Shown: one piece after another, positions 1 to 64,000 of the stretch | Numbering within the stretch: the first letter of the stretch is position 1 | How the letters are laid out: each line of letters begins with the position of its first letter | NCBI GenBank assembly: GCA_000827205.1 | Contig: KN832564.1 | Coordinates: 27,080-91,079, forward strand | From: Plicaturopsis crispa FD-325 SS-3 | Taxonomy: Eukaryota > Basidiomycota > Agaricomycetes > Amylocorticiales > Amylocorticiaceae | Direction: 5' to 3' | Length of the DNA: 64,000 nucleotides | Made by a program: the position numbers and the translations under genes | The notes under the pieces: generated by a model | Told to the model about the DNA's origin: nothing | What the model saw: only the letters and a program-made list of their open reading frames with translations | The model's database searches: none

Positions 1-1392
1 AATATATGTTTCTTTGTTCGTCCTCCAATTGCTATCCTCGAAAGTGGCTATTATCATTTATCTGGACATTAAACCCGTATCTTTCATGTCTGAGATGCTT
101 CTGGTACTCGTCTTACACCGTCTCGTTAAGACAGAAAGGATCTGGCTAACGTCTGAAGCCAAAAGTGGATCTGCAGGCTAAGACGAGAATATCTTAGCGT
201 CTGGTAGGTCTTACACGTCTTATTCATCTTATAAGACGCTATAAGACAGGCTCAGACAAATCGAGTTTTCCTGATGATAGCAGTAAAAAGGATCAAATTA
301 TGGTTTGAGCACAACATTGGACTGTGATATGCGGTCGGGAAGTATTTACAGCAGGAGCCATGAAGCAGACAGCTCGTATTGCTAGGAGATATGGTTTCAA
401 GAGACGATTGCGCGGCGTCAGGCGCGTCCTGCGCGCGTTTGAGCGTGAATAGGGGCCAGGATATAAAAGGCGGATTACGTAATAACGGTGACCGCCTACA
501 GTGTGCGAATCTCATTCACAGCACGCCCGCGGAACGTTGGCACGTACGCCGCTTGCGGCGCGAAGAAAAATTGAAAGTAAAACTAGCTAAAACAAGCATA
601 TTCAGTGATTTTCAGCGATTTTGGGGTGTGGGTGCAAATTTTGGCTGAGAAAAAATTATATATATTCCGTATGGGCCCCAACCTCTCCTCCTGGTGAGGG
701 TTCCTCAAGAAACGCCCGAAAACGGGGTTTACACTTACTGGAATGATGTTTAGCGAGCAGTAATTCCATTCCTCGGCAGTCTACAGGAACAAATGCCACA
801 CCTTGGCACTGATGTTCAGCACACTTTCGGACAACAACGGGACCTAGGGATGCTCTGGGGGACCTATCCAGGGCCGTACATGACCACACAGGCCTTATAA
901 ACAGCAGAAAACCCATGTTTTAAGCTGTTTTGTACGGATGTTGCAAATTCTGGTGACAAGAAAAATAAAAAATATTATTTTTGGACTTTGGCTCCACAAG
1001 TCCTTTGCTTTAGCATCTTCCGCGTCGAATGCACTTACTTTCAGGGAGAAAGGTCAAGAATTGAGGCTAGAGAAACAATTCCGCGAGAGGGTACACTCGC
1101 GTGTCGGTTTGGCGATTCGCACACTGTATACACTGGGCGCGATAGCCTCAGGACTACCCTTAGCTTATGAATTTTCCGGCGTATGGGCAGCTGTCAAAAA
1201 TTGCGCGAGCAGCTGGAACAGCTTTTGAGTAAAAACGGTGCACACCGGTCACAAATGGCCATCTCAATTGCTCCTCAGCATTTGAAGATGTATGCCTGCT
1301 GCCGGCATGGGAGGGCGAATATGAACATGCAGAGACGATGCCACAGGATGAAACAGGAACGCAGTAGAGAGTGTGCTCAAGGATGCGTGGAC
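1..1392. other. No gene recognised; left-edge repeat cluster
   Basis: No open frame here resembles a known family, and none shows convincing intron or start context. Bases about 105-250 are crowded with short direct and inverted copies of CGTCTTA / TAAGACG, the look of a subterminal region of a DNA transposon whose other end lies outside the window. Bases 1200-1392 are the presumed 3' untranslated tail of the minus-strand F-box gene next door, after its 3' intron. Confidence 0.4.
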
Positions 1393-1452
1393 CTGACCAT
1401 CGAACTGAACGGTGAGATAGTTGGTTAACAATTTCAAGGCCCGAATACTCAC
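1393..1452 (-). other. Conserved 3' intron after F-box stop codon
   Basis: On the minus strand the TAG stop of F-box gene 1 is followed at once by donor GTGAGTATTCGG, and 60 nt later by acceptor CAG followed by GTCCACGC. The same arrangement recurs in several paralogues of this window, which supports it as a real intron in the 3' untranslated region. Splicing itself is inferred. Confidence 0.6.
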
Positions 1453-2333
1453 CTACGGGTGCAAGGACGCCCGCGACAGCAGCCACTCGTCGGTTTGACG
1501 GACAGCATCCTCCCATATATCATCTCCATCCCTCGCGCGGCGCTCCCAATCCTCCAGTGTAAGCCGCGCACCCGTCGCATACAGCCGCCCATCCGCCTCC
1601 CTCGCCCCCCGAAACCACTCCGCAAACGCAGCCTCGTATGGCTTGTCCCCGGAGAGCACGAGCGCCGCGATGTCCGCATGCTCCTCTAGCGTTCGCAGGA
1701 CCGTTGGGCACACCATCTCCTGAGGGCCCGCGTAGAGCGCGATCCTCAGGTGCGTGAGCTGTGCGAACGCGCCAAAGGGATCCGGCATGCCGGGCCAGCC
1801 CGTGAGCACGCATGCATCGAGGCGCGTGACGCAGTCCAAGAAAATGGGTATGGGCCGTGGCGCCTGGGCGCTTATGCGCGCGAGCGCGTAACTTACATGA
1901 AGAGGAAGTCCCTGTTTGGGTCGGTATATACGCCAGCTAGCGTGATGTGCAGTTCGCGCGAGGGCGGAAGCCCCGTATTTCCACTGATGGTGCAGCCGTA
2001 TAGTAATGCTGGGAGCATGGCGATGTTGGTGAGATTTGGACAGCGCTGCACGATGCGGTAGCACAGGGTGCCACAGTCGTCGCCATCAAACATCAACGAG
2101 GCATTTTGAACGAGCAGTGCGCGCGGTGCATCCTGATCCAGAAAGTGGAGGAAGGCCGATGCGGCGGTGGCGCTGCGCACGACGACTGTGCTGAGGAGGG
2201 ATGGGAGGGTGAGACGGCGCGTCCAGGATGCGACGAGGGCAAGAGCAAGGCAGTTGTCCAGTGAGGATGCAGCTGCAAATCGAAATATGTGGACTATGAG
2301 CTCGCTGGGCAGACGATGAAATGGTATGGACTC
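1453..2333 (-). pseudogene. F-box gene 1, main body, split by a LINE
   Basis: Minus-strand member of the local F-box family. The F-box start (FHRLPSELIVHIF) is near 2320 and the conserved tail (EWFRGAREADGRLYAT, then DGDDIWEDAVRQTDEW) ends at a TAG at 1453-1455. The reading frame changes by one base near 1897, just after NRDFLFM, so the body is already two frames. Upstream of 2333 the gene stops abruptly: its first codons lie at 12240-12269 on the far side of a LINE. F-box proteins normally recruit targets to SCF ubiquitin ligases through Skp1; no substrate can be inferred. Directly after the stop is GTGAGTATTCGG, followed by a likely 60-nt 3' intron (1452-1393) ending CAG/GTCCACGC, as in the paralogues. 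Two separate lesions make a functional product unlikely. Confidence 0.85.
2319..2333. repeat. Left copy of the LINE target-site duplication
   Basis: AAATGGTATGGACTC here is repeated exactly at 12240-12254, directly after the LINE A-tail. The first A residues may belong either to the tail or to the target. Rejoining the flanks at this repeat restores the F-box N-terminus in frame. Confidence 0.9.
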
Positions 2334-2439
2334 CCATCCTGTACTGTCTCTACTGATATGAAAATACGAACTGTGTTCACCGAACGAGAAGGGGAAACAA
2401 ACCTGCCCACACCAGGACTCGAACCCCCTCACCTCACTT

Positions 2440-2488
2440 CTGGTTTCGTTTTTGCCGCGCCACTGTGGCGCGGCAAAAACGAAACCAG
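2440..2488. repeat. 49-nt perfect palindrome in LINE 5' UTR
   Basis: Two 24-nt arms (2440-2463 and 2465-2488) are exact reverse complements around a single central T at 2464. The centre reads CCGCGCCAC-T-GTGGCGCGG. This would form a very stable RNA hairpin in the LINE transcript or a cruciform in DNA. It lies about 110 nt inside the 5' end of the element. Function unknown; in hairpin form it might act as a structured leader. Confidence 0.9.
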
Positions 2489-2941
2489 GAAGTCTCAGGG
2501 GCTAAAACACGAATTAAGCAATAATTCAGCGTACTCGCGCAAACACGCCTGCAGCATGCAGAGCAAACATAACTGCGTACACTCCCCTAGTAAGGATTGG
2601 GCCCAACAAGGACAAAGGAGTGTCACAGCAGGGGGCCAAATGGGGTGTCCCAAAAGATTAAAATAAGAATTAACTAAGGCCCTAAAAATGGGACACCTCG
2701 AAACTCAGGGCGCCCAAATATACTGGCTACCTGTAGCACAGGAAAGCGCCTCGAGAACAATGTACTTAGTACACCAAACGGCGGCCTATTTAGGCCTGGG
2801 AGTGCCGTGCTGAGAAGCTTAAGTCGCTGTGAAACATTTGTGCCCTGCCCAAACAGGGTGCAGACAAGTAATGCCGACATATCCCCCCGTGGTAGACAAT
2901 TAAGTCACGGTCCGGGTCAAGACCATCCGCCCCCATGCTGA

Positions 2942-5725
2942 CGTTGTAGGCAGGGTGTCGTATACGCAACTACTTCTTTCAATATAAACCCACCCTTAAA
3001 TCTGGTTGCAATAAACGGTATAGGTTCGAGCTTCTCTAGACCTGGAGGAGTGCAAGGCTCGTCCGTCGGCATTGCCTCCAATGATAGGTCCGGAGATCAC
3101 GGAGACGGAACGCACTCTGCTCAAGGGCATCGCGGTCCGGAGCCTGACTCTGCAGTGGCAGGAGGAAGCAGCGAGTATGCCATCCAAGCTTCCGATGAAC
3201 GTCAAGGTGAGCCTGGCGATGATGGCCGTAATGCCCCTGGACAGGGCCTTGGTACACAAGGAATCAGTGTATATACTGGAGGATCACGTATAGTGTCCTC
3301 AGGCAACAACAGCCAACAGGTCAATAGCAGACCTAGCAGACCCGCTTCAGCCCAACCGCAAGGATCAGACATCCACAACCTAGGTATTGTGCAAGGGGAC
3401 CAATTACAAAATGAGTATATGGAGCCCCCCGAACAAGACGAACAACAGTATAATGAAGAGCCTCAAGACAATGAACCAAATAACCTGCCCGATAATAACC
3501 ACGGCCACGAGCCAATACCGCCCCGCAGAAACCACAATCTAACGACCCAAAAAAACACACGAGCAACGCTGAAAATTGCCTCCATGAACATACGGGGACG
3601 GGGATCCATTAACGGGAACAGCCAAGACAACAAATGGTTCCACATTAACCAGATCATGAAAGAGAAAAGACTCGGAGTTCTAGCGATACAAGAAGCGCAC
3701 CTCACGGATGAGCACGTCAGCGACCTCCACAATTTATTTGGCAAGCGTCTTAAGATACTACATTCTGCGGACCCGGAAACACAGAATGCGAGAGGGGTTG
3801 CAGTAGTACTCAATAAAGATATAACTGACACAGCCAATGTCATTCAACGAGAAATTATACCAGGACGAGCCATGCTAGTTACGATCCCGTGGCACTCGAC
3901 TCTAACACTCACAATACTGAATATATATGCACCAAATTCCACAGCAGAAAACAAACAATTCTGGACTGATCTACAGCTCAAATGGGAAGCAGAATCCCTA
4001 GCAGTACCCGATATTATGCTTGGAGATTTCAACCTAGTAGAGGATGCAATAGATCGCTTACCATGCCGCGGTGATGCTCATGCTGCAGTCGACGCTCTGC
4101 GACAATTCCGAGAATCCTTACAACTTGAGGACGGTTGGCGTAGCACAAACCCCACGACTAAAATGTTCTCATACTTCCAGGATGCAACTGGATCACACTC
4201 CCGCATCGACCGCATCTATGTCTCCCCCGAAATAAAAGACTCAGGCCGGAACTGGGAAATTGAACCATTAGGAATCGCAACCGACCATCGGATGGTCTCA
4301 GTCAATGTCATTGACCAGAAAGCCCCGTTCATCGGACGAGGACGGTGGACCATGCCATTACACCTCATCCAAGACAAGGAGCTTACAAAAGAAATACACA
4401 GGCTCGGCTTGATACTGCAAGACAGGATTGAGCACAACAGATATAACCGAACAGAGGAGACCAACCCACAGACGCTCTTCAAAAAATTCAAAGACGACGT
4501 AGTCGCAGCCACCCGGACCCGTGCACGAGTAGCTATCCCAAAAATGGAACAGAAGATTAAGTCCTTGAGAACAAAGTTAGATACCCTACTCAACGACGGA
4601 GATGTTGGCACTGACCAGCAACTAGAATCGGCAGCGCTGATACAACGTGAAATACTACGCTTAGAACGAGACCGCCATAAGACAGCGCGAACGACAGCGG
4701 CGGCCCGCAACAAACTAGAGGGCGAGACGATAAGCAAATACTGGTCACAAATTAACAAAATACGCGCACCACGAGACACAATGTATGCCCTGAGAATACC
4801 AATGAGCGACCCGCCAAGGTACGAAGACCGATCGGAAAGAATGGCCGAACTTGCGCGAGACTACCACTGCAGGCTGCAAGAGGATGCAGCGGAAATTGAC
4901 GAGGACTACCGCGCCGAAATAACTATGGATGTCCTGGACAACATCAGTCGCGCTGCATCACCGGCAGACCGGGTAAACCTTGCGAGCCTGCTCACCAAGC
5001 AAAATATACTAGAAGCCCTTAAGAAATCGGAGAACGGCAAGGCTACGGGAGTGAATGGCTTACCATACGAATTCTGGAAAGCACTAGATCAGAGGTACAA
5101 AGAAGACGCAAAACACAACCGCACCAAATTCGATGCGATTAAAACCCTACAGAATGTCTACAATGACATTGAACGCCACGGAGTGTCAGACAACACCGAC
5201 TTTGCTACTGGCTGGATGTGCCCAATCTACAAGAAAAAAGATAAGCAAGAGATAGTAAACTACCGGCCCATTACACTACTCAACTGCGACTATAAAATCT
5301 TCACAAAAGCCCTGTCAATCAAACTAGCTGATGTAGCCCCTTCCCTAATACACGAGAATCAGGCGGGCTTCGTCAAAGGGCGGAGTATCACTGACCAGGT
5401 AAAGCTAACCAAGCTTATGGTAGACTACGCAGAAGCCACGGAGGAGAACGGGGTTATCATTGCGCTCGATCAGGAGAAAGCGTACGACAAGATTGCGCAC
5501 GATTATCTCTGGCAGGCACTCGAGAAATTCCACCTACCACAACACTTCATTAGAATAGTTCAATCTTTGTATAGATCAGCAGATACAACGGTTATGGTCA
5601 ACGGGTGCCTCAGCTCAACATATAGAGTCACTAGAGGAGTCCGACAGGGAGACCCGCTATCCTGCCTGCTGTTCGACCTAGCAATCGAGCCCCTTGCCGC
5701 AATGCTCCGAAACTCGGATATGAGA
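2942..5725 (+). CDS. LINE polyprotein part 1: endonuclease and RT (motifs up to B)
   Basis: Open frame running from after a stop at 2939-2941 to the nested insertion. No ATG occurs until well inside: the frame is open through a GTG at 3050, and the first good in-frame ATG is near 3419 (MEPPEQDEQ). About 170 residues of disordered Gln/Asn/Pro-rich sequence precede the APE-type endonuclease (ASMNIRGRG, AIQEAHL, LGDFNLVED, SRIDRIYVS, TDHRMVS). The RT follows with fingers (NYRPITLLNCDYKI), ENQAGFVKGRSITDQ, motif A (IIALDQEKAYDK) and motif B (RGVRQGDPLSCLLF). It then breaks in AAMLRNSDMR where the TIR element entered; the next codons are at 8967. The endonuclease nicks the target and the RT primes on it. 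Confidence 0.85.
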
Positions 5726-6109
5726 CATCAGGAAAATCACTTTTGCTATATAGAAGACTGATTTTCTGATGTGAAATTATAGATAAGATGTAACTATCAT
5801 AGCTACTATAGCTGTAACAGATTTTCTTAATCAAGTCATTGAACTTTCTAAATTTGAATCGTGATTTCAATGTTTCTATCATAGCTGTAATAGCTCTAAT
5901 CACAAATTATAGTCCATAAGCCAAAAAAATCAGAGTTAACACAGAAGAGCATTATCATACTATTATAACGGACTACTTAAATGTGCTACGTGCTAAGATG
6001 AGAGGCGGCGGCAACGTGTCGTCCAGTGTGCGCGCGCGAGGCTGCGTGCCCATGGTCATGCGCTGAGGGTGGCTGTTGGGATGCATTCGCGTGAGAGTGC
6101 AGCGGGAGA

Positions 6110-7385
6110 GAAAGCACCGGTGGTGCGTGTTGCGGTTGCGCGCCGTACATAGAAGGAGTGCGGTGGGCCCGAGGTGGTGTGCTGCGGGAAGGAGGGAGGC
6201 GGCGACGGGTGGAGTGACGACGACGAGACGCCGGCTGGCGTCTCGTTTCGTCGTCATCGTCTCGCGTGCGAGACGGCAGGCCCGTCGTAGTTGCTGAGGG
6301 TGGAGGCAGGCGGTGGCGGCTGCAAAAGCGACAACGACTCGGACGAGACGCCTCCTGGCGTCTCGTTGTCGTCGTCTCGCGTGCACCGGCTCGCAGCGCA
6401 CGGGACGGCGGGTCCGTGGTGGTCTGCTGAGGATTGAGGGAGGCGGGAAGCAGTGGCGGCGGGGGCAAAGCGACAACGACGAGACGCCGTCTGGCGTCTC
6501 GTTTCGTCGTCGCCATCTCGCGTGCACGGACTCGTAGCGCACGCGAGACGGCGTGCCCGTCATAGTATGCTGCGGGAAGGAAGGCGGCGGCGGCGGCGGT
6601 GGGTGGAATGACGACGACGAGACGCCGGCTGGCGTCTCGTTTCGTCGTCGCTGTTTCGTCGTCGCCATCTCGTGTGCACGGGCTCGCAGCGCGCGAGACG
6701 GCGGGCCAGTGGTGGTGTGCTAGGGATGGAGGAGGGCGGAAAGCGGCGGCGGCAGGGGGAAATCAACAACGAGACGCCTGTTGGCGTCTCGTTTCGTCGT
6801 CGTCGTCTCGCGTGCACCGGCTCAGAGCGCGTGCGAGACGGCGGGCCCGCGGCGGCGTGCTGGGGATGGAGGAGGGCGGAAGGCGGCGGTGGCAGGGGGA
6901 AATCGACGACAACGAGACGCCTGAAGTTGGCGTCTCGTCTCGTCGTCGTCGTCCTGCGTGCACCGGCTTGCAGCGCGCGCGGGACGGCGGGCCCGTGGTG
7001 GTGCGCTGTGGGAAGGAAGGCGGCGGCGGAGGTGCCACCGTGGGGGGTGGAGTGACGACGACGAGACGCCGGCTGGCGTCTCGTTTCGTCGTTGCTGTCT
7101 CGCGTGCACGAGCTCGGAGCGCGCGCGAGACGGCAGGCCCATAGTGGGTGCTGAGGGTGGAGGAGGGCGGGGGCGCCGGGGAAAGCAACGACGACGAGGC
7201 GCCGGCTGGCGTCTCGTTTCGTCGTTGCTGTCTCGCGTGCAAGGCCTCGCAGCGCCCAAGATGGCCGGCCCGTGGTGGTTGGCTGATGGTGGAGGAAGGC
7301 GGAAGGCGGCGGCGGGGAAAGCAACGACGACGAGACGCCGGCTGGCGTCTCGTTTCGTCGTCGCCGTCTCGCGTGCACGGTGTGT
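6110..7385. repeat. Nine-unit GC-rich minisatellite with hairpins
   Basis: The decamer GGCGTCTCGT begins at about 6238, 6358, 6493, 6631, 6783, 6929, 7075, 7209 and 7344, giving unit lengths of about 120-152 bp (mean near 138). In most units it is preceded by its own reverse complement with a 4-nt loop (ACGAGACGCC-GGCT-GGCGTCTCGT), so each unit encodes a perfect or near-perfect 10-bp stem. Between stems lie GGCGGCGG-rich spacers. Long open frames on both strands here are products of base composition and periodicity; none looks like a real protein. Confidence 0.85.
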
Positions 7386-7388
7386 GAG

Positions 7389-7660
7389 TGTGCACGCGAC
7401 CTGGTGCCGACTGGCGTCAGCGGTGTTGGTGCCGACGTGCACGCCGGGTTGGGTGCAGACTCCTGGTGGCCGGCGCTCACGGGCGCGTGTGTGCGTGTGC
7501 GTGCGAGCTGGTGCCGACTGGCACTAGTGGTGTTGGTGTCGGCGCGTACACCGGGGGCGGACATCTGTTGGCGCCTGCGGACTCGCGGGGATTTGCGCGC
7601 GCGCACTGGTGTTGATGTGTGCGCGGGGCTAGACGGGCACCTCCTGCAGGGGGTATCGTG
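7389..7660. repeat. Second short GC-rich tandem repeat
   Basis: Directly after the nine-unit array lie at least two diverged copies of a ~112-bp unit starting CTGGTGCCGACTGGC (about 7400 and 7510), with GTGTGCGTGTGCG runs between them. It belongs to the same nested TIR element. No coding signal. Confidence 0.55.
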
Positions 7661-7882
7661 CACGTTATGCACGGTGGATGTGCTGCAGGCCGGGAACTGA
7701 CAGGGATATTAAATGAGCAAGATCAAAAAGAAAAACGGCGCACCTAAGCCGATGTCCACCACATAATCGCCCGCTGAACTACACTATTCATCAAATTGAA
7801 TGAACCTTTCATTAGTATGTGCAAAGAGCAAGACTGGAGGCCGGTAAGATGGACTTAGTGATTTCGAGACGAAAGTTGCGAG

Positions 7883-7920
7883 CGTGGGAACGAGTGCAAA
7901 GCACTGCACTTGTTCCCACG
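7883..7920. repeat. 16-bp hairpin inside the TIR element
   Basis: CGTGGGAACGAGTGCA and TGCACTTGTTCCCACG form a 16-bp stem with one mismatch and a 6-nt loop. It lies about 1.05 kb before the element's right end. The role is unknown. Confidence 0.75.
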
Positions 7921-8966
7921 GAAATTTTATCGTCGTCGTCTTGTCGTCGTCGTTTGCTGTTCACCACCACCCCACTCATCCTTTTTACTGCTGAGTACTG
8001 AGTACTACTGACTGCAATTTTTTCTATCCACAGGGCATTAGATCCACTCGCACATTTGGACGTTTGTGGACACGGAGGGAACAGCTAGCAATGCTGCGAG
8101 GTGCGTTCACAATCACCCTTTCATAATTGTGTTGAAGACGATTATGCCAGCGCACGTACTCGTCCCAGCCACTGCTGGCTCGGTTTACAGAGCGCACACA
8201 CTAATTACCATCTTTGTTCTGCAGGAATTTACACCAGCGCGCCTTCACATCAACCAGGCTGCCAGCACAGCAACCTCCGCGTGAATCAGTGCCATGTAAG
8301 TTTTTCTCTTTCTTTCTCATACATTCTTTGACGTATACTACTTTTAGGCCCTGACGCACATGCTCACCGTGCCATGATCCCACGCACCCCACGTTAGCAC
8401 GCCCATGGCAGACCAGGTACGTTGTCAGCCCATGCAGCCAGAAGACGTGCATCATCCTGATGCCTTGACACATGCCTACATAGAAACGGCGACACAGTGT
8501 ACACTATTGCGAGCTTCGAGGTGAGACGGCAACCGGGGCGTATGGGAGTGGTTGTGCAGGGTTATGAAGGGGGGCAGTACTTTTCTAATGATGATTCAAG
8601 GATAGTTAGGGAGGTTTGAGGAGGACTGGTGAAGTAGGGTACATGTTTGACGTAGTTATAAATGTCTTATAATGTATTTAGTTATTATAAATGCAACTGT
8701 TTTCCCTCTTTCTTTTGCTATCTGTCATAGTTCCTATAGTTCCAATAATCAGCGCCCAAAATCAGTGAAATTAGGCCTATCTATTACAGCTATAGGCCAA
8801 CTATAACAAGCTATAAATGTATAAGGCCAAAAAAGTGCAACTATATAGTAGGTACTACTCTAGGAAAGCTATTGTTGCTATGACATCTATATAGCTGGAA
8901 AAGTCTACTATAGTTGCAAAAAATTGGCTATAGCTCACTATAGTTCTCAGGCTTTTTCCTGATGGA

Positions 8967-10210
8967 GGCTACAACATCCCGGGTGTTGCAGATAAGATCA
9001 TCACTACCCTGTTTGCAGATGATACGACGACTTACCTTGCGGAGTCTGACAACTACGATGACCTACAGGACATACTTCAAAAGTGGTGTATATCGTCAAA
9101 AGCAAAGTTCAATACTGAAAAAACAGAAGTCATACCGATAGGCACAGAAGAATATAGATCAGCGGTCATTGAATCAAGGCGTTTAAACCCAGATCAACAA
9201 CCGCTACCTGCGAACATCCATATTGCAAAGGATGGCGAACCGGTCCGCATACTGGGATCCTGGATCGGAAACAAAGCCGACCAGGCGGAATCCTGGAACA
9301 GAGTCGTCAATAAAATAACCACGAGCCTAACACAGTGGGGGAAAAGTCACCCTACACCCGATGGCAGACGCCTAATAATCATTATGGTTGTGGCAGGAAT
9401 GACCCAGTACCTGACAAAAGTACAGGGGATGCCGGATGAGATCGAGAAGACCCTTGAAAAAACAATCCGCGACTTCATGGCGGACGGGGGACGGCCTCTA
9501 GTGGGAATGTCCACGCTGCAGAAAGGGATATCGGACGGCGGGAAGAAGGTTCTGGACCTCACCGCCCGGAACAAAGCAATACAGCTGATGTGGCTGAAAT
9601 CGTTCCTAGACCTAACAGATAGACGCCCGGCATGGGCATTTGTAGCGGACAGACTCATCAATATGAATGTTCGACGCACCTCCGGACAGGTCGCTGACCT
9701 ATCGAAAGTCAACATGTATCTCCAAACATGGGAGGCAGCAACTGGAAAGGGGTCACATCTGCCCCGAGACCTAATCAATATGCTTAAAGTAGGCAGGAAA
9801 TACCATGTATCTTTTGACGCACTGAAGCTACCAGTGGCAACAAAGAAAAAGCTCCCGCTGTGGTACCACATTGGAGCAAAAGACCACCTCAATAGACTAA
9901 ACAATAATAAGCGAAGCTCATGCCTCCGGGTGAAACATGCAATACTCACAGTTCAGGACGCACTCGCAATGACACGCCGGACAGAGATAACAACGCGCCG
10001 CCACTTTGACAGGGTGAACTGTGCATGCCCACCGTGCAAGGATGACCGAGAACGGCTGGGCTGTGATAAACCAAATAAGTGCTACCACGCAGCGAAGCTA
10101 CTGTTAGCGCAGCTGCTCCCAAAATGGGACCCAACACTACAATCACCCCACGAGATAATCTTACACTCACGAGGAACCGAATCACCCAGAATGATGTCGC
10201 CCGTGCAACC
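8967..10210 (+). CDS. LINE polyprotein part 2: RT palm (FADD) to thumb
   Basis: Continues the RT frame after the nested element: GYNIPGVADK, then the catalytic motif C as TLFADDTTTYL (around 9020), followed by the KAKFNTEKTEVI and ILGSWIG segments typical of the RT thumb in LINEs, and a Cys-rich segment (CACPPCKDDRERLGC) before the frame closes at 10223. The RNase H section is in a different frame that overlaps it, so one base was gained or lost between about 10150 and 10200. Without the upstream half this piece has no start of its own. Confidence 0.8.
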
Positions 10211-11635
10211 GACGACCAGATAACCTTCAACCCATCAGTTAGCATGCCTGACGACCTCTCACAAGGCTTCCGAGTATTTACGGAACTAGGTGCACGATGC
10301 CAGGACCCGGCATACCGCCGTCGTCGAGCATTTGAAGTCCCCGAAGAAGCGGTCACGGTCTACACAGATGGATCGTGCTTCAATAATGGTGATGACAACG
10401 CGAGATCAGGAAGCGGCCTGTGGTACGGACCTGAAGACCCCCGCAACAAAGCGATCAGGATACCTGGCGACAGACATTCGAACCAAATCGGTGAAATGGT
10501 GGCTGCCCTCGAAGCAGCACATCACAACCCACCCTTCGCACCACTACTCATCAAGAGCGACTCGAAGTATGTCATAGATGGACTCACCAAGCACCTCCAG
10601 GAATGGGAGGACCGGGGCTGGATAGGTGTAGCCAACAGCGACTTCTGGCGCCCCATGGTCGCAAGGATGCGACAACGTTCAGCACCGACACGTCTACAAT
10701 GGGTCAAAGGTCACAGCGACGACGTGGGAAATGACGGGGCAGATGAGCGAGCGGACGCTGGGGCAAACAAAGTGATCCCCGATGAAGTCGACCTAAGCAT
10801 CCCACCAAAATTCAACCTAACGGGGGCCCGCATGGCAACCCTGTCACAATCATTAGCGTACCAAGGCATCCGCGCGGCGAAAGCTAAGACAACAGAACGC
10901 ACCTCGACCATAGTCTCCCTCGACATGGCAAGACATGCCGCCCTAGATATCAGTGGAAAGATCCCCACTGACACGCGTATATGGCGATCAGTCAAATCAA
11001 AAGACATCTCCAGAAATATACGGGAATTTCTCTGGAAATGCCTGCATAACGCATTCAGATGCGGCAAATGGTGGCAAAACATACCTGATCACGAACACCG
11101 CTCGGTATGCCCCCACTGCGGGGTAGAGGAGTCTATGGAGCACATACTCACAGACTGTGATGCACCCGGACGAGCCATAATCTGGAAATTAGCGAGCAAG
11201 CTATGGCGCAAGAAACACAGTGTCTGGCCGGTGCCTACCTACGGAACAATAATGGCAAGCGGCCTGGCAGAGTTCACCGACAACGACGAACATAAACGCC
11301 CAGGCGCGGCACGCCTCTATAGGATAATAATGTCAGAATCTGCACATCTCATCTGGAGAATTCGATGCGAACGACGAATATCGAGGGGCGACGACCCGCA
11401 GCTGCACCACTCCAAAATGGAAGTACATAACCGCTGGCTACACGCGATCAACACGAGACTCACGCTTGATAGAGCCATGACTAACCGAATGAAATATGGA
11501 AACAAAGCACTGCCCTCAAAGACGGTGCTGAATACATGGAGCGGCACCCTGATGAACGAGGACGCCCTGCCAGACGACTGGATCCGACAAGCTGGGGTTT
11601 TAGTGGGTATAGGGCCTCATACACATCCGGGATAA
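10160..11635 (+). CDS. LINE polyprotein part 3: RNase H and zinc knuckle
   Basis: The RNase H domain shows all four catalytic acidic positions: Asp in VYTDGSC (about 10360), Glu in GEMVAALEA, Asp in IKSDSKYVIDGL, and the terminal WVKGHSDD...GADERAD with His/Asp. A C-terminal knuckle follows (CPHCGVEESMEHILTDC, about 11110), then a basic tail ending at 11633-11635. RNase H removes the RNA from the RNA:DNA hybrid; its presence after RT marks the Tad1/I side of the LINE tree. The frame is open upstream to 10079, overlapping the RT frame. Confidence 0.85.
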   Translation, partial: LTLTRNRITQNDVARATDDQITFNPSVSMPDDLSQGFRVFTELGARCQDPAYRRRRAFEVPEEAVTVYTDGSCFNNGDDNARSGSGLWYGPEDPRNKAIRIPGDRHSNQIGEMVAALEAAHHNPPFAPLLIKSDSKYVIDGLTKHLQEWEDRGWIGVANSDFWRPMVARMRQRSAPTRLQWVKGHSDDVGNDGADERADAGANKVIPDEVDLSIPPKFNLTGARMATLSQSLAYQGIRAAKAKTTERTSTIVSLDMARHAALDISGKIPTDTRIWRSVKSKDISRNIREFLWKCLHNAFRCGKWWQNIPDHEHRSVCPHCGVEESMEHILTDCDAPGRAIIWKLASKLWRKKHSVWPVPTYGTIMASGLAEFTDNDEHKRPGAARLYRIIMSESAHLIWRIRCERRISRGDDPQLHHSKMEVHNRWLHAINTRLTLDRAMTNRMKYGNKALPSKTVLNTWSGTLMNEDALPDDWIRQAGVLVGIGPHTHPG

Positions 11636-11800
11636 TATGTCCCGAGGTCCCTAAGTCCCACACTGTCTGCTACATGGAGTAGCGGTCGTGCTGAGCGGTA
11701 CTTGTACTGCCACCGAAGCATTTCCCCAGGGTGGACTTACTATACATACGGGGTGCAATTTAAAGAACCGAATGGGACCTTGAGGGACGCGCAAGTGCCG

Positions 11801-11962
11801 CTAGATGCAAGATAGCAAACTCAGTCGTCGTGAATATAAGTGAACGACTATATTATGTACCTAGATGCAAGATAGCAAACTATAGGTACAGTAAGTATTA
11901 AGTAGCTTTAGTGTAATAGCAATGGAACATACCTCAGTCGTCGTGAATATAAGTGAACGACT
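11801..11962 (+). repeat. Interleaved repeats and stem-loops in LINE 3' UTR
   Basis: Repeat A (CTAGATGCAAGATAGCAAAC) lies at 11801-11820 and 11861-11880. Repeat B, 29 nt, lies at 11821-11849 and 11934-11962; its ends (CAGTCGT / ACGACTG) are inverted, so each copy can fold into a stem with a loop of about 15 nt. In the second copy the stem extends to CTCAGTCGT/ACGACTGAG. LINE reverse transcriptases often recognise 3' UTR structures; that role here is inference. Confidence 0.8.
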
Positions 11963-12239
11963 GAGGAAAAGAAAAGAGACGCGACGCGTCGAAAAGTCCA
12001 TGAAGTTCCGAGATCCGAATAAACGTCCGAAGGAAGTTCACTTAGGGGCTAAGTCCAAATAAGGAAATAGGAAAGGAACGAGAACGTATACTATGGTAAA
12101 TGTCCATTCACAACACAATTCCCCGTAACATTCATGCGGGCAGGCCGGGCTAACTTTGTTACAGAAGGGCCGAGCTTCCACTACGGACGCGAGGCCACTC
12201 TTACGCTGCGACCTGCCTTAACGCTCCACCAAAAAAAAA

Positions 12240-12269
12240 AAATGGTATGGACTCGGAGGTATCCGCCAT
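12240..12269 (-). pseudogene. F-box gene 1, displaced start codon and first codons
   Basis: Immediately beyond the LINE tail and the right target-duplication copy (12240-12254), the minus strand reads ATG (12269-12267) then codons for MADTSE. Joined across the duplication to the body at 2333 this gives MADTSESIPFHRLPSEL, matching paralogue starts such as MSDTSAPFHRLPDEL and MSDTPTPFHRLPDEL. This is the original N-terminus, now about 10 kb from the rest of its gene. Confidence 0.85.
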
Positions 12270-12401
12270 CGCTCGCAATCATGGGTTTGAGTTTGAACGC
12301 ACAGTATCATTCGGTGAATCGAAGAGACCACGGGCCGCAGCACTAGGTACTTGTGGGCTACTACTTAGTAGCAGCCTGAGACAAGCCTGAGGCCTGAGAT
12401 C

Positions 12402-12737
12402 AGGCCCCGGGAAGCTCAGCCATTTTCGTGTCCGCCGAAATGGCCAAATTTGGCCCTCAAATATGCTATAATTTTGGCCTCAAATATGCTATTCGGACAA
12501 GGGTTTTACTATATACAGGTGACAGCCGGGGCGGCGCCTCCGGCGGGGTACATACATGTCAAAATTTTTCGGCGCGCTCCGCGCGCATGCCCTCAAATAT
12601 GCTATGACGGACATGTATATGCCAAAATTTTCCTCGAATCGGCCTCAAATATGCTATTCCGGACAAGAAAATGGCCGATTTTGAGCCCTCAAATATGCTA
12701 TTTCCGGACACGAAAATGGGTGAGCTTCCCGGGGCCT
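12402..12737. mobile_element. 336-bp MITE with 33-bp TIRs and 8-bp TSD
   Basis: Terminal inverted repeats start AGGCCCCGGGAAGCTCA (12402-12434) and end with the complement (12705-12737) with one mismatch in 33 nt. CTGAGATC flanks it on both sides (12394-12401 and 12738-12745). Inside are five copies of CCTCAAATATGCTAT, arranged mostly towards the two ends, as in elements whose transposase binds subterminal motifs. The 8-bp duplication fits hAT or KDZ elements, both common in basidiomycetes. It has no coding capacity. It sits in the upstream region of F-box gene 1. Confidence 0.9.
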
Positions 12738-12949
12738 CTGAGATCTGAGAGTGCGTTCGTCGAGACTCGAGACTCATTTGTCGGAAATGGCCACGAGTGG
12801 GTGTTTGACGCTGTTTGGCTACAGCTTCTATCCTCTACTCAACGCCCCAATACCGCAAGGGTATCTCTTCTGGGCCAACAAACGACGTGACATATGCTCA
12901 ACAGTGACAGTGATCATTCATCTGCATTTAACCGCCTCTAGACAAAATT

Positions 12950-13316
12950 ATCCTCTGTATAATCTACGTTGCTGCTGCTGCCTCTTCAGCGGAGAATTGC
13001 CTTGCCCTTACGCTCGTAGCAAGATGAACGTGACGCCGTCTTCCTCAGCACGGTCGCCCTCCGCAGTGCAGCCGTCGCGTTGGCCTTCCTCCACTATCTA
13101 GATCAGGATGTATTGCGTGCCTCACTCGTTCAAAACGCCTCCTTAGCATTTCACGGTGACAACTCTGGCCAGGATCTCTTTCACCTGGACGGACGCTCAG
13201 GTTCTGCTGGAGGAGTGGGAACTCCGGGTGAGGGATGGAGGCGATGTATGGAAGGATGCTGTCCGCCAAACCAAGGATTTGCGGGTGTCGCGGGTGTCTG
13301 TCGCTATACTTAGGTG
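12950..13316 (+). pseudogene. F-box relic 2 (internally deleted)
   Basis: The N-terminal part (AAASSAENCLALTLVA, then a decayed stretch and LDQDVLRASLVQNASLAFHGDN) is followed directly by the C-terminal part (LEEWELRVRDGGDVWKDAVRQTKD). The 150 or so residues that lie between these in intact paralogues are missing, and frames change. A TAG followed by GTGCAT marks the old end. Confidence 0.8.
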
Positions 13317-13611
13317 CATATATTTCCTCGTTTCACGGTGCATCCCTTCTGTTGTACCCATCTGACGACCTACGCATGCTTTCAGGCATTGATGTCCTCG
13401 CCAGTTGCCTGATATATGTTTCCTGTAGCCATAGTGCACGAAAGTAGGCGTTACTTTTTGTGCGGACAGTGGCCACCATTTAGGTTATCGTCACCACGCG
13501 CAAACCACGCGCTGTTCTACCTGCCTCAAAGTGCCGCTGCATCGTTGGTTTTGCTTCAATCCGCCAACAACAGTGCAACGAACTGCAACCGCAAAGCTCC
13601 CCGAGCCCGCT

Positions 13612-14510
13612 ATGTCCGACACCTCTGCACCGTTCCACCGCCTGCCCGACGAACTCGTCGTGCACATATTCCGACTCGCCGCTGCATCTTCTCTTGAGAC
13701 CTGTGTTGCTCTCGCACTAGTCGCAACCTGGACACGCCGCCTCACCCTGCCCATCCTTCTCCGCACGGTCGTCCTCCGCAGCGAGGCCGCCGCAACTGCT
13801 TTCATCCACATTCTAGATCAGGATGCATCACGCGCACTGCTCGTAGAAAACGCCTCCTTGGAGTTCTGCGGCGAAGAACGTCGCGATCTGCATTATAGCA
13901 TCATCCGCCGCTGTCCCAATCTCACCAACATCGCCATGTTTCCCGAAGGGTTCTGCGATCTTGCCGGCCTGGCACTGATCAACACCAACATCATCGCTCC
14001 CGCCTCCCGCAAGTTGTGCATCTCAGTACCCAGCGTCGCTGCCTCGACTGGTGGCAGGCCGCACTCCCCATCCTTCACCACGCGCTGCTCTGCATCCTCC
14101 TCAACACGAACCGCAGCGCGTCCCCCGCGCCGCCCCTTTTCGCCCACGTAGCCCACCTGGACGTCTCCACCTACCCAGATGCCATCCCCAACGTGTTCGC
14201 GCACCTCACGCACCTGCGCGTGTCCGTCGATGACCTGGACGGGTGCCCGGATGTAGCGACGGAAATCCTGCTGAACAACGCGAAGCTTGAGATGCTGGTG
14301 CTCTCCACGCGTGGCGTGCACTACCGCGACGACGAGGTCGCGGAGTGGTTCTGGGGTGCGAGGGAGGGGGATGGGCGACTGTATGTGACGGGTGCGCGGA
14401 GTACGCTAAGGGAGTGGGAGCGTATGGCACGGAGAGGGGGGGACATATGGGAGGATGCTATCCGCGAAACAGAGGAATGGCGGTTGTCGCGGGCGCCCTT
14501 GCTACTGTAG
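13612..14510 (+). pseudogene. F-box gene 3 (one frame change)
   Basis: ATG at 13612 gives MSDTSAPFHRLPDELVVHIF, then the family core (RRCPNLTNIAMF, SRKLCISVPS). Near 14040-14070 the match to paralogues moves to another frame (AHLTHLRVSVDD, EWFWGAREGDGRLYVTGAR, GGDIWEDAIRETEEW) and ends at TAG 14508-14510, followed by GTGAGTATTCGG. No GT-AG pair explains the change, so a one- or two-base indel is likely; a sequence error is possible. Confidence 0.75.
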
Positions 14511-15093
14511 GTGAGTATTCGGATCTCTATGGAAATGATAATGACTATTTATCGTTCGTTTCACTAGTAGGCCATCGTCTACCTCGAACTTTCGCGTGTA
14601 CATTCTCAGCTTGACCTCTAAAGGTTTGTTTCTATTTCCTCCAACATCACTGTTTTCTCGTTCAGCGATCATGCCCTACCGCTGCTCGCAGAGATATTCG
14701 CCATCCATGCTGGACCATCGCCAGCGTCGGTCTTCATAAATTTCTCGGGCAAGCCAATGCCCGTCGTGATGCCTCCCCTCCAAGCTCGTCTCTGCCAACA
14801 TCCAGCCCCGGACTTGGACGTCATTCTCGCGGCATACCACGCATCAAATCCCCACGGATCACTCCGAGAAAATATTCCCGCGGCCGTTTCCAGCCGTTTC
14901 CTTCGGGCGGCGTTTTAATCACTCGTCATGCATCATGAGGCGCATTTCATTCCTGTGTAGAAGAAGTCTCAAGTATAATCCAAGTCCCTGGAGATCCCTG
15001 TTGGCCCCACTGCCCAGTAGCTACAGGCAGCCAGCCCCTTCATTGTTAACACTGCCAGCCACAAGCACCTGGACCGAAGCCTACGAGGGAGCG

Positions 15094-16061
15094 ATGTCGG
15101 ATACCCCCACACCGTTTCATCGTCTGCCAGACGAACTCGTAGTCCACGTATTCAAACTCGCAGCTGCGTCCTCACCTGAGACATGCCTTACTCTTACGCT
15201 TGTTGCAGGCTGGACACGCCATATCGTCTCTCCATACCTTCTCCATACGGTCGTCATCCGCAGCGAAGCCGCCGCCTCCGCTTTCATCTGCTTGCTGGAT
15301 GAACATCCCCAATATGCGGCACTCGTCGAAAATGCCTCTGTAACCTTCCCCGGCAATGACTGTGGCCTTCTGTGCTTCCAAATCGTGCAGCGCTGTCCCA
15401 ATCTCACCAATATTGCCATGCTCGGTACAAGTTTTGAGAGCTTTGCCCGCTGGCGCGCCACCGACGCGGGCCCCGCCCTTCTGCCATCGCGCGAGCTGCA
15501 CCTCACGGTGCCCCCCTCGGCGAATGTGCTATCAAGCATTGTATACGGGCTCTTGAACGCCATGCGCCACGCGCGCAACAACGTGCAGTCTATCCCCGTT
15601 CTGAAGAACATAACACGCCTCGACACGGCGCTCCTCCCGCGCTGGTTTGGCAGGGCGAGGCCCTTCGACGCGCTCGCGCACCTGACGCACCTGAGAGTGC
15701 GTTTTCCCCTGGATGACCGCCGCAGCTACGAAGCGGTTATGCGGACACCAGAGAAGCACGCGAATATTCAGGTGCTCGTACTCTCCGTAGATGGCGCGCG
15801 CTATCGCGACGACGTTGTGTTTTCCGAATGGTTTTGGGACGCGCGGGATCGGATGGACGGGCGGCTGTACGTGACAAGCGCACACAATACGCCAGAGGAG
15901 TGGGAGCGAGTAGCGAGAGATCGGGGCGACATATGGGAGGACGCTATAAGCGAAACCGAGGATTGGAGGCGCGCCGTTTCGGGTGAGTATTTTGGTTTTC
16001 GGGATGATGACAGCCCATATCTTATCCACAATGATTGCATCCAGGCCCATGTTTACACTAG
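15094..16061 (+). CDS. F-box protein 4, intact
   Basis: Start chosen at ATG 15094 (MSDTPTPFHRLPDELVVHVF) because paralogues begin there; the frame is open further up to 14935 but that leader has no family match. The F-box covers residues about 7-45, followed by a conserved 250-residue region with LVENASVTFPGNDCG, VQRCPNLTNIAM, SRELHLTVP, LAHLTHLRVRF, EWFWDARDRMDGRLYVT and GDIWEDAISETEDW. The TAG seen in sister genes is absent. The 3' intron donor (GTGAGT, 15983) and acceptor (CAG, 16044) are kept, so splicing would add GPCLH and stop at 16059-16061; unspliced, the frame runs to 16161. Probable SCF adaptor of unknown target. Confidence 0.75.
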
Positions 16062-16222
16062 CTGCTCTTACCGTATATTTGATCCTGAGGTTGGCGCACT
16101 TCGTCACGGTCTGTGTTCTACTCAAGCTCGTGCCTATGTCTCCGTCCAAACCTTCAAATGACAACTGTTCACCCATTTTTTGTCGTTCCACTGCTCTGCG
16201 ATCATCCCACACATCGATAACA

Positions 16223-16263
16223 TCGATTGGGTGACACGGTCACTCTCGTCACAGTGATTCAAC
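16223..16263 (+). promoter_or_regulatory. Conserved F-box promoter block (gene 5)
   Basis: CACTCTCGTCACAG within a GGGTGACACGGTCAC context, about 90 nt before the start of F-box gene 5. It matches blocks before genes 6, 7, 8 and 9 far better than the surrounding DNA. Frames that appear to start inside this block are therefore unlikely to be coding. Confidence 0.6.
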
Positions 16264-16334
16264 GATGCTGCGGCCTGTGTCTTCGATTATCGATACACCG
16301 ACAATACTGGGTCCAACGAGCGACGAGCGGACGA

Positions 16335-17228
16335 ATGATGTCCGGTGCTGCCTCTGATGGCCTGCCAATCGAACTTGTCCTCCGTATCCTCAGATTTGCA
16401 GCCGCGTCCTCGACTGAGACCAGCCTTGCCCTTACGCTTGTCGCAGGCTGGACACGTCGTCTCGCAATTCCATATCTTCTCAGCACGGTTGTCATCCGGA
16501 GCAGGACCGCAGCCTCTGCCTTCATCCGCTTCCTAGACCAGGATCCCCGTCGCGCACCACTCGTTGAAAACGCATCTTTGGCCTTCGACGGTGACGGTCG
16601 AGGCGTTCTGTGCTGCGATATCATCGGGCGCTGTCAGAATCTTACCAACGTCGCCATGTTCTCCGCACCGTTCTACGGCTTCGTGGTGCTCTATGATACG
16701 CATACTCCACCTCGACCTCCCCGCACACTGCACATAACTGTACCCGACGCGGACCACGAGGCACGGGGGGTCATCCTCTTCGTAGACGCACTCGCGGGCC
16801 TCCGTGGGCTCCGCATGTCACTCGTGCGGTCCTACATAACTCGCCTCGACGTGGCCGCCCTTGCGGGTTGGTCTGGCAGAGATAATGCCTTCGGCTGTTT
16901 CCCGCATCTTACCCACCTAAGAGTCGCTTTCGAGGACACAACACGGGACGAGATGTACAACGTAGTCACAGTTGCGCTAGAAGAAAACACACGTTTAGAG
17001 ATACTCGTGCTCTCCGTGGACGACGCGCGCTATCGTGATGATGTTGCTTTTGCTGAATGGTTCTGGGGTGCGCGGGATCGATTGGAGGGGCGACTCTATG
17101 CGACCAGCGCGCGTAATAATTTGGAGGAGTGGGAGCGTGTAGCGAGGGCTGGAGAGGACATATGGGAGGACGCTATTCGTGAAACCGAGGATTGGAGACG
17201 TAGTCGGGCGTCAACTTCGTCACTCTAG
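16335..17228 (+). CDS. F-box protein 5, intact
   Basis: A single coding exon of 297 codons. Start at ATG 16335 (MMSGAASDGLPIELVLRILRF); the open frame begins earlier at 16227, but that part is the shared promoter block, so it is rejected as coding. Family signatures follow in order: TSLALTLVAGWTRRL, LVENASLAFDGDGRG, LTNVAMF, LHITVPD, HLTHLRVAF, EWFWGARDRLEGRLYAT and GEDIWEDAIRETEDW. TAG at 17226-17228 is followed at once by an intron (17229-17294). No repeat domain such as LRR, Kelch or WD is seen; the C-terminal region is specific to this family. Confidence 0.8.
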   Translation: MMSGAASDGLPIELVLRILRFAAASSTETSLALTLVAGWTRRLAIPYLLSTVVIRSRTAASAFIRFLDQDPRRAPLVENASLAFDGDGRGVLCCDIIGRCQNLTNVAMFSAPFYGFVVLYDTHTPPRPPRTLHITVPDADHEARGVILFVDALAGLRGLRMSLVRSYITRLDVAALAGWSGRDNAFGCFPHLTHLRVAFEDTTRDEMYNVVTVALEENTRLEILVLSVDDARYRDDVAFAEWFWGARDRLEGRLYATSARNNLEEWERVARAGEDIWEDAIRETEDWRRSRASTSSL

Positions 17229-17294
17229 GTGAGTATCTCGGTCCTTGGGATTATAATTCCCAACGTATTCAATATCCTCCATATTTTCATTCAG
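17229..17294 (+). other. Conserved 3' intron after F-box 5 stop
   Basis: Donor GTGAGTATCTCGG begins at the base after the TAG and acceptor TTCAG precedes GTCCATGTG. It is 66 nt long. The same donor, length and acceptor context occur behind genes 1, 4 and 9 and behind the relic at 27.3 kb. Confidence 0.6.
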
Positions 17295-17454
17295 GTCCAT
17301 GTGTACTCTAGCTTCTCTGATGAATACGCCATATATTCCATTCCACTATCGATGCCTTCGTCCAGCTCTTTCAGGCGCAACTGCACTTGGGAATTATTTG
17401 CTTCCTCTCTGTCGTTCCGCTGTTCCGCGAGGCAGAAGGGACTCCGCGGGAACC

Positions 17455-17527
17455 GATATCGATCGGGTGACCTAGTCACTCTCGTCACAGATCAGTACAA
17501 GGACACTACACACTCAGTACCTTGACC
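17455..17527 (+). promoter_or_regulatory. Conserved F-box promoter block (gene 6)
   Basis: Contains GGTGACCTAGTCAC (with inverted GTGAC/GTCAC), then TCACTCTCGTCACAGATC, a TACAAGGA stretch and AGTACCTTGACC, ending 44 nt before the gene 6 start. It is one of five related blocks in the array. Confidence 0.65.
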
Positions 17528-17571
17528 GAACTGAATTCTCCGTACTCGTTCCAATCATCGACGAGCGCGTC

Positions 17572-18486
17572 ATGCCCAAAACATATTTCCCATTCCATGG
17601 CCTCCCAGACGAGCTCATCCTCCATATATTCAGACTCGCAGCCGCATCCTCATGGGATACCTGCCTTGCACTTATGCTCGTGGCAAGCTGGACTCGCCAC
17701 CTTGCTGTCCCGCACCTCCTCAAGACGGTCGTCATCCGCTCCGAAGCCGCAGCTATAGCCTTCGTAAATTTCCTAGACCAGGATCCCCGCCGTGCCCCGC
17801 TCGTCAAAGCCGTCTCTTTTGCATTCGCAGGTGACGATCGCGGCAGGCTGTCCTACGACATCGTACAACGCTGTCCAAACCTCACCAACATAGCCATGAT
17901 CCCCGAAGCAATCTATGGCTTCGTCCGCTGGCGCGCCACCGACGCGAGCGCAGTTGTTCTACCCTCGCACGAGCTGCACCTTACTGTGCCTGCTCCGCAG
18001 ATCGCGGCAGACGGGGATTCCGTCCTCATAGACTCGCTCGTGAGTGCCGTCGTCGAGGCACGCTACAGCAGGCTCCCCATGCCCATTTTAGAACGCATAA
18101 CACACCTCGACACCACCGTCTGCCCGAGCTGGTTCCGCAGGGAAAAACCCTTCGGCGCGTTTACGCACCTTACGCATGTAAGAGTCGATCTTCACTCAGG
18201 TCCACGGGGTGACATAGACAAGGCGGTGACGGCGATGCTGAGAAAGCATGGGAAGATCAAGATGCTCGTGCTCTCCGTGGAGGACGTGCACTACCGCGAA
18301 GACGTTGTGTTTGCGGAGTGGTTCTGGGGCACGCGGGATCAGACGAACGAGCGGCTCTACGCTACCAGCGGATGGAATACACTGGAGGAGTGGGAGCGTG
18401 CGGCGAGGGACGGGAACGACATATGGGACGATGCGTTCCGCGAGACCGAGGATTGGAGATGCACACGAGCGCTCAGGTCATTTTAG
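17572..18486 (+). CDS. F-box protein 6, intact
   Basis: A 304-residue single-exon protein starting MPKTYFPFHGLPDELILHIF. The F-box occupies residues about 7-45. The rest carries LVKAVSFAFAGDDRG, VQRCPNLTNIAMI, HELHLTVPAP, FTHLTHVRVDL, EWFWGTRDQTNERLYAT and GNDIWDDAFRETEDW. TAG is followed by a donor-like GTGAGCACTCGG. It likely acts as a Skp1-binding adaptor in cytosol or nucleus; target unknown. It is closest in layout to gene 7, the next copy in the tandem array. Confidence 0.8.
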   Translation: MPKTYFPFHGLPDELILHIFRLAAASSWDTCLALMLVASWTRHLAVPHLLKTVVIRSEAAAIAFVNFLDQDPRRAPLVKAVSFAFAGDDRGRLSYDIVQRCPNLTNIAMIPEAIYGFVRWRATDASAVVLPSHELHLTVPAPQIAADGDSVLIDSLVSAVVEARYSRLPMPILERITHLDTTVCPSWFRREKPFGAFTHLTHVRVDLHSGPRGDIDKAVTAMLRKHGKIKMLVLSVEDVHYREDVVFAEWFWGTRDQTNERLYATSGWNTLEEWERAARDGNDIWDDAFRETEDWRCTRALRSF

Positions 18487-18590
18487 GTGAGCACTCGGGT
18501 CTTCAGGGTGATAACATCCATGTCTTCTCAATGCAAATCGATCGCCTCTCTTCGATCATTACGCCCTTCTGCGAGGCAGCCCAGTCGCCG

Positions 18591-18667
18591 ATATCGATCC
18601 GATGACACAGTCACTCTCGTAACACATCGATACAAGGATAACACCTCATCTTAAGTACCTTGACCAC
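18591..18667 (+). promoter_or_regulatory. Conserved F-box promoter block (gene 7)
   Basis: GATGACACAGTCACTCTCGT, then ATCGATACAAGGATA, a CACCTCAT stretch and AAGTACCTTGACC, in the same order as before genes 6, 8 and 9, ending 27 nt before the gene 7 start. Confidence 0.65.
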
Positions 18668-18693
18668 GCATAGGAGTCCTGATACTCAATCGA

Positions 18694-19596
18694 ATGAGTG
18701 CAATGCCTAACACATCTTCGCCGTTTGAGGGCCTTCCAGACGAGCTCGTCCTCCGTATATTCACACTCGCAGCCGCATCCTCATTTGAGGCTTGCCTTGC
18801 TCTCACGCTCGTGGCGGGCTGGACACGCCCTATCGTCCTCCCGTACCTTCTCCAGACGGTCGTTATCCGCAGCGAAGCTGCAGCCGAATCATTCATAGAT
18901 CTCTTAGTCCAAAATCCTCACCACGCCCCGCTCGTCAAAGCCGCATCCTTCGCATTTGCCGGAGACGACCGTGATGGCTTGTGCTACGGTATTGTGAAGC
19001 GTTGTCAAAATCTAATCAATGTCGCCATGCTCCCGGCAACATTTCACGACTTCGCCTACTGGGGCGGCACCCTTTTTCCACCCTCGCGCGAGCTGCACAT
19101 CACGGTTCCCGCCCCGCCGGGTGGAGACGCAGATGGCAACTTCAACTTCACGAACGCGCTCGCGAGCATCATCGTCCGGCAGCGCTACGGCGGGCCGCCC
19201 GTGCCCGTTGTAGAGCACATAACGCGCGTCGACGCGACCATCCTGACGGGCTGGTCCGGCAGGGCGAATCCGTTCGGCGCATTCGAGCACCTAACGCACG
19301 TGAGAGTCGCTTTTCACTCGGGCCCGCGGGGTGATATGTACAATGCGGTCACGGTGACGCTGGAAAAGCACGCAAACATCCAGGTGCTCGTGTTCTCTGT
19401 AGACGACACGCACTACCGTGACGACGTTGTGCTCGCGGAGTGGTTCTGGAGAACGCGGGACAGGATGGACGGGCGGCTCTACGTGACGGGCGCACAGAAT
19501 ACGCTAGAGGAGTGGGAGCGTGCGGCGAGGGGCGGGAGCAGCATATGGGACGATGCGATTCGCGAGACTGAGGAATGGTGGCTGTCGCGGGCGTAG
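18694..19596 (+). CDS. F-box protein 7, intact
   Basis: A 300-residue single-exon protein (MSAMPNTSSPFEGLPDELVL; an in-frame ATG at codon 4 is an equally good start). It keeps all family signatures: LVAGWTRPIVLPYLL, LVKAASFAFAGDDRD, LINVAML, SRELHITVPAP, EHLTHVRVAF, EWFWRTRDRMDGRLYVT and SSIWDDAIRETEEWWLSRA. It ends at TAG 19594-19596, followed by GTAGGTATC, a weaker version of the family donor. It is the last plus-strand member before the thaumatin-like genes. Confidence 0.8.
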   Translation: MSAMPNTSSPFEGLPDELVLRIFTLAAASSFEACLALTLVAGWTRPIVLPYLLQTVVIRSEAAAESFIDLLVQNPHHAPLVKAASFAFAGDDRDGLCYGIVKRCQNLINVAMLPATFHDFAYWGGTLFPPSRELHITVPAPPGGDADGNFNFTNALASIIVRQRYGGPPVPVVEHITRVDATILTGWSGRANPFGAFEHLTHVRVAFHSGPRGDMYNAVTVTLEKHANIQVLVFSVDDTHYRDDVVLAEWFWRTRDRMDGRLYVTGAQNTLEEWERAARGGSSIWDDAIRETEEWWLSRA

Positions 19597-21683
19597 GTAG
19601 GTATCTTCAGGGTCCGGACGAATGTTGCTCGTCTCTCGCCGTTCATGTCTATCGCCAAGTCTTCGTCTGCACTTGAATGTGTCTTCGATTTAAATCCGCC
19701 GTCGATATAAATTGGGCTCAATGCCCACACTATGTTCCTTACTTTGTCTTGCACCAACCGCAAGAAAGTGCTCGTTAGCGCTGAAAAAGATGAACAAAAA
19801 GCTTGAGCCTTTCACATTGAGCGCCAATAAATTGCTCACAGCAAAGGACAAGTTGCCGCACAAAGTATATTGGAAGCACATCCACACCCGCGGAGCACTG
19901 CTGAACCGTCCCGGGACAGTTGCATGATGACAGATGTCGAACGGCTGCATTCGAATGAACGTATAAGCCACAACACACGAATATCTAGACTGACCTGAAC
20001 CAGATGCAGGTGCTGTGCGGATTCGCTGGGAAAGCTTGGAAGTCCATCGCACAATGGCTGAAGAGCCGGAGTTTAGCGGTTGATCTTCCGATGGCGAAGA
20101 CGGGGACGGAGAACCAGGGCGCTGCACGAGATCTATAACGGAAGCCAGAGCACCAGAGTGAAGCGGATGCGTCATGCAGCGGGCCTGAGGAGAAATGACA
20201 CGTCGGCAGAGAGACCGACACCAGGAAACGCATCCGGACGCGCTAGGCAGCATGTCTCCCATGTAATACGCGACAGTAAACCTGGGCACAAAGATGGTTG
20301 TGTGTAGGCGCCCAGCGGTGTTGATCGACGCGCTACAGAGCTAGTAGAGAAATGATACCGCCTGACTTTGGGCGATCACTTGACAGAATTTACGTCCCGA
20401 GCTGTACACGGGATGAGGCTAAGGAGACGCCGCCGTGAGCAGAGGACCGAGCATTGACGCTGCGGCCGCACCCACCGGCAATCGCTGCGCATAACTGATG
20501 TGATTTCTCTCAACTGGGCTGTACATTGACGAAAGCATAGCACTCACATCATAAATATTTGAATAGCATACTTATCCTTTGCATACCGGCGTCTGAGATG
20601 GCATCTAAAAAACGGGCGCCAGTCCACCCGGAGGACCCGGAAGGCAAAGCGAGACGGTAGAAGAAGCAAGAGCTTCAGCTACTCCACGTTGAACGCTCTT
20701 CGGAAAGGATGAGAGACTGCAGCAATTCGTCTAGGAAAGACTCACGCGTCCAGGGCGTCTACTACGAGCGAGAGTCGGAGGTCAGGGCACAGAAACCTCA
20801 AATTGAGGTCTTGTACGCGATCCGGGGACCCTGATTCAGTGAGTGCGACTGCATGTGCATCTGGGCAGTATGTTTAGCAGAGTCTCTAGCAGGTTTTGTC
20901 GTCAACGTTCTGCTCCGCTCGCAAGAAAAATCAGTGATGAACATCCTACGCACATTCGCTGGGTTATCAAACGCACGTGGCTATACCGGATATGGGCAAA
21001 TGTTATTCTGCAGCGCCTCGTATGCCGTTGCGGCCAACGTACTACCTTCGCGACCAAAAGTTGTGCATATGGACCTTGCGTTCTGCTCATATAATTCTCA
21101 CCGTGCGCCGGCATCAAATAGACAGCATCTGTGCTATGTCTTGTTGGGATGATCGCGAGGCTGTACTGATAGGTGGGCTCGCCTCTGGACGTTCTGAACG
21201 TTCGTCCCATTAACTGACGCTCCCGCTCCTAGTTCATGTCCATGGTGACATTTTAACACTACGCTAGATGCCTGTCATGAGGCCAATCTCTGCACGGATG
21301 CATCGTACTGTCAAAATAGGCGATGCAGCTGCAATGATTGAAACAAGCTATCTAGGCCTTTTCTGGAGAGTCCGACACCGCTTCACTCCAACAAGTCGTC
21401 GGCACTGCTCTACAATGCTCCGCTAGCAGCGGTCCAGAGGCTGTCTGTCACATCGCAGGTATGTAGCCGCAAATCAATTATATTATCATATTGATGAGGT
21501 GAAATTGAATGATCCCTTCCCAGTGCAGCGCATGGATCGCCTGATCGCGCACCCCCCAGCTATGGGCATTAAAAGGCGTCACTTCAAGCTGGAAAACCCC
21601 ATCTCGTCTCGCCTCATCGCATCCCCCACGCCCAAGCCACTTTTAATCAAATTCTTCCTACCCTCTCCTTCTATTAATTGAAT
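19597..21683. other. 2.1-kb intergenic stretch, no gene recognised
   Basis: Contains the 3' tail of F-box gene 7 and the promoter of the thaumatin-like gene. At 20598-20840 a short frame begins MASKKRAPVHPEDPEGKARR and continues in frame after a stop, which looks like decayed coding sequence of unknown origin. A 71-codon frame at 19712 has no recognisable features. Nothing else stands out. Confidence 0.4.
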
Positions 21684-22534
21684 ATGCGGTCCTTCACGTT
21701 CGCTGCTACCGTCGCTGCTCTTGCCCTGACCGCGTCTGCGAGCTCTGTGGTCCCCCACACCCTCATGAAGCGCGATGCCCACCCCTTCACGCTCGTGAAC
21801 AAGTGCGGCAACGCTATCAACGCTGTCGTTGCGGACACCAAGTGTGGCTACAGCCCTCGTACGTCGGATGCATGGTTGGGGGTGAATATACAGACTGACA
21901 TTATTGGTTCACGCTAGGCTGCGACGACGCCTCTGCATACTCTGGCGCCCAGCCCGGAACCATCGCGGCTGGTGCCAGCGCGTCGATCACTATCGACAAC
22001 GCTGTAAGTTTTACACCCGCACCTCCCGCGCGCACAACTGACATTGCCGCAGTGGGTCGGCCGTATCTTCGCGCAAAACGGAAACTGTGGAGCTAAGGGT
22101 GAAGACTGCACTATTTCCGAGTTTAACCTCGGTGAGTTTATTGCCCACGACCCTTCTGCATCACCGTTTCTCATGCGCACGATTCTAGACACCGGCTCCC
22201 AATACACCGCCCAGGCATACGATATTTCCAACATTCAGGGCTTCACCCAGTCCACCTCTCTCGGCGCTGCAGGATGCGCCACTTCGACTTGCACAAGCGC
22301 CAGCTGCGCTGTACGTCCCCCTTTCGATTCGTTGTGTGCCTTCTAATTAAATCGTGTCGGCAGTGCACTGACGCATACCCCGTCGGCGACACCACTGGCT
22401 GTGGTGACGACGCCCCCGTGAAGGCCTGCGGCCCTGGTGCCATTGCCTTCACCGGTACGTCCATGTTTTTCTTTCTGTCAAAGCTAGGCCGCTGACCGAT
22501 TTCATTGTCAATTACAGTCACTTTCTGCCCTTAA
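21684..22534 (+). CDS. Small thaumatin-like protein 1, secreted
   Basis: Six exons (21684-21858, 21918-22003, 22053-22131, 22189-22310, 22364-22454, 22518-22534) sum to 189 residues. Signal peptide (MRSFTFAATVAALALTASAS) and then a Kex2-type site (LMKR) before the mature DAHPFTLVNKC. The mature part has 12 Cys and the thaumatin-like landmarks NKCGNAI, CGYSPRCDD, FAQNGNCG, GEDCTISEFNL, YDISNIQGF and FCP at the C-terminus. Proteins of this family act outside the cell; some bind or cleave beta-1,3-glucan, but activity cannot be read from sequence here. A paralogue follows at 23029. Confidence 0.9.
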
Positions 22535-23028
22535 ATCTCTGCTGTTGGCTTTCACCACGGACTCCTTCACCACACACGCTCGCTGAACTCCATATACACC
22601 GCCCGCTCGCTCAAAACACCCCGCATAGCATTATTTATCGCACTCCATCGCTATTTATTGGTTGTTTGAATAGGTATTTTGTAGGCCTCATGCTGGTCGT
22701 CCTTGTTTGTTGCATTACACTTCTTGGTGGTCCAATATCAGCATATTGTTATGTTATTTCAACCTTTGAAGAGTGCTAAAAACCCTTGAGACCGAGGAAA
22801 TCCGAGCGAAGCACCCAGATTTCATTTTATCGACAATGAACGCCTGCGGGTATATGACGGAGGCCGCGTGAGAAGCGCAGATCTATTATAACTTTTTCCT
22901 ATGTTTTCTTCTGCTTTCCCTCGCCTCGCCCAACCCTCACCTCCTCCTCGCCGACCATTGTTCTTAACCATTCGTTAGGGTGCCCATTCACACTCGTTCA
23001 CTACATTCACTTGTTCACCTACTCCACA
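22535..23028. other. Intergenic spacer between thaumatin-like genes
   Basis: Holds the 3' end of the first gene and the promoter of the second. A pyrimidine-rich tract (CTTTCCCTCGCCTCGCCC region, about 22910-22960) lies 70-120 nt before the second start, as often seen in basidiomycete promoters. No gene seen. Confidence 0.5.
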
Positions 23029-24093
23029 ATGCGATCCACCTGGTCCTTCACCGCCTTCTTCACTATCGCGCTCGCAGCCTTCGCGAGCGCCTCGGCGCCG
23101 CCGCGCTCACACAGGAGCCTTAGAGCCTTGCAGCAGCGTGCGGCAGAGGTAGAGGTCGCCCGGGACCTCTCCGTGAAGCGTTACAAACGCCTCGAACGTC
23201 GGTGCAACGCGCACAATGCAGCCGCCGCGAACTCAACCAGCGCGGCCGTTGCGACGACTGCGGCGATTTCCACGACGGCAAAGGCCGCCGCAACGACGAC
23301 GACTGCTAAAAAAGTGACAACCTCTCAGGTCAAAGCGTCCAGCACGGCTTCTTCCCCTGCTGCGTCGTCCAGCGGCAGTGGCAGTACCAGCGGGCACAAG
23401 TTCACGCTCACGAACAAGTGCTCGAACGCCGTGAAGCCCGTATTCGCAGATACGCGGTGCGGATATAGTCCCCGTGCGTATCTTTATCTCGCTGCCCCTC
23501 TCTCAAACTAACCGGTATTGCAGGCTGCTCCGACGCCTCGTCCTTCTCGGGTGCACAGCCTGCATCTCTCGCCGCCGGCGCGACCACGACGGTCACGGTC
23601 GACGACAACGTGCGTCCTTATTTTTCCTTTCCAGTTATCGCTGATATTAACGGTTTGGGCGACGGTGCAGTGGGTCGGCCGCCTATTCGCGCAGAACGGC
23701 AAGTGCGGCGCGTCGGGCGAGGACTGCACGATGCTCGAGTTCAACCTCGACTCGGGCTCTCAGTGGACGCCGCAGGCGTACGACATCTCGAACATCCAGG
23801 GCTTCACGCAGTCCATATCCGTCGGTGCGGACGGGTGCGACACCGCGACGTGCACGAGCGCGTCGTGCGGGGTGCGTATGATCTCATAGCTTGCGCGGTT
23901 ATGTGGCTCACGTGCGGGATTTTTAGTGCTCGAACGCGTACAAGGTCGGCGACCTCGCGGGCTGCGGCGGGGACGAGGCCGTCAAAGCCTGCGGTGCCGG
24001 GAATGTCGGCTTCAATGGTGCGCAGTGCCGCGCATATGGTGGTCTATATGTATGCTAACACGCATCCATCTTCCAGTCGTCTTCTGCCCTTAA
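23029..24093 (+). CDS. Thaumatin-like protein 2 with Ala/Thr-rich N-extension
   Basis: Five exons (23029-23473, 23524-23609, 23671-23871, 23927-24017, 24077-24093) sum to 279 residues. Signal peptide MRSTWSFTAFFTIALAAFAS, then about 100 residues rich in Ala, Thr, Ser and Lys (likely O-glycosylated linker or stalk), then the 12-Cys thaumatin-like domain (FTLTNKCSNAV, CGYSPRCSD, FAQNGKCG, GEDCTMLEFNL, YDISNIQGFTQS, FCP). Intron positions match its neighbour except that the intron after EFNL is missing. The extension is the main difference and could tether the domain to the cell wall. Confidence 0.88.
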
Positions 24094-24642
24094 ACTACGG
24101 CGCGCTCATGACCGCCCGACCTCACGTCTTGATCGTATCGCTGTCTTATTCTGTCATGCTTTCTCGGATCTCTGGTTTGTATCCTCCGGTTTGTATCTTT
24201 ACTCTTAGACCTCTCTCTTTTTATTTTCCACCTCGGGCGCTAGACTGCCATGCCAGCCATCGCACGCCCCTTACCTCCCCCTCCCCTCTCGGTATTTGAT
24301 ATGGCCGGGGGGTAGATAATGCAATGGCTCGGGCCCATTGTATTTGCACGCTTACATTGATGCTGTGTAGCCCTCTTTATAGACATGTTGACATGAACTT
24401 GCGATGCGGGGAATCGATGGGCAAAGAGGACCGACGAAGTAAGTACGGTGAGGAAAGCTACAGCCAAGTACTGCGGCGGAAAACGACCCATGTCTAAGGA
24501 TACACCGTCGCGCGTCACGTACGTAGCTATCTTTTACAGTTGATCGCACGGGAGGCGAGCTCCTAGAGTCAGCGTGGACCTGCGTATGAGCATGGACGGT
24601 GAGATACAAATCATCAAGGCCGCAAAGACCGTCACCAGCTCT

Positions 24643-25532
24643 CCTGCTCACGCCCGCGACAGCCGCCATTCCTTGCTCGGTCTCGCGGATAGCATCGTCC
24701 CATAAGTATGTCGCCCCCGTCTCTCGCCACGCGTTCCCGTTCTTCCGGTGAATTCCGTGCCGTAGAGACGTCTAGCCGCCCGTCCATCCGATCCCGCGTT
24801 TTCCAGTCCGCGAAATCAGCGTAATGGTAACGAAAACGCGTGTCTGTCACAGAAAGCACGAACACCTCGATGCTTGCGTGCTTCTCCAGCGTCTGCTTGA
24901 CCGTAAGGTGCGTATCGCCGGGCGAGCGGCCATGTTGAAAAGCGAGTCTCACGTGCGTCAGGTGCGCGAACGCGCGACAAGGATTCGCATCGCCGGTCCA
25001 GCGCCTGAGGATGGTTGCGTCGAGGCGTGTTATATGCGTTATAACGGGCATGGGCGTCCCACCGGTGCGCCGCAGGGCGACGATGACCGGGAGCGTGTTT
25101 GTGTTCACGAAGACGTATAGCTCGCGTGAGGGTGGCAGGAGGGTGCCTGCGTCGGTGGCGCGCCAGAGGGCGAAGCCGGAGAACGCTTCGGGGATCATAG
25201 CTACATTGATTAGCTTAGGACAACGCTGCACGATACCGTAGCACAGGTTATCATGGCCGTTTTTGACGAATACGAAAGAGGCGGTTTTGACGAGTGGGGT
25301 GCGGTGGGGATCGGTGGTCTAGAAAAGCTATGAAGGATTCGGCTGCGGCTTTGCTGCGGATAACGACCGTTTTGAGGAGGTATGGGAGGACGAGATGGCG
25401 TGTCCAGCCTGCCACGAGCGTGAGTGCAAGGCAAGTTTCAGATGAGGATGCGGCTGCGAGTGTGAAGATATGAAGGATGAGTTCGTTTGGCAAGCTGTGG
25501 AATGGGTAAGATGTAGCACTGCGAGTAGGCAT
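24643..25532 (-). pseudogene. F-box gene 8 (two frame changes)
   Basis: Start MPTRSATSYPFHSLPNELIL at 25532. The frame slips near 25320 (after ESFIAFLD) and again near 24690 (after DGGDI), and the EWFWG motif is reduced to DFADWKTRDRMDGRL. The middle (VQRCPKLINVAMI, SRELYVFVN, FAHLTHVRLAF) is well conserved. With a promoter block still present upstream it looks like a recent loss; the product is unlikely to work. Confidence 0.8.
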
Positions 25533-25578
25533 GGCACTCGTTGATGGCTGGTTGAGTTGCGTATTGAGGCCCTTGTGT

Positions 25579-25663
25579 GGTCAAGGACTCGAGGTGTAGT
25601 GCTATCCGTGTATCGATCTGTGACGAGAGTGATTAGGTCACCCGATCGATATCGATGTACGGA
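25579..25663 (-). promoter_or_regulatory. Conserved F-box promoter block (gene 8)
   Basis: On the minus strand: CGGGTGACCTAATCACTCTC, then GTCACAGATCGATACA, a CACTACACCTC stretch and GAGTCCTTGACC, ending 47 nt before the gene 8 start. It lies between gene 9 and gene 8, showing that the tandem unit includes the spacer. Confidence 0.65.
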
Positions 25664-25796
25664 CTGCCTCACAGAACAGCGTGACGATAGAGGAGAAGAA
25701 CAATTGTAAGCTGAAGGTCTGGACGGGAAGGCATTGATGATGAAGACGGAGACCATGCCGATGCGTGTCGACCTCGGGATCGGATGAAAGGTTAGC

Positions 25797-26765
25797 GTGG
25801 ACCTGAGTACGAGCATGCACGGTGAGATACAGACAATCGTCGCCGCAAAGACCGTTACCTGCTTCCTCACGCGACAGCCGCCATTCCTCGGTCTCGCGGA
25901 CTGCATCATGCCATATGTCGTTTCCGCTCCTTGCTGCACGCTCCCAATCTTCCAACGGATTCCATGCGCGTGCGCGTGTCGCGTAGATCCGCCCGTCCAT
26001 GCGATCCCGCATGCCCCAGAACCACTCCGCGAACGAATCGTCGTAAGAGTGCATGCCAATCACACGGAGCACAAGCATTTCGACCATCGGCTGCTTTTCC
26101 AGCACCCCCGTGGCCGCACTGTAGAGGACGTCCCATGGGCACGCGTAGAAAGAGATTCTCGCGTGCGTCAGGTGTGTGAGCGCGTTGAAGGGAATTATCC
26201 TGCCCAAATGCACCGGAAAGTGCGTCGTGTCGATGCGCGTTACGTGCGCCAAAATAGGCATGGACATATTGGCGTATCGCACCGGGACGACAAAGTTCGC
26301 GAACGCGCGTACGTAGGTGGATTCCCTGGCCATGAAGGTCTCCGAGACGAGCACCGTGATGTGTAGCTCGCGCGAAGGCGGAAGGACGGTGCTTGCATCG
26401 GTGGTCCGCCGGCGAAAGGCGCCGAACGCTTCGGGGAGCAAGGCTATATCGATGAGATTTGGACATCGCTGCACTATACCGTAGCACAGGTCGCTAGAGT
26501 CGTCTCCAGCAAATGGCAAAGAGGCGGCTGCGACAAATGAAGTGCAGTGGGGATCCCGGTCTAAGAGGTCGATGAAGGCTTTGGCTGCGACTTCGGTGCG
26601 GATGACAACCGTCTTGAAGAGGTACGGGAGGACGAGATGGCTTGTCCAGCCTGCCACAAGCATGAGAGTTAGGCATGTCTTGGATGATGAAGCAGCTGCA
26701 AGCGTGAATATATGGACGATGAGCTCGTTTGGAAGGCCCTGAAATGGTGAGGAGTTATCAAGCAT
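25797..26765 (-). CDS. F-box protein 9, intact
   Basis: Start chosen at ATG 26765 (MLDNSSPFQGLPNELIVHIF); the frame is open to 26828 but that lies in the promoter block. It carries LVAGWTSHLVLPYLF, AAASLPFAGDDSS, VQRCPNLIDIALL, SRELHITVLV, LTHLTHARISF, EWFWGMRDRMDGRIYAT and GNDIWHDAVRETEEWRLS. Like gene 4 it lacks the usual TAG. A 56-nt intron (25858-25803) would give the end EEAGPR and a stop at about 25797; unspliced, the frame runs on to 25638. The 3' end is therefore uncertain. Confidence 0.7.
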
Positions 26766-26822
26766 CGTGCGCTTGTTGATCTTTGGATCAAGTACTGCAC
26801 CCAAACTGAGACTGTTGTGCGT

Positions 26823-26912
26823 GGGCAAAGTACTTGAGGTGTAGTGTTCACTGTTTTGCGGTGCTATCCTTCAACTTGTATCGATCTGCGACGAGAGTGA
26901 GTCCTGAGTGAC
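26823..26912 (-). promoter_or_regulatory. Conserved F-box promoter block (gene 9)
   Basis: On the minus strand: GGACTCACTCTCGTCGCAGA, then TCGATACAAG, an insert of about 20 nt unique to this copy, and CACTACACCTCAAGTACTTTG. It ends 58 nt before the start codon of gene 9. Confidence 0.6.
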
Positions 26913-27256
26913 GGGGAGTGGATGCAATTCACGCACCAAAATTTACGACGCACGATCATCCAAATGGCGCCACGTGTTCCGGCGACTTCTCCAGAGTCCA
27001 ATGTGGCCAAGTCCCTCGCGCGTCTTTGCTCGCCTCAGCACCTGCGCGGATGGGCCACCGATCGACATCGGTGCTCTGGCTGCCTCGCATAGCAGCGCCA
27101 TGCTAGAAGATCAATTCCTTGGGACACTTGCGACTTTTGAAGGTCTGCTAGTGAAAGGGAAGGTATTCATGAAGAAGACGGAGACCGTGCCAACGTGTGT
27201 CGACCTCGGAATTGAATATAATATATGCTTCAAAGCCGCGAGAGCAATCCTGGACC

Positions 27257-27405
27257 TGGGTGTGACCCAGATGATTAGTAGACATGAGTTATTATGATCA
27301 AGAAGACCTGAATACTCACCTACAGTGGCATGGACACCCGTGTGCCCCATCATGCATCATCGGTTTCACGGAAAGCGTCGTCCCATATGTGGCCGGGTCC
27401 TGTTA
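27257..27405 (-). pseudogene. F-box relic 10 (C-terminal tail only)
   Basis: Minus strand retains IWDDAFRETDDA in one frame, then an out-of-frame end at TAG (27322-27320), donor GTGAGTATTC and, 64 nt on, acceptor CCAG/GTCCAGG. The F-box and middle region are absent. It marks the right edge of the array. Confidence 0.7.
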
Positions 27406-27562
27406 AATAAAAAGAGAGGATCTCATACCAAGGTGAGAGGATTATTCAGGCGAGAGCTTGGACCTCTGTAGGCCATCGAGCATTGTTGCTTACAAGAGAT
27501 TGAATGTCGTCGTGGTCAACCATGTGATGAAGGAATAAATATATTGGACGACAATCCAACCT

Positions 27563-28576
27563 CTAGTCAACTTTCCGCGCCCATTTCCGTCCGGAAGCCT
27601 GGTGCGGGGCGGGCGACGGCGATTTGGGGGGCACTATAACATACTCATTGCTTTGCGCCTCCGTCAAAGCTTTCGCTGTTGCGTGCTTCTCACCAGTCGG
27701 GACCTTGCCAAGCTCCCCGCCGTCCCCTTTTCCCCAGTACATCCACATCTGTGCGCCGAGCACGATATTCAACAGCAACGCCAGGGCGAACCCGGCCGTG
27801 ACGATGAGGTCGCCCACCTCCGTCGCCGTGGTGAACAGACGCGCGAGGCATCCTACTATTTGGGAGATGACGGCAAATGCAGAGAGCTGGCCCGTGGATT
27901 GCGCGCGCGCGTTCTGCGTGATCTGCGGCAGTTTCGAGAACAGCGAGAGGGGAAGCGTGGCGAGCTGGAGGAAGGCGAGCGTTTCTTTCGGCAAAGAGTA
28001 CAGCACGAAACCGGAAGCTACGGTGGCAACGGATGCGATTGCTAGTTTGCTGCTCGTATTTTGCGCCTTCCTGAGTGACGCGGTAGGGAAGTAAATGATG
28101 AGCAGGGTGATGAGCGTGTTCTGGATGGTGAGGAACAGGTTTTCGCCGTATGTCGAAAAGGGGAAGTCATTGCGGAAGGAGTATGCAGAAGTGATGGCAT
28201 ATGCGAGCGTTTCGAGGACGTATGCAGGTAATGACAGTCCTCGTGCAGATCGTGCGGACAGGACTGTGGGGTTGAAACTTGGTGAGTATCGTCCGTGCAG
28301 GATCGGCCACAAACAACTCACTAAGTAGTAGCTGTGGCACCTTCATTATTGAGCCTCCGACAACTATGCCAAGTCCCAGGCCCTTCGACAGAGAGTATTT
28401 GATACATTCGACATCATTCACGTCTAGGTTTTCCACCAACGAGATGTAGCATTTCTATTCAAAGTGTGAGTCTCACGCCCTCCTTGACAGACCAACCTCG
28501 TACAACTTACCTGGCCAACTATAGATACGCCCAGGTCACGAATAAACCAAGGAAAATTACGGGTAATGCTTGTCAT
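27563..28576 (-). CDS. MPDU1: MPDU1-like PQ-loop membrane protein
   Basis: Three exons (28576-28511, 28454-28322, 28263-27563) sum to 299 residues. Matches the mannose-P-dolichol utilization defect 1 family: KCYISLVENLDV, then SKGLGLGIVVGGSIMKVPQ (first PQ-loop) and ARSARGLSLPAYVLE, a second loop at LPLSLFSKLPQITQNARAQS, and several hydrophobic helices. MPDU1 proteins sit in the ER membrane and are needed for use of dolichol-linked mannose and glucose in glycan assembly. The C-terminal 50 residues are polar and fungal-specific. The start ATG (28576) opens MTSITRNFPWFIRDLG, as in longer family members. It shares a 164-bp spacer with the divergent eIF3e gene. Confidence 0.85.
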
Positions 28577-28740
28577 TATAACGACAGTAGAGGTTGCAAA
28601 GCAAGAGGCGCTGAGGCTGCGCGTACGTGGTTCACTCTTGCAGCGCGTCTGTGGCTGTGCAAATTTCCATTTTGGGCGACGCAAAAAATTGTGCCTCCAA
28701 GTCTGCAACGACGAGCTCGAGGATCTCTTCATCACACAAA
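28577..28740. promoter_or_regulatory. Bidirectional MPDU1/eIF3e promoter
   Basis: Only 164 bp separate the two divergent start codons, so both promoters and 5' leaders must overlap. The spacer is CT/CAG-mixed without an evident TATA box. Confidence 0.6.
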
Positions 28741-30343
28741 ATGGCGGAATACGATCTCTCGAAGACCATTATACCGTATCTGGATCGCCACTTGGCCTTC
28801 CCGCTGCTTGCCCATCTCGCCGAGGATGAACTCTTTCCGGTCGAGGAGGTGCAGGCCGCGCAATATGAGCTCGCGAAGGGCACAAATATGGTCGACTACG
28901 CCGTCAGCCTGTTCCAGGAGCTGCATCCAGACGAGGAGATCCCTGAAGGTGTGTCGAGTGTAGCTGCTAGCCACTGTGTGCGATGGTCCTGATGGATGCT
29001 ACCAGAGTTCTCGGGGAAGCGAGAGAATGCTGTCTCTACAAATGAGCGCTTGCAGCTAGAGGCGCAGGCCGTCCTGGATGTTATCGAGAATCCCGACGTT
29101 GCCCAAGCTCTGCGTCAGGACAAGAGCCAAAACTTGCAGTACCTAAAAGACAACTACAATGTGCGTCGAAACCGACTATGGGATATATTGATCTTAGTGC
29201 TGATGACACTCGGATAGCTCACCCTGGAGCAAATAACAGCCCTCTACAACTTCGGTCAATTCCAATATACATACGGAAACTACAGCGGCGCGGCCGACTA
29301 CCTGTACCATTTCCGCGTGCTTTCCACAGACAACGATCTCAACACCTCCGCCCACTGGGGCAAGCTCGCTTCGGACATCCTCACGGGTAAATGGGACGTT
29401 GCCCTCGAGGAGCTGAACACCCTCCGCGACATCGTCGACTCGCGCGCACCCTCGCCACTCCTCACCGCTTCCGCCGAGCCTGCAGCCCTGACCCAGCTGC
29501 ACTCGCGCACATGGCTCGTCCACTGGTCGCTGTTCGTCTACTTCAACCACCCCGAAGGGCGCACCCTGCTGCTCGAAACATTCCTCGCACCGACCTACCT
29601 CAACACGATCCAGACCGCATGCCCCTGGATCTTGCGCTACCTCGCCACCGCGGCCATCCTCGCTCGGAAGACGACCGCCGCGACGAGCTCGCGCGTGCGC
29701 CACTCGATCAAGGAGATCGTCAAGGTCATCCAGACGGAGGAGTACCAGTATCAGGATCCCGTGACGTCGTTCCTGAAGGAGCTCTATGTGGAGTTCGATT
29801 TCGAGGCGGCGCAGAGGGAGCTCACGCTCGCGGAGCGCGTCGTTGGGGCTGATTTCTTCCTGGGCGAGTTCAGGGAGGAGTTCCTGGACAACGCCAGGTA
29901 TCTGATTAGTGAAGCGTATTGCCGGATACATCAACGAATCGATATCGGGTACGTTCTCTAGCATCGTTTCTACTGAAGTATATACTGACCATCTATACAC
30001 CAGTGATCTTTCGGAGCGACTAAACCTTTCGAAAGATGAGGGTGAAAAATGGATCGTTAATCTTATTCGCGAGACACGGATGGGTGCCGATGCGAAAATC
30101 GACCTCGAAAAGGTTCGTCGTTTGGCAGTTCCCTCTTCGTCTCGTCCGTACTAATCTCTTTCACAACAGAACGTCATTGAGATCAACCGACCACCACTCC
30201 CGATTTACCAGTCGGTCATCGAGAAGACGCGCGGCCTCGCCTTCCGCACACAAGCTCTCGGTGCCGCTATGTCGCAACAGCAGACGCAGCAACAGCACCA
30301 GCAGCAACCCCCGAAAACACCATTAGTAGAAGGCGCTCGGTAG
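28741..30343 (+). CDS. EIF3E: Translation initiation factor 3 subunit e (Int6)
   Basis: Five exons (28741-28948, 29006-29160, 29218-29948, 30004-30112, 30170-30343) sum to 458 residues, the usual size. [23 protein letters not shown] and [23 protein letters not shown] are eIF3e hallmarks; the PCI domain follows ([22 protein letters not shown] and [27 protein letters not shown]). It forms part of the eIF3 scaffold that brings mRNA to the 40S ribosome. A Gln-rich tail ends the protein. Introns are 49-61 nt with standard borders. Confidence 0.95.
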
Positions 30344-30582
30344 TCATTGCAGTATCCTTGTGTGTTTACTAGTTCTTGTGCTTTCTATGTAGCTTACCCT
30401 CTCCCTCATCACTCGAGCGGTGTCTGCATTCTGTTCGAATAGCTGATTACCCGAGGCGCTTGTCTTGATGCAAGTCAGTGAACGCTTGAACCTTGATTGA
30501 TTCACAAATTTACACAATACGGTAAAGACATGGTACACAGTATCTATCTACTTACGTTGCGAGAGTAAATCTACTCCAGCAC

Positions 30583-32152
30583 TTAAAGCGACTCTGTTTC
30601 CCAGTCCGAGAACAGATCAACCGCCTCATGCAGCCGCGTACATACCTGCTTCACCTTCTCCTCATTGACATTCGCCACCGAAAACCGGATCCACCGGCGG
30701 CTCTCCGCCGCTTCCTCATCGTCCACCCCGGGCGTAGGCGCGGGCAGGAAAAACTCAGCCGGCAGCAGTACAACTCCCACCTCCCCCGCTAGCCGCCTGC
30801 ACACCTCCTCGGCCGCACGTCCCCGCCACGGATGGCGCACGAACGCAAAATAACCGCCTTGGGCACCGATGCGCCACCCTCTCGTGCCACCCTGCCCACC
30901 CTCCAACGCCGCCCTATATACCGCGTGCTTCCGCTCCAGCGCCTCCTTCCCTGACGCCACGAACGGGCGCAGGCTCTCGAGTAGCGGTGCCAGCGCCACC
31001 TGGGGTGCGAGCGCAGCGCTTATCTGCACCGTGTCGAGGATTGCGCCTATAGGCGCTGTCCCGAGGGTAGATGAGGACAGGAGGAGCGGCGAGGCGATGA
31101 GCAGTCCAAGTCTGTGCCCCGGGATGTGGTACGATTTAGAAAATGAGAATAGATGGATTAGGGTCGCGCGCCAGGACCACGGCTGGGAGGAGGGCACGCC
31201 AGGCAGCGGGCCTTGGGCTGACGGCTCGAAGAGCCTGTGCGGTGTACTGGTGAAATCGCGGTATGTCTCGTCGAGGATGAGGGCGATATTGTTGGTACGA
31301 GCGAGTGCCGCAAAGCTTGCGAGAAGTGCGGGAGGGTAGATCGCGCCCGTCTGTGCGGCGGCAAGCTTGAATGTTAGACGAAATAACAAAATGGAATGAA
31401 GATTGATGTCGCACCGGATTATTGGGCGTGACCAGGGCGATTGCTTTTGTACGCGGTGTAATCAGGGCAGCGCAACGGTCGACAGAGGGGATGAACCCGT
31501 CAGAAGGAAGGGTACGCAGCGGGACAGGCGTGATACTAAGCATCGTCATCGCCATTCTATGCAAGTACGTCTATAAATTAGTATACTCTGAACGGTAGCA
31601 ACCGAGTGAATCTCAAGTCCGCACTGGTGATCAAAATACCTACAGTGTGGAGCACCAATCAATACGGTCGAGATTATCTAGAGATAGACGGCACACTAAC
31701 CAAGGTGCAGGCAGAATAATTTCGTCTCCAGCATCCGCCAAAGCCATGACCGCCGCAACGAAGGCCATATTCGCACCGCCCGTCACCGCGACATCATCTG
31801 CTGTCACGTCCGCATCTGCGCCATATGCACGGTGGACTTCAGCTGCAGCAGCTGTGCGTAGAGCTGGAAAGCCGAATGAAGGGCCATATGTGGTATTGCG
31901 CGGGTCTGCGGCAGCTGCACCAAGGGCCTCTAGGAGCACGGGAGGAGGTGGAGTCGCAGGAACTCCTTGAGCCATGTCAAGAAGAGGCTTCTCGGGCGTC
32001 TGTGCGTATGAGGCTGCCCATGCATAAGCGCGTGGTATGCTAGTAAGGCTCCTCCGTCAGTGTGAATATTCGGGCATGAGTGCAATGTCGTACGGGGGAG
32101 AGATCGTGTTTCTGATGCCTTTTGACAAACGGAATGCCAGTGGTTCCTCCAT
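30583..32152 (-). CDS. Class I/II PLP-dependent aminotransferase
   Basis: Five exons (32152-32094, 32039-31701, 31639-31625, 31556-31415, 31350-30583) sum to 440 residues. Fold-type I landmarks in order: LLDMAQGVP; TYGPSFGFPALR; VAVTGGANMAFVAAVMAL; PAPWYFDHQM; VTPNNPTGAIYPP with the substrate/PLP Asn; LDETYRDF; and the PLP lysine in FSFSKSYHIPGHRLG. The third exon is just 15 nt (codes YFDH) yet is needed to keep the frame and the conserved PWYFxHQM. It likely transaminates an amino acid with a 2-oxo acid; substrate unknown. The fungal subgroup resembles aspartate-aminotransferase-like proteins. Confidence 0.85.
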
Positions 32153-32817
32153 AATACAGATTGAGATAGACAAGTTGGTGCACTGCCCGCCGTCGAGTTG
32201 TCGTCCAGAGTCCTATGAAATATGTCACATTCGTAACGGTAAAATAGAATCTCAGAGATCTCACGCTAGATCTGGCGTTGAGTGACCGATTAAGTAGCGA
32301 TCGGGAGCCGGATCTCTCGGTTCGTTATAAGTACTGAACGCCCATGCTATGTTTTTCTCTTGACCAAAAACATGCTGCCATCAATTTCACAAGTACCCCG
32401 AGTCCACTGGCAACGATTATTCTGTTTCTCAGAGGCGCTCAATGTACGCGAAATGCGGTGTACTCCTGGGTCGACTTCTAAGTTGGGGATGCTGGCAGCT
32501 TTGGACTTGTCGTCCGCCTCCGAACCAATTGCACAGATAATGACTCGCTACAGAACGAAGGGCGAGTCGCAATCTGAATATGTCTTGCATCGCTTTAGTA
32601 CCTTTCTCAGTGAGCACAGTACTGAATCGACATGGTCCAGCGACTTTGCACATCTCCCAGATCGATCATACTGCGCACTCACAACATTGGATTTGATAAC
32701 GTTTGTTTCAAGCCTCGTAGCCCCTGTTTCCAGGATGAATAAAAATCCTAGCCCTGGACATTCGTGCACTATATCGGCCGCTCATTACCCTCACAATCAT
32801 CTATCTGCCCCAGCAAT
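32153..32817. other. Divergent intergenic region, no gene recognised
   Basis: Lies between two divergent genes (aminotransferase on minus, WW protein on plus) and must hold both promoters. A frame at 32360-32944 has no domain or family features and runs across the WW gene's first exon and intron in another frame, so it is not called. Confidence 0.4.
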
Positions 32818-33933
32818 ATGGCGTCCAAAACAGACCAGGACGCTCTGTACGACCCTACACTTCCAGAAGGCTGGTACGCAGCTTGCCTCTAATTGTCATG
32901 AACTCACTTTTGACGAAATACCGATCTCCTATTCACAGGATTAAGCAGCACGATCCCGTGCACGATACATTCTTCTTTGTAAATACGCGCGCTGACCCGC
33001 CGTTTTCGACATGGACGCATCCCGCCCCGGATACACGTACGCCGACCGCGAATACGCAGATGGCGTATACGGGCCAGGCGCCCGCGTTTCCGGAGGCGCA
33101 GCCCTATCTACAGGCTCAGTCGTCTTCTTCGCCGCAGCCAGCTCCTAAAGAACAACCTGCCCCGCAACAGCAATATATCCCGCAACAGCAATATATCCCG
33201 CAACAACAATCCGTCCCCGTGCAACAATTTGCTCCTCAACAATATGTTTCCCAGCAGCAACCTCCACGTGCCGAGGGACAAAGGACCTCTTCCCAGCCTT
33301 CCTCAAATGGAGCACAGGACAAAGGCACTGCCACGGCACTGCTCGGCGGCGCAGCAGCTGCCGGCGTAGGCACCTTACTTTTGAGCTCACTCACGCATAG
33401 TGGGAATCGCCACGGCTGCGGCTGCGGCCGTCATGGCTGCGGCGGCTGCGGTTACGGAGGTGGCGGTTATGGGGGAGGCGGTTATGGAGGCTATAACGGT
33501 GGAGGCGGAGGCGGAGGTGGGTTATTGGGCGGCTTGCTTGGAGGTAGAGGGGGAGGGGGAATGTTCGGTCCACCTCATGGTAAGTCATCGCTTAGCTTCT
33601 TCTGCGCTCGTTCCGCGTCGGACGTGTCTCTTTTCAGTGTATATTTACTGAAATCCTATCATCATGCTAGGACCACCCATGGGCTGGGGCGGAGGTGGAC
33701 CTGGCGGCGGCGGTCATCATCACCACCACCATGGCGGAGGTACGTATTTTCGTCAACTCTGGCATATTCAGCGGCTCATGAGTAACACAGGTGGCGGCCC
33801 CTTCGGTGGTGGTGGCGGTGGTCCATTTGGCGGCGGCGGCGGTGGAGGACCCTTCGGTGGTGGCGGCGGCGGCCCCTTCGGTGGAGGAGGAGGTGGTGGG
33901 CCTGGTGGTCGCGGTGGTCGCGACGGTGTGTAG
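32818..33933 (+). CDS. WW-domain protein with Gln- and Gly-rich regions
   Basis: Four exons (32818-32873, 32939-33579, 33671-33739, 33791-33933) sum to 302 residues. The first splice joins LPEGW to IKQHDPVHDTFFFVNTRADP, then STWTHP, giving one WW domain (residues about 15-45) with both Trp and the aromatic YF position as FFF. Next come PQQQYIP repeats, a hydrophobic small-residue segment (TALLGGAAAAGVGTLLLSS) and a Gly-rich tail with GYGGGG, a six-His run and GGPFGGGG repeats. WW domains bind proline-rich ligands. The tail resembles low-complexity wall or condensate-forming proteins. A later donor (GTGTGT at 33926) may allow a longer end. Confidence 0.8.
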
Positions 33934-34492
33934 CAATTTTATATCCTTTCCAGCATATAACTAATGGTCTGTCCATAGATGGCTGCCAAAACCAGTGACG
34001 ACCGTCATGCACTGCTTCTAGGGCGCGCTCACTTGTGTGCTTTGGCTAGTATCAAACGGCACAACAGGGTCGCAGCAGATCATTTTATGTGTGCGAATAC
34101 TTACGGCGGCATAGCCCAACTAGCTAGCAGTTGCCCCCACTACTGATTCCATTGGCTACACACAACAAAAAGCACTGGGCTAAAATTGCACTCGTAAGTA
34201 AGGCGTACACACGATAAAAATCATACGCGTTGGACTTGTTCCATTTCCACTGCATGCATCGCGAGACTCAAATTGCTGCCTACTAGGGGTGCCGAGGGTC
34301 CGGGATTTCTGGGTTCGGGGTCTTCCTCTTCCACACTTACTTAGCAACGATTTCATCTGAATCAGCGTTCATTACACTGCTTGTCGTTTTTCTTGCTGGT
34401 TGTGCCTCAGGCTCCTAGTAGCGTCTCTGGAATCACGCTGCGCGTGTGTGCACAGTCCCCTGACGTTCAAGCCAAACAAAAAAACATCTTTC
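33934..34492. other. Intergenic; start of a duplicated segment
   Basis: No gene seen. From about 34284 (GGGGTGCCGAGGGTC... GGTTCGGGGTCTTCC) the sequence has a diverged second copy at 36716, so the duplication that made the methyltransferase pseudogene begins in this spacer. Confidence 0.5.
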
Positions 34493-36486
34493 ATGGAGGA
34501 TGAATCGACGGCAAAGCCGATGCTGGCCATCCGCGATCTCCTAGTATCACCTTTGGCGTCGTCGATACTCAACACGCACCCAAACCACATATCCACCACC
34601 GAATTTATGCTACCCGTTCCCTGGCTGCCGTGGTGGGACTGGGCCGCCGACCTGCGCGCGGACGACGCCGAAAATCCAAAATGGCTGGAGCTGGTCCGTA
34701 TGTACGTGAACGAGGAGTATGAGTCTCCATATATGGATAAGGTGCGTCTTAGTCACATCACTGGTTTGCATTTTATCTGGCGCCCGGCAACTCCGAGTCC
34801 TCTGGAGATTCGTCGCACGGTTCTCGCGCACACTAGACTGTATCCACCCGGTTTCTTCAGCAGTCACTCAACCAAGCTCTCCAGGTGCGGCACCAGTAGC
34901 ATTTCGTGCAGCGGAGATGGCGGAGCTGTGTTTCAGCCGCCCGAGTGTCAAGTATCATCGCTACCACAGGTCATACTACTGCGAAATTCTCGTGAATCTC
35001 GCGCTTTCATTCTATGTACTAAAGAGTTATGAGCCACCTCCAAAGGAGTTGCCAGGGAGCCTGTGTCTGCTATTTTTTTGGTCCGCAAATTGACTCCAAG
35101 ACCCAAGTTTCCAGAGGAGCTGCGGCAGCTAATACAGGATATACGGCGTCTAGAGTTATGCAGACGTCCCGCACACATCCCTACCGGTACGTCCAGCGAT
35201 TTGTTTCGATATGAATGTGAATTGCGACTGACCCAGCGCAGGAACATGCAGCTTCGATGACACGCATGGCATGTCTCCCAAAAAGGCGCACGAAGTGAAC
35301 CGTATGACCGCGTATATCGAGCACCTCCTCGCTTCTTCCCCGTCGCTCCGTTCGATCAATCACGTCGTCGACGTCGGCGCTGGCCAAGTCCGTCTCTCTC
35401 CCTTGCTATCGCCCTCTCATGTATTATACACCGCCAAAATAACGATGATGTTGTCTCTCCTCTATCCTCTAGGGCTACATCTCACGCGCGCTCAAAGACC
35501 ACCTCGGCTTGCGTGTTCTCGCGCTCGACTCGAACGACGCACAAACGACGGGTGCGGAACGCAAGGCTGCTGCTCAACAAAAACATCGGTGTCGCAATGC
35601 ACCAAAATCTCCAGTGGTTGTCGAATCTACGTCCACAGGAAGCATAGCGCACAAGACAATGCATATCACGGCGGAGACCTTGCCCCTGGCCATCGACCAA
35701 TGGATATCCGCCGAGGCACCTACCGACGTTGATGAACTTCCCGTCCTTTTGGTCGCCCTGCACGCGTGTGGCTCCCTCACGCCAGACATACTACGCACAT
35801 TTCTAGCGCAGGGTCGCGGAACAGCATGGCGGCCCGCCGCGCTTGTTGTTGTCGGATGCTGCTACAACCTGCTCGCGCCGAAGGGTGCGTTGTCATGTAT
35901 TTTCGTTTAGGCCTATCCACTGACTCCCGCAGACTTCCCGCTATCGCGAGCCCTCGCAGCGGCCGCACCACCAACACTCACACCAGGGCACCTCCACGTT
36001 GCCGCACAAGTGCCCGCCCAGTGGTTGCGCACCCCCGCCGCGCACGCCTCCGCGACACTTGCCGTCCGCAAGGTGACCTACCGCGCGCTGCTGCAGCCGA
36101 TCCTCGAGGAGGCGCTGCGCCTCGAAGCCGCGCGGCGCGTAGACGACGGGACGGGTGAGACGCCCGAGAACCGGCGCCTGGGGAAGCTGCCCGACGCCGC
36201 GTATGCGGACTGGGACACCTTCCTCGCGCGCGCGGGCGAGAAGGTCGGGCTGCGCTGGGGCGCGGGCGCGTGCGTGTTGTCGCGCGAGATGGAGAGCAGG
36301 GTCGCAGTGCTGCATGTGTTGAGGTGTTTGCTGGGGCCTGTGGTGGAGAGTTTAATACTGCTGGACCGTGAGGCGTGGGTGCGGGAGGCGTTGGGTGGGG
36401 AGATGGGTGTCGAGCTCGTGAATTTGTTCGATCAGGGTACGGGCAGCGGAAGGAATGTGGGCCTCGTTGTTTTTCCGAAACCGTGA
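34493..36486 (+). CDS. METTL25/RRNAD1-type methyltransferase
   Basis: Multi-exon protein. First coding exon: 34493 or 34607 to 34741 (PWLPWWDWAADLRADDAENPKWL, EYESPYMDK). The region 34742-35090 holds one or two exons I could not place with certainty. Clear exons follow: up to 35186 (PEELRQLIQDIRRLEL), 35242-35387 (MSPKKAHEVNRM and VDVGAGQ), 35473-35884 (GYISRAL, VALHACGSLTPDIL, VVGCCYNLL) and 35933-36486 (LHVLRCLLGPVVESLILLDR, ELVNLFDQGTGSGRNVGLVVFPK). VDVGAGQGY is the SAM-binding loop; KKxHEV and VGCCYNLL are family marks. Related proteins include a histidine methyltransferase in animals, but the substrate here is unknown. Confidence 0.8.
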
Positions 36487-36715
36487 CTCGAGGTGTACAA
36501 TGAAATTCCAGTGAAGCTCGCATCCCTGAAGAAAAGCTCGAGATATTGAGAAGTAACGCCTCAAAGTATGTCAACGGTCAATGAGTATGTCATCCAAGCG
36601 AGCCCTAGACTCGAGCCAGTTAAGACACGCGACGATTTTTTGTAGCGTGGTTTGTGGACCTGGGTCGAGTTTCGCATCAACCCAGACTCGAGAGAACTGG
36701 CCCTTGATCGAGCGG

Positions 36716-37930
36716 TGCCAAGAGTCTTTAATATCAGGGTTCGGGGTCCTTCCAAATTCAGGAGTCGCCGCTTGCGTGCGGCGTGCGCGCTCATGCTTCT
36801 CAATCCTTCATCTTGCTTGTCGTTTGTTGCTATCGTTGTGCACTCCTAGTCTGATTCGGAGTCCCCAATCGAACCAGTGCTCATTCGCCAAGAGACTTTC
36901 CCGGCGTCAAAGCTCACCGAAGCCCATTAACCTATTTTCCGCTGGTGGGAGCACTGGGTCAATTCACAGTTTGTTGCTCGAGGGCAAGTCGATGTTACCA
37001 TCCACGATCCCCTGGTTCCTCCTCTAGCATCGTCGGTACTCAAAACGCACCCCACTACCTCTGCAAATTCACTTGCAATGCCCACCCCTTGGCTGATATG
37101 GTGGGCCGCCGACGACCCCGAGGGCCCCAAATGACCGGAGCTTGTCCGTATGTACGGGTCCGAATGCTTGAAAGTCCTGATACTAAATTGGTGAGTCGAC
37201 TATATTGGTGACTGGTGCTGTCACTGCTGTGGCGCACGCGGCCGGCAACCCCGAGTCCTCCAGAGGGCCCTTACAAGGAGCGTGCTATGTCACGTCAGGA
37301 TGCCCACCTGATTCTGGGGAAAGCTGGTGTGCTCGCGTGCAGCAGAGACGCCGGGATGATAAGGCCTGCTCAGATATTCGAGATCGTGGACGAGGTTTCA
37401 CGGCTCCAACAGATCTACCCGTACGCGCGACTTCTGAAGGAGTTGTGAGGGCGCGTTTCCCCGCGTCCTATCGTTTATAACTTGACACCATGATTGTAGT
37501 CTCCAGACAAACTTCAATACCAGCTTATGCAACATATCGGTGCGTTCTCACAGCTCCATGTCTGTACGTACTCAATAACATTGAGAGCAGGGCGTTGCAT
37601 GTGCTATGGTGTATCTTCGGGCTCGTGCTGGAGAGCCTAATCCTGTTGGACGGTGGGACCGCGTGGCGTCGGTGTGCGACGATCTGGGTGCAGGGACAAA
37701 TGCCGACCCGCATGCGGGCCTCCCGACTTAAAACTCGAGTCTCGAGATACACGACGAAGCGGTGGAGCCAAACGTCAGGGAAGCATACCGTATGTTCAGC
37801 ATTACATTCAGTGCCCTGTATGTCGCGATTCAATCTGATAGGGCTTTCGGCCGCCTGTTCAGAGGATGCAAAAGTGGAAACAAACGCAGAAAACTCTCTC
37901 AGGAGGATACACTTGGACGATCGATGACGA
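36716..37930 (+). pseudogene. Broken duplicate of the methyltransferase gene
   Basis: The upstream spacer (GTGCCAAGAGTC... GGTTCGGGGTCCTTCC), the N-terminal exon (PTPWLIWWAADDPEGPK, then an in-frame stop, then PELVRMYGSE) and the C-terminal part (RALHVLWCIFGLVLESLILLDG) of the gene at 34.5-36.5 kb are all repeated here in the same order. The SAM-binding core (VDVGAGQGY) is missing. It is a tandem duplicate that has lost its middle and its frame. Confidence 0.8.
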
Positions 37931-38184
37931 CTCGGATCAGTTTGCGACCCGGGCAAGTCGGGGAGGGTTGTAGTTGGCCAGACAAAGAAAGTACTGCATA
38001 AAATCGCTACAAAAATACAAGCTAGAAATTGCTGGTCCTGCTGGCACATTTTGACGAGATGGATGAATTGAGGTCGTGCATAACCAAGTTGAATAAAATA
38101 AAACGGCGAACGACGATAAAATGAAGGAATATAAACATACAAAGTTACGAGGGATTGTACCAAAGACCCGGGGCCGACAACACC

Positions 38185-39458
38185 TAGACTGTAGAGAGTC
38201 TGTCTATGAGAAGGTAAACCTGTCGATAGACAGACTGTTAGAGCTGGGTTTAAAACACTTGCCTGCGCGCTCGGTCTTAGCCGGACGTCTCAATGCGGGA
38301 ATTCCGACCGCATTGGGATTTTGCAGAGAGAATACCTCTGCCTCTGTCGACGACCGTTCACCGTCGTTTTACACTCGTCTTGCCCCATCTTTCTAGCTGC
38401 GTAATATGAGCTACCTCGAGACCTAGCGGAATGTCATACAGCAGCTTTCGAGTTGAACAGGACCCAAATCCATCCGATCTTGCTGCGACAACCTCGCGCT
38501 TGGATCCGTCGACAACCGGAAACGGTCACTCGATATTGTAGCAAGCATCGGCTCTCTCTCAAGCAGGGAGAGCATCATGGTACATCTCGTCGTCCGTAGC
38601 TCCTGGACCCATCGCGTTTCGCGACCGTTTGGATACGGTATTTCGACACCAAGTCGTGTCCCCGCCGCTGGTCGAGCCCCCGCTCCCGCTCCCTGCTACA
38701 CCGTTCATTCGATTTCAGCACACCGTAAATCAGCACGATTGGGATGCAGGTGCTCGCACCTTTGCTCCTCGGGTACGGATGAAGACGGAAGAGGCTGCGG
38801 TAGATCGCGAGGGGGACCCAGCTTCACATGTGGTTGATGGTGCTTTGGCGGCGGGCTTCCCAGGTGCGCTATCGCATCTTCAACACCAATTCTTCAGCTA
38901 ATTCAATGATGGAATATAGATCGAAATTATGCAGTACCCTTGTGCCGGAGAAACTCGCTGGAGCGCACACCAGAAGGCGGCGCTGGACGCGCTGAAGGTC
39001 CCGATGCGCAAGGGCCGTGTCAGTCCTTGGGACGCCTTCGCATATGCGATTGCGCCAAACACGCGACCATCTATACGCTGACAAGGACGCATGTCTCGCT
39101 GAGCCGAGCGCGTTGAGGCACTCGAAGAGCTCTTCGGGCTTGCTGACTTCACAGTAGTAGCCAAATCTTCGAAGCTGAGCTCCCGGACATTTGCGATTAT
39201 CATGTCCATGGCGAGCACATTAAATGATCTAGTATAGAATTCAAATTTACAGGCAGCGGAGGGGTTTACACAAGTAGAGATAGTAGAACGCCTCTTGCGC
39301 GTCCTCGATACGCGTTGCTCTCTAAAATCCAAATGCGGTCGGAATTTCCGCATTCAGAAATTCGGCTAAGGCCGAGCGCGCACGCAAGTGTTTTAAACCC
39401 AGATCCTCCAGGCTGTCTATCGACAGTTTTGCTTCATAGACAGTCGGTCACCAGGCTA
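38185..39458. mobile_element. Mutator-like non-autonomous TIR element
   Basis: Long inverted ends of about 150 bp (38185-38332 and 39311-39458, roughly 80 percent alike), both containing CTGTCTATGA, the palindrome CTGTCGATAGACAG, GGGTTTAAAACACTTGC, GCGCGCTCGG and AATTCCGACCGCATT. A 9-bp direct repeat GACAACACC flanks it at 38176-38184 and 39459-39467. Long TIRs with a 9-bp duplication indicate the Mutator (MULE) superfamily. The 970-bp interior has no transposase. Instead it contains gene-like GC-balanced sequence, including an open stretch at 38629-38901 and WSAHQKAALDALKVPMRKG at about 38960-39010, so it may be a Pack-MULE that picked up host gene parts. Confidence 0.75.
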
Positions 39459-39675
39459 GACAACACCGCGATCAGCACGACCCGAGCCCAACTTTCTTTC
39501 GTCCACGGTCCACCTCCGCATTCTCATCTGAACAAGAATAGTATGCCACTCAAGCTGGCCTTGACCTCCTCTTATTCTCTTCCTCCTCCTCCTCCCTTGT
39601 TCTAACCGCGCTCTCTCCCTAATATACCCCTCCCTTTTTCCTCTGCTGGCGGGGTGTACTAGCCGCTCACCGACC

Positions 39676-42528
39676 ATGCCGGACCCCTCTACCCTCGCGA
39701 CGACGGCGCTCCTCGTCCTGCTGCCACTGCTCACTTTCTCCTATGCGATATCCGGCTTCGTGCGGCTGCTGTTCAGGCAACAGCTCTCGCCACTCAGGGA
39801 CCTCAGAGGCCCGCCGGTGCCCTCGTTCTTCATGGGCAACCTCATGGAGATGCACGATCAGGAGAACACCAACCTCATTGGAGAGTGGGAGGCGCGCTAT
39901 GGGTCTACTTTCACATACAGAGGTACGCAAACGACTCCAAGTTTCGTTTCACGCGTTTGAACATGTTGAACAGGGTTTATTGGCGGCTGCCGCCTAATGA
40001 CAACGGACCCTGCAGCCATCGCATACGTGCTCGGCCATGCGTATGATTATCCCAAACCCGATTTCGTTCGAGACAGTTTAGCCACCATGGCCGCTGGACA
40101 TGACGGGCTGCTCACAGTCGAAGGAGACGTGCATAAGAGACAGGTATCTATCCCGGCCTATCCAGCTGGTCGCAGCGTTAATCGGTTTCACAGCGTAAAA
40201 TACTGGTGAGTTAGGAACCTGTTCTAGAACATGTTGCTTCTAGTGGTTGCGCCGGTTTCCTACGGAAAACCCTTCTTCAACGCGTGAACGCCGAAGTGGC
40301 ACCACCGGATTCTGTATACACCCTTCTCCATCGCTCCTGAGCGTGTCGGGTGGGCATTTTGCTTCGTGTATATTGCTCACTAATTCCATACGAAAATTCA
40401 TTCCAATTTTCCCCTCTTCAGACCCCGGCATTTTCCTCGTCGCACATAAAGTCATTACACCCAATATTCTGGCAAAAGGCTATACAAGTGCGTTTGTATC
40501 CAATTCGTCACACACTTATACTCTAATACAATCCCCTTGTTCCTCATTCGCCCCCAGTTGAGGGATACATGGCTTAAAATGGCGCAGGAAACCCCAGCAC
40601 CTCGTGTCGACGCCTTATCGTGGTTAAGCCGAGCTACACTCGATATAATCGGACTCGCTGGTAAGTTCGACAGACAATCCAGGGGCGCGAAGTATAGGGT
40701 GCTCTTCATTAATATCTTACACGCTAGGCTTCGGGTACACCTTCAACTCGCTAGCGAACGAGGATAACGAGCTCGCGAATGCGTTTAGCGTTATTTTCTC
40801 CACGGCGCGCAAGTTCCGTGTAATGACCATCCTGCAAGTCTGGTTCCCATTCTTGCGAAAATTCGTACGCACGCTCTCATTTTTCTCTCGCTGTTTTTCT
40901 CACCTATTTAACGTGCGATTTTCCCATCGCAGCGGCGAAATACAGATACGATGAACAAAGCGCAGGCTACGATGCATCGTATCGGCCTGCAGCTGATCGA
41001 CGAACGTGGTAAGGAAGTTGCTGCCGAGAAAGCAGCCTCTAGTCCCGGGCACATCGACGGCGACAGAACGCTCGAGGGCCGCGATCTCCTCACCGTCCTC
41101 AGTGCGTCCAAACTCTCACTCTCACCACATCTCTTAGTCCACTGCTAACCTACCTCACCGGCCCGCCCATAACACAGTCCGCTCGAACCTCGCCTCCGAG
41201 CCCGCGCAGCAGATGTCCCTCAAGGAGATCCTATGCCAGATCTCGACCTTCATTTCCGCGGGGCACGAAACGACCTCCTCCGCCCTCACCTGGTGCCTCT
41301 ACGCGCTCGCGCAGTGCCCGCGCGCACAGCACCGCCTGCGCGCCGCCCTCTCCACGCTCGAACCGCACTCCGCGACGCTGGGCGAGGACCTAGCGCGCGT
41401 GCGGTACCTCGACTGGGTGGTGCGCGAGACGTTGCGCGTGCACGCGCCGGTGACGAGCACGATGCGCGTCGCCGCGCGGGACGACGAGATCCCCGTGGGG
41501 CGGCATTTCGTCGACCGGCACGGCGTGGCGCGCACGTGCATACGCGTGAAGCGGCACGATATCATCTCGATACCCATCCAGGCGGTGAATAAGAGCAAGG
41601 CTATCTGGGGCGCTGACGCCCAGGTCTTCAGGTGCGTCGTCTGATACGATGTGTGGTGTGGTGTGTGTTGGGTGTGTGCTGGATCTGATGATGATGTGGC
41701 ACACTTCTTTCATTTACGTTGCAGACCAGAACGTTGGGAAAGTCCGCCGGAGGAAGCGAAGGCCGTGCCAGGGCTCTATTCCAACACCCTAACCTTCCTC
41801 AATGGAAACCCCCTGAATGGCAACCGCGCGTGCATTGGGTACAAGTTTGCGCTCGCTGAGTACGTCCGCTCCCTCTTCTTCAATTCTATTCCATTGTATG
41901 GTTCTAGGCCTAACAGACGAGACACCGAGTCTGGTTCTGTGTATGCCCTTTCTTTGCCTTATGCGGCTACGAAACGCGATGTGCGGTAGCTGATGTTTTT
42001 GGTTGTGGGCCTGCAGGATCAAGATATTTTTGTATGTTCTTCTCCGCGACATTGAGTTCGCGATCGACCCAGCGATCGTCGTCGAGAAAAAAGTCAAGTG
42101 AGTCCTTCCGTGCCGAACACTTCTTGGTACTGTGCTCGTGATTGGCATGGGCCTTGTTTTCCTCCGGACAGTTTCGATCCATCACCGGCTTCTCTCCCCC
42201 TTCTTCTCTGCCCCCGTGTATTGCCCCTTTCCTTTCTGCACCCGTGTGTGTGTGGCTTGTGTTTTCGGCGTCTTGTTCGCTTCCGCGTCCCTTCCTACCT
42301 ATGTGCATGCGACTCGCGAGTGGGCCTTGACCGAGATCTGACCGCACTTCTAACCCTCCCTTCTCTTGCAGCGTCGTCACCCGCCCGTTCGTCAAATCGG
42401 AGCCCCATCTTGGAAACCAGATGCCGCTGTTCATCCGGCCGGTGGTGCACCCCCTCGAACCCTCCTCTCCTCCCCTTTCGAAGACGCCACCACCCCTCTA
42501 CGCTTCGCCCACGTCCAGCCCCGTGTAG
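39676..42528 (+). CDS. Cytochrome P450 monooxygenase
   Basis: Eleven exons sum to 576 residues: 39676-39922, 39974-40143, 40194-40205, 40422-40487, 40558-40660, 40728-40864, 40933-41101, 41178-41631, 41725-41859, 42017-42097, 42372-42528. N-terminal ER anchor (TTALLVLLPLLTFSYAISGFV) and proline-rich hinge (LRGPPVPSF). I-helix oxygen-binding motif ISAGHETTSSAL, ExxR as ETLRVHAP, PERW, and heme loop FLNGNPLNGNRACIGYKFALAE, shown here in parts FLNGN and RACIG with the axial Cys. The third exon is only 12 nt and gives RKIL within HKRQ-RKIL-TPAF, a conserved P450 helix C region. Substrate unknown. The intron before exon 11 is long (274 nt). Confidence 0.92.
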
Positions 42529-43841
42529 CGCTGCCAGCGGACGCCCCGTCTATATTATGTTGTCCGTCGCGTGTGTACACCATAATACCCCCAGTGCTGT
42601 TATAATACCAGCCGTGCTATCTACCCTCCGGCTGTATCTGTTCCCGTTCCCGTTCGTGGCTCTGTTTCACAAGTCTGCGGGTGATCATGATGTGCCACTG
42701 ATTCGATAAGTAAGTAACCATCGCCCCATCGCCCCTCGCGCTGAACGTTCGGTCCAGAAACTCGAGGCCCGCGTTCGTGCAGGTGACCCGTTCAATCTAT
42801 CCTTTCCCGTGTGTGTGCGTGTGTTCGCGCTGTTGGGGGAGGTGCTCGCGGTTCGAACTTCTGGGTCCTGGATTTCATTATGGCGTTACTTGTGCCCGTT
42901 GCGCGCGATTGGTGCGGCGGCTGTAGCGATAGGGTTTGCATGACATGAACTGTCGTACATACGCACCCCCGCGAGCATGCGGTGTGGCACCGTGAATACT
43001 TGCACCGTGAATGATGATTCGTCGACGCGCAACGGCGTGTCCTCGGCAGGGCATTTCATTATGGGGCCCGGTGATCCGGCCCGCGAACCAATCGCCAATT
43101 GCAAAGATGCGTTAGATGCGTAGCCGTAATGCGGAACGATCTGGTGGTGCTGTGTACTCGGTATGTTGCAACCTGCGCCGCGATCTTGCGCCGTCGACGA
43201 GCAGAACAGAAGCTTCCTCGCGCATGGGTCTACTTCCAATTCTTCTTCGTCGCCACATCTGAATCGGGATACTTGGCCACATCGCGATACCGACCCTTAC
43301 TTGGAGTCCTTGCAACGACATGATAAGTATGTATGAAGGATATTTGCAGCGGTGGAATAAGTAATTGTGTACATAGATACGCATGTACATGTGCGGCATG
43401 ATCGTGATTAAGCGTCCGTGGGCCACGGCGGGGCTGTAAGTAAGGTAAGTACGGTATAGCGATGTGTGGTATTACAGAGACAGACAGACACTGAGAAGGA
43501 AAAACACCAGGGAGATAAAAACGACGCGATACAGGGTCCCAAGATGCAGACGAACACAAGGGGGTTGCAGGGATGAGTACGGTGGCTGGGCGGGTGGATG
43601 GGGTGGAGGAAGAGAGGGGGGGCGGCTGATCATCGCGATCGAATCACCGTATGTAAACGCGCAACCCGCCTGCTCTCGAAGGTCACGCAAACGGGGCGAG
43701 CTCTCCAAGGTACACAGAAACGGGGTGCGCGCGAGGGGGTGTGGGTGTGGGCACGCGTATCAAAGTCCATGCGGTGCGCAAAGTCCAGAGCGATGGCGCG
43801 TGTAGTAATTAATTTCGATGTCGCGCGTCACTCGTCGTTAA
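42529..43841. other. Intergenic between convergent genes
   Basis: Contains the 3' ends of the P450 (plus) and homeobox (minus) genes. A G-rich plus-strand tract at 43580-43625 (GGCTGGGCGGGTGGATGGGG) would be C-rich in the homeobox transcript. No coding signal was found. Confidence 0.45.
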
Positions 43842-45820
43842 TCATTGCGGTGGCGGCGGGTACCCCGAGCCCGTCCCGTCCTCGCCGAAATAGCTCGGCA
43901 TGCGCGAGAGCGGCGAGTACAGCAGTGGCTGCTGCTGCTGCTGCGCGTACCCCTGCTGTTGCTGCCCGTGCCCAGTATTATGTTGATGCTGCTGCTGCAT
44001 CTGCCCCGTCCCATGCTGCAGATGGTGGGTCGAAAAAGGGTTATTCGTAGGCGCCGTGGGCGGTGCAGACATTATATCCGGGAAGTACTGCCTATGCGCC
44101 GTGCTCGTGCGCAGCGAGCCCATGCGGCCGGACGAATACAGCCCCCCGCGTACCCGCGTACTCGGGTCGTAGGACCGCGCGCCCGAATCATAGCCACCCC
44201 CACCTCCAAGGCCCCCATGCAACGACCCATGCGCAGACTGCAGCGACGCGGGGTGGTACAGCTGCAAGCTGTCCACGGGCATCGACGCGCGCCTGGGTGC
44301 CGCGTACATGTCACCTGCGCCCATCCCCGCGCCGACGCTAGATGCGGATAGGGATAGGGCGCTTTGCCGGACGCTGGGTGGGTAGGGCGCGCTGGTGGTG
44401 GGGCCGGAGGAGGGGCGGTGCGCGGGGGCGAGGATTCGTCTGCGTGCCTGTCGTGCGCAAAAAATGAATATGTCAAAAATTAGAATACACCAATATAATA
44501 AAGGAAGACGGAGGGGGACAAGGGAAAGAGGGGAAACGCACATTAATCATCCAATTCGACACCTGGCTCATGCTCAGCCCCGTGATCGTGCACAGCTGCT
44601 TCTTCTCATCCTCGCTCGGGTACGGGTGGTCCGCGTGCTTGTGCAGCCACGCCTTCAGAAAGTCCGTCGTCTCCTTCGGGAGCTTGCCGCGCTTGCGCTG
44701 CGGGCGCTCGGCCGGGGAGGGGATAGGGGAATTCGAGAGGGGAGAAGGCACGGGGGCGGAGGTAGGTGGGGTGGGGGAGGGGATGTTGGGGGAGGGGTCG
44801 GCGGGGAACGCCCATTCGTCCTTGGTTGGCGCGGAGGCGCGCCGGTCCTGCTGTGCGGCGGGACGCGGTGGCTGCCCTGGCGTCGAGCTCGGGCGGACGA
44901 TCGCCTGTGGGGACCACTCGTTTCCTGCGCTAGAATACGACAGCGGGGACGGGCCCTGGGAGCGTGTGTTCACGCTGCCGCTGCCAGATGCGAAGCCCGC
45001 TGGAGAGTTAAACGCCGATCCATACGACGAGCCGCCGCCGTAATCGTAGTGCGTCTGCGTCTGCTGGGGGAACTGATACGACCCCAGCGCCGCGCCTGCG
45101 TCATTTCGCGGAGGATACGGCCTGGTACGAGCGGCAGACTCGGAGTAGAGGCTGGGGAGCGACGCGCGGCGGGGGTTGTCGTGCCGGAACGGATCCTCAA
45201 AAGAGGTGAAGATCGAGGGGAGCTGCACGCGTGCCCCGGAGTCCACACCGGCGTTATCCGCCTCCGTCTCCGCTATCTGATCGCCCACGCCCCACTCCAG
45301 CGGCCGAGCGCGTTTCGGCTGGGGCGACGGTACGGAGTGCGCGTTATCGGGGGGCGGGGAGTGCGCGCGCTTCTCGCCGCGGGAGAGGATGGAGCCGGAG
45401 TCGGTGGTGTCGGCGAGGGAGGTGGCGGAGCTGGACATGCGCCGCGAGTCGTAGTCGATGTCGGCGGGTCTGTTGTACATCCACGGCGGCTGGTGAGCGT
45501 CGGCGTCCTGCGGGGTGACATACGCGGGATACACGGACATTACCGGGGATGCCGACGGGGACAGGTCGTCGGTGGGGATGTATGCGCTGTCGTACTTGGG
45601 ATCGGTACTGCGGGGGAAGGAAAGGAAATGTCAGTCGCTGTACGACATGGCATATGGTTAAAAACGGAGGGGGCTTGTAACGCGGCGGCGCCAGATAAAA
45701 TTGTGACAGGCGACATTTGACAGGAGGAGGACGGGGAAAAGACGGGACTCACTATGCGAACTGGAGCTGTGCGACGTTGTACGAGTTCAACGCGTTGAAG
45801 GATGATTTGTGGTCAATCAT
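43842..45820 (-). CDS. TALE-class homeobox transcription factor
   Basis: Three exons (45820-45753, 45607-44542, 44447-43842) sum to 579 residues. Start MIDHKSSFNALNSYNVAQLQ. The homeodomain spans residues about 355-415: KRGKLPKETTDFLKAWLHKH, then the three-residue loop extension HPYPSEDEK, and helix 3 SQVSNWMIN/ARRRIL with the Trp, Asn and Arg contacts. An intron splits helix 3 exactly between Asn and Ala. Flanks are Ser/Pro-rich, with a KRARPLEW basic patch and a Gln-rich C-terminus that may activate transcription. It acts in the nucleus. It is unlikely to be the mating-type HD1: no partner HD2 gene or mitochondrial intermediate peptidase lies nearby. Confidence 0.9.
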
Positions 45821-46836
45821 CTGCGATGGAGGAAAGAGCTGCGAGCGATGGGGGGAACGGAGGATGAGGAGGCAGGACTTTAAGGGGGATGATGAGAACG
45901 ACAAGGGGATTTATTGTAAACGCAGGATTTTAGACGGACAAGCATGTTTGCGAAATGTTTGCCGTCTCGAGCGGCTCTCCTTCATCTCTCGGGAGCGAAT
46001 AGCTCGCCAAACTACCGGGTCTCAAAATAAAATATGGAGCTTTTATTCCTTTTTGCCCGGATTTCACACCCTCGTCCAAACATCCGAGTCCGTCGTCCTT
46101 TGATCAAATTAATCGCAAAGATCGATCTCTCCATTTACTACTGCTACTATCTCACAGCATCCGAGTCTGCATCTAGAGTCCCCGTCTCGTCCAGCGCTGC
46201 GACGCGCATCGTCGCATCGTCTCGTCGTCGAGGAACTGGGACACACGGAGATGCAGTACACCCGGGCCTCGAGCGCACATAAAAACCTGGCACATTGCCG
46301 CGGAAACACGTCCGGAAATGGGTAAATTGGCGCGGATAGACGCCCAGACGGGTCACGTAATCGAGGAGATGTAGGCACCCCATACATTCGCGGAGCACGA
46401 AATGCAGATGTGGAGCACGAAATACGGCGGCATCCTGTGCGGCTTGGGGAGGTGCCTGCCATCTCGTCGAGACTCTCGAGTTTATACGGCCGCATGTTTC
46501 ACCGACACCGCAATCACTCCCTGCCCTCCGCATCGCACGGTCTGCTGGCAAGCAACGAATACAAGGAAAATCCTAGTGCATACTTGGTACTTGCAAATCC
46601 CAAGTTACATCTTGATCATCAGCTCCAGCGAGCTCGTATCGCACAGGCCACTAGACCCAAAGACCGTATAACATTTATCCATACATAGACGTAGATCATC
46701 AGCAGCTCTCCTAGAAACAGGCGCAATCACCCTGCTGCAGATCATGTAACCAACCCATTAACAACAACAGCAACACCCCGTCGCGGCGCACACCGCAATG
46801 CAGCCTACTTATCGCAGCGCCCGCACCTCATCAGGG
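45821..46836. other. Homeobox promoter side, no gene recognised
   Basis: 1.0 kb upstream of the homeobox start and downstream of the Cdc11-like stop. Short frames on both strands lack features. No repeat or RNA gene was seen. Confidence 0.4.
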
Positions 46837-49800
46837 TCACCTCGCCGCCGCCACGGCACGAGGCTCGCCCGATACAACCTTCTTGGTGTTCTCCTTGCTC
46901 AAGATCCCATGCAGCAGATGGTTCGCCTTCGCGCGCTCCTTCTCGGAGACCTCAACGCCGTCGAGCATCCGCATGCGCGGGCAGGCACGCATCGCAAGGC
47001 CGCGGTACGCCAATCGCCCAATGTACGCCTCGTCCGGCAGATCCCGCCTGAACTTCGAGTCCAGTTCCTGCCACGCGCGGTCTGCCGGCCTCTCACCCCT
47101 TCCCGATGCAGCGGTGGCTGCGCCCTCGGACGGCTGCAGCGCCCCAGGCACGTCCTTCACGAGCAGGGGGAGGTACCAACCCAGCGTGCACGGGTTCATC
47201 CTGCGTCCGTCCCCGCGTTTAGTTAGATCGACAATTTCTGCCAAGTGCCTCTCTACGGCGTTCAAACGGGCCACGCACCGGAAGTCGAGCATCTCCACAT
47301 CGGGCATGCGTTGCAGCAGGCGGATCAGGGGCTTCGTGCCTGTGAGCCGCGAGCCGATGAGGGTGAGCTTGCGCAGGCGCGTGAGGCCCTCGAGCGGGCG
47401 CGCGTCCTCGAGGAAGTTGTAGTTGAGGTTCAGCACGCGCAGGTTCGGCGCGAGGCGCACGAGGTCCGGTGGCAGGCTCGTCAGCCGGCACGCCGCCAGC
47501 TCCAAGTACACCAGGTTGTAGCACGGCTCCGGGAGGAAGCCTGCCTTCAGGGGATTCCCTGTCAAGATCACGTTACGGCATCAGCTGAAAGAAGAACAAC
47601 GACAAGAAGCAGAGAACAAGGATGGCCATTTCCATACCTGAGAGGTACAGTCGCTTCACATCGCGTACATGGCGCGTGGAAAGGTTTCTGTAAACAAACA
47701 TGGAACACGGATTGAGTAAAAGCAAATGACGGGGTGAGGGGTGGGGGGAGCGATCGTTCCGATCACCATGGGAAGAAAAAAAGAGACTTTCGAACTCACA
47801 ATCCGCGCCCACTCTGATTTCGCAAACTCAGATTCTCAAGCTTCGTCAGTCGCTCGGCCTTGACGAGCCCCGAGAGCGAGTTGTTGTCCGCGTAGAGCGT
47901 GCGCAGGTTCGGGAACAGCCCCGCGTGCAGCTGGCGCAGCCGGTTCCCGCTCACGCGCAGTATCCGCAAACGAGGCATCTGGCCCCCCGGCTCCAGCTCG
48001 CCCAGCGTGTTGTCGTCTGCCCATAAACAAACAAACAAAGAAATATGACATCAGCGCCAGCCAGCCACGATATCAACCCCGCGCTTGGAGCGCGCGCATG
48101 TCACAATTCCGCGGCGACTTGTACGTACCAGCGTTGAATGCAATCAGGGCGGCGAGCGAAGCCAGTCCCGCGACTCTGTCTAGCCGGTTATGGCTAACAT
48201 CGAGCATCTCCAGCCGCGACCTGCGAAAAACGCGGGGGCCGTTCGTTCAGCGACTTCGCCGCGGGCGCGGAGGGAATAAGAGAAAACGCGTGCAAGTGGT
48301 ACGCACCAGCGGAACTCCGTCACGTCGATATCGCGCAGGCTGTTGCCCTGCAGACTGAGCTTGACCAGGCCGTCCATCTTCTGCAGCCCATCGATGCTAG
48401 TGATGTGATTGTGATCCGCCCGGAGCTCCCGCAAATGGCGGAGACATTCCAGTTCTGCAATATGACGAGAAAAGAGTTTAATATCGTTGTACGGTATAAT
48501 TGCGCAGCCACCATCAAACTCACGGCGCAGGGAGTCAATGTCGTTGCGACTGATATCGAGATTTTCCAGGTTGAGCAGGTGACTGAAGGACGTTATTCCC
48601 GTTAGGCTACGTGCACCTGCATTGGTTAGTAACCGGCTTTAGCGGCGCAACACATTTGTGCGTACGTGTTGGACGCGACGGACAACGTGCGCACTGTCGT
48701 CGGTATCCCGCTCATCCAGGACAATTGGTTCGAATTTCTGCACGGCCAATATCAGCTTATGCAAAACCAGCGAGGGAGCGAAGAGAGCGCACAGATTTAA
48801 TGAATCCAATTTCGGTAGAAACTCTTTCAGTCGCGCGACGCTTTCGAGGTTCTTGGCGCACAGGTCGATAGTCGTCAGGTCCTCCCAGTGGGGCTCGTAC
48901 GGCTGTACGTCCGTGATCACTTCCACCAGCCGGTCATGCGCAACGCCAAACGAGCACTCAGTCAGAAATGTGGCATTTGCCCCACCACGACTGCTGTTTG
49001 CGGGCGAGCGGTGGGTCTGTGCACGCGAAAACACACGCCGTGGGCTCGTGTGCCCCCGTGGCATTTCGCTCGGGCGACGCGATGTCAGAGGCTGGAGCTC
49101 CTCCGGTCGCCCAGAGCTTGTAGTCTTCGACGGCGACTCGTCGTCCTCGTACCCTGTTATTTGTGAGCATCACCAGACTACAGATGGCATGTCGCCACTC
49201 ACCTGTATCATCCTGCAGTCCAGCCATCATGTCTGCGATCCGCTTCGAGCGGGCAGACGGGACGTACGGCGTCGCCCCCGGAGCATCCTCCACCATCTGC
49301 GACCCGTCCTCGCCATTCCGCCCAATACCGACAATCGGCCCATCGCGCTTCCCATCCGAGAAGCTGACAGACCGTCGATGCCGCTTGTGCGGCGCGGGCG
49401 TGTGGTACTTGGCGAGCGAAGTGTCTTTGAGCGCGGAGGACACGGGCGTGGCGCTGGCGCTCTTAAGCACCGAGCGGGGCGCAGGCGTCGAGCCCGCCGA
49501 CGGCCGGTGCGGCGTGGTGAAGGACATGAGGGGGACGGTGGGCTCGCGCCGCGGGCTGCGGTGCTCCGGATTCGCCTGAGTTGCTTGAACGGACTCAATC
49601 TCGTCCTCGGAGTCGAACGCGTCCTCCTGGTACTGCAGCGGGTCCTCCGTCGCCGACGTGATCGTCCGCTCGAGCTCGTCCTCCTCGTCAATGGAGTCCG
49701 TCGTCGCGTCGTCCTCGTCCTCTTCGCCAGTCATCACATGCACGACGCCGCCAGAGGGGCCGTCCAGCGAGAACGAGAACATCTCCATCTCCTCCTCGTC

Positions 49801-52025
49801 CTCCTCCTCCGCGTCCTCGACCCGCACATCGTCCGTGTGCGAGCGCGATCGCTCCGTCGCCTCCTCGATCACGCTCATCGGCTCGATCACGCCAGTGTCG
49901 TCTTCCCGCAGACTCTCAAAGTCCCGGAACGGGTCCTCGCTGGCATCGCTCGCGCGGGTGCGGTCCTCCTCGCCGTCGTCGTCGAAGTCTTTCATGTAGC
50001 CGACGCCAGTGGCCGCCGCGGTCGCCTTCACCCACTTCATCATGACAGTGTCAAACACCATCTTCCCGACGCGGTGTGGGAGGGTTGGCACGTCCTCGGG
50101 CGCGATGCGCGTGATTTGCGCGGCGCCGGACTGACCGTGCTTGACGAACGAGGGCGCGCTGCCAGCGGTCAGTGTCGTGCCCGACGCGGTGCTCGAAGAG
50201 ACGAAGCGGTTGAGGTCTTCGTTGGGACCTCCGCGCGAGCGAATGGAGGTGGAGGGATACGAGGGGCCTGTCGGTGGGTGCACGCCCGTGTGATTAGGAG
50301 AAGCTGCTGTAGCGGCAGGAGCAGTTGATGGAGGCGGATTTGGGGAATTGGATTGAGGATTAGGTGTGGGCGGGATAGTAGTGATGCGTGGGGGGACGGC
50401 TTGCCAGGGCTCTTCGATGGACATGTGGGATAGGTCGGCTGCGATGTCAATGTCGGAGCTGACGCGGCGCATACCCTTCCGCGGACTGGGTCGCTGCCGT
50501 GCGCGGTGGGTCCGCCCCGGGGAATGCGGGGAGCGCACATTCCGCGGTGCGCGCGGAGAGGTTTGTTTTAGCGATGATGATGGGTGGCGGGAATGGCTAG
50601 TGATTCTGTGGTTTTCTTTGCGGTCGGAACGTGCAGAGAAATCCTCTGATAATATAGATTTATGTTCAGTCTGGGTGGTGAGCGACGCGTCTGTGGCGTC
50701 TGAGAAAAGTCGCTTCGATCCTTTCATGTCGCTCTTGATAGCCGCCATTAGGTCTGCAGCCTTTTGTCGATATGCAAGAGAAGAGTATGTGCTGCGTTTC
50801 CCGTTATTGGAGCCATCGTCGGAAGAGGGAGCACTGCCATGATTCGGTGCCTCCAACCTATCTGGTTGTGCTAGGGACAAATGTTCCTCTTAGCAAGTGA
50901 ACCACGCGCAAAAGATCATCACTCACGTTCAGGCGTCCTCCCGGACTGAGCTTTCTGCGAGAACGAGTCCTCCTCTTCCTCTTCGCCTACGCGACTAGCT
51001 GCAACAGATTTGTGCGCGCTCGACATAGTCGAGATTGTGGAGAAATCGCGCGCCTGCTTGATCTTCTGCATGAACAACTTCGACTCGCCCACATAATCCC
51101 TTCTCAGCACCGGCCTACCCTGTCCCACAGGTGCTTCCTGGACATCCTGCTTCGTCTCTGGCACCCGCGGGCGCGCAATGACCGCGCCTTCACCCTCACC
51201 TTCCCCATAGAAATCACTCGCGGGGCTGAGTTTGACGCGCTTCGCACTTCGAAATCGCGATGGCGTGGAGTTCGCTTCAGAGACGGGAGACAGCCCGGCC
51301 CCGGGCGTGGGCGTGCCGGAGGAGTTGTTGACAGCAATAGAGTCGACGATGGCGGAGAGGTGGTCGCGGGTGAATGTATCGTATTGGAATTGGAATAGGC
51401 GGAGTGCGGGGTTGGGCGTGTTGGGGTTGGTGGAGGACTTGGGGTGTGCAGGTACCCCAGGTGTACTTTGTGCTTGGGGGAAGGCATTGGGAGTGAGGGC
51501 GGAGCCCTGCGGGGTGACAGAGAACGTGAATGGACGCTCCAAATTCTGTTCGGGCGTATGCTGGTCCTCATCCTCGTCGTCGGTTTGACCTGGAATGTAT
51601 TCGCGGGCTAATCGCGACGGGACAGCAGGTGCATTCGTTTGGCCGGGTGGGAGAAACACAGGCTTGTTGTTGGGTGGTGATGGCGGCTCAAACATGCGTT
51701 CGAGGGCCAGCGGACTGAAAAAATCCTTGATGAGGCCCTTCTTGTTATTGCCAGGCGTCTTTGGTAGAAAAGGAGCTGCTGGGATATCCTGGCGCACGAG
51801 AAACGTGCCGCCTCCATCTGGGGTGGTAGGGGATATCGATGGGCTCTCGCTGCGGCGGATGTCGACGGGCAAGGGTTCTGTGAAGGAGATGGAGCGAGTG
51901 CCGCCATGAGATGAAGCTGTGATGTCGTCGTCGCGTTGGCCGTCGTCGCTGTCTGGCTCGACCCACTCTTCGTCGAGCTCGTCGGTCTGCCAGGCCGGGC
52001 GCGGTGGCGAGAGGGCGTCGGTCAT
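46837..52025 (-). CDS. cdc11: Cdc11/Nud1-like leucine-rich SIN/MEN scaffold
   Basis: Ten exons (52025-50927, 50870-49203, 49153-48793, 48737-48666, 48606-48524, 48454-48307, 48220-48129, 48016-47800, 47687-47638, 47558-46837) sum to 1503 residues. Start MTDALSPPRPAWQTDELDEEW. The N-terminal two thirds is disordered and Ser/Pro/acid-rich, with SFFSPLALERMF-like segments and the family box VGKMVFDTVMMKWVK and DPFRDFESLRE. The C-terminal third has about ten leucine-rich repeats (LTTIDLCAKNLESVARL, LENLDISRNDIDSLR, LEMLDVSHNRL, LRILRVSGNRL, LVYLELAACRLTSLP). Such proteins sit at the spindle pole body and anchor the septation/mitotic-exit kinase cascade. Small exons fall mostly within single repeats. 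Confidence 0.87.
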
Positions 52026-54920
52026 CGTGTGGCACGGCGAGCAGATGGTCGTGCTCGTCGTGGTTGATCGTGCACGCGTTATTTGGTTTCGAGTCGTCCA
52101 TGCGTCCATGTAAGTCCATATTTGCCTCTGTTTGCTCGGCGCCACACCTGGTGCCCCGCCGCGGCGGGCTTGCTTTCGACGTTGACGACGACGTTGCTCT
52201 GGCTGCTTCCCATATCTCATTGCGCAGGAATAATATGTGTTGTCTCTGCTGGATTCTTGCAAAGATGTGCTGAAGGTAGCATGTGGTCAATCAGGAAATT
52301 TGTGCGTATAATTATTCAGACTAGGAGACCATCGCCTCATGCCATCTAGTCCACAGCAGATGCACATGCATCGCGTACATATGTCCAGGACTCGTTGCAG
52401 GTCCTCCCGTATGCACCGCGTCTAATGATGCATCGCTCGAGTAACATGATAACATGCTGGTAACCAGCCAGTACCCATTTCAGAACGCCACATCTACGAA
52501 CGCGGTCCGACACCCTCGATGCCATGTTAGCGCGCAAATGGGGAAGAAGAAAGCGTAGAACTCGAATGTGTGTTTTTTGCCCGGAGCCTGGTCGCGTATA
52601 CTAATTTGGTGAGCACTCTACTGTCCGACATGCCCGTTAAGTTAAACCGTTCGCGCTATGGCTCCCCTTCGTAGACGAAGCCTTCTTCCCAATCTAGATA
52701 CGGAACTCGAAGGGAAACATATCCAGCGTCTACGCATCTGCGAGCCCCAATCTCGTCGAAGACGCCCCATAGTGCGCCACTGCTCCATACCCCCGATCCG
52801 GTTTCAAATATACGATCTAAGAGGAATCGATGGATATTCGAAGCTATGTTCTCGATGGCTTCGCCGTCTTATTGCCAGACCGTATCAGGATTTATCTGCT
52901 CCAGAAGTCAAGGCCAGAACACGATCCTCTGGGAGTCTTAACTCCCACTCTGGACACCAGCCTACTTGTCTCAAACATCAATCATGGCATCGCGCTTCTC
53001 CAGGATCTCCAGCGAGCTATGCTGGGTTAGAACAGGAACGCAGATTGACGCCCGTGTACGAGCCAGCGTTACTGGTGAGCATTTTCATTCCGCGTAAATG
53101 AATTGGAACTAACCGGTGCACTTAGAACGCTTCGCGCCTCTGGTTAATGCTAGCCACGGCCCGTCGTTACGATAGGTGTGCCCCCTGCAGAGCCGGACGC
53201 GACCCACATATCATCCGCACATGTTGCTCCCCCCTGATCCGACGGACAGCGTGTAGGATGCCCCGCTTCGCGTTTCGTATCGTCCATCGTGCGTCTTTCA
53301 AGTTTATGTACTTACCTTCTTCTGCGGAACGATCGCTCTAGCCTCTAGCCTTAGCATGCAGCCTGCAGCCTCTACGTGCGCGAGGTGATGGGTCTCACGG
53401 ACGTCGGCAGCCGACACTCCCACCCTCCCCATCGCATCGCATCGCATCTGTGCCCCATCGAATATTAACTAGCGTCTGCATTCGAAGTTTTCGTCCTGCT
53501 TCCGAAAAGCGCTCTTCTAAGTACTGAAAAAGGTCCTTACCTCGAGATCCCATGCTCGACCCTTCGCTGCATGTCGCTTATACTCTGTTGATTCTGTACC
53601 ATCTACTTACCGCCTGCGACGCCCTGATATCGCCCGCCTCTACCTCTGCCTCTCTGAAATTCCCTCCAGATCTATCGCGGCTCCGGCCCGTACCTTTAAT
53701 GAACCCAGATTGACTTTTAGATCCGCGCCGAGGGCACGGAGGTTTTCAATCAAGACTGTCAAATGTCACTCACTCAGATATCGCGGTCGTGATCATCTCT
53801 ATCATCATCGCAGTATTATGCGCGAGCCGCGACTCTCGTGTGCACACACTGTACCGGGGGAAAGGAGTGATGTTGCTGGCAGGACGTACCTCTTGCCCTG
53901 AATATCACCCGCCGACGCACCCAGGCTCTAAAACCTATCACCATCATGACCCCCGTGGCATCCAATCCTTGCGCACAGCCAATCCCCGCACGCCAGCGGA
54001 AGTTACAGTACTTGCTCGTGCTCGTGCCCCCTGGACCTGGACCTGGACGATGTAAGCACATCCGTCGTTCTGACGGTTAGACGCGTTCATTTAGTTCATT
54101 GAAGAGATCATACGGCGAGCACACTCGAGCACCGTGCTCGTTCCGCTGTCGTCGCGGCACCGAGGTTCGAGGGCAAGGGGCGCCCAACTGTACCTTTGGC
54201 TATTGAACGGGCAACACTCAAAGTACTCAGGAGAAAGGGACGCACCATGGCCACCTCCCGGGTGCAGGACACGTATCACAACATCCGCGAGCGTGCCTCA
54301 GTATAGATCGGAGCTGCCACGGATAATAAGTAGATATTTAGGACAGGCCGTGCACCGTCCCTCCAAAGTCCAAACACTGTAATAATCATGCTACTTAAGT
54401 ACCGGCATTTCATCTGCCCTATTAGATATGTCTATAATAATGTACGTATACGGTATGCCGCGCGAAAAAAGTCCACCTCTAGTAATTAAAGAATACGAAT
54501 TAAGTTGTTTGGCACAAGAACGCGGAGCGCGGAGGGGCGAAAAGGAAAAGAATAATGGAACGGAATGGGATGGGATTCATCGTTGTATGGAAAATGCTAG
54601 TGTATAAGGCTGGGTTCGTTGGGCTGGTCGATGGCAGTGGTGGGAGAGAATCTATGCGTTGTAGTCGTTCTAGAAATAAAAAGTGGTTGGAGTGGAATGG
54701 AATGAGGAGATGATGCTGGAGAATTGAGTTGAGATGCGAGATGATGATGCGATGCGATGCTGGGATAATTGTGAAGTGGTTGTGGAACACAAATGCGAGT
54801 GGAAGGAAACGAAGAAGAAAATGGTGATCAAGTCGAGCGTCCGGTAGTGCAATAAGAATGCTAAGCAGAGTGCGTGAGCACGTATATCAGGGACGACAGC
54901 AAGAAACTCACTGCATATGT
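52026..54920. other. 2.9-kb region without a convincing gene
   Basis: Includes the 5' side of the Cdc11-like gene. Two overlapping frames at 52658-53101 and 52830-53030 (MDIRSYVLDGFAVLLPDRIR, then LLVSNINHGIALLQDL) have protein-like composition but no recognisable family and no supporting splice pattern, so they are only noted. GAATGGAATGG-type simple repeats occur at about 54550-54720, within the likely 3' region of the next gene. Confidence 0.4.
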
Positions 54921-55742
54921 TCAGGTCTCCACGTCGGCGCGAAGAGAAGCAACGACCTCCCGATCCACGCGCATAGGCTTTTTCTCGTAGCGCGAGCGGC
55001 GCATCCGATAATGCCCCGTCTTCTCGTCCGGCGGCGGCGGAGAAAGGAGGTGCACACGATTGCTCTCGTCCACGAGTGCACGAAGGTGCTCGACGTCCTC
55101 CACAGGCGACGGTGTCGGCGACGGCGTGTCAGGGGACGACGACAGCGGTGTCTTAATGTCGAGCTCCTCCGACGGCAGCTCGTCCTCGTGCCAGAACGCC
55201 GACGTCAGCTGGCGGTGCATGGTGCGCAGCGGGGAGCGCACCGCCGCGCTCAGATCGTCGTACTCCGGCGGCGGCGGCGACGCGGGCGGCTTCGGCGTGC
55301 TGGGGCTCGACTGCGACTTGAGCGTGCTGCGAGGCGGGAAATGCGACGGCCGGGGGAACGTGTAGAGGAACGGTTCGTGCAGGGTGGAGTTGGTGGGGCT
55401 GGGTGGGGCGGTGCGCCAGGCTGCGGCGGCGTTTCCGGGGCGTGGCCTGATGTCGTGCATGTGCGAGTGCAGGCGCGCGTCGACGGGGGACATGTCGAAT
55501 ATGAGCTGGTCGTCGGGCGAGCTGGGGAACGCGCTCGGCGACGCGGAGCGGCGCTGCTTTTTGGGGATCTCGATGGGGTCGGATTGGTAGCGGATGACCC
55601 TGTCGAGGAAGTAGGGGTTGTGCACGGTGTGGGCGTGCGTGTGGGCGGGCTTCCGCGGTCCAAGCGATGTCGGTGTGGGGTTCATCGTCATCGTCGATGC
55701 TACAAGCGTTTGGGTCAGAAAGGAGTGAGCCACAGAAGTCAT
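54921..55742 (-). CDS. Ser/Pro-rich protein of unknown function
   Basis: Start ATG 55742 (MTSVAHSFLTQTLVASTMTM); the frame is open to 55793. 273 residues in one exon, though an intron near 55690-55720 cannot be excluded. No known domain. Visible features: NPYFLDRVIRYQSDPIEIPKKQRR, a Ser/Pro-rich centre (SPSTPKPPASPPPPEYDDLS), EELDIKTPLSSSPDTPSP, and a basic end (YRMRRSRYEKKPMRVDREVV). Many SP/TP sites suggest a phosphorylated, largely disordered protein, possibly nuclear. Consistent use of codons and lack of frame breaks support it as real. Confidence 0.6.
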   Translation of the reverse strand: MTSVAHSFLTQTLVASTMTMNPTPTSLGPRKPAHTHAHTVHNPYFLDRVIRYQSDPIEIPKKQRRSASPSAFPSSPDDQLIFDMSPVDARLHSHMHDIRPRPGNAAAAWRTAPPSPTNSTLHEPFLYTFPRPSHFPPRSTLKSQSSPSTPKPPASPPPPEYDDLSAAVRSPLRTMHRQLTSAFWHEDELPSEELDIKTPLSSSPDTPSPTPSPVEDVEHLRALVDESNRVHLLSPPPPDEKTGHYRMRRSRYEKKPMRVDREVVASLRADVET

Positions 55743-57123
55743 GGCGACATACGTCTTTTGGTAGAGAACAGATGGGGGTGTAGAATGTAACAAAGAGAAA
55801 AAGGTAGGGCTGTGTGGACGGTCCGCTGAAGTGTTTGAGGTCGGCCTTTATGAGGAGACGCCGCTGAGCGTCTCACCGGGCTAATTTTAATCTAACGCCC
55901 GTCATTAGCGTCCATTAGCTTTCTTCGGCTCGGTTTGACTTGAAAACATGAAGAAAAGACGCACATGGATCCAGCGTTGAGCAGGCTCCCTTTCGCCTCG
56001 CTTTTACCAGGCCCTTTGTCTCGCACACGTGACAAAGGAGACGCGTCGCGCGCAAGACAAATACGCGTCGGGAATGTGGCTACAGAGGTCGCGCCAGTCG
56101 ATGTCGACGAAGGGAACAGACGGCAGCACTGACACGGCGGGAAACGAGAAACGAGAACGGAGAGGACGATGAACAGGTGGGGGACGCAGAAAAAGAGCCA
56201 TTTGAATTTTCCATTTTATATTCGGTCGGTGGCGGACCTTCGATGCGCACGTGGGCGCTCGGGAAATTGGCTGACCTTGTTCTTTCTTGGTTTGTTCTCT
56301 GTCCCATTACTGCTTTTCCTGGACCGCGCCTTGTTCTTCTGCTGGCCTCGAGCGCTTTCATTCCAGTTTCATTCGGGGGAAATTACACAGTTGCGCACCG
56401 TTCATTGGGCACGGCCGCAATCGAAAACCATCGCGTGAGAGGTGCTGCATTTTTACCGTCTTCTCGTCTCACGAATGGTATAGCATGAAACAGTTCTCGT
56501 CGTAAATCGGTCGTGCTCGAGGATGGTACCCCCAACCACCTTGCCCATGTCAGAGCAATACGGTGCGGGCTGTGATCGGGGTCGGAAAGAGAAGTGGCGA
56601 AAAAAATTCCAGATCTCGCGGCGCTACGCATCCCCCGACGGCGCATGACGCAAGGCGCAGCACGCAATCCTGCAATCGACTGCGATGAATTCGGTCTCGG
56701 TGTATTCTCAGTAAGTCACGAAGGAAGAAATTCGTATCGCCCATTCACTGCTGCCGTATAAATTTGAAGGTATATAGGCATCGTGCGTTATTAATATTCC
56801 CGGTGCTCATCCCCCGTAATACTTATAAGCAGGTGCGCCGTTAATTTCCTAACATCTCGGGGCTACAGAATGAATGCATAAACCCGCTGAATCTACTGAG
56901 AACATGTACGCGCCGCCGCCACACAACAATATAACTCTGATTTTCCAGAACTCGTGTGGCGAAGTCCCGCCGCCGGTCCGATCGCATCGAGTCGATATCC
57001 GTCTTCAGTAGAGTGCTTGCTTCCAGCAGTCATCGGGAATTGTGTGACCGGTTCGTGACTCCAACTTCTTAAGTGCTTGGGCGAACTAAGCGTATCGTAT
57101 TAGCTGTAAGTACGAATAAGTGT
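55743..57123. other. Intergenic, upstream of the Ser/Pro-rich gene
   Basis: No gene recognised. Near 55845-55880 a short inverted GAGACGCCGCTGAGCGTCTC (10-bp stem-like palindrome) lies in the leader of the minus-strand gene. Frames at 56169-56505 are overlapping and featureless. Confidence 0.4.
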
Positions 57124-57333
57124 TCATGAGGACAGAGCTCTGTGCTCGATGTCGTCAATCGGGGCAGAGCATGTAGGGCACGTAATCCTCAGGATATCAC
57201 TTGGCCATGAAGCGTTCACCTCCATAAAGACGGTCAAATGCCACGTTCGCGCACAAGCCTTATTCATGTAGCCACAAAGTTGCTGATTGGGAGGGCATAG
57301 CGATCTATCAAACTTAGAGCTCAGACGATGCAT
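57124..57333 (-). pseudogene. Possible LINE 3' scrap (zinc-knuckle piece)
   Basis: Minus-strand frame includes HLTVFMEVNASWPSDIL then CPTCSAPIDDIEH. The CxxC...H pattern recalls the Cys/His knuckle near the end of LINE RT proteins (compare CPHCGVEESMEH in the LINE above). It is too short to be sure. Confidence 0.3.
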
Positions 57334-57630
57334 ACCATGTGCACATCTACTGTAAAAAAATTAATGTCCAATAATTGGCCAGTTTACACAAGTGGTGGCG
57401 GAAATGAAGAGCCATTTTCCGACAAGTTCAACTGCCGGCGAGTTTACATTGCAACAAGTCGGAATCCTGCATAGTCTATTCTCACAAGTGCTTGATGTCC
57501 ATAGGATGCGCACAAGTTGTCGCAGTACGCACGGTCAGCAGACTGAGTACCTGGGTACTGCCATCCAGGCCCATCCTGATCCCGCTGTCCGAGTCATGGT
57601 GCTCAGCCGACGAGGCGGCTCCTCCACTGC

Positions 57631-58818
57631 CTGTACAGTAGCTATGGCGCATCCGCGGACTATCCCGACGCACCGCGCACGGGGGCATGCTCGGGACTCG
57701 AGCAGCTGCTGAGCCCGCACGCCCGTGGCTTAGGGCTGCTCGCCGTCGCGGTCATTCACAGAGCAGGGAGCCCATATCATCGCGCTGAATACTGGGGCGG
57801 CGGCGGCGGAGCGCTCGCGCCGTGCGCCGTGCGCCGTTGCCGCTCACCCGGAGCTTGATGCAGCTCGCCGCCACAGGCATTCAATGGTGCCGTGTGGCAT
57901 CCATGAGTACTGAGTGATGTCGGCGCTCGCTGGTGGGTATGCACGGCTGCGGCCCACCACAGCGCGCCTAGGGCGGCGGCGGCGCCGACTCACTACGTTG
58001 ACCCGGCAGCTACCGTCTCCAGCCCCTTGTGTATTCGCATTAGTGCACTGCTGCTGCATACGTTGAAAACAGTATCCTTACTAACCACATGTGTTTTTCC
58101 CAGGTCGTGGGTATGCAGAGCATGGAGAGCCTCTAAACAGACTTGCTGTACGTTGCAAGCAGGTACACATGAACTTGTAAAAAAAATACCTCGATTTACG
58201 ACTTGTTTTGCGGATAATTTTTTTACAGTATATCGTATCGCCCATATTCACGGCCTGTACAAAGGCCATGGCGCATCCATAAACTATCCGACGCACTCCG
58301 CACGGTGCTCAGGACTCAAGGAGCTGCTGAGCTCGCATGCCCGTGGCTTAGGGATGCTCGCCGTCGCAGTCATCCACAGAGAAGGAAGCCCATATCATCG
58401 CGGCGCGCGCTGGATACTGGGGCGGCGGCGGCGGAGCGATCGCGCTGTGCACCGTTGCCGCCCACCTGGCTTGATGCAGCTCGCCGCCACAGTCATTCAA
58501 GGAAGCCGGGTGGCATCTATGAGTGATGTTGGCGCTCGCTGGTGGGGTATGCACGTCGGCAGCCCGTTACAGCGCGCCTAGGGTGCCGCCGCCAACTCAC
58601 TGCGTCGATCCGGCAGGTAGCTTCTCCGGCCCCTTGTGCAGTGCACTGCTGCTGCTTGTGTCAAAAACAGTATCCTTACCATACACATGTGTTTTTCGAG
58701 CTCTCCGGTATGTAGAGCATCTAGAAAGAAACTTGTTGAAGGTTGCAAGCAGGTACGCATGAACTTCTGAGAAAATGCCTCGTTTTACAACTTGTATCGC
58801 GAATACTTTCTTTACAGG
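57631..58818 (+). repeat. Tandem duplication, period about 624 bp
   Basis: Copy A (57631-58227) and copy B (58255-58818) share ordered blocks: CTGTACA, GCCCGTGGCTTAGGG, CCCATATCATCGCG, GGCGGCGGCGGAGCG, GATGCAGCTCGCCGCCACAG, ACAGTATCCTTAC, ACATGTGTTTTTC, GTTGCAAGCAGGTAC and TTTACAG. Identity is perhaps 75-80 percent. The unit's origin is unclear; no coding frame is kept between the copies. A (GGA)n run follows copy B at 58817-58836. Confidence 0.7.
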
Positions 58819-59137
58819 AGGAGGAGGAGGAGGAGGTGTATTACCGGCGCGGTACCAGCGCGGAACTACCGGTTTTCCGGACTACATACATGCGCGCCTG
58901 CTGTATGATACCCCACCGAACCCCTCTGAGCAGCCCGTCCCATCCCTAGATACCCCGGCCAGTATGGCAGGAAAGCTTCACGCAAACCTCACTTGAGGAG
59001 TCCTATACCAGTCCCCTGGTATAACACTTAACACGTCAGCATCCAGGTACTAGTAGCCTGAGACCGTCAGTTCGTCGCAGGGTCTCCATGGTGAGGACAT
59101 GAGAGATCCGCAACATTATATCCATACGCTCCTAATT

Positions 59138-59455
59138 CTACAGGCCCTCTATTATGCGATACTCGTACGGTACCCAGAGTTCTTTTGTGTCGTATACAGT
59201 GAGTATCTCGTGCACAAAGCTCGCAAACATATTGAGCGACTCTGTCCGATTGCAGAGGTCAATGAGGTGTTGTAGCGCCGTCCCTGCTTGAGCCCATTCA
59301 ATGTATCCGGGCAGTGTTGCTCGCATGCGCTCTACAAATCGCTCTCGTGCCCTCCGTAAGTCCATATTCGCCGGGCATATAAACAATGCGTGGCACTCAT
59401 CCTCCACTCCCATCAGTATATCGCCCATATATATCGCCCATAATGCCGTATTCAA
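59138..59455 (-). pseudogene. 5'-truncated LINE, RT C-terminal end
   Basis: About 105 residues: VEDECHALFICPANMDLRRA, then RFVERMRATLPGYIEW, LQHLIDLCNR and FASFVHEILTVYDTKELW. The ECHALFIC knuckle followed by this helical tail is a common ending of Agaricomycete LINE polyproteins that lack RNase H. Only the 3' end is present, as expected of an incomplete reverse transcription. It differs from the RNase-H LINE at 2.3-12.2 kb, so two LINE lineages are present. Confidence 0.6.
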
Positions 59456-59637
59456 GTTAGCATTTCAAGTTATCCAAGGATATTCAAGACTACTCTTTTT
59501 TACTGTAGGGATCTGATTCTCAGGCCACGATCGAGTTGAGACATGAGCGACACTTTTGCCTCAACACATCACTGGGCTGTTGGCACTTATAGCGCGCAAT
59601 CCATTCCTAATAAATTGTGCTCTTTAGACGGAACGGA

Positions 59638-60561
59638 TCAATGTATTGGACATGTACTCACCTCCCTCAATCCTGGATATTCAACGCAGGACCACGACCA
59701 AAACTTGTCGATGCAGTAAATATCGTTCGAATCTGTGGCAAGTTTGGGGAAATAAGGCGCGATTGTGATGAGACACGGACAACGGGATCTCAGGATCGTT
59801 ATCTCCTCTCCGCGCGGCGTGCATGTCCCGAGTTCTGCGATGACGACCGTGCCATCGGCTTTCAACACAACACTCTCGGGCCCAATGTTGTTGTGTATCA
59901 GTCCAAGCTCGTGCAGCTCGCGCACTGCGTAGACGAGCCCTTTGAAAAAATCACAGAGGCTCTTCTGGTCAGGAGGCTCGCGCACAAGAATGGTTGAAAT
60001 ATATCGCTCCCTGGGGTATTTTTCGATGCATATTCCTGCCACCTTCAGGTTTCCCCCGTTGTCCCCGGGAACCAGAAGTAGGCGACCACGGGGTTGCGCA
60101 ATTCGCGAAGACGATTTCTTGTCGCGGCGGAGCACGTCGCAGATATCGATCAGACGAGAGAGGTGTGCTTTCGTGCGTTGGGAGGCAGTTTCGAAAGATT
60201 CCGTCGTGAAGTAATCCATGATCGGAAGGACGGCAGCAATATCGTGTGGCAGTGGGAACGTCCTGTGTGAGATAGGGATAATGGGTTTCCGGGCGCGAGT
60301 AAAGGTCATCGTAATGAGATCCATGCCAACGGCGCGAGAGTGCTGGCGGAGAGCGTATACTGCCTCGCAGGTGACTGGACCCATAGCACGATAGGTCAAA
60401 TGAAAATACGGGTCGAGTGGGGAGGTTTCATCGCTATGAGTGGACGCCTGGAACAGTACTTCAGTCCACCACCGACATTCCTTGTTCGGGTTCGTTGCTT
60501 TGATCAGGAGGCTACCAGGACGGATAAGAGAGACAGCAGTGTCGCCTGCAAATGTGGACAT
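59638..60561 (-). CDS. Protein-kinase-like protein, probably inactive
   Basis: Start ATG 60561 (MSTFAGDTAVSLIRPGSLLI) gives 307 residues; the frame is open to 60876, but that part reads like promoter. The kinase C-lobe is recognisable: FFKGLVYAVRELHELGLIHN followed by NIGPESVVLKADGTVVIAEL. The catalytic loop is HNNIGPES where active relatives have HxD..P.N, so the catalytic Asp is Asn, and DFG is replaced by ELG. Both changes predict no phosphotransfer. The 3' end may continue through an intron at GAG/GTGAGTACATG (about 59652) to an exon reading EWIARYKCQQPSDVL. Confidence 0.6.
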   Translation of the reverse strand: MSTFAGDTAVSLIRPGSLLIKATNPNKECRWWTEVLFQASTHSDETSPLDPYFHLTYRAMGPVTCEAVYALRQHSRAVGMDLITMTFTRARKPIIPISHRTFPLPHDIAAVLPIMDYFTTESFETASQRTKAHLSRLIDICDVLRRDKKSSSRIAQPRGRLLLVPGDNGGNLKVAGICIEKYPRERYISTILVREPPDQKSLCDFFKGLVYAVRELHELGLIHNNIGPESVVLKADGTVVIAELGTCTPRGEEITILRSRCPCLITIAPYFPKLATDSNDIYCIDKFWSWSCVEYPGLREVSTCPIH

Positions 60562-62140
60562 TGGAGAGGAGTGATAGCTATGGCGGGGGATATGCTGAGG
60601 ATTGTACGTTGAGCACCACCATGGCTGCGTTTGTGTGGATGGCTTTATAGCAGGTTCGGACCAAAATACGCGCACTTTAATTGCAGGGAGCCCGGCCAGC
60701 GGCAACGTGCAACCAGAACTTGCCCCTCGGCGATGAAAGCTCCTCCCTGATATGGAAATACACGCCGTTACGGGTAGAATTAAGACGAAAAGAAGCCGTA
60801 TGATTGTCGAAGTAATCGCAACGCGTTGGAGTCGGAACCAGAAAGTTGCGGCGTCGAATACAAAAGCAATGGTCAAAAACGCTGGGACTTCTCAGCGAAG
60901 TTGAGATAAGGCACTGAGAGGAGAAAAGAACACCAAAGGAAAGCTCACCCGGTTTCGTGAAAGCGGTCTTTTGCGCTGGCAAAACCGCATGCAGACAACA
61001 CTGGTCGTGAAGATGAAACTTCCCGCTCTTTATTTGGACATCTACGCCGTTACAGCTCACGCCGCAGCGAGAAGACGTCGTATCGAAGTTTTTCCGAGGC
61101 ATCCAAAGCAGGCAACAGAAATATGCAGTGCTAGATGCCACCGAACAGTGCTAAAGTGCGCCCGCCGCCGCCGCGGGACCTTATCCTGATACTTCGACAA
61201 GGCACTCAGAGAAAAAAGAAACTCAAATAATGGCAACGCACCGATTCATTAGCAGCCTGATGTGATAATCTTGGCACCGACAGTTGAGGACTACGTAGAG
61301 GTGAAAGGCGAAGGTCAAGTTGTGGCGAGCCTCAAATTTAATGCCGCAGTGGACTCAACGCCTCGTATAGTGCCCCTATCCTCAATAGGTATGTAACCGA
61401 ATACCGATCCGATCACAGTGACGGCGCGGTCACACCGTTGCTTACCTGTTTACAACTTACTCGCTCTCCGCTGTTCGAAATCTAGTCTCATAGTTCTTTG
61501 GACCGCGATTCTGCTAGATATGCAGAAAAAGCACATCATCGTCCACGCAACGTTTGTAGCCAGGATTGAGGCCGTCGTACAGCGATCGCCCAGCGCAACG
61601 GATCCTCAGGCTCCAGGTCAGTTACTTCGATATTCTTTACTTGGGCCGTCAATTGCTCTCGTTTCACAGAACAGGCGCTTTGCGTACCATAATTCAAATG
61701 AGGAGGTCACGCTCACTCACCACTCGGACAATGTCATTCGGACTTGCGAAAATGTTTTGCCGGATGGGCGTTCACTGTTGAGCTTGTCATCCTCTCGCCT
61801 TGCATCTGACTGCAGTCAATCGTACTTCCCTGCGCAGTGCCCGAAGCCCCCGCCAGACACGAATAGATCTTGCAATCGCGACCAACTAAATCGTCGATCG
61901 AGACTCTGCACGGCTGACAGTATTTGCTCAGCCACGCATGCCAGCCTCCCTCGCAGTCGGTATAAAAACCCTCTACGTGGCGTCTTTATTCGTTAGGATC
62001 TCTTGCTCTCTACTCTCACCAGTACGCGGTCTTTCTATTTGCTTTCGTACCTTCCCTTCCCATACTATCCCCCCACGTCGTCAAGACACACCCATCCCTA
62101 CCTACAACAGTCACTCTTTAGTCCACCACACACTATCATC
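60562..62140. other. Divergent spacer with a diverged duplication
   Basis: Promoter side of both neighbours. Blocks at about 60700-60960 and 60975-61230 are similar in order (CGCCGTTACGG/CAG, GAAAAGAAGCCGTATGATTGTCGAAG against GAGAAGACGTCGTATCGAAG, and GAT/AAGGCACTGAGAG against AAGGCACTCAGAG), suggesting an old 275-bp tandem duplication. A frame at 61418-61996 has no features and is not called. Confidence 0.45.
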
Positions 62141-63203
62141 ATGGTTGCTCTCACTCCCCGCTTCCTTACTCTCGTTGGCTTCGCCGCCACGCTCTCCCTC
62201 GGCGTATCCGCATCCCCCGTCGGACCTCTGGCCCAGCTCAAAGCTACGGTAAGCTCACATGGATGTTTTCTCCGCATCGTGTCTCATAATTTCCATGCTG
62301 TAGGGCCACATCGCGCGTGCGATGACTGCACCGGCGCCTGCCATTACCAACGCCGCCGTTGACGAGTCCTCGCCCGCCAACGCACGCGTGCAGCACCACT
62401 CTAACCGCCGCGCTTCTCCCGCTCCCGCCGCCGCACCTGTCGGTGCTCTCGCCATGCTCCCCATCGTCGGTGGGCCTACCAAGGGTGCTTCCGATGCTGG
62501 CGGATACAAGGACGACACCGTGTACCTGAACACCCCCGTTGGCAACAAGGAGGTCATCCACAACCACTCTGGTCGCTCCAACGGGCAAGCGAAGCCTAAG
62601 CTCCCTGCTACACCCAAAATGCACGAGAAGGTCCCTGGAACCAAGGATGACCTCGTCGTTGGTCGTAGCGAGAGCCCGATCGAGCAGGAGATCAAGCACG
62701 GAAACTACGTCAAGATGCCCAAGGGTCCTCGCGCCATGCCGAAGCTCCCGGTCAGCGCACCCAAGGCACCGGTCAAGCTCCCAGTCAACGCTCCTCGCGC
62801 TGCGCCTGCACTCCCCGTCAAGGCACCCGTCAAAGTCCCCGTCAACGCTCCCCGTGCTGGTATCCCCAAAGTCACCAGCGTGAAGACGGTCAAGGTTAAC
62901 GCACGCTCCCCCAAGTATGACGACAACGTCGTCGACCTCGGCGCGCCTGTCATGCCCGGCCTTGGCCTTGTGTACCACGACCACCAGGAGGCCAAGCGCG
63001 CGAACAAGGATGAGAAGCTCGGTCTGCAGGAGTCGCCCAGCACGGGTGTCGGCATGCACGACCACCAGACGAGCCGCGAGCCCAAGGACACCGACGACAA
63101 CAGGGGCGGCGCAGCTGTCATGGGCTCGGGCGTCGCCTACCACCACTACGAGCAGGGACGGTCGTTCGAGTCTGAGAAGGCGGAGCACCAGTACGAGGAG
63201 TGA
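62141..63203 (+). CDS. Secreted protein with Lys-Pro-Val-Ala repeats
   Basis: Two exons (62141-62248, 62304-63203) sum to 335 residues. Signal peptide MVALTPRFLTLVGFAATLSL with cleavage likely after GVSA. The middle has imperfect repeats (PKLPVSAPKAPVKLPVNAPR, LPVKAPVKVPVNAPRA), and four short His-containing units recur: IHNHSGRS, YHDHQEAKR, MHDHQTSRE and YHHYEQGRS. No Cys, no catalytic domain. The family is not recognised. Composition suggests an extracellular, unstructured, cationic protein that may bind wall polymers or metal; this is inference. A pyrimidine-rich promoter tract precedes it (62040-62135), a sign of strong expression in basidiomycetes. Confidence 0.8.
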
Positions 63204-63598
63204 GGCACGGGTAGCGATGAGTGATCGAGGGGCGAAGAGGATTCAAGAAAGGTAAGTGCACTTTTGTTTTTGTATACCCGGGAGACCACCCTTTTTCGCT
63301 TTTTGTATCTCTTTCTTGAATGATCTGTCAACGTCATGAATCTACAATGTCTTTGTGCAAGAACGCTATGGTGTAAGTATGAAGCAACGAAGTTGCACTT
63401 AGTGGCCGTCAAGGGTGAAACGTTCGATCTACACACACGAGTGCTGACTTGAACCTGAGCAACATCGAGTGCCAGTACTGCTAGGGCATCCTTATTGATG
63501 AAAAAGTGAGATAGATACAGCGGGATTGCAAGAGGGTACCGCGCGTAGCCCAAGTATAGAACATGGTTTCCCGACAACACACGCGGAGCCCATCCCGT
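63204..63598. other. Convergent 3' spacer
   Basis: Lies between two convergent genes and holds both 3' untranslated regions. Nothing else seen. Confidence 0.5.
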
Positions 63599-64000
63599 TC
63601 AGGCTTTGAGTAGCTCCGCAAGGTTCTTCTCATCGTTGTAGTCGGTCGGGGCAAGCCCCTTGCTGATTTCGGCGATCTGCTGGACGGACACCTTGAGCTG
63701 TTCAATCGAAATGAGAAGGCGGCATGACGAGGCGAATGGTGAGATTCAAAACGTACCCCGACGCCTAGCGGCAGCCGCGACTCGGCCGCTCCAGTTTTGT
63801 CGCCAGATAGAATTTCTTTACCGAGCAGGGGCTCAAAGGTGGTAGGCCGCCCCAGCCCAATAACTGAAGAGAGACATGTGTGTTAGCAAGTGCCAAGCGA
63901 TAAAGGGTCATAGGCCAGCCTACCGTCCGTCCACCCCTCTGTGACCGCCTCAGCCATCTTGCTAGCTGTCCTGAAACCGCCTGTGACGGCTAACACGCTC
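63599..64000 (-). CDS. NADH:flavin oxidoreductase (OYE family), 3' end
   Basis: Three partial exons (64000-63924, 63863-63757, 63697-63599) read SVLAVTGGFRTASKMAEAVT, then EGWTDVIGLGRPTTFEPLL, GDKTGAAESRLPLGVGLKVS and KNLAELLKA to a TGA. VTGGFRT and DVIGLGRP are the FMN phosphate-binding end of the Old Yellow Enzyme TIM barrel. Such enzymes reduce activated alkenes with NAD(P)H. The N-terminal part lies beyond the window. Confidence 0.85.

Follow-up and report, generated by a model that had tools for sequence, protein, structure and literature searches.

The window analysed here, a 64,000-nucleotide stretch of Plicaturopsis crispa DNA (bases 27080–91079 of contig C11), raises the question of how the start codon of an F-box-like gene came to lie about 10 kb from the rest of that gene. 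The locus holds a copy-and-paste transposon with a textbook 15-base footprint just past the start of a gene in a tandem cluster, and it is best explained by the insertion of a LINE, through target-primed reverse transcription, at the start of an F-box-like gene that has been tandemly duplicated, a reading to which we assign a probability of about 95%. Genome searches covered the 33.2-Mb assembly (49 contigs). The features on which the argument rests are the following, in window coordinates.

1453–2333, minus strand: F-box-like gene body, frame broken near 1893–1900
2319–2333, plus strand: left copy of the 15-bp target-site duplication, exact match
2334–12230, plus strand: LINE (non-LTR retrotransposon) carrying two younger insertions, with endonuclease (EN), reverse transcriptase (RT) and RNase H, relatives on contig C18 and a common 3' end
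12231–12242, plus strand: A-tail of 9–12 A, its junction ACGCTCCACC-An also present in two C18 copies
12240–12254, plus strand: right copy of the 15-bp target-site duplication, exact match, first three A common with the A-tail
12255–12269, minus strand: first codons of the F-box-like gene, now severed, with the ATG at 12267–12269

When the flanks are joined, with 12269–12255 on the minus strand running straight into 2333 and below, they read MADTSESIPFHRLPSELIVHIFRFAAASS and remain open for 151 codons; the joined reading has its ATG first, starts MADTSESIPFHRLPSELIVHIF and contains MADTSESIPFHRLPSEL. Alignment to seven sister genes (F2 to F8, the split gene being F1) gave amino-acid identities of 53–65%, for F7 over 69 codons only, and confirms the observation of the first-pass annotation that the joined flanks agree with the N-termini of the sisters on the minus strand. 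The start codons of the sisters are at the same position as the joined ATG or within a few residues of it (F4 and F7 are a few residues off), and F1 has two extra residues ahead of PFHRLP relative to the sisters. The earlier proposal that one LINE insertion moved the start codon about 10 kb from the gene body is supported as well. Relative to the gene the LINE is in antisense orientation, and some 10 kb now separates the body from the ATG and first codons upstream of it. The body no longer has the start codon or the MADTS residues; it still holds ESIPFHRLPSEL, because codons 6–10 are duplicated. Its upstream frame now enters the antisense 5' end of the LINE, where a stop is met before any ATG, and F1 has presumably lost its function.

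F1 belongs to a tandem cluster, and among the 52 matches listed in a genome search with sister F3 as query, the best five are all within it. The same search returned no uninterrupted allele of F1 in the assembly; the best match outside contig C11 is 42% identical to the query, and the body of F1 itself gives 60% and 49%. The family had been called F-box, a name that the profile searches support weakly and that is not established by them: the Pfam family PF12937 (F-box-like) matches three of seven members with a best E value of 0.01, three further Pfam families match one member each (E values of 0.021, 0.042 and 0.2), and no PDB chain matched the gene-family profile at E values up to 10. The L, P, E and L of LPxEL are invariant in seven members, and F-box-like appears to be a fair label. 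On the right flank, upstream of the severed ATG, the motif CCTCAAATATGCTAT was seen by eye at least five times between 12440 and 12720.

The LINE is not the only lesion of F1. The body itself breaks frame near 1893–1900 (FLFM, then a stop), which may be a sequencing error, and sister F2 (13612–14510) shifts frame within the same stretch, where a pseudogene or a sequencing error may be among the explanations. A short intron at the F1 break was considered and rejected: a GTAAGT is present, but the sole later in-phase AG, sought by eye in the printed stretch, would make an intron of 26 bases, which is too short, and a frame break is the likelier reading. Because the body carries this break, and F2 likewise in that stretch, damage to F1 may predate the LINE, in which case the insertion would have hit a pseudogene without functional effect. 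This sequence of events, which is compatible with the insertion itself, is a tentative possibility that falls somewhat short of even odds. Against it, the first 137 aligned codon columns show no poorer conservation in F1 than in the sisters, and past the break the other frame is open to the end of the gene. Unique amino-acid changes at otherwise invariant columns among these 137 number one in F1, compared with 4, 1, 5, 2, 2 and 7 in F2, F3, F4, F5, F6 and F8, a count that covers seven of the eight genes (F7, whose frame breaks early, was omitted, and the fragment at 13038–13214 was unused).

The inserted element is recognizable as a LINE by its coding content, which is distributed over three open frames.

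3050–5725, plus strand: LINE open frame with the endonuclease and the first part of the RT (PF03372, E 6.8e-11; PF00078, E 1.8e-27)
8967–10223, plus strand: LINE open frame encoding the remaining RT, broken near 10160
10079–11635, plus strand: LINE open frame with RNase H (PF00075, E 7.6e-23) and a weak zf-RVT (PF13966, E 5e-4, below its cut-off)

As in APE-type LINEs, an APE-like endonuclease is followed by the RT in one frame, both at 3050–5725 and in the C18 relative; the element has no LTRs of its own, the sole LTR within it being a solo LTR that came later and is flanked by a separate duplication, and its A-rich 3' end stands beside the target duplication. An EN-RT query found seven matches in the genome, the window copy included. 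Among the others, C18:23797–25947 is 77% identical over residues 1–717 of the 718 in the query and belongs to an open frame of 1825 amino acids; C18:360443–361909 is 80% identical over residues 230–718 and has three TAG codons inside, a match on contig C37 is 57% identical over residues 412–717, and the three others reach 26–27%. Domain matches in the open C18 frame are EN, RT, RNase H and, below its cut-off, zf-RVT; among solved structures, the LINE-1 ORF2 protein matches this frame best (E 1.8e-46). The earlier description of the whole insert as a LINE holds in that one LINE spans 2334–12230, but 3.6 kb of this length is two later insertions, leaving about 6.3 kb (reckoned by hand) as the LINE's own sequence.

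At the 5' end of the element, two further features have to be considered.

2334–2440, plus strand: first 107 bases of the insert, unmatched elsewhere in the assembly at E values up to 1
2440–2488, no strand: perfect palindrome with 24-bp arms and a 1-nt centre; 13 sites in the genome have its 27-bp core

5'-truncated LINE insertions also carry a target-site duplication. The duplication marks the start of the insert and does not show the element to be complete there, since truncated insertions have one too; the assertion that it proves the LINE 5'-complete is therefore not borne out, the first 107 bases having no second copy and similarity to the longer C18 copy starting only at 2440/2441. The LINE is nevertheless likely to be full length at its 5' end, because the endonuclease is present and about 0.7 kb lies upstream of the EN frame. 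LINEs are often 5'-truncated, and about 7,000 of 500,000 human L1s are full length according to the passage of the review that gives these numbers (PMC2881922). The first-pass annotation had called a complete 5' end rare, a description that suits this genome poorly: of the two other copies found with the common 3' end, one extends to the palindrome and has the frame of 1825 amino acids, and the other is truncated or rearranged.

The lack of a counterpart for 2334–2440 could also mean that the insert is a LINE beginning at the palindrome near 2440 and preceded by 107 foreign bases, acquired by a template jump or by 5' transduction. In favour of a foreign origin, no alignment was obtained between the 107 bases and the sequence upstream of the palindrome in the longer C18 copy (the score of 20 was reached by 30 of 200 shuffles). 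However, no donor for them was found in the assembly, and the 5' end of that C18 copy is itself not fixed: its 3' flank is given as N, which prevents a search for its duplication, and nothing convincing was found around the other, shorter C18 copy. The 5' UTRs of LINEs diverge fast, which could also explain the missing match. We regard such foreign bases, which would be compatible with the insertion, as unlikely, and a full-length LINE as the preferred reading. At 2415 on the minus strand, the 107 bases match the tRNA B-box consensus perfectly, the only such match in the window. A tRNA-derived 5' end was rejected, as ARAGORN predicted no tRNA in the window, Rfam gave nothing at gathering scores, the T-stem is unpaired by eye, and the 23-mer there recurs nowhere in the genome at up to three mismatches.

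The edges of the insert are drawn by the repeat AAATGGTATGGACTC, which is exact at 2319–2333 and 12240–12254 on the plus strand, precisely where the earlier annotation had placed a 15-bp repeat bracketing the LINE. These are its only two matches in the 64-kb window at up to two mismatches, a result obtained in 0 of 100 shuffles, and the expected number of exact chance copies of a 15-mer at the edge of the A-tail in 12.2 kb is about 1e-5. The A-tail had been described as 12 A abutting the right repeat. The run at 12231–12242 is indeed 12 A and adjoins the repeat, but 12240–12242 double as its first three bases and the two overlap; the tail proper is 9–12 A, because three of the 12 belong to the repeat as well. 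Both ends of the LINE had also been considered fixed to the base. The 3' edge is fixed independently, because the two C18 copies end at the same ACGCTCCACC-An, that is, at ACGCTCCACC followed by A's as in the window copy, whereas the 5' edge is given by the repeat alone. That the repeat arose by chance or is an older repeat, with the two gene pieces coming from different genes, is conceivable in a cluster of many similar genes lying close together but highly improbable, as the repeat is exact, sits at the edge of the A-tail and occurs nowhere else in the window, and the joined reading is in frame and aligns with the sisters across the junction.

The two insertions nested in the LINE are bounded by duplications of their own.

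5726–8964, no strand: nested DNA transposon with ends CATCAGGAAAA/TTTTCCTGATG, GA duplication at 5724–5725 and 8965–8966, interrupting the RT
11761–12115, minus strand: nested solo LTR, probably of copia type, 5-bp duplication CAATT at 11756–11760 and 12116–12120

The first is 3,239 bp long and belongs to a dispersed family, many copies of which start or end at these bases to within one; GC-rich tandem repeats with a period of about 146 occupy 6263–7380. It is a DNA transposon of non-autonomous appearance, and the uninterrupted C18 relatives are without it. The long C18 copy lacks both nested elements, and its distance from palindrome to A-tail, about 6.19 kb by hand, is that of the window copy less its inserts. 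The 355-bp repeat at 11761–12115 recurs at four other places with a rounded identity of 100% over 355–356 bases, and in further copies. It is read as a solo LTR because of its TG...TA ends on the minus strand; some of the other copies run on into common flanking sequence, and a 5-bp duplication (GTTAT) accompanies one of the other copies. The solo LTR is probably of copia type, an assignment based on a neighbouring stretch resembling the complement of the anticodon loop of the initiator tRNA. It is probably very recent, and its near identity to the other copies suggests that it is younger still than the LINE insertion.

The arrangement suggests the following course of events. The LINE RNA would have been reverse-transcribed into the gene start by target-primed reverse transcription, with the first nick made in 5'-CCATTT^CATC-3' on the minus (gene-sense) strand, where TTT could pair with the A-tail. 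A second nick 15 bases off on the other strand would have produced the 15-bp duplication over codons 6–10. Later, the DNA transposon would have cut the RT of the LINE, and an LTR element, probably of copia type, would have left its solo LTR in the 3' UTR of the LINE. The three LINE coding pieces, 5,337 bases in all, contain no stop codons, which limits neutral divergence to less than about 1.4% at the 95% level, a bound that assumes even substitution and no selection after insertion and omits a few bases around the LINE frame break. The insertion looks young, because the coding pieces are without stops and F1 has few unique changes.

The least ordinary item of the locus is the palindrome at 2440–2488. 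A search with its 27-bp core at up to three mismatches found 13 sites, 12 exact and one with two mismatches (on C17), and the reversed control pattern found no sites in the genome. Eight sites lie in one repeat family, two in LINE copies, one between tRNA genes, and one each on C9 and C17. The eight-locus family, whose members are 96.8–100% alike in alignments over 80 bases, probably consists of LTRs. In the two LINE copies that have it, the core is identical, though the copies are otherwise 73–78% identical. At the tRNA locus (L006), the palindrome stands between two inverted, divergent tRNA genes at 1328–1418 and 1701–1791, both called tRNA-Stop by ARAGORN, probably through a misplaced intron. 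An inverted-repeat transposon around the palindrome on C13 was rejected, since two tRNA genes lie within the flanking inverted repeats. Matches to miRNA families at the palindrome, the best scoring 54.5 bits (L003), are all below the family gathering scores and in some cases occur on both strands, and are taken as a hairpin effect. The palindrome might be a small module common to unrelated mobile elements, either a captured promoter or hairpin or a mobile mini-hairpin, though this seems quite doubtful; a narrow literature search found no report of a fungal palindrome common to transposons. If transposon types did trade it as a module, the palindrome would matter more than the insertion.

The locus provides a base-level insertion footprint for a low-copy fungal LINE with an open-frame relative in the same genome, and a case of a tandem-cluster gene split by a transposon; the mechanism itself is not new. 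The element resembles LINE-1 (through its ORF2 protein) and APE-type LINEs in general in its endonuclease and RT, its A-tail and its long target duplication. In contrast to LINE-1, the open frame runs on into RNase H beyond the LINE-1 match, and a separate ORF1 was not noticed. New LINE insertions have been observed in the mushroom Marasmius oreades, where, in the portion of the report that names them, LINE-6 is Inkcap and LINE-7 is Tad1 (PMC9674265). These are likewise LINEs inserting in a mushroom genome, whereas the insertion described here is one state in one assembly. The fungal Tad-type element LINE-Tad-RtPc5 is alike in having EN, RT, RNase H, an A-tail and a length of about 6 kb; it is given as 5905 bp with two ORFs in the section that describes it (PMC4427930), in contrast to the single 1825-codon frame of the open relative here. 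On the whole, the locus offers a clear and well-documented but unremarkable instance of a familiar process, the insertion of a LINE into a gene of a tandem family.
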